Shown here: positions 1 through 64,000 of the stretch, in pieces
How the letters are laid out: each line of letters begins with the position of its first letter
How positions within the stretch are numbered: the first letter of the stretch is position 1
Origin: Bacteroidales bacterium
GTDB taxonomy: Bacteria > Bacteroidota > Bacteroidia > Bacteroidales > UBA10428
Assembly: GCA_016934395.1 (NCBI GenBank)
Contig: JAFGSZ010000086.1
Span: 62,001-126,000 of the forward strand
DNA: 64,000 nt
Direction of reading: 5' to 3'
The notes under the pieces: model-generated
Told to the model about the DNA's origin: nothing
Database searches by the model: none
Seen by the model: the letters and a program-made list of their open reading frames with translations, nothing else
Position numbers and translations under genes: made by a program

Positions 1-222
1 AGAAGTTATCACGGCAAAACCCACATCTGTCAGTTTAGAAGCCCAATTACCGTAACGGCTGCTGTGATCGCCCAAACCGTGTACCAGAATAATTAATCCT
101 TTAGGCTTATGCGCAGGCTGCCAGCTTTGAGCAAAAATTTTTATTCCGTCAAGGGTTTGCCAGTAATATTCTTTATGCTGTGATTCTTGTTTTTCAAACA
201 AATATTTCGACTCTGCTTTCAT
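1..222 (-). CDS. Alpha/beta hydrolase, monoacylglycerol lipase-like (N-terminal part)
   Basis: The gene starts at the ATG at 222 on the minus strand and runs off the left edge, so only the first 74 residues are visible. They contain LIILVHGLGDHSSRY (near residues 43-57), the oxyanion-hole HGxGxHS motif typical of monoacylglycerol lipase and lysophospholipase type hydrolases (Hydrolase_4 / S33 group). No signal peptide is visible, so a cytoplasmic lipase or esterase is likely. The catalytic Ser, Asp and His lie outside the window, so activity and exact substrate cannot be judged. It is divergent from yjbQ with about 110 bases between them. Confidence 0.75.
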   Translation of the reverse strand, partial: MKAESKYLFEKQESQHKEYYWQTLDGIKIFAQSWQPAHKPKGLIILVHGLGDHSSRYGNWASKLTDVGFAVITS

Positions 223-331
223 CAAAATTATCAATTAGTATTCATCTGCTGCTTTAGTAATATTCAATTATTTTATCTTTATTTTTTTTATTACTGATAC
301 CTAAACTGAATAACGAAATAAAAATAACAAA

Positions 332-742
332 ATGCAGGAAGTTATACAAATTCAAACCACTAAACGAAATGGTCTTTATGATATTACTCATGAAGTTCAG
401 GAAATTCTTGAGCAAAGTAAGGTTGAAACCGGTGTGGTCTCTGTATACGTACAGGGCGCCACTGCAGCAATTATGATCCAGGAAAACTGGGATGAATCGG
501 TTCAAAATGATATGGTTTCACTGTTAAAAAAACTCGTCCCCACAGGAATATGGGAACACGACGCACAGGATGATAATGCCGATTCGCACCTGAAAGCCGG
601 ATTAATTGGCCCAAGTGAAACCATCCCCATAATTTCCGGGCAACTTGGTCTTTCGACCTGGCAAAATATTTTTTTATGTGAATTTGACGGGCCCAGGAAT
701 GAACGAAGAATAGTAGTAACAATTTTTGATTCGGTAAAATAG
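332..742 (+). CDS. YjbQ family protein (UPF0047)
   Basis: This 136-residue protein is a full-length member of the YjbQ/UPF0047 family. The diagnostic C-terminal half is present: IWEHDAQDDNADSHLKAG (around residues 73-90), then a G-Q-L-x-L-x-TWQ-x-I-F-L-x-EFDGPR stretch ending in a conserved arginine-rich strand. Members form small trimers, and some have been reported to show weak thiamine-phosphate synthase activity. The in vivo role is unsettled, and I would not infer thiamine synthesis from this gene alone, although thiL lies 10 kb away. It ends 9 bases from the convergent queG, leaving little room for terminators. Confidence 0.85.
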   Translation: MQEVIQIQTTKRNGLYDITHEVQEILEQSKVETGVVSVYVQGATAAIMIQENWDESVQNDMVSLLKKLVPTGIWEHDAQDDNADSHLKAGLIGPSETIPIISGQLGLSTWQNIFLCEFDGPRNERRIVVTIFDSVK

Positions 743-751
743 AACATAATA

Positions 752-1678
752 TTAGTCTTTTAAAAAATCAAGGTTCCGTTTTAAGCCTTCAAATTTTGCC
801 CGTTTTACCGCCGACTTCTTAAACATGATGTTATACCTTTTTTCATCAAGATTCTCCCAATCCTGCTCTTTCATGTTAATAATTAAGGGATTGGGGGTAA
901 ATTCTTCAATCTTCGAAATTTTTACCTTTTTGTTCCAGGGGCACACATCCTGGCAAATATCGCAACCAAACGCCCAGTTTTTAAATTTCCCTTTATATTC
1001 TCCAGGGATTTCACCTTTGTTTTCTATGGTAAAATACGAAATGCATCTGCTCCCGTCAACAACCCGCGGGGCAATTATAGCCTTTGTAGGACAGGCCGTT
1101 ATGCATTTGTTGCAGCCACCACAAAGATCAGTGTTTAAAGGCTGGTCGTATTGAAGATTAATGTCTACAATCAGGGAACTAATAAATACAAACGACCCTT
1201 GTTTTGGGGAGATGAGGTTTGAATTTTTCCCGATCCAACCCAGGCCGGCAGCATTAGCCCAGGCCCTGTCGAGCACGGGAGCTGAATCCACAAATGCCCT
1301 GCCATGGGTATCCGGTATCAATTCCTGAATGTAAACCAACAGTTGTTTTAGTCGTTTTTTTAATACCTGATGATAATCTTCACCCAAAGCATATTTGGAA
1401 ATTTTTGGAACATCCGGTCCGGCTTGTTTTTCTCCGGGATAGTAATTGACAATTACGGAAATAACAGATTTTGCACCCTCAAGTAACCTGGTTGGATTTG
1501 TGCGTTTTTCGAAATGATTTTCCATGTATTGCATGGAACCGTGCATTCCCTTTATCAACCATTCTTCTAAACGTCCGGCATCATCTTTAAGGTATCCGGC
1601 TTTAGCAATACCACAGGCATCAAACCCTAAAGACAGGGCTTTACTTTTGATATTTTCAGATAAGGAATAAATATCCAT
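752..1678 (-). CDS. queG: Epoxyqueuosine reductase QueG
   Basis: QueG performs the last step of queuosine synthesis, reducing epoxyqueuosine to queuosine in the anticodon loop of GUN-type tRNAs, using cobalamin and two 4Fe-4S clusters. The 308-residue product has the catalytic-region [11 protein letters not shown] (131-141), a first cluster motif with C186, C189, C192 and C196, and a second with C239, C242 and C246, plus C212. It is shorter than the E. coli enzyme and lacks its long C-terminal repeat region, which I believe is usual for Bacteroidota copies. It lies 52 bases downstream of infB on the same strand and is probably the last gene of the rimP-nusA-infB unit. A queuosine-precursor transporter sits at 25790-26491. 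Confidence 0.93.
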
Positions 1679-1730
1679 TCTGGTTGGGAATATGACAGAC
1701 GGGGCCTAAAATTCCCGGAAAGTATATGAA

Positions 1731-4721
1731 TTACAATTTTTTCTTGACTTCAAATTCCTGGAATCCTTCAATAAAATCGCCTTCTTTCAAATCATTATAA
1801 TTCTTTATATTTAATCCACATTCAAGGCCACTCACAACTTCTTTGACATCATCCTTAAACCGCTTTAATGATCCTAACTCTCCGGTATAAACAACAATCC
1901 CTTCACGTATTATCCGTACTTTTGATTCGCGTTTTATTTTACCTTCTTTTACCATACAACCTGCAATGGTACCCACTTTGGTAATTTTAAAAACTTCCCT
2001 AACCTCTAATGTTGCGGTAATTTCTTCTCTTATTTCAGGTGACAACATTCCTTCCATCGCTGATTTAATCTGCTCAATAGCATCGTAAATTATAGAATAG
2101 ATACGAACGTCTATTTCTTCTTTTTCAGCGAGCTTTCTTGCCTGCATCGAAGGCCTAACCTGGAATCCGATAACAATGGCATTTGATGCTGCAGCCAACA
2201 ATACATCACCTTCAGAAATTTGCCCGACCGCTTTATGAATTATATTTACCTGAATTTCTTCTGTGGAGAGTTTAAGCAATGAATCAGACAGCGCTTCAAC
2301 CGAACCATCCACATCGGCCTTAACAATAATATTTAATTCCTGGAAATTACCAATGGCTATACGACGTCCAATTTCATCTAGAGTAATATGTTTTTGAGTA
2401 CGTATCCCCTGTTCACGTTGCAGTTGCTCGCGTTTGTTGGCAATATCCCTGGCTTCTTTATCGCTTTCCATAACATTAAATTTATCCCCGGCCTGAGGCG
2501 CTCCGTCAAGACCGAGAATTAATGCGGGAATTGCCGGCCCAGCTTCATCAATACGTTTTCCCCGTTCGTTAAACATTGCCTTTACATGCCCGCTATGTGT
2601 ACCGGCCAAAACTACATCTCCCATATGCAATGAACCGGCCTCTACTAAAATAGTGGTAACATATCCGCGGCCTTTATCCAATGAAGATTCAATTACAGTT
2701 CCGGTAGCCTTTTTATCCGGATTGGCTTTTAGTTCAAGCAATTCTGCTTCGAGTAATACTTTTTCGAGCAATACATCAATATTTTTCCCACTTTTAGCCG
2801 ATACTTCCTGAGACTGATATTTGCCTCCCCAATCTTCAACAAGAATATTCATGTTGGCTAGTTCTTCTTTAACTTTTTCAGGATTTGCCGTAGGTTTATC
2901 AATTTTATTAATTGCAAATACCATGGGGACCCCTGCTGCCTGGGCATGATTGATCGCTTCAACTGTTTGAGGTTTAACGCCATCATCGGCAGCAACAACA
3001 ATAATAGCGATATCAGTAATTTGGGCGCCACGTGCACGCATGGCGGTAAAAGCTTCATGTCCCGGTGTATCCAGGAAAGTAATTTTTCTTCCATCCTTCA
3101 AATCAACTCCATATGCCCCGATATGCTGGGTTATTCCACCAGCTTCACCGCCAATTACATTTGTATCCCTCACATAATCCAGAAGTTTTGTTTTACCATG
3201 GTCAACATGGCCCATAACGGTAACAATCGGGGGTCTTGGTTTCAGGTCTTCCTCACTGTCTTCTTCTTCATATATTGATTCCTGAATATCAATGCTTACA
3301 AATTGCACTTTATAATTAAATTCATCAGCTACAATGGCCATAGTTTCGGCATCGAGACGCTGATTAATTGAAACAAACAATCCAAGACTCATACAAGTTG
3401 CGATAACCTCAGTAGCCGCAACATTCATCATTGAGGCTAGTTCGTTTACTGTAACAAATTCAGTAACTTTTAGTACATTCTTTTCCTGTTCGTGTAACTG
3501 TTCCTCTTCTAATTGTCGCTGAGAAAATGCTTCACGTTTATCTCTTCTGTGTTTTGACCCTTTAGATTTTCCTTTTGATGTGAGCCGTGCCAGAGTATCC
3601 TTTATTTGACGCTGAACGTCCTCTTCACTTACTTCGTGCCTGAATTGTCTTTTCCCTTTCTTATCTTTCTTTATTGGTTCTTTAGGTTTTTCTCTGGCTG
3701 GTTTTGGCGCTCCTTTTTTCTCCTCTCCAATAACAACTCTTTCCTTATCTTTTTTAATTCTTTTTCTTTTTTTCTTTCGATCATGATAATCGTCTGATGC
3801 AGATTTTTTCTCCGGTAAGTCCATTTTACCAACAACCTTGGGGCCATTAAGTTTTTGAACTCCTGATTTTAAGAGATTATCCTTATCTCCCTCGCTTTTC
3901 GGTTCTGCTTTATCTATAGATCCTTCTGTTGTAATTTCTTCGGCTTCTTCCTTGCCCTTATCTGCCGCTTTATTTTTGGGGGTTAATCTTAATTTCCGTT
4001 CTTCGTCTTTCTGTTCCTTAGTTTTTCTAAGAGGCCGGGTTCTTTGATTCATTAACGACAGATCAATTTTACCAACAACCTTAACCTCCATCTCTTTTTT
4101 CTCGATATTAGAGATTTCCTTTTCTTCCGGCACTTCGATTTCAGCTTCAGCTTCAACTATTTCTTCAGATTTTTTATCTTCAGTTTTAACTGTTTCCTTA
4201 ATTTTTTCCTTTGCTACCGGTTCCTCTTTCTTCTCAGTTTGTTCAGGTTTTTCAGGTTTTTTCGATACTTCAGGTGATTTTTCAACCGTAATTTCTTCTT
4301 TAGGTTTTTTTGTTTGAGAAGGTTTCTCTACGTCCATCTTCCCAATTATATTCAAACCTATACTCTTTTTTTCGAGTTGCTTTTCGGTTTCGGTTTCAAA
4401 TATCGGTGGTACAGGTTTTTCTGTTGCAATAGTATCTTCTATAGCATTTTCTTCAGTTTCTTCACTATCTATATCGTTAATAGAAACCGTTTCATGTCTT
4501 TCCCTTAAATGACGCAGATTTACTCTTTCCGATTCTTTTTTAACGGATAAATCTGTACTAAATTCTTCAAGCAACAATGCGTATTGTTCAGGCGTAACTT
4601 TAGTATTAGGATTGGAATCTATATTCACCTTCTTTTTCTGCAGGAATTCCACAATTGTGGAAATCCCCACATTAAACTCCCGGGCAATTTTACTCAATCG
4701 TGTTGCTTTGTCTTGCGTCAT
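1731..4721 (-). CDS. infB: Translation initiation factor IF-2
   Basis: IF-2 is the GTPase that brings initiator fMet-tRNA to the 30S subunit and promotes subunit joining. The 996-residue protein has an IF2_N module at its start (about residues 5-50), a long charged linker rich in Lys, Glu and Pro (about 60-400), a second IF2_N-like module (about 415-465) and the GTPase core from about 495. G1 is GHVDHGKT (504-511), followed by the DTPGHE and NKID motifs and the C-terminal beta-barrel domains that bind fMet-tRNA. The linker carries three copies of a short G-K-hydrophobic-D motif near residues 124-131, 214-221 and 295-302. It is 75 bases downstream of nusA. Confidence 0.98.
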
Positions 4722-4796
4722 ATTAAAATTCTCTAATTACTTGAAATCTAATAATAAAATCAATAAAAACCGCTAATATATAATTAATACCTCGAA

Positions 4797-6035
4797 TTAT
4801 TCAAATTCTGCCTTTAAAATTTTAATGACTTCTTTTATAGTCTCTTCCTCAAGATCGGTCCTTTTAACCAGATCTTCCACGTTCAAATTAAGTACACTTT
4901 TAGCCGTATCGCAACCAATGGATTTTAATTCATCAAGTACCCAGCTATCAATTTCATCAGCAAATTCTTCGAGGTTCACATCCTCATCATCTTCTACATC
5001 GGTTTCACGATATACGTCTATTTCATAACCTGTAAGCTGACCGGCCAGTTTAATATTTAACCCTCCTTTACCAATTGCAAGAGAAACTTCGGTAGATTTA
5101 AGATAAACCTCTGCCCGTTTGGTTTCTTCATTAATTTTAATGGAAGTAATTTTTGCCGGACTTAAAGAACGGGTAATAAAAAGCTGAATGTTGTTAGTGA
5201 AATTAATTACGTCGATATTTTCATTTTTTAATTCTCTTACTATCCCATGAATACGCGAACCTTTCATACCCACACATGCTCCAACAGGATCAATTCTTTC
5301 ATCGTAGGATTCCACAGCAATCTTTGCACGTTCGCCGGGGACCCTTACAATTTTTTTAATGGTAATTAACCCGTCAAATATTTCCGGTACCTCAAGTTCA
5401 AACAATCGTTCTAAAAATACCGGTGATGTTCTGGACAGGATAATCAGCGGATTATTGTTTCTCATTTCCACTTTAATAACCACAGCCCTTATGGAATCTC
5501 CCTTTCTGAAATAATCAGAAGGAATTTGTTCAGTTTTTGGCAGGATCAGTTCATTCCCGTCTTCATCCAATACCAGGATCTCACGTTTCCAAATCTGGTA
5601 TACTTCACCAGTAACCACCTCACCGATCCGGTCGCGATAATGCAGGTAAATATTGTTTTTCTCAAGGTCTAAAATCCTTGATGTAAGATTTTGACGCAAT
5701 GCAAGAATAGCCCGTCTGCCAAAATCCAGAAATTTAACTTCATCCGTTACATCTTCGCCAACTTCATAATCCCCGTCGATTTTTTTTGCCTCCGATAAAG
5801 TGATTTGCAGGTTCGGATCTTCAATTTTATCGTCTTCAACCACTTCCCGGTTTCTCCAGATTTCAAAATCACCCTTATCAATATTAATAATAACATCAAA
5901 GTTTTCGTCAGTACCGAATCTTTTAATCAGCATTCCACGGAATACGTCCTCCAGAACACTCATCATGGTTGCCCTGTCTATATTTTTTAGTTCTTTGAAC
6001 TCAGAAAAAGTCTCAATCAAATTAATATTTTCCAT
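4797..6035 (-). CDS. nusA: Transcription termination/antitermination factor NusA
   Basis: NusA binds RNA polymerase and nascent RNA and modulates pausing, termination and antitermination. The 412-residue product has the N-terminal RNAP-binding domain (about 1-125), an S1 domain (about 130-200) and paired KH domains with GMKGSRI (KH1) and GKGGLNIK (KH2). An acidic stretch (DVEDDEDVNLEEFADE) is followed by a helical C-terminal segment ending in a helix-hairpin-helix-like region. It sits between rimP (27-base gap) and infB (75-base gap), the widely conserved order. Autoregulation of this operon by NusA is known in E. coli. Whether it happens here is inference, but the leader stem-loop at 6555-6576 would be a candidate site. 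Confidence 0.98.
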   Translation of the reverse strand: MENINLIETFSEFKELKNIDRATMMSVLEDVFRGMLIKRFGTDENFDVIINIDKGDFEIWRNREVVEDDKIEDPNLQITLSEAKKIDGDYEVGEDVTDEVKFLDFGRRAILALRQNLTSRILDLEKNNIYLHYRDRIGEVVTGEVYQIWKREILVLDEDGNELILPKTEQIPSDYFRKGDSIRAVVIKVEMRNNNPLIILSRTSPVFLERLFELEVPEIFDGLITIKKIVRVPGERAKIAVESYDERIDPVGACVGMKGSRIHGIVRELKNENIDVINFTNNIQLFITRSLSPAKITSIKINEETKRAEVYLKSTEVSLAIGKGGLNIKLAGQLTGYEIDVYRETDVEDDEDVNLEEFADEIDSWVLDELKSIGCDTAKSVLNLNVEDLVKRTDLEEETIKEVIKILKAEFE

Positions 6036-6062
6036 TCTTTTAATACTTTAAAATAATTTATA

Positions 6063-6530
6063 TTACCTAAATGTAATAACAACTTTTGCCAATTTAATGT
6101 TAATAAAATCTATTATATGTTCTTCTTTTTCAATACTTTTTTTCTTTGATCCGCTTTTTTTAACCTTATTAACCGTTTCGATTCTTATTGCTTCATTTTC
6201 AACGGCTATAAGGCGGCCTTTATATTCAACGTCATCATTGGTTACTATTTGTAATTCCCTGCCAATATTCTTTTCATATTGAACTTTAATTTTTAATGGT
6301 TCATCGAGCCCGGGAGATGATACTTCCAATTCATAATCTTCCTTTTCCCGGTCCAGGTTTGATTCTACAAACCTGCTGATACCCACACATTGATCAATTG
6401 TTACCCCCGCTAAACTGTCAACTAGAATCAAAATTTTATTTGATGGGGAAATTTTTAAATTCACTAAAAATAAATTTCTGGATTTTAATTCCTCACTTAA
6501 CAATTGTTTTAATTCAGTATCATTATACAT
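6063..6530 (-). CDS. rimP: Ribosome maturation factor RimP
   Basis: RimP assists maturation of the 30S subunit. The 155-residue protein is the usual length and shows the N-terminal alpha/beta domain with the VDSLAGVTIDQCVGISRFVE segment (about 53-72), the characteristic YELEVSSPGLDEPLK motif (about 82-96), and the C-terminal SH3-like barrel. It is the first gene of the rimP-nusA-infB-queG unit. A TAATTTTG promoter box lies at 6607-6600 with an upstream TTG 20 bases away, and the roughly 60-base leader contains a strong stem-loop. The Lys-rich insert KVKKSGSKKKSIEKEEH before the last strand is a lineage detail. Confidence 0.95.
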   Translation of the reverse strand: MYNDTELKQLLSEELKSRNLFLVNLKISPSNKILILVDSLAGVTIDQCVGISRFVESNLDREKEDYELEVSSPGLDEPLKIKVQYEKNIGRELQIVTNDDVEYKGRLIAVENEAIRIETVNKVKKSGSKKKSIEKEEHIIDFINIKLAKVVITFR

Positions 6531-6554
6531 TACACTTTACCTTATTGTAGCAAA

Positions 6555-6576
6555 ATAGGGGACTATTGTCCCCTAT
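6555..6576 (-). promoter_or_regulatory. Leader stem-loop upstream of rimP-nusA-infB
   Basis: A perfect 9-bp stem, ATAGGGGAC / GTCCCCTAT, with a 4-base loop lies 25-46 bases upstream of the rimP start. Reading toward rimP, the stem is followed by TTTTGC, a short T run. It sits inside the predicted 5' untranslated leader, after the -7 box at 6607-6600. It could be a weak intrinsic terminator (attenuator), an mRNA-stabilising 5' hairpin or a protein-binding site. The T run is short, so I do not call it a terminator. Confidence 0.55.
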
Positions 6577-6599
6577 CCTTTTTATCCTGCATTTGCCTG

Positions 6600-6630
6600 C
6601 AAAATTAAAAATAAACATTTAAAAGAACAA
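6600..6630 (-). promoter_or_regulatory. Promoter of the rimP-nusA-infB operon
   Basis: On the minus strand a TTG (6630-6628) is followed after 20 bases by TAATTTTG (6607-6600), matching the Bacteroidota housekeeping promoter pattern TTTG or TTG - N19-21 - TAnnTTTG. Transcription would begin near 6593, giving a leader of about 60 bases that contains the stem-loop at 6555-6576. Confidence 0.6.
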
Positions 6631-6699
6631 CATATGTGTTAAAATATTTATATATTTCGTTGTATTATTTTATACTAACCTACTTTCAGCAGCAGTATA

Positions 6700-7950
6700 G
6701 TGGAAAAGCCCGCCTATAACAAGAAGAAAATAATTAATGACCCTGTATACGGTTTTATTACCATTCCTTTTGAAATTGTGTACGATTTAATTGAGCACCC
6801 TTACTTTCAAAGATTAAGAAGAATCAGGCAATTAGGATTAACACATTATGTATACCCGGGGGCCAATCACACCCGGTTTCAACATGCTATTGGAGCCGTA
6901 TACCTTATGAGCCAGGCAATCCAGAATATCCGTTTAAAAGGATGGGAAATTACTACCGAAGAAGCCGAAGCGGTTACGGTGGCTATTTTATTACACGATA
7001 TCGGGCATGGTCCTTTTTCTCATGCTCTCGAAGAAAGTATTATTGAAAATATTAATCACGAGCAACTTTCAGCATTAATAATGGATCAGTTAAACCTTGA
7101 ATATAATGGTAAACTTGATCTCGCCCTGAAAATTTTTAATAACACCTATCCCAAAAAGTTCCTGCATCAGTTAGTGTCCAGTCAGCTGGATATGGACCGC
7201 CTTGATTATTTGAAACGTGATAGTTTTTTTACAGGGGTTACAGAAGGCGGAATCGGATCAGACAGAATTATTAAGATGCTAAATGTTGTTGATGATAAGC
7301 TTGTGGTAGAAGCAAAGGGAATCTATTCTATCGAGGATTTTCTAATTGCACGGCGCCTGATGTACTGGCAGGTGTACTTTCATAAAACCGTGCTGGCATC
7401 AGAAAATCTTTTGATGAAAACCTTGAAGCGCGCAAAATTTATTGCCCGGCGCGATAAGACAATTGACGGAACAGGCCCTTTAAAATATTTTTTATTTAAC
7501 TATTTCCAGACCAATGATATAAACAAACATTTACCTGAAATTATTAAAAACTTTAGCCTGCTTGATGATAATGATATATTTGCTTCGGCAAAAATGTGGT
7601 CTTCACATAATGATTATACCCTGGCTACCCTGTCGCAAAATTTAATAAACAGAAAACTCCCAAAAATAATTGTCCAGGATAAACCCTTTGTTCCCGAAAA
7701 AATCCGGAAATTATTACAAAATATTTCAAAAATACTCCCAATACCCGCTGATGAACTGCATTATTTTGTGTTTGACGGTATTATTGAAAACAATGCCTAC
7801 AATGCCGCTAAAAATAAAATAAAGATCCTTTACAATGATAATTCAATTGTTGATGTTGAAAAATCATCGGATATTTTAAATGTCTCAGGTCTCTATCAGA
7901 ATGTGAAAAAATATTTTTTATGTTACCCTAAAGATTGTGGAACAGAATAA
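6700..7950 (+). CDS. HD-domain phosphohydrolase
   Basis: The 416-residue protein starts at a GTG; no ATG upstream fits, and MEKPAYNKKKIINDPVYGFI is the normal family N-terminus. It has the complete HD metal-binding set: H57/H62 in NHTRFQHAIGA, the HD pair at H99-D100 in LLHDIGHGPFSHALE, and the distal Asp in SQLDMDRLDYLKRD (about 163-175). This is the dGTPase/SAMHD1-like branch of HD hydrolases, so a (d)NTP or phosphoester hydrolase is likely. The real substrate of these Bacteroidota proteins is not established. It lies 33 bases upstream of lpxD, but lpxD has its own promoter, so the link to lipid A is positional only. Confidence 0.85.
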   Translation: MEKPAYNKKKIINDPVYGFITIPFEIVYDLIEHPYFQRLRRIRQLGLTHYVYPGANHTRFQHAIGAVYLMSQAIQNIRLKGWEITTEEAEAVTVAILLHDIGHGPFSHALEESIIENINHEQLSALIMDQLNLEYNGKLDLALKIFNNTYPKKFLHQLVSSQLDMDRLDYLKRDSFFTGVTEGGIGSDRIIKMLNVVDDKLVVEAKGIYSIEDFLIARRLMYWQVYFHKTVLASENLLMKTLKRAKFIARRDKTIDGTGPLKYFLFNYFQTNDINKHLPEIIKNFSLLDDNDIFASAKMWSSHNDYTLATLSQNLINRKLPKIIVQDKPFVPEKIRKLLQNISKILPIPADELHYFVFDGIIENNAYNAAKNKIKILYNDNSIVDVEKSSDILNVSGLYQNVKKYFLCYPKDCGTE

Positions 7951-7965
7951 TAATAATTAGTTTTG
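7935..7965 (+). promoter_or_regulatory. Promoter of lpxD
   Basis: TTG (7935-7937) is followed after 20 bases by TAGTTTTG (7958-7965), a good match to the Bacteroidota pattern. The expected start of transcription is near 7971. This rules out the GTG at 7963 as the lpxD start codon and supports the ATG at 7984. The -33 element lies inside the end of the HD gene. Confidence 0.6.
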
Positions 7966-7983
7966 TGCCCAAATTTAAAAAAC

Positions 7984-9024
7984 ATGGAATTTAAAGCTAT
8001 TACAATTGCAGAATTTTTACAGGGAGAGATTGTAGGGGATAAGGATGCCGTTGTATCGGATGTTTCGAGGATAGAAGAGGGAAAAGAAGGTACATTATCA
8101 TTTCTGGCAAATCCAAAATATGAAAAATATTTGTACGAAACAAAATCATCAGTTGTACTGATAAATAAAGATTTTAAGCTTTCACAAAAAATAAAACCCA
8201 CTTTGATAAAAGTTGATGATGCTTATCAGGCTTTTGCATCATTGCTTGATTTATATGCCCAGTCGATTCCTAAAAAAGTGGGGATAGATAAAGAAACGTT
8301 TATAGATGATTCCGCAGTACTGGGCGAAAACATGTACATTGGAGCATTTGCTTACATTGGTAAAGGTGTAAAAACCGGGAACAATGTAAAAATATATCCA
8401 CAGGTATATGTAGGAGATAATGTTACTATAGGCGACAACACTATTTTGTATCCGGGTGTTAAAATATACCACGATTGCCAAATAGGTGCGAATTGTATTA
8501 TTCATGCCAGCACAGTAATCGGATCGGATGGATTTGGTTTTGCTGCCCAGACAGAAAATAATGACTACAAAAAAATACCCCAGATTGGCAATGTAATCAT
8601 TGAAGATAATGTGGAAATCGGAAGTAATGTCTCAGTAGACCGGGCTACTATGGGATCTACCATTATTAGAAAAGGAGCCAAACTTGATAACCTTATCCAA
8701 ATTGCACACAATGTGGAAATAGGCGAAAATACCGTGATTGTAGCCCAGGCTGGAATTGCAGGTTCAACTAAAATTGGAAAAGACGGTATGATTGGTGCAC
8801 AAGCCGGTATAGTTGGACATATTAAACTCGCCAAAGGTGTTAAAGTGGGTGCACAATCAGGGGTTACCAATAATGTGGATAAAGAAGGTATTATTATTCT
8901 TGGATCACCTGCTACCGGATTTATGGATCAAAAACGATCACTTGCAGTATTTAAAAATCTTCCCGAATTGCTCCAGCGCATAAATACCCTTGAGAAAAAA
9001 TTAAATGATCTTTCAACCCAATAA
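7984..9024 (+). CDS. lpxD: UDP-3-O-acylglucosamine N-acyltransferase LpxD
   Basis: LpxD adds the N-linked hydroxyacyl chain in the third step of lipid A synthesis, using acyl-ACP. From the ATG at 7984 the protein has 346 residues: an N-terminal uridine-binding domain (about 1-105), then a left-handed parallel beta-helix of hexapeptide repeats (for example [20 protein letters not shown] and [20 protein letters not shown]), and a C-terminal helical tail. The catalytic-region histidine lies in the [11 protein letters not shown] turn. I chose the ATG at 7984 because an upstream in-frame GTG overlaps the promoter box and [14 protein letters not shown] is the usual N-terminus. lpxC-fabZ and lpxA follow on the same strand. 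Confidence 0.96.
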
Positions 9025-9129
9025 TTATCGATTTTGGAAATTTACATCTGATTATTAGTTTTTTTTATAACTTGCGCCAATTTATTTATAATCCTGTTAA
9101 TGAATTGATATTAATCTAAATGAATTTCG

Positions 9130-10539
9130 ATGGCAGATAAACAAAGAACGATTTCAAAAACCATAAGTTTATCAGGAAAAGGTCTGCATAGCGGAGTGAA
9201 TGTTACTGTTACACTTAAACCGGCACCTGTAAATACAGGATTTGTATTTAAACGTGTTGATTTGAAAGATCAACCTGAAATTAAAGCACTTGCCGAAAAT
9301 GTTATCCATACCAATCGAAATACCACAATTTCTTCAAACGGTGCTGAAATTTCAACCATTGAACATACCCTTGCGGCACTTACAGGTTTAGGAATTGATA
9401 ATGTTTACATCGAAGTTGATGGCCCCGAAATTCCGATTATGGACGGGAGTTCAAAATACTTTGTGGAACTTATTAAAAAATCCGGTATAAAAAGCCAGGA
9501 ATCTGACCGTGAATATTTTATCCCCAAAGAAAAAATTCGTTTTGCCGATGAAGAAAAGAATATTTCAATCGAAATATTTCCTGATGATAAATTTAGTCTC
9601 GAAGTCCATATAGATTATAATTCAAAAGTTCTCGGATATCAATATGCTTCGCTGGACAGGCTGGAAGATTTTGAAAATGAAATTTCAAATTGCCGGACTT
9701 TTGTATTTCTTCATGAACTGGAACCTCTTTTAAAAAATAATTTAATAAAAGGGGGCGACCTGGATAATGCAATTGTTATTGTTGAGCACAAAGTAAGCCA
9801 GGAAGAGATAAACCATCTGGCGGATTTATTCAATAAACCAAAAGTTGAGGTGATGCCTGAAGGTATATTGAATAATGTTGACCTGGCCTTCAGCAACGAG
9901 CCTGCCCGTCATAAATTACTGGATGTATTAGGCGACCTTTCTTTAATCGGAATGCCTATTAGAGGGAAAGTAATTGCTAAACGGCCCGGACATTTTTCGA
10001 ATACCGAACTTGCAAAGCAAATCAGAAAACAAATAAAACTGGATCAAAAAAAGCCAAAACCACCTGAATATAATCCTAATCATCCTCCGGTATTTGACCT
10101 GGTTGCCATTAAAAAAATGCTGCCACATCGACCTCCGTTTCTCCTGGTAGATAAAATAACCTATATGGATGACTGGACAATCTGCGGAATTAAAAACGTT
10201 ACAATGAATGAATCCTATTTTGTGGGACATTACCCGGAGGAACCTATAATGCCCGGTGTTCTGCAAATAGAAGCCATGGCCCAGGTTGGCGGTTTACTCT
10301 TATTAAGCCAGATTTCCAATCCCAGCGAGTATTTATTATATTTCCTTAAAATTGAAAATGTTAAATTTAAACATAAAGTTGTGCCCGGCGATACACTAAA
10401 TATTCGTATGAACCTTTTGGAACCTGTTAAACGCGGTATTGCATTAACATACGGGCAGGTTTTTGTAGGAAATACATTAGTGCTGGAAGGAAATTTTATG
10501 GCCCAGCTGGCAAAAAAAGAACCAACTAAAAAAGTATAA
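9130..10539 (+). CDS. lpxC-fabZ: Bifunctional LpxC-FabZ (UDP-3-O-acyl-GlcNAc deacetylase / 3-hydroxyacyl-ACP dehydratase)
   Basis: This 469-residue fusion joins the committed step of lipid A synthesis to the fatty acid elongation dehydratase. The LpxC half (1 to about 305) has zinc ligand H79 in TIEHTLAAL, the HKLLDVLGDL ligand pair, and the catalytic RPGHFSN. The FabZ half (from about 320) has LPHRPPFLLVD and the active-site segment VGHYPEEPIMPGVLQIEAMAQ. The fusion is typical of Bacteroidota and may balance the use of 3-hydroxyacyl-ACP between lipid A and phospholipid. It is 105 bases after lpxD and 47 bases before lpxA. A weak TAACTTGC box lies upstream near 9070, so its own promoter is possible but unproven. 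Confidence 0.97.
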   Translation: MADKQRTISKTISLSGKGLHSGVNVTVTLKPAPVNTGFVFKRVDLKDQPEIKALAENVIHTNRNTTISSNGAEISTIEHTLAALTGLGIDNVYIEVDGPEIPIMDGSSKYFVELIKKSGIKSQESDREYFIPKEKIRFADEEKNISIEIFPDDKFSLEVHIDYNSKVLGYQYASLDRLEDFENEISNCRTFVFLHELEPLLKNNLIKGGDLDNAIVIVEHKVSQEEINHLADLFNKPKVEVMPEGILNNVDLAFSNEPARHKLLDVLGDLSLIGMPIRGKVIAKRPGHFSNTELAKQIRKQIKLDQKKPKPPEYNPNHPPVFDLVAIKKMLPHRPPFLLVDKITYMDDWTICGIKNVTMNESYFVGHYPEEPIMPGVLQIEAMAQVGGLLLLSQISNPSEYLLYFLKIENVKFKHKVVPGDTLNIRMNLLEPVKRGIALTYGQVFVGNTLVLEGNFMAQLAKKEPTKKV

Positions 10540-10586
10540 ATTTGTCTTTGAGGTTATTTTTATTAATTGAAAATTAAAAGCAGACT

Positions 10587-11372
10587 ATGAATCAACCATT
10601 ATCATATGTTCACCCGGAAGCTAAAATAGCCAATAATGTGGTTATCGAACCTTTTGTTACCATTGCAAAAGATGTTGAAATTGGTGAAGGAACCTGGATC
10701 GGCCCAAATGTAGTTATTATGGAAGGCGCCCGTATTGGCAGAAACTGTAAAATATTCCCGGGAGCTGTAATTTCAGGTGTTCCGCAAGATCTGAAATTTA
10801 ACGGCGAAAAAACTACAGCCGAAATTGGTGACAATACCACCATTAGAGAATGTGTTACTGTAAACAGAGGTACTTCTGCAAAAGGAAAAACAGTAATTGG
10901 CAATAATTGCCTGATTATGGCATATGCTCACGTAGCACACGATTGTGTATTAGGAAATAACGTAATCATTAATAATGCTGTTGGACTGGCCGGTGAAGTA
11001 ATTGTGGATGATTTTGCCATTATTGGCGGAATGTCGGGAATTCACCAGTTTGTTCATATTGGAGCACATGTAATGGTTAGCGGTGTGAGTAAAGTGGGTA
11101 AAGATGTACCTCCATTTATTAAAGCCGGACGTGATCCTTTATCGTATACAGGCATAAATTCCATAGGTTTAAGACGCAGAAATTTTTCGAATGAAAAAAT
11201 AAATGAAATCCAGGAGATATACCGAATTATTTATCAGCGCGGATTAAACAACTCAGATGCCGTGGAATTTATTGAGGCTAATTTACCTGCTTCTGATGAA
11301 CGCGATGAGATCATATTATTTATAAGAAACTCCAAAAGAGGAATTATCAGGGGATATTTTGACGATAAATAG
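10587..11372 (+). CDS. lpxA: UDP-GlcNAc O-acyltransferase LpxA
   Basis: LpxA catalyses the first step of lipid A synthesis, O-acylation of UDP-GlcNAc from 3-hydroxyacyl-ACP. The 261-residue protein has the expected left-handed beta-helix of hexapeptide repeats, the catalytic histidine region AYAHVAHDCVLGNN (about 112-125), GGMSGIHQFVHIG, and a helical C-terminal domain from about 190 with SIGLRRRNFSNEKI. It completes the lpxD - lpxC/fabZ - lpxA series. Its stop codon lies one base from the stop of the convergent thiL, so the two transcripts must overlap at their 3' ends. Confidence 0.97.
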   Translation: MNQPLSYVHPEAKIANNVVIEPFVTIAKDVEIGEGTWIGPNVVIMEGARIGRNCKIFPGAVISGVPQDLKFNGEKTTAEIGDNTTIRECVTVNRGTSAKGKTVIGNNCLIMAYAHVAHDCVLGNNVIINNAVGLAGEVIVDDFAIIGGMSGIHQFVHIGAHVMVSGVSKVGKDVPPFIKAGRDPLSYTGINSIGLRRRNFSNEKINEIQEIYRIIYQRGLNNSDAVEFIEANLPASDERDEIILFIRNSKRGIIRGYFDDK

Positions 11373-11373
11373 A

Positions 11374-12417
11374 TCAGGCTTTAGTGGTATCCCAACCTTG
11401 CGCCTGCAATTCAATTAACTGGTTTTCTTTTGTTACCATATATTTGCCTTCCTGCTTATCCGTAATATAACCAATAATGGTAATTTCAGGCCTATTGCTG
11501 ATTTTATCAAAATCATTCGGAGAAACGGTAAAAAGCAGTTCATAATCTTCACCCCCGTTAAACGCAGCTATCAAAGGATCGATATTAAATTCATCAGCCA
11601 TTTTTTTTGTTTCGTGGTGAATCGGAATTTTTTCAGCATAAATTTTACATCCGGAATCCGATTGTTTGCATATGTGAAAAATATCAGATGATAATCCGTC
11701 CGAGATATCGATCATTGCTGTAGGCACAAGATCAATCGTTTCAAAAAGCTGAACAATATCTTTTCGGGCTTCGGGTTTTAATTGTTTTTCCAGAATATAT
11801 GAATGCCCTTCTAATATGGGTTGTTCCACATTGCCTGAAAGAAATAGTTTTTTTTCCCGTTCCAGCAATTGCAGGCCCATATAGGCTCCACCCAATTCCC
11901 CGCTTACACAAATAAGGTCATTTGTTTTAGCCCCTTTTCTAAAGGTAATTTTGCCCTTTTTCGCTTCACCAACAACAGTTATGGCAATATGCATCCCGGT
12001 TAATGAAGTTGAGGTATCTCCACCCACAAAATCAACACCGTATTTTTCGCATGCAAGGTTTATTCCCGAATAAAATTCTTCTAACATAGAAAGTTTGATT
12101 TTCTGCGAAACCGCCAACGCCAATGTAATTTGCCTTGGGATACCATTCATTGCATATATGTCTGAAAAGTTGACAACAGCCGCTTTATAACCAAGATGTT
12201 TTAACGGTGAATAGATCAGGTCAAAATGTATGCCCTCTGTAAGTAAGTCGGAGGATATTAAAATTTCATTCGATCCATATTTTAATACTGCAGCATCATC
12301 GCCTACTCCAAGTTTTGTGGATTTATTATATAACTGAATATTTTTAGTAAGATGTTCAATTAATCCGAATTCGCCGAGGTTGGAAATATTTTTTTCTGTA
12401 TTTTTGTCGTCTTCCAT
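11374..12417 (-). CDS. thiL: Thiamine-monophosphate kinase ThiL
   Basis: ThiL phosphorylates thiamine monophosphate to the active cofactor thiamine diphosphate. The 347-residue protein has the family's Mg/ATP motifs: GVGDDAAVL near the N-terminus, VGGDTSTS, DISDGLSSDI and FNGGEDYELLFTV. The reading frame is open further upstream to 12453, but MEDDKNTEKNISNLGEFGLI is the usual N-terminus, so I start it at the ATG at 12417. It is divergent from sufB with 139 bases between; the suf promoter and palindrome lie in that gap. No other thiamine synthesis gene is nearby. Confidence 0.93.
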   Translation of the reverse strand: MEDDKNTEKNISNLGEFGLIEHLTKNIQLYNKSTKLGVGDDAAVLKYGSNEILISSDLLTEGIHFDLIYSPLKHLGYKAAVVNFSDIYAMNGIPRQITLALAVSQKIKLSMLEEFYSGINLACEKYGVDFVGGDTSTSLTGMHIAITVVGEAKKGKITFRKGAKTNDLICVSGELGGAYMGLQLLEREKKLFLSGNVEQPILEGHSYILEKQLKPEARKDIVQLFETIDLVPTAMIDISDGLSSDIFHICKQSDSGCKIYAEKIPIHHETKKMADEFNIDPLIAAFNGGEDYELLFTVSPNDFDKISNRPEITIIGYITDKQEGKYMVTKENQLIELQAQGWDTTKA

Positions 12418-12474
12418 ATGAACATACTTTCTGGATTGAGGTGCAAATATCATTATTAATTTAAATAGATTTTG

Positions 12475-12482
12475 TATCTTTG
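12475..12482 (+). promoter_or_regulatory. Promoter -7 box of the suf operon
   Basis: TATCTTTG matches the Bacteroidota TAnnTTTG -7 element; the -33 region is a weak TTA. Transcription would start near 12488, inside the palindrome at 12486-12508, giving a leader of roughly 70 bases before the sufB ATG. A second match, TACTTTTG (12542-12549), lies only 7 bases before the start codon. Confidence 0.5.
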
Positions 12483-12485
12483 CTG

Positions 12486-12508
12486 TTATTTAGATTAAAT
12501 CTAAATAA
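12486..12508. promoter_or_regulatory. 23-bp palindrome, probable operator of the suf operon
   Basis: TTATTTAGATT and AATCTAAATAA are perfect 11-bp inverted arms around a single A. The site begins 4 bases after the TATCTTTG box and so covers the expected start of transcription, where a bound repressor would block initiation. The core TTTAGATT-n-AATCTAAA loosely resembles DtxR/MntR-type metal-repressor sites and does not look like a classical Fur box or an E. coli type IscR site. The regulator is not in the window, and its identity is inference. Confidence 0.55.
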
Positions 12509-12556
12509 AAACTGTGGGAGTCCAAAAAGTCTTATTATTATTACTTTTGCGAAGTT

Positions 12557-14005
12557 ATGAATGTTGAACAGGATAAAATATTAGAAGAGGTAACCGGTAG
12601 TGAATATAAATATGGTTTTATTACTGATGTTGATACGGAAACCATCCCGCGCGGATTAAATGAGGACGTTATTCGTATTATTTCTGCAAAAAAAAATGAG
12701 CCTGAATTTTTGCTCGATTTCCGGTTAAAAGCTTACAATCATTGGCAAACGATGCAAATGCCAACATGGCCGCATTTAAAAATCCCTGAAATAAATTATC
12801 AGGATATTATATTCTATGCTGCTCCAAAACAAAAAGTAAGCCCTGCCAGCCTTGATGAGGTGGATCCGGAAATATTAAGCACATTTGCAAAGCTGGGTAT
12901 ACCGCTCGAAGAGCAGAAAAGGCTTACAGGAATTGCCGTGGATGCAGTAATGGATAGTATTTCGGTAAAAACCACTTTTAGAGAAACTCTTGCTGAATTA
13001 GGGATCATTTTTTGTTCATTCAGTGAGGCAGTGCAGGAACACCCTGACCTTATAAAAAAGTATATGGGATCTGTGGTTCCTTACACGGACAATTATTTTG
13101 CCGCGCTTAATTCAGCCGTTTTCAGTGATGGTTCTTTCTGTTTCATTCCAAAAGGTGTACGATGCCCCATGGAACTATCAACCTATTTTAGGATAAATGC
13201 AGCTAACACCGGTCAGTTTGAACGCACACTTATAATTGCTGAAGATGATAGTTATGTTAGTTATCTCGAAGGTTGTACTGCCCCCATGCGCGATGAAAAT
13301 CAATTGCACGCTGCCATTGTAGAAATTGTAGCCCTTGAGAATGCAGAAGTTAAATATTCCACTGTACAAAACTGGTATCCCGGAAATAAAGAGGGAAAAG
13401 GCGGGGTTTTTAATTTTGTTACCAAGCGTGGAATATGTAAAGGTGATAATTCTAAAATATCATGGACCCAGGTAGAAACCGGATCTGCAATTACATGGAA
13501 ATATCCCAGCTGCATTTTACGTGGAAATAATTCCGTTGGTGAATTTTATTCGGTAGCTGTTACAAATAACCATCAGCAGGCCGATACCGGAACTAAAATG
13601 ATCCATATCGGAAAAAACTCCAAAAGTACGATTATATCCAAAGGTATTTCTGCCGGGTTTGGCCAGAACAGTTACCGCGGTTTGGTTAAAGTTTTAAAGA
13701 ATGCAGATAATGTACGTAACTTCTCACAGTGTGATTCTTTGCTTCTGGGAGATAAATGCGGTGCGCATACATTCCCTTATCTTGAAGTGGATAATGATTC
13801 TGCAATTATTGAACATGAGGCTACCACATCGAAAATTGGTGAAGACCAGATTTTTTATTGTAACCAGCGCGGAATAGATACCGAAACTGCAATTGGATTA
13901 ATTATTAATGGTTATGCTAAAGAAGTACTAAATAAACTTCCTATGGAATTTGCTGTTGAAGCACAAAAATTATTACAGATCAGTCTTGAAGGAAGTGTAG
14001 GTTAA
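12557..14005 (+). CDS. sufB: Fe-S cluster assembly scaffold SufB
   Basis: SufB is the scaffold subunit of the SufBCD complex on which new Fe-S clusters are built. The 482-residue protein has the usual length and the conserved segments [39 protein letters not shown] and [19 protein letters not shown], including the cysteine and histidine expected near the SufB-SufD interface. It opens the sufBCDSE-sufT operon. sufC follows after 19 bases. The upstream palindrome at 12486-12508 suggests iron- or redox-linked repression. Confidence 0.97.
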
Positions 14006-14024
14006 ACATTTTATTATTTAAAAT

Positions 14025-14780
14025 ATGTCACTATTAAAAATAAATGACCTTCGTGTTGCTATAGAAGGAAAAGAAATATTAAAGGGAATTAATCTTGAAA
14101 TAAACCCCGGAGAGGTGCATGCTATTATGGGGCCTAATGGTTCAGGTAAAAGCACCCTGGCATCTGCTTTGGCAGGAAGAGATAATTTTAATATTACTCA
14201 TGGCTCGGTTCAATATCTTGATGAAGACCTACTTGATATGTCGCCTGAAGAAAGGGCAAAAAAAGGAATGTTTCTTGGTTTTCAATATCCGGTGGAAATT
14301 CCGGGAGTTTCGATGGTTAATTTTTTAAAAACTGCATTAAACGAAAAACGCAAGTATAATAATCTACCTCCGATATCTGCTTCCGATTTTCTGAAAATTA
14401 TGCGGGAAAAAAAAGAACTTGTCGAAATCCATTCTAATCTTACAAATCGAAGTGTTAACGAGGGTTTTTCAGGTGGTGAGAAAAAGAAAAATGAAATATT
14501 CCAAATGGCTATGCTCGAACCAAGACTGGCTATTCTGGATGAAACCGACTCGGGTTTGGATATCGATGCTTTAAAAATTGTTGCCAACGGAGTAAATAAA
14601 TTAAGAACAAAAGATAACGCAACAATTGTAATTACTCATTATCAGCGTTTACTGGATTATATAATCCCCGATTTTGTGCATGTACTCTATAAAGGGAGAA
14701 TAGTAAAATCAAGTGGCAAAGAGCTTGCCATGGAACTTGAAGAAAAAGGTTATGACTGGTTGAAAGAAGAAGTTGTTTAA
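14025..14780 (+). CDS. sufC: Fe-S assembly ATPase SufC
   Basis: SufC is the ABC-type ATPase that drives the SufBCD scaffold. The 251-residue protein has Walker A GPNGSGKST (36-44), a Q-loop in FQYPVEIPGVS, the signature FSGGEKKKNEIFQM, Walker B LAILDETDSGLD and the H-loop in VITHYQRLL. It is soluble, with no membrane domain nearby, as expected for SufC. It lies 10 bases before the sufD ATG. Confidence 0.98.
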   Translation: MSLLKINDLRVAIEGKEILKGINLEINPGEVHAIMGPNGSGKSTLASALAGRDNFNITHGSVQYLDEDLLDMSPEERAKKGMFLGFQYPVEIPGVSMVNFLKTALNEKRKYNNLPPISASDFLKIMREKKELVEIHSNLTNRSVNEGFSGGEKKKNEIFQMAMLEPRLAILDETDSGLDIDALKIVANGVNKLRTKDNATIVITHYQRLLDYIIPDFVHVLYKGRIVKSSGKELAMELEEKGYDWLKEEVV

Positions 14781-14790
14781 AAAACTGGAA

Positions 14791-16155
14791 ATGGAAACTA
14801 CAAATACATTATCTGAATTATCCCATCAGCTTGTGGATTTATTTACTGAAAATTCAGAATTAATTGAAAAAGAAAGTACTGACTATATGAATTCTTTCAG
14901 GACAAAAGCCCTGGAAGATTTTAATAAGTTCGGACTTCCAACCAAAAAGCAGGAAGCATACCGATATACCAACCTTGAAACTTATTTTAAGGGTGAATAT
15001 TTTCCGGTATTGTCTCCGGAAAATTTCAGCTTAAACCTTACGGATATTTTTAAATGTGATATTCCTGAACTGGATACCTATGTTGTTCTGGTATTAAATG
15101 GATTTTATTATAATAAGAATATTTACCACTACCTTCCGGAAGAGGTTACTATTACAGGATTAGCACAAGCCTCAAAAAACCAGAATGGTGTTTTTAATAA
15201 ACATTACGGCAAATATGCAGATACATCGCTGGATGGACTTGCAGCTTTGAATACGCTCTTTGCCCAGGATGGTGTTTATATACACATTCCCAAAGGAGTT
15301 GAACTTGAAAAGCCAATACAAATCATCAATATTTGCTATTCTTTTAAAAATTTGAGAATTACCCATAGAAACCTTATTGTTGCCGAAGATAATTCAAAGG
15401 TAAATGTTGTTGTTTGTGATCATACGCTTTGTGACAAAAGTTATTTGAGTAACTCCGTAACTGAAATTTATGCCGGAGAAAACAGCTATATAGCTTATAA
15501 TAAAATTCAAAACGAAAATATTAAGTCTACACAACTTTCGAATACTTTTATTCACCAGGAAGCAAACAGCCATGTAACATCAAATACCATTTCGCTTCAT
15601 GGCGGATTAATACGCAACAATGTTTATGTAACCTTAAATGCTCCCGGCTGTGAGAATAATACCTATGGATTGTTTTTTGCAGATGATCACCAGCATATTG
15701 CCAATTATGCCGAAATAAGGCACATGCAACCACATTGCCATAGTGACCAGTTATTTAAAGGTATTTTGGATGATGAGGCAACCGGAACATTTAACGGCAA
15801 AATTTATGTAGCCAAAGACGCTCAAAAAACAGAAGCTTACCAGCGTAATAATAATATATTATTATCAAAAACAGCTAAAATGAATTCAAAACCCCAATTG
15901 GAAATATATGCCGATGACGTAAAATGCAGTCATGGAGCAACTATGGGCCAATTGGATAATGATGCTCTTTTTTATCTGAGAACAAGAGGTATTAACGAAA
16001 AAGAAGCCCGGCACTTGCTAATGTACGCTTTTGCAAATGAAGTTATAAGCATAACAAACGTACCTCATCTAAAAGAAAGAATAATTGAACTGGTAGATAA
16101 AAGGTTACGTGGCGAGCTTTCAAGATGCAACAACTGCACAATTGGATGTACATAA
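14791..16155 (+). CDS. sufD: Fe-S assembly protein SufD
   Basis: SufD partners SufB in the SufB-C2-D complex. I start it at the ATG at 14791 (454 residues) rather than a TTG at 14773 that overlaps the end of sufC. The C-terminal core matches the SufB/SufD family: GLFFADDHQHIANYAEIRH, FNGKIYVAKDAQKTEAYQRN, and the KCSHGATMGQLDNDALFYL block with its conserved Cys and His. An odd point is the extreme C-terminus, where C446, C449 and C453 form a CxxCxxxC motif absent from classical E. coli SufD. It may be a lineage-specific metal or cluster contact, or a disulfide site. Confidence 0.95.
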   Translation: METTNTLSELSHQLVDLFTENSELIEKESTDYMNSFRTKALEDFNKFGLPTKKQEAYRYTNLETYFKGEYFPVLSPENFSLNLTDIFKCDIPELDTYVVLVLNGFYYNKNIYHYLPEEVTITGLAQASKNQNGVFNKHYGKYADTSLDGLAALNTLFAQDGVYIHIPKGVELEKPIQIINICYSFKNLRITHRNLIVAEDNSKVNVVVCDHTLCDKSYLSNSVTEIYAGENSYIAYNKIQNENIKSTQLSNTFIHQEANSHVTSNTISLHGGLIRNNVYVTLNAPGCENNTYGLFFADDHQHIANYAEIRHMQPHCHSDQLFKGILDDEATGTFNGKIYVAKDAQKTEAYQRNNNILLSKTAKMNSKPQLEIYADDVKCSHGATMGQLDNDALFYLRTRGINEKEARHLLMYAFANEVISITNVPHLKERIIELVDKRLRGELSRCNNCTIGCT

Positions 16156-16171
16156 TTAAAAATAAATTGCA

Positions 16172-17392
16172 TTGAATTTTAACGTTGAAGAAATTCGGAA
16201 AGATTTTCCGATTCTAAATAAAAAAATATACAACAAACCTTTAGTATATCTGGATAATGGAGCCACTACACAAAAACCGGCTGTGGTAATTGATCGTGTA
16301 CATCAATTTTATTCTCAATTTAATAGTTCAATACACAGAGGGGTCCATTATCTTAGCGAACAAGCCACTGAAGAATATGAAAAAGCCAGAAAAACTGTTC
16401 AGCGTTTTATAAATGCCAAACACGATTATGAAATTATATTTACCAGCGGTACTACCGGATCGATAAACGGATTAGCCTTTTCATTTGGTGAAAAGTATGT
16501 ACATAAAGGTGATGAAATTATTATCACTGAAATGGAACATCATGCAAATATTGTCCCCTGGCAAATGTTATGTGAACGGAAAGAAGCTCAATTAAAAATT
16601 CTTCCGTTTAATAATAAGGGTGATCTTGAAATTGAAAAGCTTAATAACCTTATATCAGACAAAACAAAACTTATTAGTGTAACTTATGTTTCGAATGCCT
16701 TGGGAACAATAAATCCTGTTAAAGATATTATTGATCTGGCGCATAAACAAAATATACCGGTACTCATTGATGGAGCGCAAGCTATTCAGCATATTTCGAT
16801 TGATGTTCAGGAGCTTGATTGTGATTTTTTTGTGTTCTCCGGCCATAAAATGTATGGGCCAACCGGAATAGGGATTTTATATGGAAAAGAGAATTGGCTT
16901 GAAAATCTGCCACCTTTTCAGGGAGGAGGAGACATGGTTGATGTTGTAACTTTTGAGAAAACAACTTTCAATGCGCTTCCATTTAAATTTGAAGCAGGCA
17001 CAACTAATTATATCGGAGCTATTGGTATGGCTGAAGCCTTACATTACATAGAAAATACCGGAATACACAGCATTAATAAACATGAGGAAGAAATATTAGG
17101 TTATGCAACACATAATTTGGAAATTATTGGAGGAATAACTATGTATGGCACATCTGAAAAGAAATCTTCCATTATTTCATTTTTAATAAATGGGATCCAT
17201 CAATATGATGCCGGGATGGTTTTGGATAAAATGGGAATAGCTGTAAGAACCGGAACCCATTGTGCACAACCTGTTATGCAACATTTTAATATCGATGGTA
17301 CAATTCGGGTTTCTATCGGGCTTTATAATAATAAATCAGATGTCGATAGGTTGTGCGAAGGAATTATTAAAGTTAAAGAAATGTTTAGTTAA
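16172..17392 (+). CDS. sufS: Cysteine desulfurase SufS
   Basis: SufS is the PLP-dependent enzyme that takes sulfur from cysteine for cluster assembly. The 406-residue protein has the PLP lysine K226 in VFSGHKMYGPTG and the persulfide cysteine C364 in RTGTHCAQP, the group II pattern. The N-terminus MNFNVEEIRKDFPIL is that expected of SufS but begins at a TTG, with no ATG in frame upstream, so a TTG start is likely and may lower expression relative to sufBCD. It lies 16 bases after sufD and 12 bases before sufE, its usual sulfur acceptor. Confidence 0.97.
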   Translation: MNFNVEEIRKDFPILNKKIYNKPLVYLDNGATTQKPAVVIDRVHQFYSQFNSSIHRGVHYLSEQATEEYEKARKTVQRFINAKHDYEIIFTSGTTGSINGLAFSFGEKYVHKGDEIIITEMEHHANIVPWQMLCERKEAQLKILPFNNKGDLEIEKLNNLISDKTKLISVTYVSNALGTINPVKDIIDLAHKQNIPVLIDGAQAIQHISIDVQELDCDFFVFSGHKMYGPTGIGILYGKENWLENLPPFQGGGDMVDVVTFEKTTFNALPFKFEAGTTNYIGAIGMAEALHYIENTGIHSINKHEEEILGYATHNLEIIGGITMYGTSEKKSSIISFLINGIHQYDAGMVLDKMGIAVRTGTHCAQPVMQHFNIDGTIRVSIGLYNNKSDVDRLCEGIIKVKEMFS

Positions 17393-17404
17393 ATATAATT
17401 ATAA

Positions 17405-17839
17405 GTGGAAACATTAAACCAAATACAAGACCAAATTGTTAATGAATTTATACTGTATGATGACTGGATGGATCGATATCAATATTTAATTGAATTAAGT
17501 AATGATTTACCGATTATTAATCCGAAATTTAAAACTAATGAATATTTGATTAACGGATGTCAGTCAAAAGTATGGTTAAATGCTGAATTTGATGAAAGTA
17601 AGGGTGTAATAATACTTACAGCAGATAGTGATGCAATTATTACAAAGGGCATAATTGCCCTGCTGGTCCGCGTGCTTTCAAATCGAAGTCCGGAAGAAAT
17701 CATGAACGCTGACTTATACTTTATTGATAAGATCGGATTAAAACAGAATTTATCACCTACAAGATCAAACGGCCTGCTTTCTATGATAAAACAAATTAAG
17801 CTTTATGCTATCGCGTATCATGCAAAAATGAACAAATAA
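17405..17839 (+). CDS. sufE: Sulfur acceptor SufE
   Basis: SufE accepts the persulfide from SufS and passes it to SufB. The 144-residue protein has the acceptor cysteine C52 in INGCQSKVWL, preceded by the YQYLIELSNDLPII segment of the family. The start is a GTG (METLNQIQDQ), again without a suitable ATG. It belongs to the operon, 12 bases after sufS and 25 bases before the DUF59 gene. Confidence 0.95.
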   Translation: METLNQIQDQIVNEFILYDDWMDRYQYLIELSNDLPIINPKFKTNEYLINGCQSKVWLNAEFDESKGVIILTADSDAIITKGIIALLVRVLSNRSPEEIMNADLYFIDKIGLKQNLSPTRSNGLLSMIKQIKLYAIAYHAKMNK

Positions 17840-17864
17840 TTTTACTGTTCTAATTGTAATCATT

Positions 17865-18188
17865 ATGGAAGAGAAAAAAGAATATTTACAGTTGGAGTCT
17901 GAAATTGTGAAAGTCCTGAAAACAATTTATGATCCTGAAATTCCGGTCAATATCTATGATCTTGGGCTGATATACGATATTAACATTAGCGATAAAAACG
18001 AAGTAAAAATTGAAATGACTTTAACAGCTCCGAATTGTCCGGTAGCTGATGATATATTATTAAACGTAAAACAACAAGTCTCATTTATTGAAGGTATAAA
18101 ATCAACTGATGTTAACCTTGTTTTTGATCCGCCCTGGGATCAATCAATGTTATCAGAGGAAGCTCTACTTGAATTGGGAATGTTATAA
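17865..18188 (+). CDS. sufT: SufT-type DUF59 (MIP18 family) protein
   Basis: This 107-residue protein is a single DUF59/MIP18 domain: IYDPEIPVNIYDLGLIYDI, then MTLTAPNCPVADDILLNVKQ with the conserved cysteine, and VNLVFDPPWDQSMLSEEA. SufT proteins act in maturation or delivery of Fe-S clusters, with effects strongest when cluster demand is high. It closes the suf operon. The next gene begins 126 bases downstream; a run of nine T at about 18224 follows only AT-rich, weakly paired sequence, so I do not call a terminator there. Confidence 0.92.
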   Translation: MEEKKEYLQLESEIVKVLKTIYDPEIPVNIYDLGLIYDINISDKNEVKIEMTLTAPNCPVADDILLNVKQQVSFIEGIKSTDVNLVFDPPWDQSMLSEEALLELGML

Positions 18189-18314
18189 ATTGTTAAAATT
18201 TTACTATTAACCAAAATCAATCACTTTTTTTTTATAACTTTTCATAATTATTGACGTACTATGGAAAAGGGTATGATTTTTGAAAGCTGATTTGGGTTAT
18301 CTAAAAGTGTAATT

Positions 18315-18668
18315 ATGAAAAGAATTCTACTACTAATCATTACCGGCTTTTGTTTCTATTTCAGCACCAATCTTGTATTTGCCAACAGTACAACCAGTTT
18401 TATCGGATCATCTTTTATATCCGATCCAAGTGTTGCAGTTTCTATTTTTCCCAATCCTGTTATAGATAATACGCTGACTATTAATTCAGATTTGGATTTT
18501 ATTAAAATTGAGATCTTAAGTATAGTTGGAAAAACAGTATTTAGTAAAGATTTTGAGAAACAGAATAAAATTACATTACAATTGGAGAACCTTGAAAAGG
18601 GTCTTTATATTGTTAAAATAAAATTTACTGAAATAAAAACCTACACAGAAAAAATTCTTGTTAAATAA
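18315..18668 (+). CDS. Small secreted protein made almost only of a type A T9SS sorting domain
   Basis: The 117-residue product has a signal peptide (MKRILLLIITGFCFYFSTNL onward to about residue 23), a short linker, and from about residue 40 a complete type A C-terminal sorting domain: VSIFPNPVIDNTLTI, IEILSIVGKTVF, LENLEKGLYIVKI and the basic end TEKILVK. There is no cargo domain. Such a protein would cross the outer membrane by type IX secretion and be attached or released with essentially nothing else. It may be a decay remnant, a structural peptide or a regulator of sorting; no function can be assigned. A strong terminator follows at 18697-18729, so it is separate from the giant gene downstream. 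Confidence 0.8.
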   Translation: MKRILLLIITGFCFYFSTNLVFANSTTSFIGSSFISDPSVAVSIFPNPVIDNTLTINSDLDFIKIEILSIVGKTVFSKDFEKQNKITLQLENLEKGLYIVKIKFTEIKTYTEKILVK

Positions 18669-18696
18669 GAAAAAACAAATTTATTTGTACACTTAT

Positions 18697-18729
18697 AAAG
18701 AGGCTATCAATTAATAGCCTCTTTTTTTT
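18697..18729 (+). terminator. Intrinsic terminator after the small sorting-domain gene
   Basis: A perfect 11-bp stem, AAAGAGGCTAT / ATAGCCTCTTT, with a 6-base loop (CAATTA) runs into eight T (18722-18729). It lies 28 bases after the stop codon and is the clearest rho-independent terminator in the window. Confidence 0.9.
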
Positions 18730-18974
18730 GTGCGCAATTTGCAAACTACTTCCATCAATAATCTGAAACGAAATTTATTTTTTTTCGTATGATTTATTTG
18801 CTACGCAGTGTATAAATTAAATTGAATATGTCACTGTTTGCATTGTAAATGAGTAACTTAACTATGTAAAAACAACTACAAGAAAATCAACTAACAAATT
18901 TTTTTTCACCTAATTAATCCCTTTTATCAAAATTAACTCAACTAAATTTAAACTAGGGCAAAACTTTTTCTCTA
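18730..18974. other. Leader region of the giant T9SS gene, no gene seen
   Basis: With the terminator, the gap between the two secreted-protein genes is 306 bases. Beyond the terminator this part is very AT-rich and holds no convincing reading frame, tRNA or strong stem. No clean TAnnTTTG box is present; TTTATTTG near 18783-18790 and CTGTTTG near 18834 are one or two bases off. If transcription starts near either, the giant gene has a leader of 130-180 bases. Confidence 0.5.
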
Positions 18975-21900
18975 ATGTTAGGCAGGATAATAATATTATT
19001 CTTTGCAGTCGTTTCTCTTTCCACGCACCAATTATGGAGTCAATGTGCGCTTATAACTGAAAACCAAAGCGGACAGATTCCAAGTAGTGTTTGTGCTCCT
19101 GTTGATCTTACAATGAATGTTGGCTATAAATTTTTCATGCCCGTTGACCCTTCAAAAGTCGAAGTACTTTTTGTATGGAATGACGGAACAGGTGCAACTA
19201 CTTTAGTACCAGCTAATTCTCTGGGTGATACAGTGTTTACAGCCACTCAAAATCATAATTACCCCCCTGCTGATAATTGCTCGTATACGGCTGAGGCCTA
19301 TATTGTATATGACGGAGAACAGTGTACCAGCAGCAGCAGACAAGAACAAACCTTTAGTGCATGGGCACTGGATAATGAAAATGGGGCTGTAGTTACCACC
19401 GAACCTGTTGTTGCTCAATTTTGCGAGGGTGAGAAAATTGTTAATGTTACCTTCGACGATAATTCAACTTTTAACTGTAATATTAACATTGAACCTGATA
19501 AACCCAACCGCCTGAATCGTTGGGTGCAATTTATTTATGGCACACAAACCATTGGCGGTGACCGGATACCTGATATAACTATTGTGGATACTTATGGCAA
19601 TACCTATACCCTGACTGATGCCGTTGGTAATTCATTAGGCGAATTAGACGGGCCGGTTATCGAAATTCCAATACCTGCAGATGGACCGGACCAAACTTCA
19701 TGGTCAATAAATGCTCCGGCCGGAGGAGTTGCAGGAGATATTTTTGAAATTACAATGAGAAACTGGAATATTTGTAATCCTTACGATGCCACACCTTTTG
19801 ATGGAAATCCTCCAAGTAATCCGGTTGATGGGGATTATGCCCCAATTACAACAACCGCACTTATTGAAATTATTACTACGCCTCCAATTATAACAAATCC
19901 TTCACTTGAGTTTTGTGTAAATAATCCTATAAATTTAACGTTGTCAACTTCAGGGGGTGATGTCCAGTGGTTTGAGGATTTAACTCTTACAATTCCAATA
20001 CACTTTGGAAATTCCTTTAATCCTGCAGGCCCACCGACATTTATTGATAATAGTATTTCAGGTATATATTCATATTGGGTGGTTGAAAGTATTGGCGCAT
20101 GTGGCAGCGCTCCAAGCGAAATTTCCTTTGAAATTTTTGATACTCCTTCACCACCGGCATTTGCTGGACCGGATAAAACCGTTTGTAGTGATACAGTAAC
20201 AATTTTCGGAAGCTTTCCTGTTATTGGCACAGGTATTTGGACTACGACAGGAAGTGCGGTTATTGATAATCCGTCTAATAACATTATTCATGTCAGCAAC
20301 CTTGATCCGGGCCCAAATTTATTCAGATGGACCTTATCAAACGGCCCGTGTATTTCTATTGATGAAGTAATCATTACCCGGGATCTCCAACCCACAGGAG
20401 CCATAGCAGGCCCAGATCAATCATTTTGTGATAATACATCTGCTTTTATTGGCGGAAATACTCCAGATAATAACGGAATTGGTACATGGAACATCGTTTC
20501 CGGCGGAGGTAATTTTATTAATCCTTTACAGCCAACAACCACGATAAATAATCTGAATAGTGGAGAAAATATACTTGCTTGGGTAATTTCCAGTCAATAT
20601 GGAGCTTGCCAGACTACTTCAGATACCGTGAGAATTCTTAGGGACGTTACTCCTGAACCTGCCAATGCCGGAGCCGACAGAGGTGTTTGTGATTCTGCAG
20701 CAATAAACTTACAAGGAAATGTACCCACCGGAAATGGTACAGGTATTTGGACCGTGATAACAGGCAGCGCAACGATTTCTGATGCAGACCAGGCAAATAC
20801 CCTGGTATCGGGATTAAGTTTTGGAGCAAATAATTTTGAATGGACCATAACCAGCCAATATGGAATTTGTTCAGGTTCATCCGATCAGGTTACCATAACC
20901 CGTGATGAAGCGCCAAATCCTGCATTTGCAGGGCTGGATCAGCAATTATGTAATTCCGTGAGTGCACCACTTGGAGCAAACTCCGCTTCTGTGGGTACAG
21001 GAACCTGGAGTGTTGTATCGAATCCTTCTTCTACAAATCCGGTTTTTAATCCCTCGGCCAATAATGAAAATGCTACGGTTCAAATTTTATCAGGAGATGA
21101 AGGCATTTATGAATTTGCATGGACTATTATCAATGAAAGTTGTTCAACATCCGATACTTTGTTAATAGACTTCGGAACACCTACAGCACCTTCAAACGCA
21201 GGAACAGATGATACTTTATGTGGCACAGTAGCCACACTAAGTGCAAATGCACCGGTAAAAGGCCTTGGCACATGGACAAGTATTTCTGGCCCAGGACCGA
21301 CGAACTTTATTCCCGATATACATTCCAATAATGCTTTAGCCACCATAAATGCTGGTGATGAAGGATTATATCAATATGTATGGACCATAACCAGTGGGGC
21401 CTGTCCCCCAACTTCCGATACAGTGAATATTCTTTTCAAGCCTCTTCCCGGCATACCAAATGCTTCAGGTATCGAAAATTGCGGCCCGGTTACAGCAAAT
21501 CTGTCCTCAACACTGGGAACCAATGGAAATGAAAATAAATGGTACGAAGTGCCAACTGGCGGAGTGCCGGTAGCAACTTCACTTACTTATACTACTCCTC
21601 TGTTGAGCAGTGATAAATCATATTGGGTTGCAACCTATAATGATACGGTTCAATGTGAAAGTGTGCGTCGCAGGGTGGATGTTGATATCCATCCGATACC
21701 CGATCCACCGGTTGCTGAAAATCGTGAAAACTGTGGCCCAGCAAGTCTTTTACTTGAAGCCACAATCGGTAATAATGGTACTACAAACCGTTGGTATGAT
21801 GCTCCTTCAGGAGGAACACTCCTAAGTACATCGCAACATTACAATACTCCTCTTATTTCCGATTCAATATCATACTGGGTAAGCAGTTACAATGATACCA

Positions 21901-24737
21901 CAGGTTGTGAAAGTGCCCGCACTGAAGTTCAAGTAGTTATTCATCCTGTGCCAAACATACCGGATGCTCCTTCTCAAAGCTTATGCGGACCGGGAATAAT
22001 TACATTAAATTCAACCATTGGAACAAACGGTACCATTAATTATTGGTATGAAAACAATATTGGAGGGCCTGTTTTTGATTCTGCACTAGCTATTACAACT
22101 CCTTATCTATCATCTACTGAAACATACTGGATTTCAAGCTACAATTCTATTACAGGCTGCGAAAGTGCCCGAAAAGAAGTACATGCTTTTATTTATCCTA
22201 TTCCTGATGTTCCGGTGGTTAATGATATCGTTAGTTGCGGACCGGATTCCCTGATTTTTACTGCAACCCTAGGAACACATGGAAATACTGCACGCTGGTA
22301 CGACAATGTAATTGGAGGAAACTTATTAGAGGAAAATACGCAATTTCAAACACCTTTAATTTCAACCAATACATCGTACTGGATATCCAGCTATAATGAT
22401 ACAACATTGTGTGAAAGTAATCTGGATAGAGCTGATGCCATTATTTACCCGGTACCCGGAGCTAATCCGATTCAGGGAGCAAACGAGGTAGGACAGGGCC
22501 AAACGAATGTAATATATTCTGTGAATTATCATGCAGGCTCATCTTATGACTGGAATATACCGACCGAAGTAACCGTATTACTGGAAAATCAGAATTTTGT
22601 TATCCTGGAATTTCAGGAACTTGGAATTTTCACAATTACGGTTCAGGAAACAAACAGTCTGGGATGTATCGGCCCTGTGGAAACAAAAATAATTCTTGTT
22701 AATGAAGATTTATTGTTTGTAAATTTAAATATTGTTAACAGTAATGGATGTGTTGATGAACCCTTTCAAATAACAGCGTCTCCTTCGGGCGGAACACCTT
22801 CCTATTCATTCCAGTGGACAGGTGATATAGGATTTTTATCCGGAACCACAATTTCTAATCCCCTGTTTTTAACCAGCATACCTGGAATTTATCACTTGAA
22901 TATTACAGTTACTGATATAAATGACAACGAAGTTACAGACAGTATCACCATAGAAGTTAATCCCAATCCTGATGCCATGATTCTGTTAAGTGATACCATT
23001 GTTTGTGCAAACCAGGAACTTTTAATTAATACGCAGGTGTCAGGAGGTTCGGGAATCTATACTTCATATGAATGGACCGGAGATATCACCCCGCTTTCAT
23101 CCGTAAGTGATCCGTCAACTGTGTTTAGGATACCAACGAAAGGATATTATCATTTGAATTTTAACGTTGAAGATAATAAAGGATGTAAAGCTTCAGATTC
23201 AGTTACCATTTATAACGATTCTCCAAGATCTGCTTTTACTTCTGATGCAGTTCCTCAATGTAGTCCGGTTACTATAACTTTTATGAACAGTTCAGAGGAC
23301 GCCATCGAATATTTTTGGAATTTTGGGGACAATAATTCCTCTGATGAAGAAAATCCTGTTCATGAATTTCTTAATTATTCCACTTCAGTTGAATATTTTA
23401 ATGTGCAGCTAACTGTCACTAGTGTAAATGGCTGTAACCATATTTCCAATCAATATGTAGTTGCTTATCCTAATCCTAAAACAGAAATTGTTTTGGATCC
23501 TGAAGTTGCCTGCAATCCTGCAGATGTTTTACTAAAGGCTACTCCCGGAGGTTTCAAATACAACTGGGATTTTGGGGATGGCGAAACAGAAGAGGGCGGA
23601 TATAATGCATATCATTTGTTTACCAACAATACTGAAAAAGATACGGTTTTTAATATTCAGTTAATAACTACCTCGTTTTTTAACTGTTACGATACAAGTA
23701 TCAGTCAGATTCGTGTACATCCTGCTCCTGTAGCGCTGTTTGAAGCTACTCCGGTTTTCCAGATGTATCCTGAAAAAACTGTATTTATTGAAAATCTTAC
23801 CGATGATAAAAACTGGGAATATACCTGGTACTTTGGAGACAAAACTACTTCAAAACAAAGAAACCCGGGAGAACATGTTTATGAAGAACCCGATGATTAT
23901 ATCATATCACTAATGGTAAAGGGTGAATATTGCTCAGATAGCGCATGGCAACAAATAGAAATTGTACCTCACCCTCCAATAGCACTGTTTGATCCAGTGG
24001 AACCCGGATGTATGCCCCTGACTATACAGTTTGAAAATAAATCAGCTTACTCAAATACCTATCTTTGGGAATTTGGTGATGGTGCAGTTTCAAACCGGCC
24101 AAATCCGAATTATACGTATTACGAACCCGGAGAATACAAAATTAAGCTTACAGCCACAGGCCCCGGAGGATCGGATACCTATTCTGAAATAAACAGTGTG
24201 TTCATTTTACCCAATTCGTATTTTGACCTGGCGCCACGGTATGTATATGTAAATGATGAAGAAGTTCATTTTTTTAATCTTTCTGATAACGGGGATGTTT
24301 ACCTCTGGGAATTTGGTGACGGATCTACTTCCGATGAATTTAATCCAATACATATCTACCGGGAAGAAGGGACATATAATGTTACATTAAATGTATGGAC
24401 TAAAAATGATTGTTTTGATCTTCATGTAATGGAATATGCCGTGATTGTAGAGCCCAGTGGCAAGATTATTTTCCCGAATGTTTTCAGGCCTTCATCACCG
24501 CTCGAAGAAAACAGGATTTTCTATCCCGGAGTTTTAGACCAGGTAGAGGAATATCACCTGATGATCTTTAACCGTTGGGGGGAACTGATTTTTGAAAGCT
24601 ATGACCGTGAAATCGGCTGGGACGGATATGTGGATGGTAAAATGTCTAAGCAGGATGTTTATGTTTGGAAAGTAGAAGGAAAATACTCGAGTGGCGAAAG
24701 TTTTGTGAAAACAGGAGATGTAACTCTGCTGCACTAA
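18975..24737 (+). CDS. Giant repeat-rich surface protein with PKD domains and type B T9SS (gliding motility-associated) sorting domain
   Basis: This 1920-residue protein has a signal peptide (to about residue 22), an N-terminal region of about 370 residues, five diverged repeats starting with an AGxDxxxC pattern (starts at residues 396, 477, 564, 651 and 741), and four Ig_7-like repeats of exactly 84 residues (starts 827, 911, 995 and 1079). Then come Ig/PKD-like domains, five of them with the FGD core (for example YLWEFGDGSTS), and a CHU_C/type B sorting domain from about 1835 (VFRPSSP, YHLMIFNRWGELIFES, GWDGYVDGK, QDVYVWKVEG). It is expected to be exported by Sec and then T9SS, and to act as a long surface adhesin or matrix protein. 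The PorP/SprF-like gene 29 bases downstream is probably its dedicated outer-membrane partner. Confidence 0.93.
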   Translation: MLGRIIILFFAVVSLSTHQLWSQCALITENQSGQIPSSVCAPVDLTMNVGYKFFMPVDPSKVEVLFVWNDGTGATTLVPANSLGDTVFTATQNHNYPPADNCSYTAEAYIVYDGEQCTSSSRQEQTFSAWALDNENGAVVTTEPVVAQFCEGEKIVNVTFDDNSTFNCNINIEPDKPNRLNRWVQFIYGTQTIGGDRIPDITIVDTYGNTYTLTDAVGNSLGELDGPVIEIPIPADGPDQTSWSINAPAGGVAGDIFEITMRNWNICNPYDATPFDGNPPSNPVDGDYAPITTTALIEIITTPPIITNPSLEFCVNNPINLTLSTSGGDVQWFEDLTLTIPIHFGNSFNPAGPPTFIDNSISGIYSYWVVESIGACGSAPSEISFEIFDTPSPPAFAGPDKTVCSDTVTIFGSFPVIGTGIWTTTGSAVIDNPSNNIIHVSNLDPGPNLFRWTLSNGPCISIDEVIITRDLQPTGAIAGPDQSFCDNTSAFIGGNTPDNNGIGTWNIVSGGGNFINPLQPTTTINNLNSGENILAWVISSQYGACQTTSDTVRILRDVTPEPANAGADRGVCDSAAINLQGNVPTGNGTGIWTVITGSATISDADQANTLVSGLSFGANNFEWTITSQYGICSGSSDQVTITRDEAPNPAFAGLDQQLCNSVSAPLGANSASVGTGTWSVVSNPSSTNPVFNPSANNENATVQILSGDEGIYEFAWTIINESCSTSDTLLIDFGTPTAPSNAGTDDTLCGTVATLSANAPVKGLGTWTSISGPGPTNFIPDIHSNNALATINAGDEGLYQYVWTITSGACPPTSDTVNILFKPLPGIPNASGIENCGPVTANLSSTLGTNGNENKWYEVPTGGVPVATSLTYTTPLLSSDKSYWVATYNDTVQCESVRRRVDVDIHPIPDPPVAENRENCGPASLLLEATIGNNGTTNRWYDAPSGGTLLSTSQHYNTPLISDSISYWVSSYNDTTGCESARTEVQVVIHPVPNIPDAPSQSLCGPGIITLNSTIGTNGTINYWYENNIGGPVFDSALAITTPYLSSTETYWISSYNSITGCESARKEVHAFIYPIPDVPVVNDIVSCGPDSLIFTATLGTHGNTARWYDNVIGGNLLEENTQFQTPLISTNTSYWISSYNDTTLCESNLDRADAIIYPVPGANPIQGANEVGQGQTNVIYSVNYHAGSSYDWNIPTEVTVLLENQNFVILEFQELGIFTITVQETNSLGCIGPVETKIILVNEDLLFVNLNIVNSNGCVDEPFQITASPSGGTPSYSFQWTGDIGFLSGTTISNPLFLTSIPGIYHLNITVTDINDNEVTDSITIEVNPNPDAMILLSDTIVCANQELLINTQVSGGSGIYTSYEWTGDITPLSSVSDPSTVFRIPTKGYYHLNFNVEDNKGCKASDSVTIYNDSPRSAFTSDAVPQCSPVTITFMNSSEDAIEYFWNFGDNNSSDEENPVHEFLNYSTSVEYFNVQLTVTSVNGCNHISNQYVVAYPNPKTEIVLDPEVACNPADVLLKATPGGFKYNWDFGDGETEEGGYNAYHLFTNNTEKDTVFNIQLITTSFFNCYDTSISQIRVHPAPVALFEATPVFQMYPEKTVFIENLTDDKNWEYTWYFGDKTTSKQRNPGEHVYEEPDDYIISLMVKGEYCSDSAWQQIEIVPHPPIALFDPVEPGCMPLTIQFENKSAYSNTYLWEFGDGAVSNRPNPNYTYYEPGEYKIKLTATGPGGSDTYSEINSVFILPNSYFDLAPRYVYVNDEEVHFFNLSDNGDVYLWEFGDGSTSDEFNPIHIYREEGTYNVTLNVWTKNDCFDLHVMEYAVIVEPSGKIIFPNVFRPSSPLEENRIFYPGVLDQVEEYHLMIFNRWGELIFESYDREIGWDGYVDGKMSKQDVYVWKVEGKYSSGESFVKTGDVTLLH
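20160..21452 (+). repeat. Five protein-level repeats (81-90 residues) in the giant surface protein
   Basis: Repeat starts fall at 20160, 20403, 20664, 20925 and 21195. Each opens with A-G-x-D-x-x-x-C, then a G-x-G-x-W core (GTGIWT, GIGTWN, GTGIWT, GTGTWS, GLGTWT), an F/Y-x-W-T/V-I strand and a second Cys. DNA identity between copies is low by eye, so the duplications are old and recombination between copies should be limited. Confidence 0.8.
21453..22460 (+). repeat. Four in-frame repeats of exactly 252 bases (84 residues)
   Basis: Starts at 21453, 21705, 21957 and 22209 give an unbroken 252-base period. Each unit has an N-terminal C-G-P, then (T/G)-x-N-x-W-Y, a TP-L-hydrophobic-S stretch, S-Y-W-V/I-x-x-Y-N, C-E-S and a closing I-x-P-x-P. 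This is the Ig_7 (CHU_C-associated) pattern. The two cysteines per unit could form one disulfide. Length is strictly kept while sequence has diverged. Confidence 0.85.
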
Positions 24738-24766
24738 ACTTAACCTATAAAAATGAATAGAAACAA

Positions 24767-25771
24767 ATGAAAAAAATACTACATACCATATTATTCTCTC
24801 TTGCTTTTCTACCGTTTCTATTAAATGGTCAAGATCCCCAATTTTCTCAGTTCTATTCCAATTCATTATATCTGGCGCCTTCATTTGCAGGATTAACCGG
24901 ATTAAACAGAGTGGCTTTTAATTACAGACAACAGTGGCCTCAGATTCCTAATGGATTTGAAACGTATTCTTTTGCATTTGACAGGTATTTTGAAAAATTT
25001 AATAGCGGATTAGGTGTACTTATTTTAAAAGATCAGGCCGGTAGTGGCCATTTAAGAAGTACCAATATCGGGCTCCAATATTCTTTTGATTTCAGAATAT
25101 TAAATAAATGGCATGTTAGGCCTGGTATGCATTTTCTTTACACAGAACGGGGAATAGATTTTGATGAATTGCTCTGGAACGACCAGATTTCGGCTTCAGG
25201 AAATTCACCAACATCAGGCGAAGTGCCATCAATAGAAGATGTAGGCGATATAGATTTTAGTGTTTCTGTTATGGGATATAGTGACCTTTTTTGGTTTGGG
25301 TTTAGTATCGATCACCTGTTGCATCCTAACCAGTCTCTTTATGATTATGAATTTGAGGAGGGAAACAGAGGGTATATTCCGGTTAAATACTCTGTGTTTG
25401 GAGGAACAAAATTTGTTAAAAACGAAGAACTTCTACAGCCCATTCCCAGCTCCATTCAGATAGCCTTTTTATATAAGCAGCAAGAACAATTTCGTCAATT
25501 AGATTTAGGAATGTACTTGTATAAGAATCCTCTTGTTCTTGGATTTTGGTACCGTGGCATTCCGTTATATAAATCTGTATTCAACCGTGATGCATTTACC
25601 ATTCTAACCGGCTATAAAATTAAGAATCTGAATATCGGATACAGTTATGATTTTACGATTTCAAAATTAATTGCCAACACAGGAGGCTCGCATGAAATAT
25701 CATTTTCTTATACATTTAAAACCAAGAAATTAAAACGAAAACCCAGGATGGTCCCCTGCCCTGAATTTTAA
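24767..25771 (+). CDS. PorP/SprF family type IX secretion outer membrane protein
   Basis: The 334-residue protein has a signal peptide (to about residue 21) and the family N-terminus QDPQFSQFYSNSLYLAPSFAG. The rest is a beta-barrel pattern of alternating aromatic strands, ending in the family-typical PCPEF. PorP binds the T9SS ring on the inner face of the outer membrane; SprF is needed to export SprB, and paralogues usually sit next to a large type B sorting-domain protein. That is the arrangement here, 29 bases behind the 1920-residue protein, so it is best read as the paired export or anchoring partner rather than the single core PorP. Confidence 0.92.
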   Translation: MKKILHTILFSLAFLPFLLNGQDPQFSQFYSNSLYLAPSFAGLTGLNRVAFNYRQQWPQIPNGFETYSFAFDRYFEKFNSGLGVLILKDQAGSGHLRSTNIGLQYSFDFRILNKWHVRPGMHFLYTERGIDFDELLWNDQISASGNSPTSGEVPSIEDVGDIDFSVSVMGYSDLFWFGFSIDHLLHPNQSLYDYEFEEGNRGYIPVKYSVFGGTKFVKNEELLQPIPSSIQIAFLYKQQEQFRQLDLGMYLYKNPLVLGFWYRGIPLYKSVFNRDAFTILTGYKIKNLNIGYSYDFTISKLIANTGGSHEISFSYTFKTKKLKRKPRMVPCPEF

Positions 25772-25789
25772 GGATAATACCCGGAAAGA

Positions 25790-26491
25790 TTACTCCTGCT
25801 CCGGTGCCTTCGAACTTTTCATTCGAACAGCCCAGTAAATAAATGGCGTATCGGCCAAAGCCACAATCCATTTCAGGAAATATGTGGTAAAAAATATTTC
25901 TACCAATACTTTGAATTCATAAACTCCCCAAAAAGCAATCACAATAAATACAATGCTGTCGATTAACTGCGACACCATTGTGCTAAGGTTATTCCGTAAC
26001 CAAATATGCTTTCTGCTGCTAAATTTTTTCATCCAGAAATGATACGCCCATACATCATGCCGCTGCGAGATCAGATATGCAGTTAAACTGGCAATAACTA
26101 TACGGGGCATTAAGCTAAAAATAGTATCCAGACTTGAATAGGTGGTTTGTGCAAATTCGTCTCCCTGGAGTGGTATAAATAACAGGGCAATATTCATTAA
26201 AACAGCCATTACTATTACGCTGAAAAATCCGATCCACACTGCCCGCTGGGCTTCTTTTTTACCATATAATTCAGATAGTATATCAGTAACCAGAAAAGAA
26301 CTGGCATATACGATATTGCCAAGTGTGGCAACAAATCCAAACAATTCCACCGTTTGTATAACCTGAATATTGGCCACTATAGTAGATATGGGAATCCAAA
26401 TGAACAAACCCTGTTTACCGAATAATTTAAATGCCAGGATTATTAATAAGAAGTTGACCAGCAACATTATCAGCCAGAAAAGTTCATTCAT
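25790..26491 (-). CDS. VUT family (YhhQ-like) queuosine precursor transporter
   Basis: This 233-residue integral membrane protein has about six transmembrane segments and the DUF165/VUT family signatures: an early ANIQVIQTVELFG segment, SSFLVTDILSELYGKKEAQ (about 65-83), and the C-terminal RNNLSTMVSQLIDSIVFI. E. coli YhhQ takes up preQ0/preQ1, so this protein probably imports a queuosine precursor, with QueG (752-1678) completing the modification. It is convergent with the PorP/SprF gene (18 bases). A TACTTTTG box lies upstream at 26526-26519. Confidence 0.88.
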   Translation of the reverse strand: MNELFWLIMLLVNFLLIILAFKLFGKQGLFIWIPISTIVANIQVIQTVELFGFVATLGNIVYASSFLVTDILSELYGKKEAQRAVWIGFFSVIVMAVLMNIALLFIPLQGDEFAQTTYSSLDTIFSLMPRIVIASLTAYLISQRHDVWAYHFWMKKFSSRKHIWLRNNLSTMVSQLIDSIVFIVIAFWGVYEFKVLVEIFFTTYFLKWIVALADTPFIYWAVRMKSSKAPEQE

Positions 26492-26518
26492 ATTTACATG
26501 TTTTAAAATTGGGTGGGC

Positions 26519-26526
26519 AAAAGTAC
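26519..26526 (-). promoter_or_regulatory. Promoter -7 box upstream of the queuosine precursor transporter
   Basis: Minus-strand TACTTTTG fits TAnnTTTG and lies 27 bases before the start codon. No clear TTG is seen at the -33 position, so this is a tentative call. Confidence 0.35.
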
Positions 26527-26554
26527 TATAATTTGAGAAAAAAAGAAGTGAAAA

Positions 26555-27778
26555 CTAAAATGCAGCCATTAACAGATTAATATCTTTTGCAGGAATATCT
26601 AAAATATTTCCAACATATTCGTTGGTTAATATACCATTATATAAATATACCCCATGTCGAACATTTACATTTGCCTTTAAAAATGGTTTTATGCCTCCGG
26701 AATTTCCGATATTAACTAATACAGGAGAAATAATATTACTTAATGCAATTGAGGAAGTACGGGCTACCCTGGAAGGCAAATTTACCTCACAATAATGAAT
26801 AACGCCGTGTTTTATAAATACCGGGTTTTTATGTGTCCTGTATTCAGAAGTTTCTATACATCCTCCCTGATCAATGCTAATATCAATAATTACCGATCCC
26901 TTTTTCATTTCGGTTACCATTTCTTCGGTAATAAAATACCGGGGACCCGAATCGTGAAGATTTACTGCCCCAATGACTACATCCGCAGATTTTAGGGTAC
27001 GCTGCAATACCTGGGGGTGAAATATCGATGTATGTAAACGGGTTCCCAGATTTTGCTGCAATTGTTCCAGCTTGTGAACGGAGGTATCAAAAATTTTAAC
27101 AAAACATCCAAAACCTAGTGCCGCTCTGGCTGCAAATTCGGCAGCTGTACCTGCCCCGATTATTACAACTTCGGTAGGTGTAATCCCGGAAATTCCTCCC
27201 AGCATTACTCCTTTACCTCCATTATTGTTATTTAACAGATCGCCGGCTATAATAATCGCTGTGTTTCCTGTAATAGCATGCATTGAATGCATAACAGGAT
27301 AGCGGCCAAATTCATCCCTTATATATTCGTAAGCAATGGCTGTGGTTTTTTTATTAATAAGATTTCTTATATGATCGCCATTGTTATTATACAACTGAAG
27401 CGATGATATAATCAACTGGTTCCCTTTTAAATTTTTTATTTCAGTGGGATGAAGCGGAGCTACTTTTAAAATAATATCGGCATTTAAAGTTTGTTGTTTA
27501 TTATCAACAATAAAACCACCCCTTTCGCTATAATCGGTATCGGAATATTTGGCTCCCTCACCAGCTTTACTTTCAATAATCACATCGTGCCCGTTATTTA
27601 CTAGAACTTCAACAGCTTCAGGAGTTAGCGGAATCCGATTTTCTTCCTCATGATTTTCTTTGGGTATGCCAATAATTAATTTTTTTTGCCTTTTTCCGAT
27701 TTCAAGCATTTCTTCCTGTGGTAATAACCCGGTATACCGCAAAGGCATTTTGGCCGATTCAGGCTTCTGATCTACCAT
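26555..27778 (-). CDS. ald: Alanine dehydrogenase
   Basis: The 407-residue protein belongs to the alanine dehydrogenase/PNT family, which interconverts alanine and pyruvate with NAD and ammonia. Visible features are the N-terminal GIPKENHEEENRIPLTPEAV with its substrate-binding Arg and Lys, AYEYIRDEFGRYPVMHSMH, the Rossmann dinucleotide motif VVIIGAGTAAEFAARAALGF, and VIIDISIDQGGCIETSEYRT. It has a 30-residue N-terminal extension (MVDQKPESAKMPL onward) and is longer than the Bacillus enzyme, as seen in other Bacteroidota. It stands alone, 93 bases after tsaE on the same strand. Confidence 0.9.
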   Translation of the reverse strand: MVDQKPESAKMPLRYTGLLPQEEMLEIGKRQKKLIIGIPKENHEEENRIPLTPEAVEVLVNNGHDVIIESKAGEGAKYSDTDYSERGGFIVDNKQQTLNADIILKVAPLHPTEIKNLKGNQLIISSLQLYNNNGDHIRNLINKKTTAIAYEYIRDEFGRYPVMHSMHAITGNTAIIIAGDLLNNNNGGKGVMLGGISGITPTEVVIIGAGTAAEFAARAALGFGCFVKIFDTSVHKLEQLQQNLGTRLHTSIFHPQVLQRTLKSADVVIGAVNLHDSGPRYFITEEMVTEMKKGSVIIDISIDQGGCIETSEYRTHKNPVFIKHGVIHYCEVNLPSRVARTSSIALSNIISPVLVNIGNSGGIKPFLKANVNVRHGVYLYNGILTNEYVGNILDIPAKDINLLMAAF

Positions 27779-27871
27779 TATTATTTCTTTAAGTAAAGCA
27801 AACGAAAACGAACTAAAATAATATAATTATCAGAATTAATCAAATATTTAATTTCTGATCAAATTACAGCA

Positions 27872-28291
27872 TTAAGCATGAATCTGAATTTTTCTAATTC
27901 CATCAGCTTCTTCTGTTAAATATACCTTTATAAAATCGGAGGGTATAATTTCTTCTGCCTTTTCAGACCATTCAATAAAGCAATAAACATCGTTATACAA
28001 GTAATCTTCAATACCGATATCGTAAAGCTCCTCGCTGTTTTTTATACGATAAAAATCAATATGATAAATTATTTCTCCCGATAATGTCTGGTATTCATTA
28101 ATAAGGGCAAAAGTGGGACTGCTTGCCACATCAAGGGCTTCTAACACTTCACAAATTGCCGTAATAAAGGTAGTTTTTCCTGCCCCCATTTTACCATAAA
28201 AGGCAAATTTTTTCTTTCCTTCAACTTTTGAAAGAAACTGTTGCGCCACAGAAGAAATATCTTTGAGGTTGTTCAGGTATAATTCAATCAT
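27872..28291 (-). CDS. tsaE: tRNA threonylcarbamoyladenosine biosynthesis ATPase TsaE
   Basis: TsaE is the ATPase that resets the TsaBDE complex making t6A at position 37 of ANN-decoding tRNAs. The 139-residue protein has Walker A GKMGAGKT (33-40), SSPTFALINEY, HIDFYRIKN and IEWSEKAEEIIP, all family signatures, at normal length. It lies only 6 bases after porX, so it is almost certainly cotranscribed with the type IX secretion regulator. Confidence 0.96.
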   Translation of the reverse strand: MIELYLNNLKDISSVAQQFLSKVEGKKKFAFYGKMGAGKTTFITAICEVLEALDVASSPTFALINEYQTLSGEIIYHIDFYRIKNSEELYDIGIEDYLYNDVYCFIEWSEKAEEIIPSDFIKVYLTEEADGIRKIQIHA

Positions 28292-28297
28292 AAGCCG

Positions 28298-29851
28298 CTA
28301 TTTGGGTTCAAAGGTAACAAGAGGAATGATCATTTCTTCCATAGAAATACCGCCATGCTGAAGCGTGTTTTTATAATAATTGGCGTAGTAATTGTAATTT
28401 TTCGGATATACCAGATAATCTGTTCCCGATGCAAAGATGTATCGTGAACTAACATTTGACTTTGGCAAATGCGCTTTGGAAGGATCAGTAATTTCGAATA
28501 CTTCTTTTGGATCATAGTTCAGATTTCTCCCGTGTTTATAACGCAAATTGGTAGAAGTATGACGGTCGCCAATTACTTTTAACGGATTATGCACTCTCAC
28601 CGAGCCATGGTCGGTGGTAATTACTATTTTTAGTTTTTTCTCAGATAATAATTTAACCAGTTCCATTAAATTCGAATGCTGGAACCACGAAAGGGTTAAC
28701 GACCTGTAGGCTGCATCATCGGAAGCAAGCTGACGGATCATTTCCATTTCCGTATTTGCATGTGAGAGCATGTCGACAAAATTATAAACCAGCACCACCA
28801 GGTTATAATTAAACAGATTGGAATAATTTTCAACCAGTTTTTTACCAGCTCGCACATTAAGAATTTTCTCGAAAAAAAGCTTGTAATTTTTTCCCATACG
28901 GGCAATTTGTTTTACCAGCAGTGCTTCTTCATTCATATTTTTTCCACCTTCCTCATCATCATTAAGCCACAGATCCGGATTAATATCATCTATCCCCAAA
29001 GGCATAAGGCCTGAAAACATAGCATTTCGGGCATACTGAGTTACTGTTGGAAGTATGCTAAAATACAATTCATCTTCTACCACTGAATAATACTCACTAA
29101 TAATGGGTTGAATTATTCTAAGCTGGTCGAGCCTGAGATTATCGATTAGAATAACTACAATGGTTTCGTTATTATCTGCTCGGGGAAATATTTTCTCTTT
29201 AAAAATATTGGGAGACATCATGGGCTTTTGGTCCATTTTTTCGTTAAACCATGACAGATAATTTTTTTTAATATACCTGGTAAATGCCAGATTGGCTTCG
29301 GATTTCTGCATCCTGAGGATTTCTTCCATTCCTGAGTCTGTGGATTCCATAATCTCAAGCTCCCAGAATACCAGCTTTTTATAAATTTCTTTCCACTCTT
29401 CAACACTATTGGCCATATTAATTTGCATTCCGATTTTTGCAAATTCTGACTGATAGGCTTGTGTGGTTTCTTTGGTAACCAAACGTTTTGTATCTATATT
29501 TTTTTTTATGGATAGTAAAATCTGGTTCGGATTCACTGGTTTTATAAGGTAATCCGAAATTTTAGATCCAATGGCCGAATCCATAATATCTTCTTCTTCA
29601 CTTTTGGTGATCATTACCACCGGCAGGTTTTTCTGCTGGCTTTTAATAATAGCTAAAGTTTCTAAGCCACTTAATCCGGGCATATTTTCATCGAGAAATA
29701 CAATATCAAAATTATATTCGTTTACCAGCTTTATAGCATCGTCGCCATTACTGGCTGTATGAACATCGTATCCCTTTTCTTTAAGAAAAAGTATATGAGG
29801 TTTTAATAAATCAATTTCATCATCAGTCCAAAGAATTCGGATCTTCCTCAT
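28298..29851 (-). CDS. porX: PorX, type IX secretion response regulator with PglZ (alkaline phosphatase-like) domain
   Basis: PorX is the response regulator that, with the kinase PorY, controls type IX secretion. The 517-residue protein has an N-terminal receiver domain (1 to about 120: acidic D10/D11, phospho-acceptor D54 in IVFLDENMPGL, K104 in YLIKP) and a large C-terminal PglZ domain of the alkaline phosphatase fold (about 200-517). The latter shows VVILIDNLRLDQLR, ITTDHGSVRVHNP and KHGRNL, consistent with metal-binding Asp and His. No DNA-binding domain is present. It follows porW by 38 bases and precedes tsaE by 6. Confidence 0.95.
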   Translation of the reverse strand: MRKIRILWTDDEIDLLKPHILFLKEKGYDVHTASNGDDAIKLVNEYNFDIVFLDENMPGLSGLETLAIIKSQQKNLPVVMITKSEEEDIMDSAIGSKISDYLIKPVNPNQILLSIKKNIDTKRLVTKETTQAYQSEFAKIGMQINMANSVEEWKEIYKKLVFWELEIMESTDSGMEEILRMQKSEANLAFTRYIKKNYLSWFNEKMDQKPMMSPNIFKEKIFPRADNNETIVVILIDNLRLDQLRIIQPIISEYYSVVEDELYFSILPTVTQYARNAMFSGLMPLGIDDINPDLWLNDDEEGGKNMNEEALLVKQIARMGKNYKLFFEKILNVRAGKKLVENYSNLFNYNLVVLVYNFVDMLSHANTEMEMIRQLASDDAAYRSLTLSWFQHSNLMELVKLLSEKKLKIVITTDHGSVRVHNPLKVIGDRHTSTNLRYKHGRNLNYDPKEVFEITDPSKAHLPKSNVSSRYIFASGTDYLVYPKNYNYYANYYKNTLQHGGISMEEMIIPLVTFEPK

Positions 29852-29889
29852 TATACAGATATTAATTCATGAATTTACACCTTATCGGC

Positions 29890-32574
29890 CTATTGTATAT
29901 AATTTTGTTCAAAAAATTTCTGATACCTGCTAATAGATTTGTCTTCTAAAAAGATCTTATAATTAGATACTGAAATTGCAAAGGCAGAAATACTCTTACT
30001 ATCCACATCTCTTAATACACCTGTGTCGGCTGAAATTTTCCGATAATAATCCACCGCTTCATTTTGATTTTTAAATATTTTTATAATTATTACGTTTTGT
30101 GTATTGTTGAATTCTTTTTTAACTGCTGTAAGATTTAATTTTTGAAAGTTATCCAGATTGAAGTTAATAATATTAAACAATAGCTGGTTTAGATTTAGGT
30201 TTGCCGGAACTATATACAGGGTATAATGTTCTTCATCTTCTGCTTTATTATAAAGTTTTTCAGCAATTTCAATTTCTTCAATATCTTTAATATTCGGCCG
30301 GTCTTTATCAAGATAGGCAATCATAATTCTGGCATTTTCAGATACTTCAGAATTAGGGTATTTTGTTATCAGCTCATATAAAGCTTCCCTAAACGTTCTT
30401 ACATCTTTTGTTTTGCCTACAGAAATTGCACGCATATAATCAAACCTTGGCAATAACTTATCTTCAGGGTATTTTTTGAAAACCTCATTGCAGTTTTCAA
30501 TTACCTTTTCATACTGCTGATTTTGAAAATAACCATAGGTTTCTTCATAATACTTATTTACAATATTTTGTTCAGCTTCAAGTTCTTTAATATAATCCGG
30601 ATTGGTCATCATTTTCGCATACATCGATAGCGGAAATTCTCTTATAATTTTATTCCTATATAATTCTAATTTCCCTTTATTATTCAACAAAATAAAGGTG
30701 GAATACAAATTATAATATGTATTTAGCTTGTATTTGGTTTCCGGATATCGTTGCAAAAGTTCTTCGAAAGAAACCACAGCTTTATCGTAGTCTTTTAAAT
30801 CTGTTTTATAAATCACTCCCATACTAAAAAGTGCATCCTGAATTTTATTGTGTGATGCTTTCATTGCAGAATCCGTAAGCGGAATATTTTGCAAATAAAA
30901 CTCCCTTGTTCTGTTATTTGTATTTGAAGCAGCAGCCTGCTGAGCCTCATCAGTAGTTATCAGTTCAGAATTTTCAGTGATGGTTGTTCCCGGCCCCACA
31001 GCAGAGAATCTTTTGTTAGACCGTCGCCAGTTATCTTCAAGTCTTCGGTTTCCCCATTTTGCCTTAAAATCAATTCTTCCTAAATTTTTTGCTGCAGGAT
31101 TATAGAAATACCATTTTGTCTGGCTGGTTGGATCCTGGGCCATATTTTTACCCGTTTGAGCCATCATCATGTTATATTGCTGATTCTGCTGGGCTTCCTG
31201 TTCAAGCCTACGATTCTCCGCTTCCTGTGTATTCAATTCCTGAATCAGGTTATCAATATAATGGTTCAAATCATCGGTATTCATTTTTGCCAGCAATTGC
31301 ACCGAATCTTGTAATTGTACCGTATTTATTTCAGTTACCAGCTGATTAAGACTAATGGATTTTGCATAAATAATATCATAATCCGGGTAATCAAGATCAA
31401 TTAAGGATACTGTGCTATCATAATATGCCTGCGCATTTACATAATCAGGAAAAGTATAATAAATATTGGCAAGCGTAAGAAATGTAAATGCTTTTTGACT
31501 GGTATTTGTTGTACTGAACGTAACAGACTTTTTGTATTGTTCAATGGCACTTTTTTCATCGTTTTCCTTGTATGCGATATTCCCTAAAGCAAAATAAATC
31601 TGATCCTGGTACTCAATATTCTTATCATCCTTCAACATTTTTTTCAACTGGTCCTCTATCTGTTTTCTGCTGCCCGAACCTTTTTCATAAGCTAATGCCC
31701 GATTTATTTTTGCATGAAAAGTCATTTCATACGGGGGATTCATCTTTACAACACTTTGATACAGATCAGAAGCTTTTTGCAAATTACCCTGTTTTTCGTT
31801 TAACTGGGCCAACACAAAGGTATACCTGATTTTTTGCTGTTTATTTTTCACTTTTTCTCTGGCTTTGCTTAGAGGGAGTATGGCTTCATCATATTTCTTT
31901 TGCCTAAGATAATAATCGGCAATAGTAGCAGAAAGTTCAGATTCCAATCTTTTTGGAAAGCCAATATCCCTATTCAGTGAAAATAAAATTTCTTCAGCAT
32001 TTTTATAATTTTCGGTTTCAATAAATGTTTTTGCAAGCCATAACCTAACATCATAAAGTATCGGCTTATTTTTAAATTCACTTAGCATAAACATAAATGT
32101 TTCCTTGGCCATCCCAAATTCATGTTTATAAAAATGTGCTTTCCCCAGTAATAAATATGTATCGTCTACCCATTTATTAAACTCCTGCTGGTTATAATAT
32201 TCCCGTTGTTTGGGAGTAAGTTCCCGGTCTTCTCTTGTTTCTGGCTTCACTTTAATGGAATGCATCTGAACTACCTTGGTGCATTTTTTAATTGTCCGGT
32301 CCATATCAGAAAATATCTGTTGAACGGCAACCTCATCTTTATAGGTAAATACCGGCAAAATAGTGTTATAGTTATCTTTAAATGAACGCTGCAGATTATC
32401 TACTCCTTTATTAAAACTTTCGTTTCCGTTAAAGAGAATATTGTATTTTGCTGTAGTATTATGATAGGTGCGTGTTATCAGGGTATTTTTCTGAGTTGAA
32501 CATCCTGCAGCCAATATTATCATTACAACTAATAGGATTCGATATGGTATTCTTGAATATTTCAATGCCTTCAC
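29890..32574 (-). CDS. porW: PorW/SprE, TPR lipoprotein of the type IX secretion system
   Basis: The 894-residue protein begins with a lipoprotein signal (RILLVVMIILAAGCSTQ, lipid-bearing Cys near residue 25) and the family-specific start of the mature protein, ITRTYHNTTAKYNILFNGNE. Tetratricopeptide repeats fill much of the rest (for example near 145-345 and 590-740). A Gln-rich stretch lies near residues 450-475. PorW/SprE is essential for T9SS function and is thought to link the translocon to other components at the outer membrane. Its position immediately upstream of porX agrees with the family. Confidence 0.93.
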   Translation of the reverse strand: MKALKYSRIPYRILLVVMIILAAGCSTQKNTLITRTYHNTTAKYNILFNGNESFNKGVDNLQRSFKDNYNTILPVFTYKDEVAVQQIFSDMDRTIKKCTKVVQMHSIKVKPETREDRELTPKQREYYNQQEFNKWVDDTYLLLGKAHFYKHEFGMAKETFMFMLSEFKNKPILYDVRLWLAKTFIETENYKNAEEILFSLNRDIGFPKRLESELSATIADYYLRQKKYDEAILPLSKAREKVKNKQQKIRYTFVLAQLNEKQGNLQKASDLYQSVVKMNPPYEMTFHAKINRALAYEKGSGSRKQIEDQLKKMLKDDKNIEYQDQIYFALGNIAYKENDEKSAIEQYKKSVTFSTTNTSQKAFTFLTLANIYYTFPDYVNAQAYYDSTVSLIDLDYPDYDIIYAKSISLNQLVTEINTVQLQDSVQLLAKMNTDDLNHYIDNLIQELNTQEAENRRLEQEAQQNQQYNMMMAQTGKNMAQDPTSQTKWYFYNPAAKNLGRIDFKAKWGNRRLEDNWRRSNKRFSAVGPGTTITENSELITTDEAQQAAASNTNNRTREFYLQNIPLTDSAMKASHNKIQDALFSMGVIYKTDLKDYDKAVVSFEELLQRYPETKYKLNTYYNLYSTFILLNNKGKLELYRNKIIREFPLSMYAKMMTNPDYIKELEAEQNIVNKYYEETYGYFQNQQYEKVIENCNEVFKKYPEDKLLPRFDYMRAISVGKTKDVRTFREALYELITKYPNSEVSENARIMIAYLDKDRPNIKDIEEIEIAEKLYNKAEDEEHYTLYIVPANLNLNQLLFNIINFNLDNFQKLNLTAVKKEFNNTQNVIIIKIFKNQNEAVDYYRKISADTGVLRDVDSKSISAFAISVSNYKIFLEDKSISRYQKFFEQNYIQ

Positions 32575-32739
32575 CGATTTGTATTATAACTATAAAATTG
32601 CATACATATTTTATCTTATCAAAATTTTATGGGTGGCTCATCTTAAAACAGTATGGCAATAATACTAAACTTTCATTTATTTAACTAAGCCGTAAAATGG
32701 ATATTAGATTTAAAAATTGCTTATTTTCTGTGTGGATTT

Positions 32740-33339
32740 TTATTGATAGATAAAACATCCTAACTTTTCAGGATGATCTTTTACAAGCCGGCGCGAAGGT
32801 ATTTTTCTTATCAGCCATAACATTATAATATCACCGGCAGCTGCCACTGTAAAAATAAATCCAAAAAATACCCATTCAACATTTCCGGTTACTAATCCAT
32901 ATACTCCCGGAAAGATTCCAACTAATATTAAAGGAAGTATAATTCCTATCCTGTATGCCAGTATTGATATCGGAATTTTTATGTGCGCGTAAGGGGCCAT
33001 TAATTCCCAGATAATCCCGAAACTAATGTTCCTGAATCCTTTGCCGGTCATAATCATCCAGCCTATGGCATGCAACAGCTCGTGCGCAATTATGCCAATA
33101 ATTAAAAATAAAAGGTAAATAAAAATCCTGGTAATTACCCAGCTGATAATAAGTATTGCTCCGGAAAACCTTAGAACAACAATAATACTTTTTATTTCTT
33201 TAAAAAAGGTATCTGACCAGAAAATAAAATAGGGTAAAAAATAAAGACAAAAAACAGGAAGTAAAATAGCAATAGAAAAGCGATATACTTTTTCTGATTC
33301 AATTGATAATTCATTCCATACGGGGTTATCTTTTCCCAT
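32740..33339 (-). CDS. DUF3267 membrane protein with zincin-like HELLH motif
   Basis: This 199-residue protein has about four to five membrane segments and the motif HELLH at residues 86-90 (AHELLHAIGW), matching the DUF3267 family, which is predicted to contain membrane-embedded metalloproteases. A downstream acidic ligand is not obvious. No substrate is known. It lies 7 bases after the NifU-like gene, in one unit with Mrp and that protein; whether it serves Fe-S assembly is unknown and may be only positional. Confidence 0.8.
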   Translation of the reverse strand: MGKDNPVWNELSIESEKVYRFSIAILLPVFCLYFLPYFIFWSDTFFKEIKSIIVVLRFSGAILIISWVITRIFIYLLFLIIGIIAHELLHAIGWMIMTGKGFRNISFGIIWELMAPYAHIKIPISILAYRIGIILPLILVGIFPGVYGLVTGNVEWVFFGFIFTVAAAGDIIMLWLIRKIPSRRLVKDHPEKLGCFIYQ

Positions 33340-33346
33340 ATTTATA

Positions 33347-33595
33347 TTACTCTACAGCAATAAGCTCTTTAAGATCCGGGATTTCTTTACGCACAGCTTC
33401 TTCAATACCGGCTTTAAGAGTCATTACACTAAAAGGGCAACCGTTACATGCACCGGTAAGTCTAACTTTTACAACTAAATCATTGGTTAATTCAATAAAT
33501 TCCACATCACCACCATCAGCCTTTAGGTAAGGGCGCACTTTTTCGATCGCTGAATTTACTTTATTTATTAAAGCTTCTTTATCAGGATTATTCAT
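33347..33595 (-). CDS. NifU-like C-terminal domain protein (Nfu type)
   Basis: This 82-residue protein is a single NifU C-terminal domain: RPYLKADGGDVEFIEL and GACNGCPFSVMTLK with C50 and C53, the pair that bridges a 4Fe-4S cluster between two monomers. Nfu proteins carry clusters from the assembly machinery to target enzymes. It is 2 bases after the mrp-type gene, another Fe-S carrier, so the two probably work in the same step after Suf. Confidence 0.93.
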   Translation of the reverse strand: MNNPDKEALINKVNSAIEKVRPYLKADGGDVEFIELTNDLVVKVRLTGACNGCPFSVMTLKAGIEEAVRKEIPDLKELIAVE

Positions 33596-33597
33596 AT

Positions 33598-34728
33598 TTA
33601 CATTTTATTATGTTTAATAAAATCTTTCCTGGTTTTTGTAATTTCTACCTTTTCAGTTGGGTTTATATCAGCATTTCGTTTTATTACCTGAAGGTTTAAA
33701 TTTTCGGCAATATGTTTAAATGCTTCGCTCACTGAATTTTTAACAAGCACCGAGGGTTTGCCCGTATCCCCGCTTTCGCGAATGGATTCAACAATTGGTA
33801 TCTGCCCCAGTAGTGGCAGATCGTAATCGCGGGCAAGGTTTTTACAACCGTCCTTACCAAAAATATAATATTTTTTATCCGGCAATTCATCGGGAGTAAA
33901 CCATGCCATATTCTCAATAAGTCCTAAAACAGGGACATTAATATTTTTATTTCTGAACATATTTATGCCTTTAATCACATCGGCAAGGGCAACGGCTTGA
34001 GGAGTGCTTACAATTACTGCTCCCGTAACCGGCACACTTTGTACAAGGGTTAAATGAATATCACTGGTACCAGGAGGAAGATCAATAAACATATAATCCA
34101 GGTCCCCCCATAAAGCATCTGTCATTAATTGCTTTAATGCATTTGATGCCATTGGTCCCCTCCATACTGTAGCATCAGCGGGATCTACAAAAAATCCGAT
34201 AGACAATATTTTTACTCCATAGCGTTCCACCGGTATAATCATATCCTTATCATCTACCTTCTTAACAAATGGCCGTTCCTTTTCAGCATCTAACATTTTT
34301 GGAATAGACGGGCCAAAAATATCAGCATCAATTAATCCCGTATTAAAGCCTGCCTGTGCAAAAGCCACTGCCAGATTCGCTGCAACTGTGGATTTACCTA
34401 CACCGCCTTTGCCAGAAGCTACTGCTACTATATTTTTAACGCCGGGTAAAATTTCTCTTTGTTTTTTGGGAGTAATTTTTACGGCACTGCTGAGCTCAAT
34501 ATCTATAGAAATATCTTCACCGAGTTGCGATTGAAGCGCTTGTAAACTGGCTTTTTTTAACGAGGATTTTAACGGATCATTAAATGTGGGAAAGGTAAGT
34601 GTAAAAGCAATAGATTTCTCCTTTACTTTTAAATCCTTAACCAGTTCCATACTTACAATATCTTTTCCGGTGTTCGGATGAACTACTTTTTTTAAAATTT
34701 CAATTACTTGATTTTCTGTGAATTGCAT
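33598..34728 (-). CDS. Mrp/NBP35 family Fe-S carrier ATPase
   Basis: The 376-residue protein combines an N-terminal DUF59 domain (about 1-90, with VVHPNTGKDIVSMELVKDL) and a P-loop MinD/Mrp-type ATPase with the deviant Walker A GKGGVGKST (106-114), DIFGPSIPKML, and MFIDLPPGTSDIHLTL. Mrp/ApbC proteins bind and transfer Fe-S clusters. The CxxC pair of many homologues is not seen; only a single Cys occurs in FGKDGCKNLA, as I recall for other Bacteroidota. It heads a three-gene unit with the Nfu-type and DUF3267 genes. Confidence 0.94.
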   Translation of the reverse strand: MQFTENQVIEILKKVVHPNTGKDIVSMELVKDLKVKEKSIAFTLTFPTFNDPLKSSLKKASLQALQSQLGEDISIDIELSSAVKITPKKQREILPGVKNIVAVASGKGGVGKSTVAANLAVAFAQAGFNTGLIDADIFGPSIPKMLDAEKERPFVKKVDDKDMIIPVERYGVKILSIGFFVDPADATVWRGPMASNALKQLMTDALWGDLDYMFIDLPPGTSDIHLTLVQSVPVTGAVIVSTPQAVALADVIKGINMFRNKNINVPVLGLIENMAWFTPDELPDKKYYIFGKDGCKNLARDYDLPLLGQIPIVESIRESGDTGKPSVLVKNSVSEAFKHIAENLNLQVIKRNADINPTEKVEITKTRKDFIKHNKM

Positions 34729-34758
34729 AATACTATAAATACTTTTTTGAAGATATCA

Positions 34759-34766
34759 CAAATATA
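34759..34766 (-). promoter_or_regulatory. Promoter -7 box of the mrp-nfu unit
   Basis: Minus-strand TATATTTG fits TAnnTTTG and lies 30 bases before the mrp start codon, in the 67-base gap after the alkyltransferase-like gene. No clear TTG is seen at the -33 position. Confidence 0.45.
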
Positions 34767-34795
34767 ATTATTATTTACTGAAAATCCGGGTTTAT

Positions 34796-35131
34796 TTAGA
34801 TCAATTCTTTATTAGGATCCCAGAAAAGGATTTTAAAATCCACCACCAGATCTTCAATAATTTTCACCCCTTCGTTTTCAAGCAATTCCTGCATCATTTT
34901 CTCGTGTCTGAAATGATGTTTCCCAGTAAGCAGCCCGTTTCTGTTGATTACCCTGTGTGCAGGAATAAACCTGGCTGCATTATGCGACTGGTTAAGGGCC
35001 CATCCCACCATTCGTGAAGCCTGCGGAGAACCAATATAGCGGGCGATAGCTCCATATGTTGTTACCCTGCCGCGAGGAACCAAACAGGTAACTTTATACA
35101 CTTTCTCAAAAAAATTATCATCATTTAACAT
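34796..35131 (-). CDS. Alkyltransferase-like (ATL) protein, MGMT family without the active cysteine
   Basis: The 111-residue protein has the DNA-binding domain of O6-methylguanine-DNA methyltransferase: VPRGRVTTYGAIARYIG, the RMVGWALNQS helix and RFIPAHRVINRNG. The acceptor motif PCHR is replaced by PAHR (A58), so it cannot take up an alkyl group. ATL proteins of this type bind alkylated bases and flag them for nucleotide excision repair. It overlaps the end of trmB by 11 bases and closes the ricT-gldH-trmB unit. Confidence 0.9.
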   Translation of the reverse strand: MLNDDNFFEKVYKVTCLVPRGRVTTYGAIARYIGSPQASRMVGWALNQSHNAARFIPAHRVINRNGLLTGKHHFRHEKMMQELLENEGVKIIEDLVVDFKILFWDPNKELI

Positions 35132-35819
35132 CGGGAGGTTCTTTTAAAATGCCCGATGATTTAAGATTAAATTTCAGATAATGGATGGGTAAACCCTGTT
35201 CCAGAAATTGACTTTCATAAAAAGTCCGAATAGAAAGTATTGGATCGTTCTGAATGTCTGCATACAAATTACTTGTGGCAGTTATTATTGCCAGTTTATT
35301 GTATCGGGCAAGTTGCAGGGTATATTCATACAAGGCCTTGTTATCTGTCTTTAGATGTATATTGCCGCCAGGAACAAGGAACTTCCGGTATAAGTCAAGA
35401 AACCGAGTTGAGGTAAGTCTTTTTTTGGCTTTTTTGGGCTGAGGATCAGGAAAGGTAATCCATATTTCCTGAATTTCATCGGGCTCGAAAAATGATTCTA
35501 TTAATTCAATCCGGGTTCGTAAAAAAGTAACATTGTTTATACCTTCTTTTAAAGCCAGAGAGGCCCCCTTCCACATTCTTGCTCCTTTTATATCAATACC
35601 AATAAAATTTATGCCCGGGAACATTTTTGCCAGTCCCACGGTATATTCTCCTTTTCCGCAACCAAGTTCAAGTATTATTGGATTTTCAGATTTAAAAAAT
35701 GTACTTTTCCATTTTCCTTTCAATAGATAATCTTTCTGAAATACCTCCTCAAAAGGGGGCTGTAATACATTTGAAAAACCTTCTATTTCCGCAAAGCGGG
35801 CCAGCTTATTTTTTGTCAC
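35121..35819 (-). CDS. trmB: tRNA (guanine-N7-)-methyltransferase TrmB
   Basis: TrmB methylates N7 of G46 in the variable loop of tRNAs. The 232-residue protein has the SAM-binding motif ILELGCGKGEYTVGLA, then FIGIDIKGARMWKGA, WITFPDPQPKKAKKR (catalytic and tRNA-contacting) and HLKTDNKALYEYTL. Length is normal. It starts 11 bases after the gldH stop and overlaps the ATL gene. Confidence 0.95.
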   Translation of the reverse strand: MTKNKLARFAEIEGFSNVLQPPFEEVFQKDYLLKGKWKSTFFKSENPIILELGCGKGEYTVGLAKMFPGINFIGIDIKGARMWKGASLALKEGINNVTFLRTRIELIESFFEPDEIQEIWITFPDPQPKKAKKRLTSTRFLDLYRKFLVPGGNIHLKTDNKALYEYTLQLARYNKLAIITATSNLYADIQNDPILSIRTFYESQFLEQGLPIHYLKFNLKSSGILKEPPDVK

Positions 35820-35830
35820 AACAACTCAGA

Positions 35831-36295
35831 TTATTTTAATAATTCTACCCGAACACCTACATCATAAATTTCGGGCAAAAATTTATCCCGCATAGCATGT
35901 TCTATCTCAATCTGGTAAATACCTCTAACAGGAAACCGCACATTCATTTTATAAGGTACCTTATGAAACCAGATATCACCTACTCCTTTTCCAAGCCATT
36001 TTCCGTGACGGTCTGCAAGCACTATTTGAAGAGTGTCTTTAAGTGTATTGTTATTGGGGGCAATAGTGGTAATAAAAAGGTATAAATTACTATAATTATA
36101 TTTCCCCGAATTTCTGATATTCAGGTAAATATTATGGGCGCTGGCTGTATCGGACACAGGGATATTAAAACTTACAATATTCTTGTTGTCCCAAACCGAT
36201 TCGGGAATCTTTTTATTTTGTTCAAAAACCATTTGTTTATCACATCCCGTGCAAACAAAAAATAAGAGGGAAAATAAAACTATTTTAATTGGCAT
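35831..36295 (-). CDS. gldH: Gliding motility lipoprotein GldH
   Basis: GldH is a lipoprotein needed for gliding in Flavobacterium; homologues also occur in non-gliding species that have T9SS. The frame is open further upstream, but the sensible start is the ATG at 36295, giving 154 residues that begin with a lipoprotein signal (MPIKIVLFSLLFFVCTGCDK, lipid-bearing Cys at 18). The mature part has family segments such as IPESVWDNKNIVSF, YLFITTIAPN and ADRHGKWLGKGVGDIWF. The start overlaps the last 11 bases of ricT, which suggests translational coupling. Confidence 0.9.
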   Translation of the reverse strand: MPIKIVLFSLLFFVCTGCDKQMVFEQNKKIPESVWDNKNIVSFNIPVSDTASAHNIYLNIRNSGKYNYSNLYLFITTIAPNNNTLKDTLQIVLADRHGKWLGKGVGDIWFHKVPYKMNVRFPVRGIYQIEIEHAMRDKFLPEIYDVGVRVELLK

Positions 36296-37436
36296 TTTTA
36301 TTGGGCTTTCTAAACTTTTTCCTTTTTTTATTATCCCTTCTCCTGGGTTCAACCGGATCGGCAAAACGTGATAAATTGTCTTCTTCATCCAGCGCATTCT
36401 GATAATCAATCATTGAGGCAATCGCTGATTCTTCAATCCCTTTCAGATTTTCAACAACCTCTCCATTTTTGTTTTGTTGAATTACTTCTTTTACAGTATC
36501 TACAGACATACAGGTGAGATTCACAGCATGGTCTTTTTCGAATGAATACCACATCAGGCGCTTAAATACATCTGTTTTTTGATGATAAGCATTCCCCTTT
36601 TTCGTTTCGAGCGGGATGGATATATCAGGAAAATCAAGCTGTGCATCCAGATAAGCATCCAGTTCATAATTCAGGCAGCACTTTAATTTCCCGCATTGTC
36701 CGGCAAGCTTTTGAGGATTCAGGGATACTTCCTGATATCGTGCCGAGTTTGTGGTAACCGATACAAAGTTGGTAATAAATGTGGAACAACATAACTCCCT
36801 GCCACATGATCCGACACCGCCAATCCTTCCTGCTTCCTGACGTGCGCCGATTTGTTTCATTTCAATCCGTACTTTAAACCGGTCGGCCAATACTTTTATG
36901 AGTTCCCTGAAATCAACACGGTCATCGGCAATATAATAAAATATAGCCTTGGTATTGTCGCCCTGGTATTCCACATCGCCAATCTTCATGTTTAACCCCA
37001 GTTCCTCGGATATTTTTCGGGCTTTCAGCATTGTGCCGTTTTCATTACCAATGGCTTCCTTCCATTTATCAATATCCACTGATTTGGCCTTCCTGTATAT
37101 CTTTTTTGCTTCAAGATCGTTAATCTCAATATTATTCCTTTTCATTTGATATTCAACAAGCTCGCCGATCAGAGAAACGATACCGATATCATGGCCGGGA
37201 TTTGCTTCCACAGCAACAATATCACCAATATGTAACCGTATTTTATTAGTATTTTTAAAATAGGCCTTACGTGTATTTTTAAATCGTACCTCCACCATGT
37301 CGGTGGTGGTTGATGATTCTGTTATGTCTTGTAACCAGTTGAAACTTTCCAGCTTATGGCATCCGCAATTACAAGTAAGTTCTCCAGATTTATCTAACAT
37401 CTTGCAACCTCTGCCTATATATTCGTTCCCATTCAT
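36285..37436 (-). CDS. ricT: RicT-like PSP1 domain protein with Fe-S-type cysteine motifs
   Basis: The 383-residue protein has a PSP1 domain (about 45-270) with the cysteine sets C211/C216/C217 (SCGRELCC) and C248/C253/C254 (QCGKLKCC), the pattern of Bacillus RicT (YaaT), which with RicA and RicF binds 4Fe-4S clusters and affects RNA processing and development. An extra N-terminal cluster, C22, C24 and C26 (TCNCGCH), is present. The C-terminus is very basic (about 365-383). RicA and RicF are not in the window, so a full Y-complex cannot be claimed. It lies between holB and gldH, as in other Bacteroidota. Confidence 0.85.
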   Translation of the reverse strand: MNGNEYIGRGCKMLDKSGELTCNCGCHKLESFNWLQDITESSTTTDMVEVRFKNTRKAYFKNTNKIRLHIGDIVAVEANPGHDIGIVSLIGELVEYQMKRNNIEINDLEAKKIYRKAKSVDIDKWKEAIGNENGTMLKARKISEELGLNMKIGDVEYQGDNTKAIFYYIADDRVDFRELIKVLADRFKVRIEMKQIGARQEAGRIGGVGSCGRELCCSTFITNFVSVTTNSARYQEVSLNPQKLAGQCGKLKCCLNYELDAYLDAQLDFPDISIPLETKKGNAYHQKTDVFKRLMWYSFEKDHAVNLTCMSVDTVKEVIQQNKNGEVVENLKGIEESAIASMIDYQNALDEEDNLSRFADPVEPRRRDNKKRKKFRKPNKNAN

Positions 37437-37491
37437 TTTAGAGTATAATATTTGTGCCTTCTTACACTTATGTCAACAAAAATAATAAAAA

Positions 37492-38619
37492 TTACTTCTT
37501 AAAGAGTGTTGTCAATTTAAGGGAAAAATCCATAAAGATAATTTTACCGTTGCCATTTTGTTCTATATGCCTTTGTGCAGTCTCCAATTCGTCCTTTAGC
37601 TGAATGATATTTGACCCTTTTATAAAATGATGAAATTTTTCCGCAAATTCACTTTCTTTTTTATTCAAATAAACCAGCTGCGGTAGTTTTAAATTCAGCA
37701 TAAAATTTTCCCTGATCATTTTTAATGAAAAAGATAAAAATCCTTTTTGTTTTTCTCTTCCCAGTGTTGCCATTTCATCAACCCACGAAATTATTTCAGA
37801 TATTTTACGTCCATAACCCAATCGCATAATCTGTATAAATTTTTCAAGATAATTGGCATTTTCTTCGCTCTGCTGAATTTCTTCAAGCGCTTTCAAATAA
37901 TTCCCGTCTGCCAGATGAACAATTGTGTCAAGCTCTGTTTTCTCCAAAGTCTGTGTTTCACCCAATTTTATTTTTAAATCATTGCCGGAAATCTTTGGGA
38001 TTTTTATAATTTGAGATCTTGATAAAATGGTGGGTAACATTTGATCAGTGCTCTCACACACCAGCAAAAAAATGGTTTTTTCCGGTGGTTCTTCAATCAG
38101 TTTTAACAGTTTATTGGCAGCAACAGTATTCATCTTTTCCGGTTTCCAGATGATCATAATTTTATATTCGGATTCAAAAGATTTTAATGAAAGTTTTTTA
38201 AATATCGATTCACTTTCAAATTTACTGATCAGTCCCTGTTTATTTTCAATACCAATATATTCATACCAGGCAGTCTCGCGCAAATAGGGGATATTTAAGA
38301 TACACTCCCGCCATTGTTTAATAAAATCATCGCTTACGGGATTTTTTGCAATTTCTTTTGTGGTATTTACCGGAAAAACAAAATGAAGATCAGGATGGAT
38401 AAGTTTATTATATTTTTTACAGCTTGCACATTCTCCGCATGAATCCTGCCCATTTTTGTTACCGCAGGAAATATATTGAGCATAAGCCATTGCCAGGGCA
38501 AGACTCCCTGTGCCTTCTTCACCCAAAAATAACTGGGCATGAGGTATCCTGTTATCGTTTACTGACCTGAGTAACCGCCCTATTATTTCCTTCTGGCCTA
38601 TGACTTCTGCAAATTTCAT
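37492..38619 (-). CDS. holB: DNA polymerase III subunit delta prime
   Basis: The delta prime subunit is part of the clamp loader. The 375-residue protein begins with FAEVIGQKEIIGRLLRSV, has the zinc module C52, C61, C64 and C67, and an SRSQIIKIPKI sensor segment. The P-loop is degenerate (GEEGTGSL, 33-40, no Lys), as usual for delta prime, which does not bind ATP. It is divergent from pgk with a shared palindromic promoter region, and ricT follows after 55 bases. Confidence 0.93.
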   Translation of the reverse strand: MKFAEVIGQKEIIGRLLRSVNDNRIPHAQLFLGEEGTGSLALAMAYAQYISCGNKNGQDSCGECASCKKYNKLIHPDLHFVFPVNTTKEIAKNPVSDDFIKQWRECILNIPYLRETAWYEYIGIENKQGLISKFESESIFKKLSLKSFESEYKIMIIWKPEKMNTVAANKLLKLIEEPPEKTIFLLVCESTDQMLPTILSRSQIIKIPKISGNDLKIKLGETQTLEKTELDTIVHLADGNYLKALEEIQQSEENANYLEKFIQIMRLGYGRKISEIISWVDEMATLGREKQKGFLSFSLKMIRENFMLNLKLPQLVYLNKKESEFAEKFHHFIKGSNIIQLKDELETAQRHIEQNGNGKIIFMDFSLKLTTLFKK

Positions 38620-38681
38620 CCCCGGGTAATAATTAAATACTTCAAATCTATGATTTTATTCTTATTTTGTCTCCCTGGCGA

Positions 38682-38713
38682 CAAAGGTAAATAAAAATAG
38701 TTTTTTACCTTTG
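38682..38713. promoter_or_regulatory. Symmetric divergent promoter between holB and pgk
   Basis: CAAAGGTAAA (38682-38691) and TTTACCTTTG (38704-38713) form a perfect 10-bp inverted repeat with 12 bases between. Each arm contains a TACCTTTG -7 box: one reads toward pgk (ATG at 38744) and one toward holB (start at 38619). Because the boxes are so close, the -33 zone of each promoter falls on the other promoter's -7 box, so the two polymerases should compete. Confidence 0.6.
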
Positions 38714-38743
38714 TGCAAATTATAACACTCAAAATCCTACAGA

Positions 38744-39937
38744 ATGCAAACAATTGATAACTACAACTTTTCAGGAAAAAAAGTAATCGTTAGAGTTGAT
38801 TTTAATGTTCCTCTCAACGACAAGTTCCAGGTAACTGATAATACCAGGATACGGGGCGCCTTACTTACTATTAATAAAATAATGGGAGACGGCGGTTCCG
38901 CTGTATTAATGTCTCACCTGGGAAGGCCTAAAACCGGTCCCGAAGATAAATTTTCGTTAAAACACGTGGTTCCTGAATTATCCAAGTTATTGAACAAGGA
39001 AGTGCAGTTTGCAGACGATTGTATTGGTGCCGCTACCCTGGCAAAAAAACAAAATCTGAAACCCGGAGAGGTTCTTATTCTTGAAAATCTCAGGTTCTAT
39101 AAAGAAGAAACCAAAGGAGATGTTGAATTCTCCAAAAAACTGGCTGAAGGCGTAGATGTATATGTAAATGATGCATTTGGCACAGCTCACAGGGCCCATG
39201 CTTCAACCACTATTATCGCCGATTTTTTTCCGGAAAAAAATAAAATGTTCGGATTTCTCATAAACAGCGAGCTCAAAAGTATGGATAAATTGATCCATGA
39301 ATCTGAAAATCCATTTACTGCTATTATGGGAGGAGCTAAGGTATCTGATAAAATAGAAGTAATCAATAATCTGTTGCCGCGTATTGATAATCTGCTTATC
39401 GGGGGCGGTATGACCTACACTTTTATTAAAGCCCGGGGAGGTAAAATCGGAAATTCGCTGTGTGAAGAAGATAAACTCGAACTTGCCCTATCTATTATTG
39501 AAAAAGCAAAAACACATAATGTGAAACTCTATTTGCCCGTAGATGCAATTAATGCCGATAAGTTTGATGCGGAGGCTAAGGTTTCATTATCAAAAACCGA
39601 TGAAACTCCTGACGGCTGGATGGGCCTGGATATCGGGGAAGAAACAATAAAACTGTACAGCGAGGTGATTCAAAATTCAAAAACCATCCTTTGGAATGGG
39701 CCCATGGGCGTATTTGAAATGGAAAAATTTTCAAAAGGAACATCCAGGGTCGCACAAGCTATTGCCAGCGCCACTTCTAAAGGAGCTTTCAGCCTAATTG
39801 GAGGCGGAGATTCGGTTGCTGCCATCAATAAAAATAAACTTGCTGATAAGGTAAGTTACGTTTCAACAGGAGGCGGTGCTATGCTCGAATATATGGAAGG
39901 CAAAGAATTACCAGGAATTAAAGCTATCAGAGGGTAA
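38744..39937 (+). CDS. pgk: Phosphoglycerate kinase
   Basis: Pgk makes ATP and 3-phosphoglycerate from 1,3-bisphosphoglycerate in glycolysis. The 397-residue protein has the signature [13 protein letters not shown], the substrate-binding [20 protein letters not shown], the C-terminal nucleotide domain with [22 protein letters not shown], and [14 protein letters not shown]. Length is normal. Its promoter is shared back-to-back with holB, and a likely terminator follows at 39964-40004. Confidence 0.98.
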
Positions 39938-39963
39938 TTAAATTATATATAATTATATTTACT

Positions 39964-40004
39964 GCTTGTTTCAGGTTTTTATTCCTGGAACGGGCAATCT
40001 TTTT
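39964..40004 (+). terminator. Probable intrinsic terminator of pgk
   Basis: In RNA a 12-bp stem forms between GCTTGTTTCAGG (39964-39975) and CCTGGAACGGGC (39984-39995), with three U-G pairs and an 8-base loop. It is followed by AATCTTTTT. The U-G pairs work only on the plus strand, as expected for a terminator of pgk. Confidence 0.6.
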
Positions 40005-40033
40005 AACTATTCTCCAATTAAACCCATCAAACA

Positions 40034-40837
40034 ATGGAACAGGGTAAAATAGCCATACTTGGTGGCGGAAATCTCGGGTCTTCAATTGTTAAAGGCTTAT
40101 TAAAAAGCAACTTTCCCGGTGAAAAAATTATTGTTACCCGACGTCGCACACACCTTCTTGAAAATTTTAAAAAAGAAAAAGTAATCATTACCGAAGATAA
40201 TTGTTATGCCGTGAAACAGGCCAATATGGTTATTATTGCTGTGAAACCGCATCAGATTTTTAGTTTATTATCTGAAATCAAAGACCAGATTAAACCCGAA
40301 CAACATATATTAATTTCAACAGTTACCGGTGTTTCTATTAAAGAAATGGGAGACGTTACAGGCAATATTCCTTTATACAGAGTAATGCCCAATACTGCTA
40401 TTGCCTTATGCGAATCTATGACATGTATTGCCTCCATGGATACCAATCAGGAACGAAAGGGAAAAATTATTGGTCTTTTCGATAAACTTGGTAAAACAGT
40501 GATCATTAATGAAGAGTTAATGGGCGCGGCAACTGTTCTGGGTGCTTGCGGAATAGCATTTGCACTGAGGTTTATGCGCGCTGTATCCCAGGGAGGAATT
40601 GAGATTGGATTTGGCGCCGAACTTTCACAACAAATCACAGCACAAACTATTAAGGGAGCATCCAGCCTGATACTGGAAAGTGATAACCATCCGGAACAGG
40701 AAATCGATAAAGTTACCACCCCGATGGGTATTACCATTTCGGGCCTTAATGAAATGGAACACCAGGGTTTCAGCTCAGCCTTGATAAAAGGGCTGATTAC
40801 TTCTTATAATAAGCTGGGGATGCTTTCAAAAAAGTAA
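40034..40837 (+). CDS. proC: Pyrroline-5-carboxylate reductase
   Basis: ProC makes proline from pyrroline-5-carboxylate with NAD(P)H. The 267-residue protein has the N-terminal dinucleotide motif ILGGGNLGSSIVKGLL, AVKPHQI, the conserved YRVMPNTAIALCESMT, and a C-terminal dimer domain (GACGIAFALRFMRAVSQGGIEIG, then the TTPMGITISGLNEME segment). The other proline genes are not nearby. It stands between pgk and cysE, with 78 bases before cysE. Confidence 0.95.
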   Translation: MEQGKIAILGGGNLGSSIVKGLLKSNFPGEKIIVTRRRTHLLENFKKEKVIITEDNCYAVKQANMVIIAVKPHQIFSLLSEIKDQIKPEQHILISTVTGVSIKEMGDVTGNIPLYRVMPNTAIALCESMTCIASMDTNQERKGKIIGLFDKLGKTVIINEELMGAATVLGACGIAFALRFMRAVSQGGIEIGFGAELSQQITAQTIKGASSLILESDNHPEQEIDKVTTPMGITISGLNEMEHQGFSSALIKGLITSYNKLGMLSKK

Positions 40838-40915
40838 TAATTAAGTTGAATTCTATAAACTTTATTTATATACGCTTGTTAAGACCTTATATTTTGTCTC
40901 AAATTCATTTGAAAA

Positions 40916-41758
40916 ATGGTGTCAACCAAAAAATTTCCTGAATTTCTATTTCAGCAATACCAGGATTTCAGAAAAGAAGTCCCATCATTGCTCAAGGCAC
41001 ATCAGTTTACAGATAAGCTTATAGCTTTTCTGTTCCCTTTTAAAGAAGATAAAGTTTGCACACTGCCCCAGATAAAATTAAATATCGCCCAATTACAAAT
41101 CGATTTTAAAAACCTGATTCAACCCATTGAATCTCTACTTATTGATAATACCATAGACCAGGTAACGGATTCATTTTTTAATGCTTTCCCCGGCATTTAT
41201 ACCAATTTAATTAACGATGCAGAAGCTTTTCTGAGTTTCGATCCGGCTGCACGGTCGAAAGAAAGCATAATTTTATATTATCCCGGCTTTTATTCCATTG
41301 CCGTATACCGGCTTGCACATGAACTGTATAATTTGCATGTTCCTTTCCTGCCGCGGATTATGTCTGAATATGCACACAGTAACACAGGCATAGATATTCA
41401 TCCTGGAGCAAAAATAGGCAACAATTTTTTTATCGATCATGGTACCGGAGTAGTGGTGGGTGAAACATCAATCATTGGTAATAATGTAAAATTATATCAG
41501 GGTGTTACACTGGGCGCCTTATTTGTGAATAAAAATATGACAGGAACAAAACGGCATCCCACTATTGAGGATAATGTAATTATTTATTCCGGAAGTACTA
41601 TCCTTGGCGGTGAAACAGTAATAGGTCACGATACGGTTATTGGAGGAAACGTATGGCTCACCAAAAGCGTTCCGCCAAATTCAGTAGTTTATCATGAAAG
41701 TAAGATGGTAATCCGTAACGGAAAAAATTTTGATGAACCCATAAATTTTGTCATTTAA
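40916..41758 (+). CDS. cysE: Serine O-acetyltransferase
   Basis: CysE makes O-acetylserine, the acceptor for sulfide in cysteine synthesis. The 280-residue protein has an alpha-helical N-terminal half and a left-handed beta-helix C-terminal half with IHPGAKIGNNFFIDHGTG (catalytic His region), VVGETSIIGNNVKLYQGVTL and ILGGETVIGHDTVIGGN. The C-terminus ends EPINFVI; a terminal Ile is what the bienzyme complex with CysK needs. It is followed by cysK after 159 bases. Confidence 0.93.
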   Translation: MVSTKKFPEFLFQQYQDFRKEVPSLLKAHQFTDKLIAFLFPFKEDKVCTLPQIKLNIAQLQIDFKNLIQPIESLLIDNTIDQVTDSFFNAFPGIYTNLINDAEAFLSFDPAARSKESIILYYPGFYSIAVYRLAHELYNLHVPFLPRIMSEYAHSNTGIDIHPGAKIGNNFFIDHGTGVVVGETSIIGNNVKLYQGVTLGALFVNKNMTGTKRHPTIEDNVIIYSGSTILGGETVIGHDTVIGGNVWLTKSVPPNSVVYHESKMVIRNGKNFDEPINFVI

Positions 41759-41917
41759 AAATGAAAACTTCCTATTTAGTCATACGGTTTATGGGTTTTT
41801 GTACTTACCTCTGTCCCTCAGCGGGGCGAATCATTATTTAATGTTGTCCTGCATGGACATGATTTAATATTTTATCATCTTAAATTATTTTTTATTCATT
41901 TTTAATTCCCGAAAATC

Positions 41918-42829
41918 ATGAAAGCAAATAATATATTAGAAACCATTGGGAATACACCCCATGTGAAAATAAATAACCTTTATCCACGCAATTATGAGGT
42001 TTGGCTAAAACTGGAAAAAACAAATCCCGGAGGAAGTATTAAAGACCGCATAGCCCTTTCGATGGTGGAAGATGCTGAAAAAAAGGGACTGCTCACTAAA
42101 GATTCAATTATCGTTGAACCTACATCAGGCAATACCGGAATTGGCCTCGCTATTGTAGCAGCAGTAAAAAAATATAAAATTATCCTGGTAATGCCGGAAT
42201 CCATGTCAATCGAACGCAGAAAACTAATGGCTGCCTATGGCGCTGAATTTGAATTAACACCACGTGAAAAGGGTATGAAAGGCTCTATTGAAAAAGCATT
42301 GGAGATAAAAGCAAAAAATCCCAATGTGTGGATACCCTCCCAATTTGATAATGACTCCAACCCTGAAATACACAGGCAAACCACAGCACAGGAAATTATT
42401 AAAGATTTTCCTGAAGGTTTCGACTACCTGATTACCGGAGTGGGAACAGGAGGCCATATTACAGGTGTAGCTGAAGTACTGAAAAAGCAGTTTCCAAAAT
42501 TACAGGCTTTTGCCGTTGAACCCGAAGCTTCGCCGGTTATTAGCGGCGGAGAACCCGGACCTCACCCCATTCAGGGAATCGGCGCCGGATTTATTCCAAA
42601 AAACCTGAATACAAAAATCCTGGATGGAACCATAAAAGTTTCCAAAGAAGAAGCTTTTGAATATGCACAAAAAGCCGGTAAAGAAGAAGGTATTTTTGGG
42701 GGTATATCCACCGGGGCTACACTGGCAGCTATAGCTAAAAAGATTAAAGATTTACCTGCAGGATCGAAAATTATTGCTTTTAATTACGATACCGGTGAAC
42801 GGTATCTTTCGGTAGAAGGATTATTTTAA
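41918..42829 (+). CDS. cysK: Cysteine synthase A
   Basis: CysK, a PLP enzyme, makes cysteine from O-acetylserine and sulfide. The 303-residue protein has the PLP lysine K42 in [14 protein letters not shown], the substrate loop [25 protein letters not shown] and [12 protein letters not shown]. It pairs with cysE upstream; the 159-base gap holds short AT-rich sequence and only weak hairpins, so each gene may have its own promoter. Its cysteine also feeds SufS. A perfect 12-bp stem-loop follows at 42844-42876. Confidence 0.97.
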
Positions 42830-42843
42830 AACAACTCCAAAAC

Positions 42844-42876
42844 TACCCCGACAGGTGCTGATACCCTGTCGGGGTA
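42844..42876. repeat. Perfect 12-bp stem-loop between convergent cysK and DUF4870 gene
   Basis: TACCCCGACAGG and CCTGTCGGGGTA are perfect arms around a 9-base loop. The stem is GC-rich against an AT-rich background and starts 15 bases after the cysK stop. No T run follows on either strand, so it is not a standard terminator, although it could stop or protect transcripts from both sides. Its ACCCCGA core is shared with the element at 43999-44020. Confidence 0.8.
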
Positions 42877-42884
42877 AGCGGAAT

Positions 42885-43235
42885 CTATTGAATAATTTTA
42901 AGCGACAGCGGATATACAGTCGATTGCCCGTCAGCAGCCCTGACTGAGGCAATAATAATCATCACAAGATTCAATATTCCGAGCATTATTAATAATACAA
43001 TCCCTATAACTATAAAAATCAGGGGTATGCAACACAACATCCATATCAACATAGAAATCTGAAAATTCAGGGCATCTTTGCCCTGCTGATTTACAAATTC
43101 CGATTCATCTTTTTTTATCAGCCATATAATCAGTGGGCCGAGAATCCATCCGAAAGGAATGGCAAAACCGGATAGTGCAAGGAGATGGCACAACATCCCC
43201 ATGTTTTTTTCATCTTTGGTAGGAACAAGATTCAT
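42885..43235 (-). CDS. DUF4870 (Tic20-like) small membrane protein
   Basis: The 116-residue protein has the DUF4870 pattern: an N-terminal MLCHLLALSGFAIPFGWILG, the segment WLIKKDESEFVNQQGKDALNFQ between the first and second membrane helices, and two to three further helices ending in ASVRAADGQSTVYPLSLKII. The family is widespread and of unknown function. It is convergent with cysK and 103 bases after the DUF502 gene. Confidence 0.88.
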   Translation of the reverse strand: MNLVPTKDEKNMGMLCHLLALSGFAIPFGWILGPLIIWLIKKDESEFVNQQGKDALNFQISMLIWMLCCIPLIFIVIGIVLLIMLGILNLVMIIIASVRAADGQSTVYPLSLKIIQ

Positions 43236-43338
43236 AGGTTTAGAATTTTAGGATGATGTGATCAAACCTACAAAAAATATTGCTATATCCTGATATATAA
43301 AGGAATGAAATTTTATAAGAATTATCTTAAGCCTAATA

Positions 43339-43929
43339 CTACACCTTTGTCACCCCGCCCGAAACAATAAATTTCATAGCATCGGATGCCGGGATATCCA
43401 GCAGCCTGATATGCTCTTTAGGAACAATAAACATTTCACCGGAAAAATTATAGGAGTGTGGAAAATAAACCGCCACTTTATCCTTAATTTCCAGATCCGA
43501 TAAATCTTCAGTGGTTAAAAACCCCATTTTCTCAAGGTTGGAAATCAGGTTCACCCTTACAAGCACCGGCTGGTTGAATTTTTTTTCTTTCCCGACAAAT
43601 GCAGACAAAAGATCGCGTATGGCTGAATATATAACCTTAATAATAGGTGCATTATTCATAACCCGGTCAATGCCAATCCGTATCGGTCTGAAAATAATCG
43701 TGGGCCCGACTAATCCCAGCAGTGCAATTATTGCAGCAAGTATGGGGATAATCATTATCCCGATTCCAATGATCCCAATTTCCGGAAAACTCTCAGGCAG
43801 GTATTTTTCAAAGCCACTTCTTACCAGTTTAAATAACAACGAAAAAGCCTTTAATACAATAAAAATTGTAATTCCGGTAGGGGCAAGATATAGAAGGCCC
43901 TGGATAAAATATCGTATAAATTTTTTCAT
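43339..43929 (-). CDS. DUF502 membrane protein
   Basis: The 196-residue protein has two N-terminal membrane helices (YFIQGLLYLAPTGITIFIVL near 7-26, and a second near 50-75) and the soluble DUF502 domain with APIIKVIYSAIRDLLSAF, LVRVNLISNLEKMGFLTTED, VYFPHSYNFSGEMFIVPKEHI and DIPASDAMKFIVSGGV. The family has no firm function in bacteria. It follows the nested inverted repeat at 43966-44030. Confidence 0.88.
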   Translation of the reverse strand: MKKFIRYFIQGLLYLAPTGITIFIVLKAFSLLFKLVRSGFEKYLPESFPEIGIIGIGIMIIPILAAIIALLGLVGPTIIFRPIRIGIDRVMNNAPIIKVIYSAIRDLLSAFVGKEKKFNQPVLVRVNLISNLEKMGFLTTEDLSDLEIKDKVAVYFPHSYNFSGEMFIVPKEHIRLLDIPASDAMKFIVSGGVTKV

Positions 43930-43965
43930 CTGTTTATTTTTTAATTTTTATGGTCAGATGGAACC

Positions 43966-44030
43966 GCATGATTAAAATAATCATTGTCGTGTGTGTTTAA
44001 CCCCGATGTACTTCGGGGTTTTAATCATGC
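43966..44030. repeat. Nested inverted repeats upstream of the DUF502 gene
   Basis: GCATGATTAAAA (43966-43977) and TTTTAATCATGC (44019-44030) are perfect 12-bp outer arms. Inside lies a GC-rich 8-bp hairpin AACCCCGA / TCGGGGTT (43999-44006 / 44013-44020) that shares two bases with the outer right arm. The left outer arm can instead fold on itself: ATGATTA (43968-43974) pairs with TAATCAT (43978-43984). Three arms thus compete for pairing. The element lies in the 145-base gap between two minus-strand genes. Confidence 0.75.
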
Positions 44031-44074
44031 TTGTTTCATTTATCTGTATTTTTAGAATTAGTTGTAATCATTTT

Positions 44075-44419
44075 TCAAAGCCCGGTTTTTTTTCGAACCG
44101 GTAATTTACTTTTTACCAGATTATAGGACATATCAATCCATTCAAAAATATATTTTACCGGTACCGAACCATCAAGTAAAACGGTATTCCAATGGTTCTT
44201 ATTCATATGATATCCGGGAAGCACGGAAGAAAACTCTTCTCTGAGGGAAATGGCCAGTTCAGGGTCGCATTTTAAATTAATGCTCGATTCACTATCAAGG
44301 TTCAGGAGGGCAAACATCTTGTCTGCTACTTTAAAAACCAGCGTAGTTTCATCGAAGGGGAAACTTTCGGTCACTCCCTTTTTCTTAAGGCAATAATCGC
44401 GTATTGCTTCCATGTCCAT
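44075..44419 (-). CDS. MmcQ/YjbR family protein
   Basis: The 114-residue protein has the family pattern: YCLKKKGVTESFPFDETTLVFKV, MFALLNLDSESSINLKCDPE, and the C-terminal GYHMNKNHWNTVLLDGSVP. Members have a double-wing DNA-binding-like fold, but no cellular role is established. It starts 3 bases after yraN on the same strand. Confidence 0.9.
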   Translation of the reverse strand: MDMEAIRDYCLKKKGVTESFPFDETTLVFKVADKMFALLNLDSESSINLKCDPELAISLREEFSSVLPGYHMNKNHWNTVLLDGSVPVKYIFEWIDMSYNLVKSKLPVRKKTGL

Positions 44420-44422
44420 AAA

Positions 44423-44791
44423 CTAATTTATTGAGGGTAAATACGCTTCTTTTATATGTTTTATAACCGGTGTATCTGTTTTATTAAATGATATGGATAC
44501 AATATCAAACCTGGTTTCCGTATCCAGTTCATTTTTTTCAATGTATGCTTCTGCTGCCTCAATTAAAAAATTCTGTTTGGTAAAATTAACAGCTTCTTCC
44601 GGTTCTGAAAAATATTTGTTGCTGCGGGTTTTTACTTCAACAATTACCAGGTAATTGTTGTCGCGCGCAATAATGTCAATTTCCTTATGCTGAAATCTCC
44701 AGTTGGTCTCAATAATCTGGTATCCCAGGTTAATAAGATATTCTTCAGCAATTTCTTCTCCTTTTTTTCCAAGTTCATTATGTGAAGCCAC
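44423..44791 (-). CDS. YraN family predicted nuclease (UPF0102)
   Basis: The 122-residue protein matches UPF0102/YraN: GKKGEEIAEEYLINLGYQII, then the nuclease-like core E38-x-D40 (HKEIDIIARD) and E52-x-K54 (VIVEVKTRS) of the PD-(D/E)XK/Holliday-resolvase fold. Activity is predicted from the fold only. It lies 19 bases after the LD-carboxypeptidase gene and directly before the MmcQ/YjbR gene, so the three probably form one transcript. Confidence 0.92.
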   Translation of the reverse strand: MASHNELGKKGEEIAEEYLINLGYQIIETNWRFQHKEIDIIARDNNYLVIVEVKTRSNKYFSEPEEAVNFTKQNFLIEAAEAYIEKNELDTETRFDIVSISFNKTDTPVIKHIKEAYLPSIN

Positions 44792-44810
44792 GACTCTAAA
44801 ATTTTCAGGT

Positions 44811-45710
44811 TTAAAAAATAAGCTCTGAAATATCCGGCCCTGATTTCAAATGAATGTTTCTGCCAAAAATCAGGGGCATATTATAGCTGACATGCCCGGC
44901 CGGAAAATTATAAATCACAGGGAAATTGAATGGTTCAACAGCTTCGGCAACAATTTCGTATGCAGTTTTTCCATAAGGCAGATTTTTATCCTTCATTCCG
45001 CTCATGGCTCCAACAATAAGCGCTTTTAATCCGGATAATTTTCCTGCCAGTTTTAACGACCACAGCATGCGGTCGAGGTGATAAAAATATTCCCCCACAT
45101 CTTCGATAAATAAAATTTTTCCTTCGGTATCCGGAAAAAATCGGGTACCCATAGCGCTGTAAAGTATGGATAAATTTCCCCCGATAAGTTTTCCTGAAAC
45201 CTCACCATGCCGGTTATATTGATGGCCTGGAAACCGGTAATCCAAAATTTCACCAAATAAACTTTTGTGCAGGTTCACCACCACTTCATCGCCTGAATTA
45301 AAAGTTTTAAGGTTTATTGGCATGGGCCCGTGAATGCTTTCATAATTTAATTTTTCATTTATCACAAGATGAAACAAGGTTATATCACTAAACCCTACAA
45401 TCCATTTTGGCTGTTCCGAAAACTTTGTAAAATCAAGCCGATCAAGAATACGGATCGCTCCATACCCCCCCCGCGCACAAATTATAGCTTTTATCCCCGG
45501 GTTATCAAGCATCCCTTGAAAATCCTCCAGCCGTTCTTCATCTGTTCCCGCAAACTGATGATTGGTTTTAAAAAGGTGTTTCCCCTCTTCAACCTTTAAT
45601 CCCCAGGATTCAAACAGAGTTAAAGCATTCAATATTTCTTCCCGGTCTAATGGACTTGAAGGCGCTATTATTCCGATTGTATCACCCGGTTTTAAAAATG
45701 GAGGTCTCAT
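44811..45710 (-). CDS. LD-carboxypeptidase (peptidase S66)
   Basis: S66 enzymes remove the terminal D-Ala from tetrapeptides during peptidoglycan recycling. The 299-residue protein has the substrate-binding ARGGYGAIRILDRLD, nucleophile S108 in VGFSDIT, E203 in LFIEDVGEYFYHLDR and H273 in FPAGHVSYNMPL, the complete Ser-Glu-His triad. No signal peptide is visible, so it is cytoplasmic like E. coli LdcA. Confidence 0.94.
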   Translation of the reverse strand: MRPPFLKPGDTIGIIAPSSPLDREEILNALTLFESWGLKVEEGKHLFKTNHQFAGTDEERLEDFQGMLDNPGIKAIICARGGYGAIRILDRLDFTKFSEQPKWIVGFSDITLFHLVINEKLNYESIHGPMPINLKTFNSGDEVVVNLHKSLFGEILDYRFPGHQYNRHGEVSGKLIGGNLSILYSAMGTRFFPDTEGKILFIEDVGEYFYHLDRMLWSLKLAGKLSGLKALIVGAMSGMKDKNLPYGKTAYEIVAEAVEPFNFPVIYNFPAGHVSYNMPLIFGRNIHLKSGPDISELIF

Positions 45711-45770
45711 GTTAAGATTTATAAAAATCAGATTATTCTTTACTAATTTTCTGAATCAGCCTTAATTAAA

Positions 45771-45778
45771 TATATTTG
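45771..45778 (+). promoter_or_regulatory. Promoter -7 box of metG
   Basis: TATATTTG fits TAnnTTTG and lies 48 bases before the metG ATG, giving a leader of about 40 bases. The -33 region is a weak TTTTCTG (45747-45753). Confidence 0.45.
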
Positions 45779-45826
45779 CCAAATTAATAAATCTAAAAAA
45801 CTTTTAGTTCAATCCAGAATAGAGAA

Positions 45827-47860
45827 ATGAAAAAATTTAAACGATATCTTGTTACCGCTGCATTACCTTATGCCAATGGTCCGGTTCATATCGGTCATCT
45901 GGCGGGCGTTTATGTGCCGGCAGATATATATGTTCGGTATTTACGATCAAAAGGAGAAGATGTAATTTATATCTGTGGGTCGGATGAGCATGGTGTACCG
46001 ATTACCATCAAAGCAAGGCAGGAAGGCGTAAGTCCACAGGATATTGTTGATCGATATCATAAAATCATTAAAAAAGCTTTTGCCGATTTTGGGATCAGTT
46101 TTGATATTTATTCCCGCACCACTTCCAAAACTCATTACGAAACGGCATCGGAATTTTTTAAAACACTCTATAACAAAGGAGAATTTATTGAAAATACCAC
46201 CAACCAGTATTATGATAACGAGGCCGGTCAGTTTTTAGCCGATCGTTATATTACCGGTACCTGTCCTCATTGCGGAAATGCTTCTGCATACGGTGATCAA
46301 TGTGAAAACTGCGGAACTTCGCTGAGCGCCACGGATCTGATAAATCCCAAATCAACAATCAGCGGTTCAGAACCCATACTGAAGGAAACAAAGCACTGGT
46401 TCCTGCCATTGGATAAACATGAAGAATTTTTAAAAAATTGGATCCTAAAAGAACATAAAAACTGGAAAACCAATGTTTACGGACAGTGTAAATCGTGGCT
46501 CGACCAGGGATTGCAACCCAGGGCAGTAAGCCGCGATCTTGACTGGGGAATCCCGGTTCCTGTAAAAGGCGCTGAGGGAAAAGTGCTTTATGTATGGTTC
46601 GATGCCCCTATTGGTTATATTTCAGCGACCAAAGACCTTACTGCCGATTGGGAAAAATACTGGAAAGACAAAGAAACTAAAATGGTGCATTTTATAGGGA
46701 AAGACAATATCGTTTTTCATTGCATAGTTTTTCCGGCCATGTTAAAAGCTGAAGGTTCTTTTATTTTACCGGATAATGTGCCGGCTAACGAATTTTTAAA
46801 CCTTGAGGGCGATAAAATTTCCACATCCCGGAACTGGGCGGTATGGCTGCATGAATACCTTGAAGATTTTCCGGGAAAAGAAGATGTGTTGCGCTACGTA
46901 CTTTGTGCCAATGCGCCGGAAACCAAGGATAACGACTTTACCTGGAAAGATTTCCAGGCCCGGAATAACAATGAACTGGTTGCTATACTTGGTAACTTTG
47001 TAAACCGGGCTATGGTGCTTACCCACAAATACTTTAACGGGAAGGTTCCTGAAATAACCAGCCTTAACGAATATGATAAAAATGCTATTGTTGAAATTGC
47101 CACAATAAAAGAAGCTATTGAAAACAGCCTTGAAAATTATCGTTTCCGTGAAGCTCTGAAATATGCTATAGACCTTGCACGATTAGGAAATAAGTATCTT
47201 GCCGATACCGAGCCCTGGATATTAATAAAAACGGATGAAAACAGGGTGAAAACAATATTAAATATTTCCTTACAAATTACTGCTAATTTAGCCACCATCA
47301 TGGAGCCCTTTCTTCCCCATACCTCAAAAAAGCTTGAGGAATTTTTAAATTTCCAGGCCTTAAAATGGGATGCAACCGGCCATGCTGATCTACTTGAAAC
47401 AGGGCACATTCTTAATAAACCTAGCCTCTTGTTCGAAAAAATTGAAGATGAAGAAATTGAAAAACAGCTTTTAAAGCTTGCCAAAACAAAAGAACAAAAC
47501 AATCCAAAGTCAATAAACGCCAATCCTCAGAAAGAATTGATCAGCTATGAGGATTTCAGTAAACTCGATATCCGTGTGGGGACAATCCTGGAAGCAGAAA
47601 AAGTTCCGAAAACCAAAAAGCTAATGAAACTTTTAATTGACACAGGTATTGACAAACGCACCGTAGTTTCAGGAATTGCCGAGTTTTTTGAACCTGAAAA
47701 AATTATTGGTAAACAGGTGAGTATACTTGTAAATCTGGAACCCAGAAAACTAAAAGGCATTGAATCACAGGGAATGATTTTAATGGCAGAAAACGCTGAT
47801 GGAAAACTTACTTTTGTCTGGCCTGCTGAAAATATTGAAAATGGAGCCGAAATAAAATAA
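45827..47860 (+). CDS. metG: Methionyl-tRNA synthetase
   Basis: The 677-residue enzyme charges tRNA-Met. It has [16 protein letters not shown] with HIGH at 21-24, a zinc knuckle of two CxxC pairs (CPHCGN and CENCGT), a KMSKS loop in the variant form KISTS (about 329-333, [10 protein letters not shown]), the anticodon-binding helical domain, and a C-terminal Trbp111-type tRNA-binding domain (about 570-677: [20 protein letters not shown]). It is convergent with the SPOR-domain gene, 9 bases apart. Confidence 0.98.
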
Positions 47861-47869
47861 GCCCGTTTT

Positions 47870-48865
47870 TTAATCCTGGCTCATTACCCAAACAGTATAA
47901 TTCAGGCCCTTACGAATTCTCCGCAATTCATCAATGGCCTGACTTTTATCTGAGAATGTACTTAACACAACACGGTAAAAATTATCGTTGGTATATATAA
48001 CTTCCGATTTAAAACCTTCTGATTCCAGAGCCTGTTGCTTCTTTCTGGCGTTTTGAATATTTTTAAAACTCCCGGCTACAATAAAATACATCTGCGTGGC
48101 CGGAATTTCTCTATTGGGTGCTTCAACTAAAGAATCAGTATAGAATAATGCTTTTTGTTTATCTGTCCGGTCATCAATTTGCCGGGCTATTTTCACCTGA
48201 ATTGAATCGGGAGGTATTATTCGTCTTTGTCCAAAAACAATTTTATCATGGTTTTTTTTGCTGCCGGAAGAAAATAATGTATTGCTGCCATTTCCGGAAG
48301 AATTATTAATTTGTGGAACCAGGAGGATGAGTATTCCAATAATAAATATAATGACAATGATACTCCCAATCACCCACAAGCCGGTTCGTTTTCTTTTTAT
48401 CGATTCAATAGGTAAAATGGGTACGGGTTCGGAAATAGAATTTTCATGAGCCATACCTTCTAAACTAAATTCTTCTAATCCATAGGCATCAGCAAGCAAG
48501 TTTTCTGTAGAATCGGGTATAAACTGAATTTTATCAAACTTATCCATATAAAACCAACCGATACCACGAATAAGCACTTTCTCCCCTTTTTGCATAGCAG
48601 CATTTTTTTCGTCTATGTACTGCTCAACTAATATTCTTGCTTTTCGTATGCCGATATTTTCATTTTTTGAGATGTAATCCACCAGCAACCCGTTATCCCT
48701 TTTTAAATCTTCCTTAAAAAGAACTTCTTTTGAGGGTGGCGAAATAATCTTCCGCTTTTTATCAAAAGTGGAAGACCGGTATTTCGTTAAAAATCCTCCG
48801 AAATCAGGGAGAATAATACACTCACTAAGTATTATCAGCTCTTTTATGTATCTGTCAATATCCAA
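47870..48865 (-). CDS. HU-CCDC81-type / SPOR domain envelope protein
   Basis: This 331-residue protein joins two N-terminal HU/IHF-fold-like modules (about 1-60 and 60-120, with ILPDFGGFLTKYRS and KVLIRGIGWFYMDK), a linker, one membrane helix (about 163-185) and a C-terminal SPOR domain (about 255-331: YFIVAGSFKNIQNARKKQQA, with VVLSTFSDKSQAIDELRRIR). SPOR domains bind denuded septal glycan. The topology, HU-like part inside and SPOR in the periplasm, suggests a link between the cell interior and the division site. That is inference. Confidence 0.82.
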   Translation of the reverse strand: MDIDRYIKELIILSECIILPDFGGFLTKYRSSTFDKKRKIISPPSKEVLFKEDLKRDNGLLVDYISKNENIGIRKARILVEQYIDEKNAAMQKGEKVLIRGIGWFYMDKFDKIQFIPDSTENLLADAYGLEEFSLEGMAHENSISEPVPILPIESIKRKRTGLWVIGSIIVIIFIIGILILLVPQINNSSGNGSNTLFSSGSKKNHDKIVFGQRRIIPPDSIQVKIARQIDDRTDKQKALFYTDSLVEAPNREIPATQMYFIVAGSFKNIQNARKKQQALESEGFKSEVIYTNDNFYRVVLSTFSDKSQAIDELRRIRKGLNYTVWVMSQD

Positions 48866-49201
48866 ACTAAAAACATTAGATTATTAAACCACAGCCTAAA
48901 ATTAATAAATTATTGCTCATATGAAACTACGATGTTTTTTGAATATAAACATGCCTGCCCAGAATTACAGAGCAGAAAAGTTCCACCTGTTTACTGACAG
49001 GTATTTTGTCACAATTAAATCTTTTAATCTGTGAATAAACAACTGAAAAAAAAGGTAATTCCAAAAATATAAAAGTCCAAGGTAATTTTCAGGAAACATT
49101 GCGAACTTGTAAACTTCATACCACTCACTATTAATTTGAATTTCATAAATGATGATTCAGTCATAATCCCTATCTTAGCCTAATATAAAATACATATTCC
49201 A
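48866..49201. other. 336-base divergent intergenic region, no gene seen
   Basis: The region separates the SPOR-domain gene (minus) from the nucleotide-sugar operon (plus). It contains a small stem, ACCTGT / ACAGGT with a 6-base loop (48985-49002), and a near-match promoter box TATCTTAG (49171-49178) 24 bases before the operon's first ATG. A 37-codon open frame at 48921-49034 looks like chance. I see no tRNA or strong terminator. Confidence 0.5.
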
Positions 49202-50332
49202 ATGCGTGAAATCAGGATGGTTGACCTGAAAACCCAGTACGAAAAAATAAAGAATGAAATCGATAAAGCAATTCAACAGGTATTGGATTCCACTGCCTTT
49301 ATTAACGGTTCTGAAGTCAGAGATTTCAAATTAAAACTTGAAGAATACCTGAACATACCATATGTTATTCCATGTGGAAATGGTACAGACGCTCTTCTGG
49401 TAAGCATGATGGCTCTGGACTTAAAACCCGGTGATGAAGTAATAACTCCCGGTTTTACTTTTATTGCCACCGTTGAAGCTATTGCGCTGCTCGGATTAAC
49501 CCCTGTTATTGTTGATGTTAATCCGGATACTTTTACAATTGCTCCTGAAGCTGTTAGAGAAGCCATTACTGATAAAACACGGGCCATAATACCAGTGCAT
49601 CTTTTCGGGCAATGTGCCGATATGGATAAAATCCTAAACCTGGCAAAACAAAATAATCTTTTTGTAATCGAAGATACTGCCCAGGCCATGGGAGCTGAAT
49701 TTATTCCGGCAAACAATACCCGAAAGAAAGCAGGAACTATTGGAGATATTGGATGCACTTCATTTTTCCCCTCGAAAAATTTGGCCTGCTATGGAGATGG
49801 CGGGGCTGTTTTTACACACGATAAAAATCTGGCAGAGAAAATAACTTCTATTGTAAATCATGGAAGTAAGAAAAAATATTATCATGAAAGAATCGGTGTA
49901 AATTCAAGACTGGATACCCTTCAGGCTGCAATTCTTAATGTTAAAATACGGTACCTGGACCAATATAATGTTGCCCGGCAACTTGTGGCCGGATATTATG
50001 ATAAGGCTTTTCAACATCAGCCAAAATTAAAGATCCCCGTAAGGGCAAATTATTCCAGTCACGTTTTTCACCAGTATACCCTGCAACTTGAAAATACCAT
50101 TAACCGGGAGGACCTTATGGCTCACTTAAAATCAAAAGGAATTCCAAGCATGGTATATTACCCTGTTCCAATGCATAAACAACCCGCATTTGAAAGTTTT
50201 CAAAAAAGTTATGCAGAATTCCCGGTAACGGAAAAATTATGTAAAACCGTATTATCTTTGCCTATTCATACTGAAATGGACGAAGAACAGTTAAATTATA
50301 TTACCCGTACCTTAATGGATTTTATAAACTAA
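49202..50332 (+). CDS. DegT/DnrJ/EryC1/StrS sugar aminotransferase (WbpE/WlbC-like)
   Basis: The 376-residue PLP enzyme has the family start [47 protein letters not shown] and the PLP lysine K192 in [17 protein letters not shown]. It closely resembles enzymes that aminate C3 of UDP-2-acetamido-2-deoxy-3-ketoglucuronic acid. The neighbour 5 bases downstream resembles the matching N-acetyltransferase, so the pair could make a 2,3-diacetamido sugar. The dehydrogenase and oxidoreductase steps are not in the window, so the exact sugar is unproven. It opens a four-gene operon with galE and rfbB. Confidence 0.9.
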
Positions 50333-50337
50333 TTTTA

Positions 50338-50913
50338 ATGGAAAAGGAATTTACTGCCCACGAAACAGCGGTTATTGATAGCGGTTGTAAGATTGGAAAA
50401 GGCACTAAAATATGGCACTTTACTCATATTATGCCCGATTGTGTGATCGGTACTAACTGTAATATTGGACAAAATGTTGTGGTACTGCCAGGTGTGATAC
50501 TTGGAAACAATGTTAAAATACAGAATAATGTTTCGGTATATACCGGAGTGATTTGTGAAGATGACGTTTTCCTGGGCCCGTCTATGGTATTCACGAATGT
50601 GGTGAATCCAAGAAGCGCTATCATTCGCAAAGATCAGTATAAAAAAACCATCGTCAAAAAGGGAGCTACTATCGGTGCGAATGCAACTATTGTGTGTGGA
50701 CATGATATTGGCGAATATGCTTTTATAGGGGCCGGGGCTGTGGTTACCAAAAGTGTTCCCCCATACGCCCTTGTGGTTGGAAACCCGGCAAGACAGGTAG
50801 GCTGGATGAGTGAATTCGGCCATAGACTCCATTTTGATGATAAAGGCCAGGCAGAGTGTCCTGAAAGTAAAGAAGTATATACATTAATAAATAACCAGGT
50901 GAGCAAAAAATAA
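50338..50913 (+). CDS. Hexapeptide-repeat sugar N-acetyltransferase (WbpD/WlbB-like)
   Basis: The 191-residue protein is a left-handed beta-helix acetyltransferase: [59 protein letters not shown], and [20 protein letters not shown], ending in [18 protein letters not shown]. This is the pattern of WbpD/WlbB enzymes that acetylate the 3-amino group of UDP-GlcNAc3N-type sugars. Its position directly after the DegT aminotransferase supports a consecutive step in surface polysaccharide precursor synthesis. Confidence 0.9.
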
Positions 50914-50943
50914 TTATAAAATGTTTTCAAAATAATACCATAA

Positions 50944-51975
50944 ATGAAAAAATTAATATTAGTAACCGGAGGTACCGGCTATATAGGTTCGCATACAGTA
51001 GTGGAATTAATTGAGAATGGATATGATGTGGTTATTGTTGATAATCTGTCGAATTCCAGAATTGAGGTTCTTGACTGGATTGAGCAAATAACGGGAGTGC
51101 GTCCAAAATTTGAAAATTTTAATTTATGTGATACATCACTGGTTGAAAATTTCTGCAGGAAATATCCCAAACTTGAAGCTATCATTCATTTTGCTGCTTT
51201 AAAAGCGGTGGGTGAATCCGTTGAAATCCCCATTGAATATTATTTTAATAATATCACATCCCTGTTAAATTTATTATCGGCCATGAGGGATTTTAATATT
51301 CCAAATATCGTATTCTCCTCATCGTGTACGGTTTATGGAGAACCAGATAAACTCCCGGTTACCGAAGACGCACAGGTTAAAAAGGCTACTTCACCTTACG
51401 GAAATACAAAACAAATATCTGAAGAAATTCTTGAAGATACATTAAAGGCATATTCAAAATTAAAGGCCATTTCGTTAAGATATTTTAATCCCATCGGAGC
51501 CCATAAATCTGCTCTTATCGGGGAACTTCCTTTAGGTGTTCCTCTCAACCTGGTACCTTTTGTAACCCAAACTGCTGGCGGCATCCGACAAGAATTAAAA
51601 GTATTTGGCGATGACTATAATACCCCGGATGGATCGGGCATACGCGATTATATTAATGTGGTTGATCTTGCCAAAGCCCATGTAGTGGCAATCGAACGTT
51701 TAATACAACATAAAAATCTTACCAACTACGAGGTATTTAACCTGGGAACCGGTAAGGGAACTTCAGTACTTGAAATAATTAAAACCTTCGAAAAAGTTAC
51801 CGGGATTTCTGTAAATTATAAAATTGTTACCCGGCGGGCTGGCGATATTGAAAAGGTTTGGGCCGACACTAAAAAAGCCAATGAAGTATTAGGATGGAAA
51901 GCATCCTTATCTCTTGAAGATACGTTACTATCGGCATGGAACTGGGAAAAACATATTCGAAGTATCTTTAAATAA
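50944..51975 (+). CDS. galE: UDP-glucose 4-epimerase
   Basis: GalE interconverts UDP-glucose and UDP-galactose (or the N-acetyl forms). The 343-residue SDR enzyme has GGTGYIGSHTVVELIENGYD, the catalytic SSSCTVYG and the YxxxK pair in SPYGNTKQ, and YFNPIGAHKSALIGE. No active-site deviation is visible. It lies 30 bases after the acetyltransferase and 30 before rfbB in the same operon, so its product probably feeds the same glycan. Confidence 0.95.
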   Translation: MKKLILVTGGTGYIGSHTVVELIENGYDVVIVDNLSNSRIEVLDWIEQITGVRPKFENFNLCDTSLVENFCRKYPKLEAIIHFAALKAVGESVEIPIEYYFNNITSLLNLLSAMRDFNIPNIVFSSSCTVYGEPDKLPVTEDAQVKKATSPYGNTKQISEEILEDTLKAYSKLKAISLRYFNPIGAHKSALIGELPLGVPLNLVPFVTQTAGGIRQELKVFGDDYNTPDGSGIRDYINVVDLAKAHVVAIERLIQHKNLTNYEVFNLGTGKGTSVLEIIKTFEKVTGISVNYKIVTRRAGDIEKVWADTKKANEVLGWKASLSLEDTLLSAWNWEKHIRSIFK

Positions 51976-52005
51976 TTATAAATCGCATTTTTATTTTAGT
52001 AAATA

Positions 52006-53061
52006 ATGAATAAAACAATACTTATTACCGGTGGCGCAGGATTTATTGGTTCGCATGTAGTTCGTCAGTTTGTTATCAATTACCCGAAATACAAAATTAT
52101 TAACCTTGATAAACTTACTTATGCAGGAAATCTTGAAAACTTAAAAGATATTGAGAACCACTCTAATTATAAATTTATTAAAGCTGATATAAATATCGAA
52201 TCTCAAATATTTGATATATTCAAACAATATCAGATTGACGGGGTTATCCACCTTGCTGCCGAATCGCATGTAGACCGCAGCATTACCAATCCTACGGAAT
52301 TTATTCTTACTAATATTGTAGGTACCGTAAATCTGTTGAATGCCGCCAAAGAAAGCTGGAAAGACAACTTTCAGCAAAAGTTATTTTATCATATTTCAAC
52401 TGATGAAGTTTATGGATCGCTTGAGGATGAAGGTTATTTTACTGAAAACACACCCTATGATCCCCGCAGCCCGTATTCCGCATCCAAAGCAAGTTCTGAC
52501 CATCTTGTAAGGGCATATTATAATACTTATAATTTACCTGTTATTATTTCTAATTGTTCTAATAATTACGGGCCCAACCAGTTTCCTGAAAAATTAATAC
52601 CCCTGGCCATTAATAATATTTTTAGCGGTAAACCAATTCCTGTATACGGAAAAGGAGAAAACATCAGAGACTGGCTGTATGTTATTGATCATGCGCGGGC
52701 CATAGATTTAATTTATCATAAAGGAAAATCAGGAGAAACTTACAATATCGGAGGGAATAACGAATGGAAGAATCTTGATCTTATTAAAAAGCTATGTGAG
52801 ATTATGGATAAGAAACTTGGGAAACCGACTGGTACTTCATCAGGGTTAATCCAATTTGTTAAAGACCGATCGGGGCACGATTTAAGGTATGCCATAGATT
52901 CTACCAAACTTCTTAATGCATTGGGATGGAAACCCTCGGTTACTTTTGAAGAAGGACTTCAAAAAACTGTAGACTGGTATATGGATAATTTTAGCTGGTT
53001 AAAAAATGTGATAACCGGAGATTATGAAAAATACTACACCCGTCAATATCAAAGCCGTTAA
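52006..53061 (+). CDS. rfbB: dTDP-glucose 4,6-dehydratase
   Basis: RfbB makes dTDP-4-keto-6-deoxyglucose, precursor of rhamnose and other deoxysugars. The 351-residue SDR enzyme has ITGGAGFIGSHVVRQFV, HLAAESHVDRSI, the active-site STDEVYGSL and the YSASKAS pair, SNNYGPNQFPEKLIPL, and RDWLYVIDHARAID. rfbA, C and D are not in the window. It ends 6 bases from the stop of the convergent glmS. Confidence 0.95.
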   Translation: MNKTILITGGAGFIGSHVVRQFVINYPKYKIINLDKLTYAGNLENLKDIENHSNYKFIKADINIESQIFDIFKQYQIDGVIHLAAESHVDRSITNPTEFILTNIVGTVNLLNAAKESWKDNFQQKLFYHISTDEVYGSLEDEGYFTENTPYDPRSPYSASKASSDHLVRAYYNTYNLPVIISNCSNNYGPNQFPEKLIPLAINNIFSGKPIPVYGKGENIRDWLYVIDHARAIDLIYHKGKSGETYNIGGNNEWKNLDLIKKLCEIMDKKLGKPTGTSSGLIQFVKDRSGHDLRYAIDSTKLLNALGWKPSVTFEEGLQKTVDWYMDNFSWLKNVITGDYEKYYTRQYQSR

Positions 53062-53067
53062 TAATCC

Positions 53068-54903
53068 TTATTCTACGGTTACCGATTTGGCCAGGTTCCT
53101 GGGCTGATCTACATTACATCCCCGCATTACTGCTATATGATACGATAATAACTGCAGGGGAATTACGGCAAGTAAAGCAGAAAATACAATATTTGCCTCA
53201 GGTATTTCAAGCACGTGGTCTGCCAGCTCCCGAATTACTTTATCGCCTTCAGTTACAACGGCAATTACAATTCCATTTCGTGCTTTAACTTCCTGAATAT
53301 TGCTTACAATTTTTTCATAAGAAGAATCTTTAGCAGCAATTACCACCACCGGCATTTTTTCATCAATTAAAGCAATAGGACCATGTTTCATTTCTGCAGC
53401 CGGATAGCCTTCGGCATGGATATACGATATTTCTTTTAATTTTAGCGCTCCTTCAAGCGCAACAGGGAAAAAATATCCTCTTCCCAGGTACAGGAAATTA
53501 TTGGCATGTTTATATAAAGATGCGATTTCTTTAAATTTACTATCCTGAGATAATATTTTTTCAATTTTCCCCGGAATTTTAATTAATTCATTAATAAGAT
53601 CAATATGCTGTTCCTTGGAAATAAATCCCTTTTCTTTTCCCACAATAATCGCCATCATGGCAAGTACAGTTACCTGAGCAGTAAATGCTTTGGTAGATGC
53701 CACTCCTATTTCCGGACCGGCATGGGTATACACTCCGCCATCGGTTTCTCTAGGTATACTTGAACCTACTACATTACAAATACCTAAAACAATTGCTCCG
53801 GCTTCTCTGGCCATTTTAATCGCAGCCAGGGTATCAGCGGTTTCACCACTCTGACTAATGGCAATTACAATATCGTCTTTATTAATTATCGGATTTCTGT
53901 ACCGGAATTCCGAGGCATATTCAACTTCAACGGAAACTCTGGCCAGATCTTCGAATAAATATTCACCTACCAGACCGGCATGCCAGGAAGTACCGCAGCC
54001 AATAATAATTATTCTGTTGGCTTTTAATATTTTCGGCATTACATCGTATAAGCCACCGAGTCTCAAATCAACCGGCTTATTTGAAACCCTGCCTCTGAAG
54101 GTATCAAGTATTGAACGTGGTTGTTCAAAAATTTCTTTAAGCATAAAATGCTCATAACCACTTTTATCAATATCTCCGATATCAAGATCCAATTGCTGAA
54201 TTCTTGGGGTTTGAGTATTATTACTTACTGTTTTAAGTACCAGTTCATCTTTTTTAATTATGGCTACATCATTATCGTTGAGATAAATTACACTCTTTGT
54301 ATATTCCACTATAGGTGTGGCATCCGATGCAATAAAATATTCCTCATTCCCAACCCCAATTACCAGAGGGCTTCCTTTTCTGGCGGCAATAAGTTTATCG
54401 GGTTCATCATTGCAGATTATAACCAATCCGTATGCACCAACAACTTTAGACAAGGCGAGCCGAACAGCTATTTCAGCACTAACATTGCCCTTTTCATAAA
54501 TATATTCAATAAGGTTGACTAAAACTTCTGTATCCGTTTCGCTTACAAATTTAATTCCCCTGTTTTCCAGCCGTTCCCGTAACCGTGCATAATTTTCTAT
54601 AATTCCGTTATGTATCAGGATAAATTTTTTATGAAAAGAGACATGAGGATGGGCATTTACATCATTAGGCTCTCCATGAGTTGCCCACCGTGTATGTCCA
54701 ATACCCAGCTTACCATTAATTTTTTTACCGGAAACAAATTTTTCCAGATCAGAAACTTTTCCTTTCTTTTTATATATCACAGATTTGCCGTTATAGACTG
54801 AAATTCCGGCTGAATCATACCCACGATATTCCAACCGCTTTAATCCATTTATTAAAACCGGATATGCTTCACGATCTCCGATATATCCAACAATACCACA
54901 CAT
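53068..54903 (-). CDS. glmS: Glutamine--fructose-6-phosphate aminotransferase (isomerizing)
   Basis: GlmS makes glucosamine-6-phosphate, the entry to UDP-GlcNAc for peptidoglycan and lipid A. The 611-residue enzyme starts MCGIVGYIGDR with nucleophile C2 in the glutaminase domain (about 1-240), followed by two SIS domains with IGCGTSWHAGLVGEY and IAISQSGETADTLAA, and ends in LAKSVTVE. It is 4 bases after the DUF4270 gene. No glmS ribozyme is possible in that space, and none is seen. Confidence 0.98.
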   Translation of the reverse strand: MCGIVGYIGDREAYPVLINGLKRLEYRGYDSAGISVYNGKSVIYKKKGKVSDLEKFVSGKKINGKLGIGHTRWATHGEPNDVNAHPHVSFHKKFILIHNGIIENYARLRERLENRGIKFVSETDTEVLVNLIEYIYEKGNVSAEIAVRLALSKVVGAYGLVIICNDEPDKLIAARKGSPLVIGVGNEEYFIASDATPIVEYTKSVIYLNDNDVAIIKKDELVLKTVSNNTQTPRIQQLDLDIGDIDKSGYEHFMLKEIFEQPRSILDTFRGRVSNKPVDLRLGGLYDVMPKILKANRIIIIGCGTSWHAGLVGEYLFEDLARVSVEVEYASEFRYRNPIINKDDIVIAISQSGETADTLAAIKMAREAGAIVLGICNVVGSSIPRETDGGVYTHAGPEIGVASTKAFTAQVTVLAMMAIIVGKEKGFISKEQHIDLINELIKIPGKIEKILSQDSKFKEIASLYKHANNFLYLGRGYFFPVALEGALKLKEISYIHAEGYPAAEMKHGPIALIDEKMPVVVIAAKDSSYEKIVSNIQEVKARNGIVIAVVTEGDKVIRELADHVLEIPEANIVFSALLAVIPLQLLSYHIAVMRGCNVDQPRNLAKSVTVE

Positions 54904-54907
54904 AATG

Positions 54908-56296
54908 TTAAGGTAATAATGTATAGGTGATTTTTAATTTAATTCTATTTGAATGACTACCACTGGATAATAAAACCCTGTTTGCGTCAACTGCATTATA
55001 AATTAAAGGAACAGTGTTTTCCGCCACAAATAAACTTAATCCGTAATTATCCTGGTTCCCGTTCCAAAAGTCCTGCATATAATAACCAATGTTGAATGAA
55101 TATTGAATGGTATCTCCATCAACCCTGCCTCCAAAATAATTTGATGCAGAAGTACTGCCACCAAGAAAATACGGGTCGTCCTGAATTATCCCCTCCATGC
55201 CGTCAGCCTCAATCTTTCTTAATCCCAGCTTTAAGGGTAAAGGATATGAATCTAAATCTTCGTCATCAGATTTTATAATTGGTAATATGAGTTCTGCCTT
55301 AAGTATTGATGCATTCCCTATTTCTTCCTTTACCTCATATAAATACGGAATTTTTAATTTGACTTTTGTCCCGCCAAGGGATTGTAAATAAACAACAGAA
55401 TCCTGATTAACAGTATCATTAAGAAATCCTATCTGTGATGTGGAATGGTTAAATTTAAAAAGATTAAGACGTTGATCAAGTATTGCATCATTAGAATTTT
55501 TATATAAAATATTGTAAATATAATCTTGTCCTCCTATAGTATCATTATGATAATACAATCTAATATTCGTCCCGTATGTACCTATTGCGGCCAGATTTAT
55601 ATAAAATAAGCCCCCACCGGCATCCTCATTTTTTACAGAGAAATAAAGACCTTTGTAATATGATTTAAAAAGTGTATCTGAAGCATCAGTATACATCGAA
55701 TCCCTGTCAATCTCAGGATTTAATAATTTTTCTCCGAACGCATTGTCAAGCCGTATTCTGAAAATTTTCAGCGAATCTGCAAAAACATAAGGATCACTTA
55801 TATTAATAGGAACCGGGTTAAATATTCCGCTTATATCCGCATTCGAAATGGTATCGCTAATATTCTGGGTTAATTCGTACACATTAAGCTTCGGAATTGC
55901 TGTAGAATCACCCATAAAATCATAATAGTATAAATCTAAAAATATAGAATCGGTTTGTGGATTAGGGCCAAACAAATTTGAATCACTGCGTCCATATTCT
56001 GTAATAAATTCTGCAGTAATTTCTCCAAAAACCGGATCAGTATATCTTCCCAGGGGAGATTGTTTATGGTTACGGGAATTTATTCCGGTTGTTTCCAGAG
56101 TATATGCTTCAACAGAAATTGTATCAACATATCCCACTGAAATCAGGTCACCTTCAGGTAATGTATCTAACCCTATCTTAAAGGGTTTCTCATCACATCC
56201 GGAAAAAATGATTATTAAAAGGAAAACTAGAAAAATCTTACTGAAATTTACCAAAAATATTTTGGATACGGGGAAAATGAAATTATTTTGAACCAT
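54908..56296 (-). CDS. DUF4270 lipoprotein
   Basis: The 462-residue protein starts with a lipoprotein signal (FLVFLLIIIFSGCDEK, lipid-bearing Cys at 34) and is beta-strand rich, with DUF4270 segments such as LPEGDLISVGYVDTISVEAY, PQTDSIFLDLYYYDF and YFSVKNEDAGGGLFYINL. It probably sits in the outer membrane; its role is unknown. Its start overlaps the GT5-like gene by 14 bases, indicating translational coupling, and glmS follows after 4 bases. The trio may concern cell-surface carbohydrate, but this is only positional. Confidence 0.85.
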   Translation of the reverse strand: MVQNNFIFPVSKIFLVNFSKIFLVFLLIIIFSGCDEKPFKIGLDTLPEGDLISVGYVDTISVEAYTLETTGINSRNHKQSPLGRYTDPVFGEITAEFITEYGRSDSNLFGPNPQTDSIFLDLYYYDFMGDSTAIPKLNVYELTQNISDTISNADISGIFNPVPINISDPYVFADSLKIFRIRLDNAFGEKLLNPEIDRDSMYTDASDTLFKSYYKGLYFSVKNEDAGGGLFYINLAAIGTYGTNIRLYYHNDTIGGQDYIYNILYKNSNDAILDQRLNLFKFNHSTSQIGFLNDTVNQDSVVYLQSLGGTKVKLKIPYLYEVKEEIGNASILKAELILPIIKSDDEDLDSYPLPLKLGLRKIEADGMEGIIQDDPYFLGGSTSASNYFGGRVDGDTIQYSFNIGYYMQDFWNGNQDNYGLSLFVAENTVPLIYNAVDANRVLLSSGSHSNRIKLKITYTLLP

Positions 56297-57110
56297 CTAT
56301 TACTTCGCTTAAAATTGTGCTATAAAAATTGGAATACGTATCAAGATAATTTTCCTCAGAAATATAATCTAATACCGGCTTATCGATTTTTGAAAGGTAT
56401 TTCTTCAATTCATTGTTTATGGTATTACTTCCAACAATTACTCCATCGGAATAATTAATAGCCAGTTTGGAATAATTTAAATACGAAGGATCGTCTAAAA
56501 TTGAAATTTTCTCTTCAGGCATCGCATCCATAAGTAATTTCTTCTTGAAATTGCTATCCAATGGATTTGTAAATTCATTATCATATAATGAAATAACCAC
56601 TCTCGAATCCATAAACAGCGGGTTGTCACTATACATTTGTTTCAGATATAATGGTACCATATGGGTAAACCATCCGTGGCAATGCACAATATCCGGCGAC
56701 CATTGAAGTTTGTTTACCGTTTCTAATACACCCCTTGCAAAAAAGATAGCCCGCTCATCATTATCCTCAAAGTCATTACCTTTTTGATCCTGAAAAATAA
56801 ATTTTCGCTGAAAATAATCCTCATTGTCAATAAAATATACCTGCATCCTGGCAGCCTGTATTGAAGCAACCTTAATAATCAGGGGATGGTCTGTATCATC
56901 TATTATTAAGTTCATCCCCGATAGCCGTATCACCTCATGCAGCTGATTTCTTCTTTCGTTTATACAACCATATTTTGGCATAAAGGTGCGTATCTCATTC
57001 CCTTTTTCCTGCATTCCCTGTGGTAAATTTCTCCCTATCAACGACATCTCCGATTCGGGCAGGTAAGGAGTAATTTCCTGTGAAATATATAAAACCTTTG
57101 TACCTTCCAT
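56283..57110 (-). CDS. Glycogen/starch synthase-like protein, N-terminal GT5 domain only
   Basis: From the ATG at 57110 the protein has 275 residues and matches only the N-terminal half of GT5 glycogen synthases: KVLYISQEITPYL, VYFIDNEDYFQRK, WSPDIVHCHGWFTHMVPLYL, and the VVISLYDNEF and YSDGVIVGSNT segments. The ADP-glucose-binding K-T-G-G-L motif is replaced by ESEMSLIG, and the whole C-terminal nucleotide-binding domain is missing. It cannot work as a normal GlgA. The same short form occurs beside panC in other Bacteroidota, so it is unlikely to be a fresh truncation. The upstream frame to 57146 overlaps the promoter box and is not used. Confidence 0.85.
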   Translation of the reverse strand: MEGTKVLYISQEITPYLPESEMSLIGRNLPQGMQEKGNEIRTFMPKYGCINERRNQLHEVIRLSGMNLIIDDTDHPLIIKVASIQAARMQVYFIDNEDYFQRKFIFQDQKGNDFEDNDERAIFFARGVLETVNKLQWSPDIVHCHGWFTHMVPLYLKQMYSDNPLFMDSRVVISLYDNEFTNPLDSNFKKKLLMDAMPEEKISILDDPSYLNYSKLAINYSDGVIVGSNTINNELKKYLSKIDKPVLDYISEENYLDTYSNFYSTILSEVIDGSK

Positions 57111-57143
57111 TAAAGTTAAACTGTTAATTGTCAAATTATCGTG

Positions 57144-57151
57144 CAAAATTA
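57144..57151 (-). promoter_or_regulatory. Promoter -7 box of the GT5-like/DUF4270/glmS unit
   Basis: Minus-strand TAATTTTG fits TAnnTTTG and lies 33 bases before the ATG at 57110. No TTG at the right distance is seen. The box excludes the alternative TTG start at 57146. Confidence 0.45.
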
Positions 57152-57320
57152 CTAAAAATTATTCACAATTAATATTTATGAAGACCATCATTACAACAGA
57201 GGTTAAACTAATGTCCTGTTCAGTCTTTCTAATATATTCCTGTTCAAGACTTTTGAAAAAAATAATATTCATTGATAATTATCATAAGTAAAGGTTGTAT
57301 TAGCTGGTTTGTATTTTCAT

Positions 57321-57328
57321 TATATTTG
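57321..57328 (+). promoter_or_regulatory. Promoter -7 box of panC
   Basis: TATATTTG fits TAnnTTTG; a TTG at 57295-57297 is 23 bases upstream, slightly far. The box ends 8 bases before the panC ATG, so the transcript would have almost no leader. Confidence 0.5.
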
Positions 57329-57336
57329 CGGGCCAT

Positions 57337-58185
57337 ATGATACAAGTGATTGAACATATTAGAGAGTTGGACCCAATGAATAGAAATCTTCGGGAAAACG
57401 GCCGGACCATAGGTTTTGTGCCAACTATGGGTGCATTGCATGAGGGCCATCTTTCTTTAATTAAAAATTCAATTGAAAATAATGATGCTACTGTGGTAAG
57501 TATCTTCGTGAATCCTACACAGTTTAATGATCAAAATGACTTGCTTAATTACCCCCGTACTCTGGATGATGATCTAAAACTATTGAATACGCTTAAGTGT
57601 GATATTGTATTTGTTCCATCTGTTAAAGAAATGTACCCGGAAAAAGATACCCGTGTTTTTAATTTTGGAACCCTTGATAAAATAATGGAAGGCAAACACC
57701 GACCGGGACATTTTATCGGTGTGGCTCAAATCGTAAGTAAATTTTTTAATATAATACAGCCCGACAAGGCCTACTTTGGACAAAAAGACTTTCAACAACT
57801 GGCTATTATAAAAAAATTAGTAACAGATTATAATTATCCTGTCGAAATTATTCCCTGTCCTATTATTCGTGAAAATGATGGTCTGGCTATGAGTTCCAGG
57901 AATAGATTATTAAGCTCCGAGCAAAGAAAGCATGCCACATTAATATCCCAAGCACTTTTTAATGCTCAAAAAATGGCCGGTATAAATTCTGTTCAAAATG
58001 TGATTGATTATGTGGTTTCTACTATAAATAATGACCCTTTATTAGAAACTGAATATTTTGAAATTGTTGACAGTAATCAGTTGCTCCCTGTTAAATCCTG
58101 GGACGAACCCTCTTTTAAAGTGGGATGTGTAGCAGTAAAAATCGGAGAAATCAGATTAATAGACAATATTAATTTTATTTTGTAA
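57337..58185 (+). CDS. panC: Pantothenate synthetase
   Basis: PanC joins pantoate and beta-alanine to make pantothenate. The 282-residue protein has the ATP-binding PTMGALHEGHLSLI with its two His, VSIFVNPTQFND, GKHRPGHFIGVAQIVSKFF, AYFGQKDFQQLAII and AMSSRNRLLSSEQR (KMSKS-like). Length is normal. panD, which supplies beta-alanine, begins 9 bases downstream. Confidence 0.97.
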   Translation: MIQVIEHIRELDPMNRNLRENGRTIGFVPTMGALHEGHLSLIKNSIENNDATVVSIFVNPTQFNDQNDLLNYPRTLDDDLKLLNTLKCDIVFVPSVKEMYPEKDTRVFNFGTLDKIMEGKHRPGHFIGVAQIVSKFFNIIQPDKAYFGQKDFQQLAIIKKLVTDYNYPVEIIPCPIIRENDGLAMSSRNRLLSSEQRKHATLISQALFNAQKMAGINSVQNVIDYVVSTINNDPLLETEYFEIVDSNQLLPVKSWDEPSFKVGCVAVKIGEIRLIDNINFIL

Positions 58186-58194
58186 ATTTGTATC

Positions 58195-58545
58195 ATGTTT
58201 GTTGAAGTCGTAAAATCGAAAATTCATAAAGTAACCATCACAGAAGCAAACCTGCATTATGTGGGAAGTATTACCATTGATGAAGATCTGATGGATGCTG
58301 CAAATATTATTGAAAATGAGAAAGTGCAGATTGTGAATATCAACAATGGTGAACGGCTTGAAACTTATGTAATTACAGGGCAACGGGGATCCGGAGAGGT
58401 ATGTCTTAATGGGCCTGCTGCCCGAAAAGCTGCAATCGGTGACGTAATTATTATTATTGCTTACGCTATGATGGATGTTTCGGAAGCTAAAATGTTTAAA
58501 CCCACCATAATTTTCCCCGATACAGCAAAAAACAAATTAGTATAA
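58195..58545 (+). CDS. panD: Aspartate 1-decarboxylase
   Basis: PanD makes beta-alanine for panC. The 116-residue proenzyme has the self-cleavage site G24-S25 ([16 protein letters not shown]), which gives the pyruvoyl group, and [27 protein letters not shown]. The usual context around the cleavage site is kept. A TAAATTTG box (58183-58190) that includes the panC stop codon lies just before the ATG, so panD may also have its own promoter. Confidence 0.97.
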
Positions 58546-58608
58546 AAGTTTTTCAAAAATCCCGGCCTTTATTATTTTTGAACCAGTAAAACATAATCCT
58601 GTGTCTTC

Positions 58609-59094
58609 ATGAATAAACTTGACGTGATAAAATCAAAAATTGTAGGCCTTGAGGATTTGAATAAACGTCTTACATTATGGCATTTTAAAGGTCTCAAAAT
58701 TATTTTTACTAATGGTTGTTTTGATATCCTGCACAAAGGCCATGTTGAATATCTGGCTAAAGCTGCAAATTTGGGTGATATCCTGATTGTGGGTTTAAAT
58801 ACCGACTCCTCTGTTCGGAATATTAAAGGCCCTGACAGACCCTATCAGGATGAGGATTCCAGGGCAGTTGTAATGGCTTCCCTTCATTTTGTTGACGCTG
58901 TGATATTATTTGCAGAGGATACACCCCATAATCTTATTCAGCAAATTAAACCTGATTTTCTTGTTAAAGGAAGTGATTATAAACCTGAAGAAGTAGTTGG
59001 CGCCGATATTGTAACATCGTATGGCGGTGAAGTAGTCACCATTGATCTGGTTAAAGGTTATTCAACAACATTTATACTCGAAAATAAAAAATAA
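58609..59094 (+). CDS. rfaE2: D-glycero-beta-D-manno-heptose 1-phosphate adenylyltransferase
   Basis: The 161-residue protein equals the C-terminal half of E. coli HldE and makes ADP-heptose for the LPS core. It has the nucleotidyltransferase motif FTNGCFDILHKGHVEYL, LNTDSSVRNIKGPDRPY, and the C-terminal VKGSDYKPEEVVGADIV and GYSTTFILE. The kinase half is not in the window, so the two activities are on separate genes, as is common in Bacteroidota. A TATTTTTG box lies at 58573-58580. Confidence 0.94.
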   Translation: MNKLDVIKSKIVGLEDLNKRLTLWHFKGLKIIFTNGCFDILHKGHVEYLAKAANLGDILIVGLNTDSSVRNIKGPDRPYQDEDSRAVVMASLHFVDAVILFAEDTPHNLIQQIKPDFLVKGSDYKPEEVVGADIVTSYGGEVVTIDLVKGYSTTFILENKK

Positions 59095-59142
59095 AATCCT
59101 TTACCGGATACCTCTGAATTATTACTGAGGAATTACGTATTT

Positions 59143-60501
59143 ATGGCCAAAACAAAAACTGTATTTATTTGCCAGAATTGCGGGGCAGAAGCTCCAAAAT
59201 GGGTTGGAAAGTGCCCTTCCTGCGATCAATGGAATACTTATATTGAAGAAGTAATTACTAAAATATCAGGCCCTCAAAAAAATAATGTCCTTTCATCGCG
59301 TGAATTACCTCAACCGCTTAAAAATTTCTCTGCCGGTGAAAATACAAGAATTCCCACAAGTATTGGGGAATTAAACAGAGTACTTGGGGGTGGATTAGTG
59401 CCCGGATCAGTTGTTCTGTTGGGCGGAGAACCGGGAATAGGAAAATCTACATTAGCCCTGCAGTTAGCCCTGTTATCTAAAAGCAAAATACTATATATTT
59501 CAGGTGAAGAAAGCGGCCGGCAAATAAAAATGCGTGCTGAACGATTAAGCGGTAATAATGACAATTGTTACATTCTTAATGAGGTACAATTAGAAATTGT
59601 GCTCCCTCAGATCGAACATCTCAAACCCGAACTGGTGATTATTGATTCAATACAAACCATGTATACCGAAGCCCTGGAATCAATTCCGGGTAGTATTTCC
59701 CAGGTTCGTGAATGCGCTGCACTATTATTACGATATGCCAAACAATCTTCAACACCGGTAATACTGATTGGGCATATTACAAAAGATGGTAATCTTGCAG
59801 GACCTAAAGTATTGGAACATCTTGTTGATACTGTATTACAATTTGAAGGAGATTCAAATTACAACTACCGGGTGTTGAGGGCCTTTAAAAATCGTTTTGG
59901 TTCAACATCAGAACTGGGTATTTTCCAAATGTTTGACAACGGTCTCGTTGAAGTTGAAAATCCGTCTGAAATATTATTAAGCCATAACTACAATAACCTT
60001 AGCGGAATAGCGATAGGAGCCACTGTTGATGGCATACGTCCTTTTTTAATCGAAATTCAGGCCCTGGTAAGTTCAGCCGCATATGGCACGCCTCAGCGAT
60101 CTACCACAGGGTTTGATGCCCGGCGATTAAATATGCTGCTTGCTGTATTAGAGAAACGGGCAGGATTTCATCTTACCACAAAAGATGTATTCTTAAATAT
60201 TGCAGGAGGTTTGCGAATAAACGATCCGGGTATTGATCTGGCTGTAATCAGCGCCATCCTGTCATCAAATGTTGACCGGCCGGTTACCCGGAATATTTGC
60301 TTTGCGGCTGAAGTTGGCCTGTCGGGCGAAATTCGCCCTGTAAACCGTATTGAGCAAAGAGTAAAAGAAGCCGATAAAATCGGTTTTAAAAAAATACTGA
60401 TTTCTAATTCCACAGACAAAAAACAGCTTGGAAAAAATCTGAGTATTGAAATTATTGCAGTGGACCGTGTTGACCAGGCTGTAAAGTTCCTTTTTACATA
60501 A
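59143..60501 (+). CDS. radA: DNA repair protein RadA
   Basis: RadA is a DnaB-like branch-migration helicase in homologous recombination. The 452-residue protein has an N-terminal zinc finger (C10, C13, C24, C27), Walker A GGEPGIGKST, the RadA-specific KNRFG, and a C-terminal Lon-like domain (from about 280) with GLSGEIRPVNRIEQRVKEA. Length is normal. It follows the heptose gene by 48 bases and is convergent with the PBP gene. Confidence 0.97.
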   Translation: MAKTKTVFICQNCGAEAPKWVGKCPSCDQWNTYIEEVITKISGPQKNNVLSSRELPQPLKNFSAGENTRIPTSIGELNRVLGGGLVPGSVVLLGGEPGIGKSTLALQLALLSKSKILYISGEESGRQIKMRAERLSGNNDNCYILNEVQLEIVLPQIEHLKPELVIIDSIQTMYTEALESIPGSISQVRECAALLLRYAKQSSTPVILIGHITKDGNLAGPKVLEHLVDTVLQFEGDSNYNYRVLRAFKNRFGSTSELGIFQMFDNGLVEVENPSEILLSHNYNNLSGIAIGATVDGIRPFLIEIQALVSSAAYGTPQRSTTGFDARRLNMLLAVLEKRAGFHLTTKDVFLNIAGGLRINDPGIDLAVISAILSSNVDRPVTRNICFAAEVGLSGEIRPVNRIEQRVKEADKIGFKKILISNSTDKKQLGKNLSIEIIAVDRVDQAVKFLFT

Positions 60502-60564
60502 ATAAAAGATGAATTGCCGGGTTGAATTGATAACTTATTCAATGAAGATAAACAATCGGCTGAA

Positions 60565-62955
60565 CTAAAATTCCAGTTCGTTATATTCAAAATTTTCATC
60601 CATATCCGAATCGGTAGATTTGGAATTACAGTCCAGGTTTAAACTAAATCCTTCCGGCTTTTCAAAAATATCTTCCTGGGAAATCCCCAATGTTGAATCG
60701 GCATATATCCGTTGCATATAATTTCCCCAAACGGGCATAGCCATACTGGTTCCCGATCCCATAGCTGTTCTGTCGAAATGAACCGACCGGTCTTCAGCCC
60801 CTACCCATAAGCCGGAGATAAGCTTTGGTGTAATCCCAATAAACCAGCCGTCTGAATTGTTTTGTGTGGTTCCGGTTTTACCGGCAATTTCACCCGTAAA
60901 CCCATATTTACCATACCGTAATCCTGCAGCAGTACCGCCTCTTCTGTATCCCTCTCCCAGGTTGGTAGAAGTAACACCTTCCATTAGTTTAATCATAAGA
61001 TAGGCCGTATATGCACTAATAGCTTCCTTTTTATTCGGTGAAAATTCAGCCAGAAGGTTTCCGTTTCTGTCCCTGATCTGTGTAACGAATACGGGATCAA
61101 TATGAATACCCTTATTGGCAAAGGTGGCATATGACGCTACCATTTCTTCCACACTCATGTCTGATGTTCCGTATATCATTGGAGGCACCGGATCAATATA
61201 ACTTTTAATTCCGCATTTGTATGCAATTTCAGCAATTGGCTGGGGTTTAAACCGCTGCACCAGATATGCCGAGATATTATTTTCAGAACGGGCAAGACCC
61301 CAGCGTAACGAACGCATCTGTCCCAAATCCTGGGGATCACTCATTGATCTTGGCGACCATATGGTATCCCTCACTGAAAAAGATACCGATACATTCGGAA
61401 CCTTTAAACACGGATCGTATCCATCTTCCTGCATGGCTAATACATATAGGAAGGGTTTAAATGTAGATCCTGCCTGTCGTTTACCCTGAGTAACATGGTC
61501 GTATTTAAAATATCGCATATCCAGACCCCCCACATATGCTTTAACATAACCGGTTGTCGGATCCATTGACATAAAACCTGCCTGTAAAATATGCTTAAAG
61601 TAACGAATAGAATCCATTGGGGTCATAACCGTGTCAATATCTCCCTTCCAGTTAAAAATGGTCATCTCTACAGGAGTATTAAATATTCGGTAAATTGAAT
61701 CATTGGATACTCCCATATTTCGGAGAATCCGGCCTCTTTCAGAATTTATCATTGCACGGTACATCAGGTCTCTGATTTGCTGAGGTGTAAGATCTTTGGA
61801 AAAAGGGGCCCCGGTAACTCCTTTCTTTTCACGAAAGAAGGCGGCCTGCAAATACCCCCCCAAATGCTCAGCAATAGCTTCTTCGGCATATTTTTGCATG
61901 AAATAATTTACAGGGGTATATATTTTTAAACCATTGGTATATATATTATATGGTGTACCATCAGGTTTTAAATTTTTATTACACCAGCCATACATAGGAT
62001 TTTCATGCCACAAAATAGAATCTTCCCTGTAACTATCATATAAAAAATAATTTCTTCGCTTTGGCTCTTTAGCCGTTAATGTTCTGCGCAAATATTCCCT
62101 GAAATATGTAGCAATACCTTCATCATGGTCTATTTTCTGGAAATCCAGTTCAATTGGAATATTAATTAGCGAATCCCTGCTTTCTTTATCCAGATACCCG
62201 TATTTATACATTTGTGAAAAAACTATATCTCTTCTGCTTTTTGCCCGTTCAGGAAATCGTTTGGGATTATACAAGCCCGGATTTTTTGCCATTCCGACAA
62301 GTAAAGCCGCCTGTTCAATTGAGAGTGAATCGGGAGCAACATTAAAATAAACCTTTGCTGCTGAATGAATGCCTACAGCCTGATAAAGAAAATCAAACTG
62401 GTTAAAATACATGGCAATAATTTCATTTTTGGTATAAGATCTCTCCAGCTTGATTGCGGTAACCCATTCCCTGAATTTTGTAAGAGTTAATACTACAGAT
62501 CTGCGTATTTTTGACGGATAAAAAGTTGTATCTCTCGGAAATAAATTTTTTGCCAGCTGCTGGGTTATGGTACTCCCACCTCCCGAACTTTTATCGCCCA
62601 TTAATAAAGTACGTACAATAACTCTTACCAATCCTTTTGGATCGATACCGGAATGTTTGTAAAACCGTATATCTTCTGTTGCGATCAGGGCGTCGATAAG
62701 ATAAGGGGGAAGCTCATTATATCCCACATAGGTCCGGTTTTGAAGGTAAAAAGTTCCTAAAACCTTATTATCTTCGGATATTATTTGTGTTGCAATATTG
62801 GTTTCCGGATTTTCCAGTTCGTCAAAAGGCGGCATATATCCCAGTTTACCGGCAGAAATTAAAGTGAACAGGATTAGCATTACTGCGAAAGGAAATGTGA
62901 ACAATATCCAAAAAACTTTATTATAACTTTTTATATATTTACTTGTTTCACTCAT
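60565..62955 (-). CDS. Class A penicillin-binding protein (PBP1A type)
   Basis: The 796-residue bifunctional enzyme makes and cross-links peptidoglycan. It has a cytoplasmic start, one membrane anchor (about 14-36), a GT51 domain with catalytic E94 in ATEDIRFYKHSG and GGSTITQQLAKNLFPRD, and a transpeptidase domain with S497-K500 (GSTFK), S557-x-N559 (SENN) and K693-T-G-T. A short acidic tail (DSDMDENFEYNELEF) ends it. It is divergent from topA, 105 bases apart. Confidence 0.96.
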   Translation of the reverse strand: MSETSKYIKSYNKVFWILFTFPFAVMLILFTLISAGKLGYMPPFDELENPETNIATQIISEDNKVLGTFYLQNRTYVGYNELPPYLIDALIATEDIRFYKHSGIDPKGLVRVIVRTLLMGDKSSGGGSTITQQLAKNLFPRDTTFYPSKIRRSVVLTLTKFREWVTAIKLERSYTKNEIIAMYFNQFDFLYQAVGIHSAAKVYFNVAPDSLSIEQAALLVGMAKNPGLYNPKRFPERAKSRRDIVFSQMYKYGYLDKESRDSLINIPIELDFQKIDHDEGIATYFREYLRRTLTAKEPKRRNYFLYDSYREDSILWHENPMYGWCNKNLKPDGTPYNIYTNGLKIYTPVNYFMQKYAEEAIAEHLGGYLQAAFFREKKGVTGAPFSKDLTPQQIRDLMYRAMINSERGRILRNMGVSNDSIYRIFNTPVEMTIFNWKGDIDTVMTPMDSIRYFKHILQAGFMSMDPTTGYVKAYVGGLDMRYFKYDHVTQGKRQAGSTFKPFLYVLAMQEDGYDPCLKVPNVSVSFSVRDTIWSPRSMSDPQDLGQMRSLRWGLARSENNISAYLVQRFKPQPIAEIAYKCGIKSYIDPVPPMIYGTSDMSVEEMVASYATFANKGIHIDPVFVTQIRDRNGNLLAEFSPNKKEAISAYTAYLMIKLMEGVTSTNLGEGYRRGGTAAGLRYGKYGFTGEIAGKTGTTQNNSDGWFIGITPKLISGLWVGAEDRSVHFDRTAMGSGTSMAMPVWGNYMQRIYADSTLGISQEDIFEKPEGFSLNLDCNSKSTDSDMDENFEYNELEF

Positions 62956-63012
62956 ACTATTTTTACTGTTTCGGCGTAAAAGTAATAATTATTTAGTTTA
63001 AAATTTTGAAGT

Positions 63013-63020
63013 TACCTTTG
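63013..63020 (+). promoter_or_regulatory. Promoter -7 box of topA
   Basis: TACCTTTG fits TAnnTTTG and is identical to the pgk and holB boxes. It lies 40 bases before the topA ATG. No clear TTG is seen at -33. Confidence 0.5.
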
Positions 63021-63060
63021 TAATTCGTTTAATTTGTGCGCATAAAATAATTATTATTAA

Positions 63061-64000
63061 ATGATTGAAAATCTAGTTATCGTTGAATCACCGGCAAAAG
63101 CAAAAACAATTGAGCAATTTCTTGGTAAAGATTTCCAGGTAAAATCAAGTATGGGGCACATTCGGGACCTGGCTAAAAAAAATTTTGGCATCGACCTGGA
63201 AAATAATTTTACACCTCAATATATAATACCTGAAGACAAGAAAAAAATTGTTGCCGAACTCAAAAAGCTTGTAAAAAATTCAAAAACCGTATGGCTGGCT
63301 TCTGATGAAGACCGTGAAGGTGAAGCCATTGCATGGCACTTGTCTGAAGTACTAAACCTTAATCCTGAAAATACCAGAAGAATTGTATTTCATGAAATTA
63401 CAAAAAATGCAATTTTAGAATCTATAAAAAATTTCAGGAGTATCGATCAGCATTTGGTAAATGCCCAGCAGGCACGAAGAATCCTTGACCGTATAGTTGG
63501 TTTTGAACTCTCACCGGTACTTTGGAAAAAAGTGAAACCATCATTATCAGCCGGCAGGGTTCAATCAGTAGCGGTAAGATTAGTGGTTGAAAGAGAACGT
63601 GATATTATTAATTTTAAACCCGTATCCTCTTTTAAAGTAACCGCCATTTTTAATTCTAAAAATGTTTCGCAACAATTAAGAGCAGAAGCTTCTAAGCGAT
63701 TTGAAACGGTTGATGGAGCAAGAAAATTTCTGGAACAATGTAAACTTTCAGAGTTTTCAGTAATTGATGTTACCAAAAAACCAACAAAAAAATCTCCTTC
63801 CCCACCATTTACTACTTCCACCCTTCAACAGGAAGCAAGTCGTAAACTCGGATATTCTGTTTCTCAGACAATGACGGTGGCTCAAAAATTATATGAAGCA
63901 GGAAAAATTACCTATATGCGTACTGATTCCGTGAATTTATCAGACACTGCATTAGATGCTGCAAAAAAGGTAATTACCAAAGAATTTGGCGCTCAATATG
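63061..64000 (+). CDS. topA: DNA topoisomerase I (N-terminal part)
   Basis: TopA relaxes negative supercoils. The gene runs off the right edge after 313 codons. The visible part has the Toprim domain (IVESPAKAKTIEQFLG, then LASDEDREGEAIAWHL with the metal-binding acidic triad), the VGFELSPVLWKKVKPSLSAG segment, SAGRVQSVAVRL, and the active tyrosine Y285 in TYMRTDS. The zinc-finger and C-terminal domains lie outside the window. Confidence 0.97.
   Translation, partial: MIENLVIVESPAKAKTIEQFLGKDFQVKSSMGHIRDLAKKNFGIDLENNFTPQYIIPEDKKKIVAELKKLVKNSKTVWLASDEDREGEAIAWHLSEVLNLNPENTRRIVFHEITKNAILESIKNFRSIDQHLVNAQQARRILDRIVGFELSPVLWKKVKPSLSAGRVQSVAVRLVVERERDIINFKPVSSFKVTAIFNSKNVSQQLRAEASKRFETVDGARKFLEQCKLSEFSVIDVTKKPTKKSPSPPFTTSTLQQEASRKLGYSVSQTMTVAQKLYEAGKITYMRTDSVNLSDTALDAAKKVITKEFGAQY

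What the first reader, a model, noticed from the sequence alone, without database searches (positions are those of the whole stretch)
56283..57110. GT5 half-protein without the ADP-glucose motif, coupled to DUF4270 and glmS
Only the N-terminal half of a glycogen synthase is present, the K-T-G-G-L motif is lost, and the stop overlaps the start of a DUF4270 lipoprotein gene. It cannot be a normal GlgA, yet the frame is intact. It may have become a sugar-binding or regulatory protein tied to cell-surface carbohydrate.
Basis: partly seen in the sequence, partly recalled or inferred. Interest (0 to 1): 0.5.

Follow-up and report, generated by a model that had tools for sequence, protein, structure and literature searches.

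The report
Conserved dead half of glycogen synthase
Bacteria of the large Bacteroides group keep a shrunken glycogen-synthase relative that can hardly build glycogen any more, usually sits beside a gene related to outer-membrane assembly, and survives in cockroach-symbiont-like miniature genomes, so it probably does an unrecognised housekeeping job by binding something.

Summary
In detail: window 57110-56283 (minus strand) is an intact 275-aa protein made of the N-terminal glycogen-synthase (GT5) domain, without K-x-G-G-L and without the donor-binding domain. It overlaps a DUF4270 gene by 14 bp; glmS follows. DUF4270 is the BamH family (outer-membrane protein assembly), not a carbohydrate protein. 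The short form is not decay: it arose once (100/100), by loss of the inner C-domain while the terminal helix stayed (AlphaFold model, Z 24.5 to E. coli GlgA end to end). It occurs in 28 of 28 sampled class members and 28 of 89 other phylum genomes; outside the class the gene, short or full length, mostly heads a BamH-BamG operon. Catalytic residues are gone, but R41, R53, H58, R62 and Q90 are invariant in the operon lineage and not in canonical second GlgA copies. It is kept in 49 of 49 Blattabacterium-like genomes, while 8 of 8 tiny genomes tested lack BamH and BamG; dN/dS is about 0.1. Best reading: a non-catalytic cytoplasmic binding protein with a core role, loosely tied to BAM; ligand unknown. 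A 2024 review already notes a conserved 'fragment' in one sentence; I found no functional study.

The parts
56283..57110 (-). GT5h: 275-aa non-catalytic GT5 N-domain protein (the finding)
   Evidence: PF08323 180 bits, no PF00534; K15, D137, H161 equivalents lost; AF2 pLDDT 90.9, pTM 0.91
56961..56990 (-). codons of residues 41-50, holding signature residue R41, within the conserved block of residues 39-103
   Evidence: coordinates are my arithmetic from the start codon at 57110
56841..56954 (-). codons of residues 53-90: R53, H58, R62, Q90 signature of the operon lineage
   Evidence: 72 of 72 short, 3 of 3 degenerate full-length, 13 of 13 other full-length proteins of the lineage; 1, 2, 3 and 0 of 17 second-copy GlgAs
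56286..56348 (-). codons of the C-terminal helix (residues 255-273, then 2 residues), equivalent to GlgA's last helix
54908..56296 (-). DUF4270 / BamH-family lipoprotein, 462 aa, start overlaps the GT5h stop by 14 bp
   Evidence: NF053686, 73 bits, below its cut-off of 420; PF14092, 142 bits
53068..54903 (-). glmS, 611 aa, third gene of the run
   Evidence: SIS and GATase domains
57337..58185 (+). panC, divergent neighbour (then panD 58195-58545)

Best explanation
GT5h is a pseudo-glycogen-synthase. An ancestral full-length GT5 enzyme, encoded at the head of an outer-membrane operon (GT5, GmhB-like phosphatase, BamH, BamG, TPR protein), carried besides its active site a second conserved site on strands 2-4 (R41, R53, H58, R62, Q90). 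Once, in the common ancestor of Bacteroidia and several sister classes, the donor-binding domain was lost cleanly while the terminal helix was kept, and the old active site was abandoned. What remains is a stable cytoplasmic binding protein whose second site holds an anionic ligand or a partner protein. It most likely works as a sensor or scaffold that adjusts a basic envelope or metabolic process; being made with BamH matches its level to outer-membrane assembly, but BamH is not its sole or obligate client. SHOWN: domain content, loss of catalytic residues, single origin, conserved gene order, invariant second set of residues, purifying selection, retention in endosymbionts. INFERRED: co-transcription, non-catalysis, ligand or partner binding, sensor or scaffold role.
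For: No K15/TGGL, D137, H161 or whole C-domain here, and these are replaced in most short forms (at single sites some short rows match: K15 in 5, D137 in 14, H161 in 10 of 72). All 43 short rows in the tree form one side of a branch at 100/100. The model aligns to E. coli GlgA residues 1..477 with Z 24.5, rmsd 2.8, 244 residues, so the final helix matches GlgA's last helix; tails of 39 of 73 short forms exceed the 95th percentile of shuffled tails against a full-length tail profile. R53, H58, R62 and Q90 are invariant in 72/72 short + 3/3 + 13/13 full-length proteins of the lineage but are seen in 1, 2, 3 and 0 of 17 second-copy GlgAs, and all four plus R41 are invariant in the 50 rows of A3. 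BamH is next in 22 of 24 class loci fetched and 62 of 77 evaluable named loci; outside the class BamH and/or BamG lies downstream in 31 of 33 loci. Kept in 49 of 49 g107 genomes of 0.5-0.6 Mb; dN/dS 0.08-0.17, like the neighbouring glmS at 0.09-0.14; signature kept in 4 of 4 endosymbiont proteins checked.
Against: No ligand, partner or phenotype is known. Retention where BamH, BamG and GlmS are absent weakens every operon-based guess. Three of the 49 g107 matches carry stops (G297 and G301 two each, G317 one), the G339 copy lacks D116-N117 and the last helix, and some 0.3 Mb and all nine 0.2 Mb genomes lack the gene, so it is dispensable at the extreme; 2 of 113 good-quality genomes of one order also lack a match. 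BamA (POTRA) and GT5h are not co-retained: 5 genomes with POTRA lack GT5h (a sixth has only a sub-cut-off hit), 2 with GT5h show no POTRA. Presumed Chlorobia have a degenerate full-length GT5 but no BamH (0 of 5) and only weak BamG-model hits (4 of 5, 27-42 bits). The alignment around residues 50-60 of the second-copy GlgAs is gappy, so the signature contrast may be inflated. The cleft loops are only slightly more conserved than the opposite loops (0.59 against 0.49, p 0.04).
Confidence: 0.5

Rival explanations
1. GT5h is itself an enzyme of a new kind: the R/H/R/Q/N set forms a new active site (for example on a phosphorylated or nucleotide substrate) that works without the lost domain.
For: Many invariant polar residues among short forms (R41, R53, H58, E59, R62, K80, Q90, N96, R120, H143). 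BT_4307, by inference the B. thetaiotaomicron orthologue, was one of 16 proteins caught by a vitamin B12 photoprobe in both screens, so it may bind a large nucleotide-like ligand.
Against: No known one-domain GT-B enzyme of this type (recalled); the residues lie on strands 2-4 and the loop between rather than at the usual catalytic cleft (inference); the photoprobe list also holds proteins not known to bind B12, such as trigger factor.
Confidence: 0.2
2. GT5h is a dedicated accessory of the BAM complex: a cytoplasmic factor that controls synthesis or delivery of BamH/BamG or their clients.
For: Gene order with BamH and BamG across the phylum; in F. johnsoniae BamH is Fjoh_0823 and the authors built an inducible promoter from the 100 bp upstream of fjoh_0824, consistent with co-transcription (inference).
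Against: Kept in tiny genomes without BamH and BamG (8 of 8 tested); in eight of nine loci of genus g4 it stands directly before glmS, and BamH lies elsewhere in 6 of 7 of these genomes tested; not co-retained with POTRA/BamA.
Confidence: 0.12
3. GT5h regulates GlmS or amino-sugar supply (as RapZ or GlmR do elsewhere, recalled).
For: glmS is the next gene after BamH in 19 of 22 class loci and 34 of 56 named loci, and is directly adjacent to GT5h in the two Blattabacterium-like loci laid out and in nine loci of relatives.
Against: Outside the class glmS was not seen in the operon; G170 and G339 keep GT5h without a GlmS found by my profile among their ORFs.
Confidence: 0.12
4. It is one half of a split glycosyltransferase whose donor half is encoded elsewhere.
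For: Two-protein GT-B enzymes exist (Alg13/Alg14, recalled).
Against: A GT5 C-half query finds only frames of 381, 433 and 384 aa in this genome; two of the three proteins were checked and hold both Glyco_transf_4 and Glycos_transf_1 domains. The active-site residues of the N-half itself are gone, and the last helix already caps the N-domain.
Confidence: 0.04
5. Relict gene kept only for translational coupling or by neutral drift.
For: Stop/start overlap with BamH here.
Against: Complete matches in relatives are 49-71% identical against 21-37% for the BamH matches; dN/dS about 0.1 in endosymbionts where BamH is gone.
Confidence: 0.02

Closest known systems
GlgA, ADP-glucose glycogen/starch synthase (GT5)
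   Same: N-terminal Rossmann domain and last helix; Z 22-28 to GlgA and starch synthases
   Different: No donor-binding domain, no K-x-G-G-L, no D137/H161/R300/K305/E377 equivalents; far below the NCBIfam GlgA cut-offs
Plant STARCH SYNTHASE 5 (SS5), a non-canonical GT5 protein
   Same: GT5 relative without the X-X-G-G-L motifs, considered inactive, yet it promotes starch granule formation (passages of PMC9332351 and PMC10801857). That it also lacks much of the C-terminal domain is recalled; the primary paper PMC7401018 is not held
   Different: Plastid protein of granule initiation; independent origin assumed, not tested; no BAM linkage
[quoted passage not shown])
   Same: Almost certainly this very gene; the same passage proposes that Bacteroidetes gained a GT3 synthase by horizontal transfer
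   Different: The passages I saw give no structure, neighbours, function or retention data
BamH / BamG of the Bacteroidota BAM complex (PMC12611786, PMC12578637; passages)
   Same: Genes next to GT5h are of these families
   Different: GT5h shows no obvious signal peptide (by eye, no predictor run) and is not mentioned in the passages I saw; 'glycogen' occurs 0 times in both main texts

Membership tests
GT5 glycogen synthase (GlgA), active enzyme | GT5 N-domain (PF08323) | tested here: met
   180 bits, residues 5-237; fold Z 24.5 to 2qzs
GT5 glycogen synthase (GlgA), active enzyme | K-x-G-G-L at E. coli residues 15-19 | tested here: not met
   P-E-S-E-M here; G17 and G18 in 0 of 72 short forms
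GT5 glycogen synthase (GlgA), active enzyme | D137 and H161 in the N-domain | tested here: not met
   G146 and Y176 here; D in 14 of 72 and H in 10 of 72 short forms
GT5 glycogen synthase (GlgA), active enzyme | C-terminal donor domain with R300, K305, E377 | tested here: not met
   Domain absent; no stand-alone C-half found in the genome
NCBIfam GlgA/starch synthase models (PRK14098, TIGR02095) | Curated whole-protein score | tested here: not met
   177 of 754 and 113 of 328 bits needed
Plant SS5-like non-catalytic GT5 | GT5 relative without catalytic glycine-rich motifs | tested here: met
   comparison with SS5 rests on paper passages
Plant SS5-like non-catalytic GT5 | Common descent of the truncation | not tested
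   No SS5 sequence was included in the tree
Split GT-B enzyme (Alg13/Alg14 type) | Separate gene for the donor half | tested here: not met
   this genome only
BamH (downstream gene 56296-54908) | DUF4270 domain | tested here: met
   PF14092, 142 bits, cut-off 27
BamH (downstream gene 56296-54908) | NCBIfam BamH equivalog cut-off | tested here: not met
   NF053686 73 of 420 bits, NF053687 50 of 670 bits; hence 'BamH-family', not a proven BAM subunit

The most novel reading that the evidence does not exclude
GT5h is a core, near-essential protein of Bacteroidota with a new function: a glycogen synthase whose second, non-catalytic site was the selected feature. The lineage first lost catalysis (full-length degenerate forms in presumed Chlorobia and others), then the whole donor domain, keeping a ligand- or partner-binding site that serves a basic cell process, so that it outlives BamH, BamG and even GlmS in shrinking symbiont genomes.
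Probability: 0.4. Interest if true: 0.75.

Novelty: new variant of a known kind. Interest (0 to 1): 0.55.

Why it matters
The gene is annotated as glycogen synthase and has been used that way: one paper takes BT_4307 as a sign of possible glycogen storage in B. thetaiotaomicron (passage), and another lists glgA, glycogen biosynthesis, as retained in the 263-kb Uzinura genome (passage). If the protein cannot make glycogen, these inferences lose their support. A protein kept across the class that includes major gut bacteria, next to outer-membrane assembly genes and retained in miniature symbiont genomes of the cockroach-symbiont type, is a candidate for an undiscovered housekeeping function, and it is directly testable by deletion and ligand screening.

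Tried and rejected
Split enzyme: the C-half search of this genome found only GT4-type frames (two of three checked). Full GlgA elsewhere: the other PF08323 hits in the genome are a GT4-type protein, a GT3 glycogen synthase and a pentapeptide-repeat/GT4 fusion. BAM-only role: against it are the endosymbionts and the lack of co-retention with POTRA. GlmS-only role: against it are G170 and G339. Gene-content difference between GT5h-bearing G170/G339 and GT5h-lacking G323: the list holds KsgA-like and QueA-like genes and short ORFs that look rDNA-derived (named by eye), which looks like a region or assembly loss, so no functional partner could be read from it. Cleft-loop conservation was only weakly informative. 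Literature: searches listed no functional study of this protein that I recognised; supplementary files (Tn-seq tables) could not be opened. The place of the presumed Chlorobia next to the short clade rests on 66/39 support only.

Rows dropped and chosen: 60 of the 117 other phylum genomes were laid out for neighbourhoods, chosen by me (24 of 28 class members, 36 of 89 others); three presumed Chlorobia loci were set aside before the 31 of 33 count. The 31 are 28 rows plus two coordinates (L096, L102) and one (L120); L104 and L106 are the two without. One of 80 named loci (L226) was not recognised by my profile; 2 ended at the contig. The tree used 81 of 112 proteins: all 38 full-length ones and 43 of 74 short ones. 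The residue table used 72 of the 74 short rows, leaving out those of 235 and 353 aa. Its 13 'linked' full-length rows include L106, which has no BamH or BamG in the stretch read, and leave out L114, L116, L120 and L121; its 17 second copies include E. coli GlgA and leave out L147.

Full report
OBSERVATION. The gene runs on the minus strand from ATG 57110 to the stop ending at 56283 (275 aa). Its only Pfam match over cut-off is the GT5 N-domain (PF08323, residues 5-237, 180 bits), and it falls far below every curated GlgA cut-off listed. Its stop overlaps the start of a DUF4270 gene by 14 bp, and glmS follows 4 bp after that gene. panC lies divergently upstream.

NEIGHBOUR IDENTITY. DUF4270 is the domain of BamH, a surface lipoprotein of the Bacteroidota BAM complex. 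NCBIfam's BamH models match the window protein below their cut-offs (73 of 420 bits, 50 of 670), so I call it BamH-family. From passages of two 2025 papers: BamH is Bt4306 and Fjoh_0823; it is essential in F. johnsoniae unless BamA carries a suppressor change, and important but not essential in B. thetaiotaomicron (PMC12611786, PMC12578637). The F. johnsoniae authors built an inducible promoter from the 100 bp upstream of fjoh_0824, which fits co-transcription with the gene before bamH; this, and that fjoh_0824 is the GT5h gene, is my inference. Neither main text contains the word glycogen.

DISTRIBUTION. 36 of 39 relatives matched (three none, one of the 36 only a fragment). In a phylum sample of 117 other genomes each one matched the profile. 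All 28 of the window's class have short open frames (258-316 aa, one 397). Of the other 89, by my count 28 have short frames (257-325 aa) and 61 long ones (488 aa or more). In one order of the same class 136 of 148 matched, 111 of 113 of good quality. The class is taken to be Bacteroidia from the titles of named relatives.

ONE ORIGIN BY DOMAIN LOSS. In a tree of N-domains (81 rows) the 43 short rows are one side of a branch (100/100). Second-copy canonical GlgAs with E. coli GlgA form another (100/98), and BamH-linked full-length proteins lie between. The C-terminal tail of the short forms resembles the last helix of full-length proteins (39 of 73 above the 95th percentile of shuffled tails). 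The AlphaFold model (pLDDT 90.9, pTM 0.91) aligns to E. coli GlgA over chain residues 1..477 (Z 24.5, rmsd 2.8, 244 residues) and to starch synthase IV over 23..516 (Z 28.0). So the inner C-domain went while the crossing helix stayed: this is not a broken gene.

CATALYSIS LOST, SECOND SITE KEPT. Positions K15, G17, G18, L19, Y95, D137 and H161 of GlgA, conserved in linked and second-copy full-length proteins, are replaced in most short forms (two second copies, L141 and L146, read M-T-G-G-M). Three full-length proteins from presumed Chlorobia (f33; the name is inferred) already lack K15, R300 and K305, and four other full-length ones (L114, L116, L120, L121) are degenerate at some sites. In contrast R41, R53, H58, R62 and Q90 are invariant in 72 short, 3 degenerate and 13 other full-length proteins of the lineage (12 with BamH or BamG downstream, and L106 without), but are found in 4, 1, 2, 3 and 0 of 17 second-copy GlgAs. 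They are also invariant in the 50 rows of A3. I read this as a second functional site older than the loss of catalysis.

OPERON. Class members: BamH next in 22 of 24 loci laid out, then glmS in 19 of those 22. In 80 named genome loci, BamH is next in 62 of 77 evaluable, glmS after BamH in 34 of 56, and panC divergent in 47 of 76. Outside the class the usual order is GT5 (short or full), in many full-length cases a GmhB-like phosphatase, then BamH, BamG, and a TPR protein. BamH and/or BamG lie downstream in 31 of 33 loci after three presumed Chlorobia are set aside. Four of four proteins tested in the BamG place hit the NCBIfam BamG model at E 1e-53 to 3e-75, one of them over its cut-off. In eight of nine loci of genus g4, and in L011 of another family, GT5h is directly followed by glmS. 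In seven g4 genomes tested BamH stands beside BamG elsewhere in five, on a different contig from BamG in one, and was not found in one.

ENDOSYMBIONTS. In family f62 (68 genomes) all 49 of the 0.5-0.6 Mb genus g107 (Blattabacterium-like, name inferred from size) have GT5h; three of these matches contain stops. A 345-kb genome (G170) has it and a 337-kb one of the same genus (G323) lacks it cleanly, the flanks lying about 40 bp apart. G339 has exactly the 263,431 bp that PMC3971599 gives for Uzinura and has GT5h without D116-N117 and the last helix. G326 (1.3 Mb) and G338 also have it; G340 shows a remnant with stops; g145 (2), g147 (2) and all nine 0.2 Mb genomes show none. PF14092 and BamG were found in 0 of 8 of these genomes tested. 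GlmS and PanC were not found by profile among the ORFs of G170 and G339. BamA (POTRA) is not co-retained: five genomes have POTRA without GT5h and two the reverse. Among four g107 proteins dN/dS is 0.08-0.17, as for glmS in the same loci (0.09-0.14). So GT5h is selected where BamH and BamG are gone, yet it is lost in the most reduced genomes.

NO OTHER GlgA, NO C-HALF. The other GT5-model hits of the window's genome (35-56 bits) are a GT4-type protein next to a GH57, a GT3 glycogen synthase (PF05693, 332 bits) on the same contig, and a pentapeptide-repeat/GT4 fusion. A C-half query found only GT frames of 381, 433 and 384 aa. PMC11046441 (passages only) proposes that Bacteroidetes gained GT3 horizontally and says that they conserved a fragment of GlgA-GT5; so the fragment's existence is in print.

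OTHER PRINTED TRACES. BT_4307, by position and annotation the B. thetaiotaomicron GT5h (inference), was one of 16 proteins enriched by a B12 photoprobe in both screens (log2 2.61 and 1.05; PMC8941943 section 5). It is cited as a potential glycogen synthase in PMC10797578 (passage). Uzinura glgA is listed under glycogen biosynthesis in PMC3971599 (passages).

MECHANISM. Most likely (0.5) a non-catalytic binding protein, sensor or scaffold, acting through the second site. Rivals: a new enzyme (0.2), a BAM accessory (0.12), a GlmS regulator (0.12), a split enzyme (0.04), a relict (0.02). Nothing here identifies the ligand.

VERDICT. Real and conserved, not new as a bare fact, but the gene order with BamH/BamG, the kept helix, the second site and the symbiont retention as a non-catalytic protein were not found in my literature searches. 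Interest 0.55.

Noticed in passing
L109:5196-6665, L110:6154-7623, L111:6172-7638 (family f33, presumed Chlorobia): Full-length GT5 proteins that lack K15, R300 and K305 equivalents; these genomes showed one GT5 match each, so an annotation as working starch synthase is doubtful.
   Followed up: partly
G000:C60:16945-19418 and G000:C38:53113-54327 (own genome, outside the window): A second BamH-family gene directly followed by a BamG gene, and a further BamG on another contig: apparently a BamH2-BamG2 pair.
   Followed up: partly
Loci such as L113, L089, L091, L114 (after BamG): A TPR protein of about 425-446 aa ending near C-Y-[AG]-W-I, conserved as the gene after BamG in many loci outside the class; two tested gave almost only TPR families in Pfam.
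   Followed up: no
G170:C1:146662-149028 and G323:C1:138694-140991 (bamA): Within one symbiont genus, where flanking DNA is mostly 85-95% identical, BamA is only 39% identical in protein; G323 is also the one that lost GT5h.
   Followed up: partly
L004:565-3237 (own genome C46): An 891-aa protein joining pentapeptide repeats to a GT4-type glycosyltransferase.
   Followed up: no
window 57144-57151 (-) and 57321-57328 (+): TAnnTTTG boxes, like the Bacteroidota -7 element (recalled), upstream of GT5h and of panC in the divergent intergenic region; may be chance.
   Followed up: no
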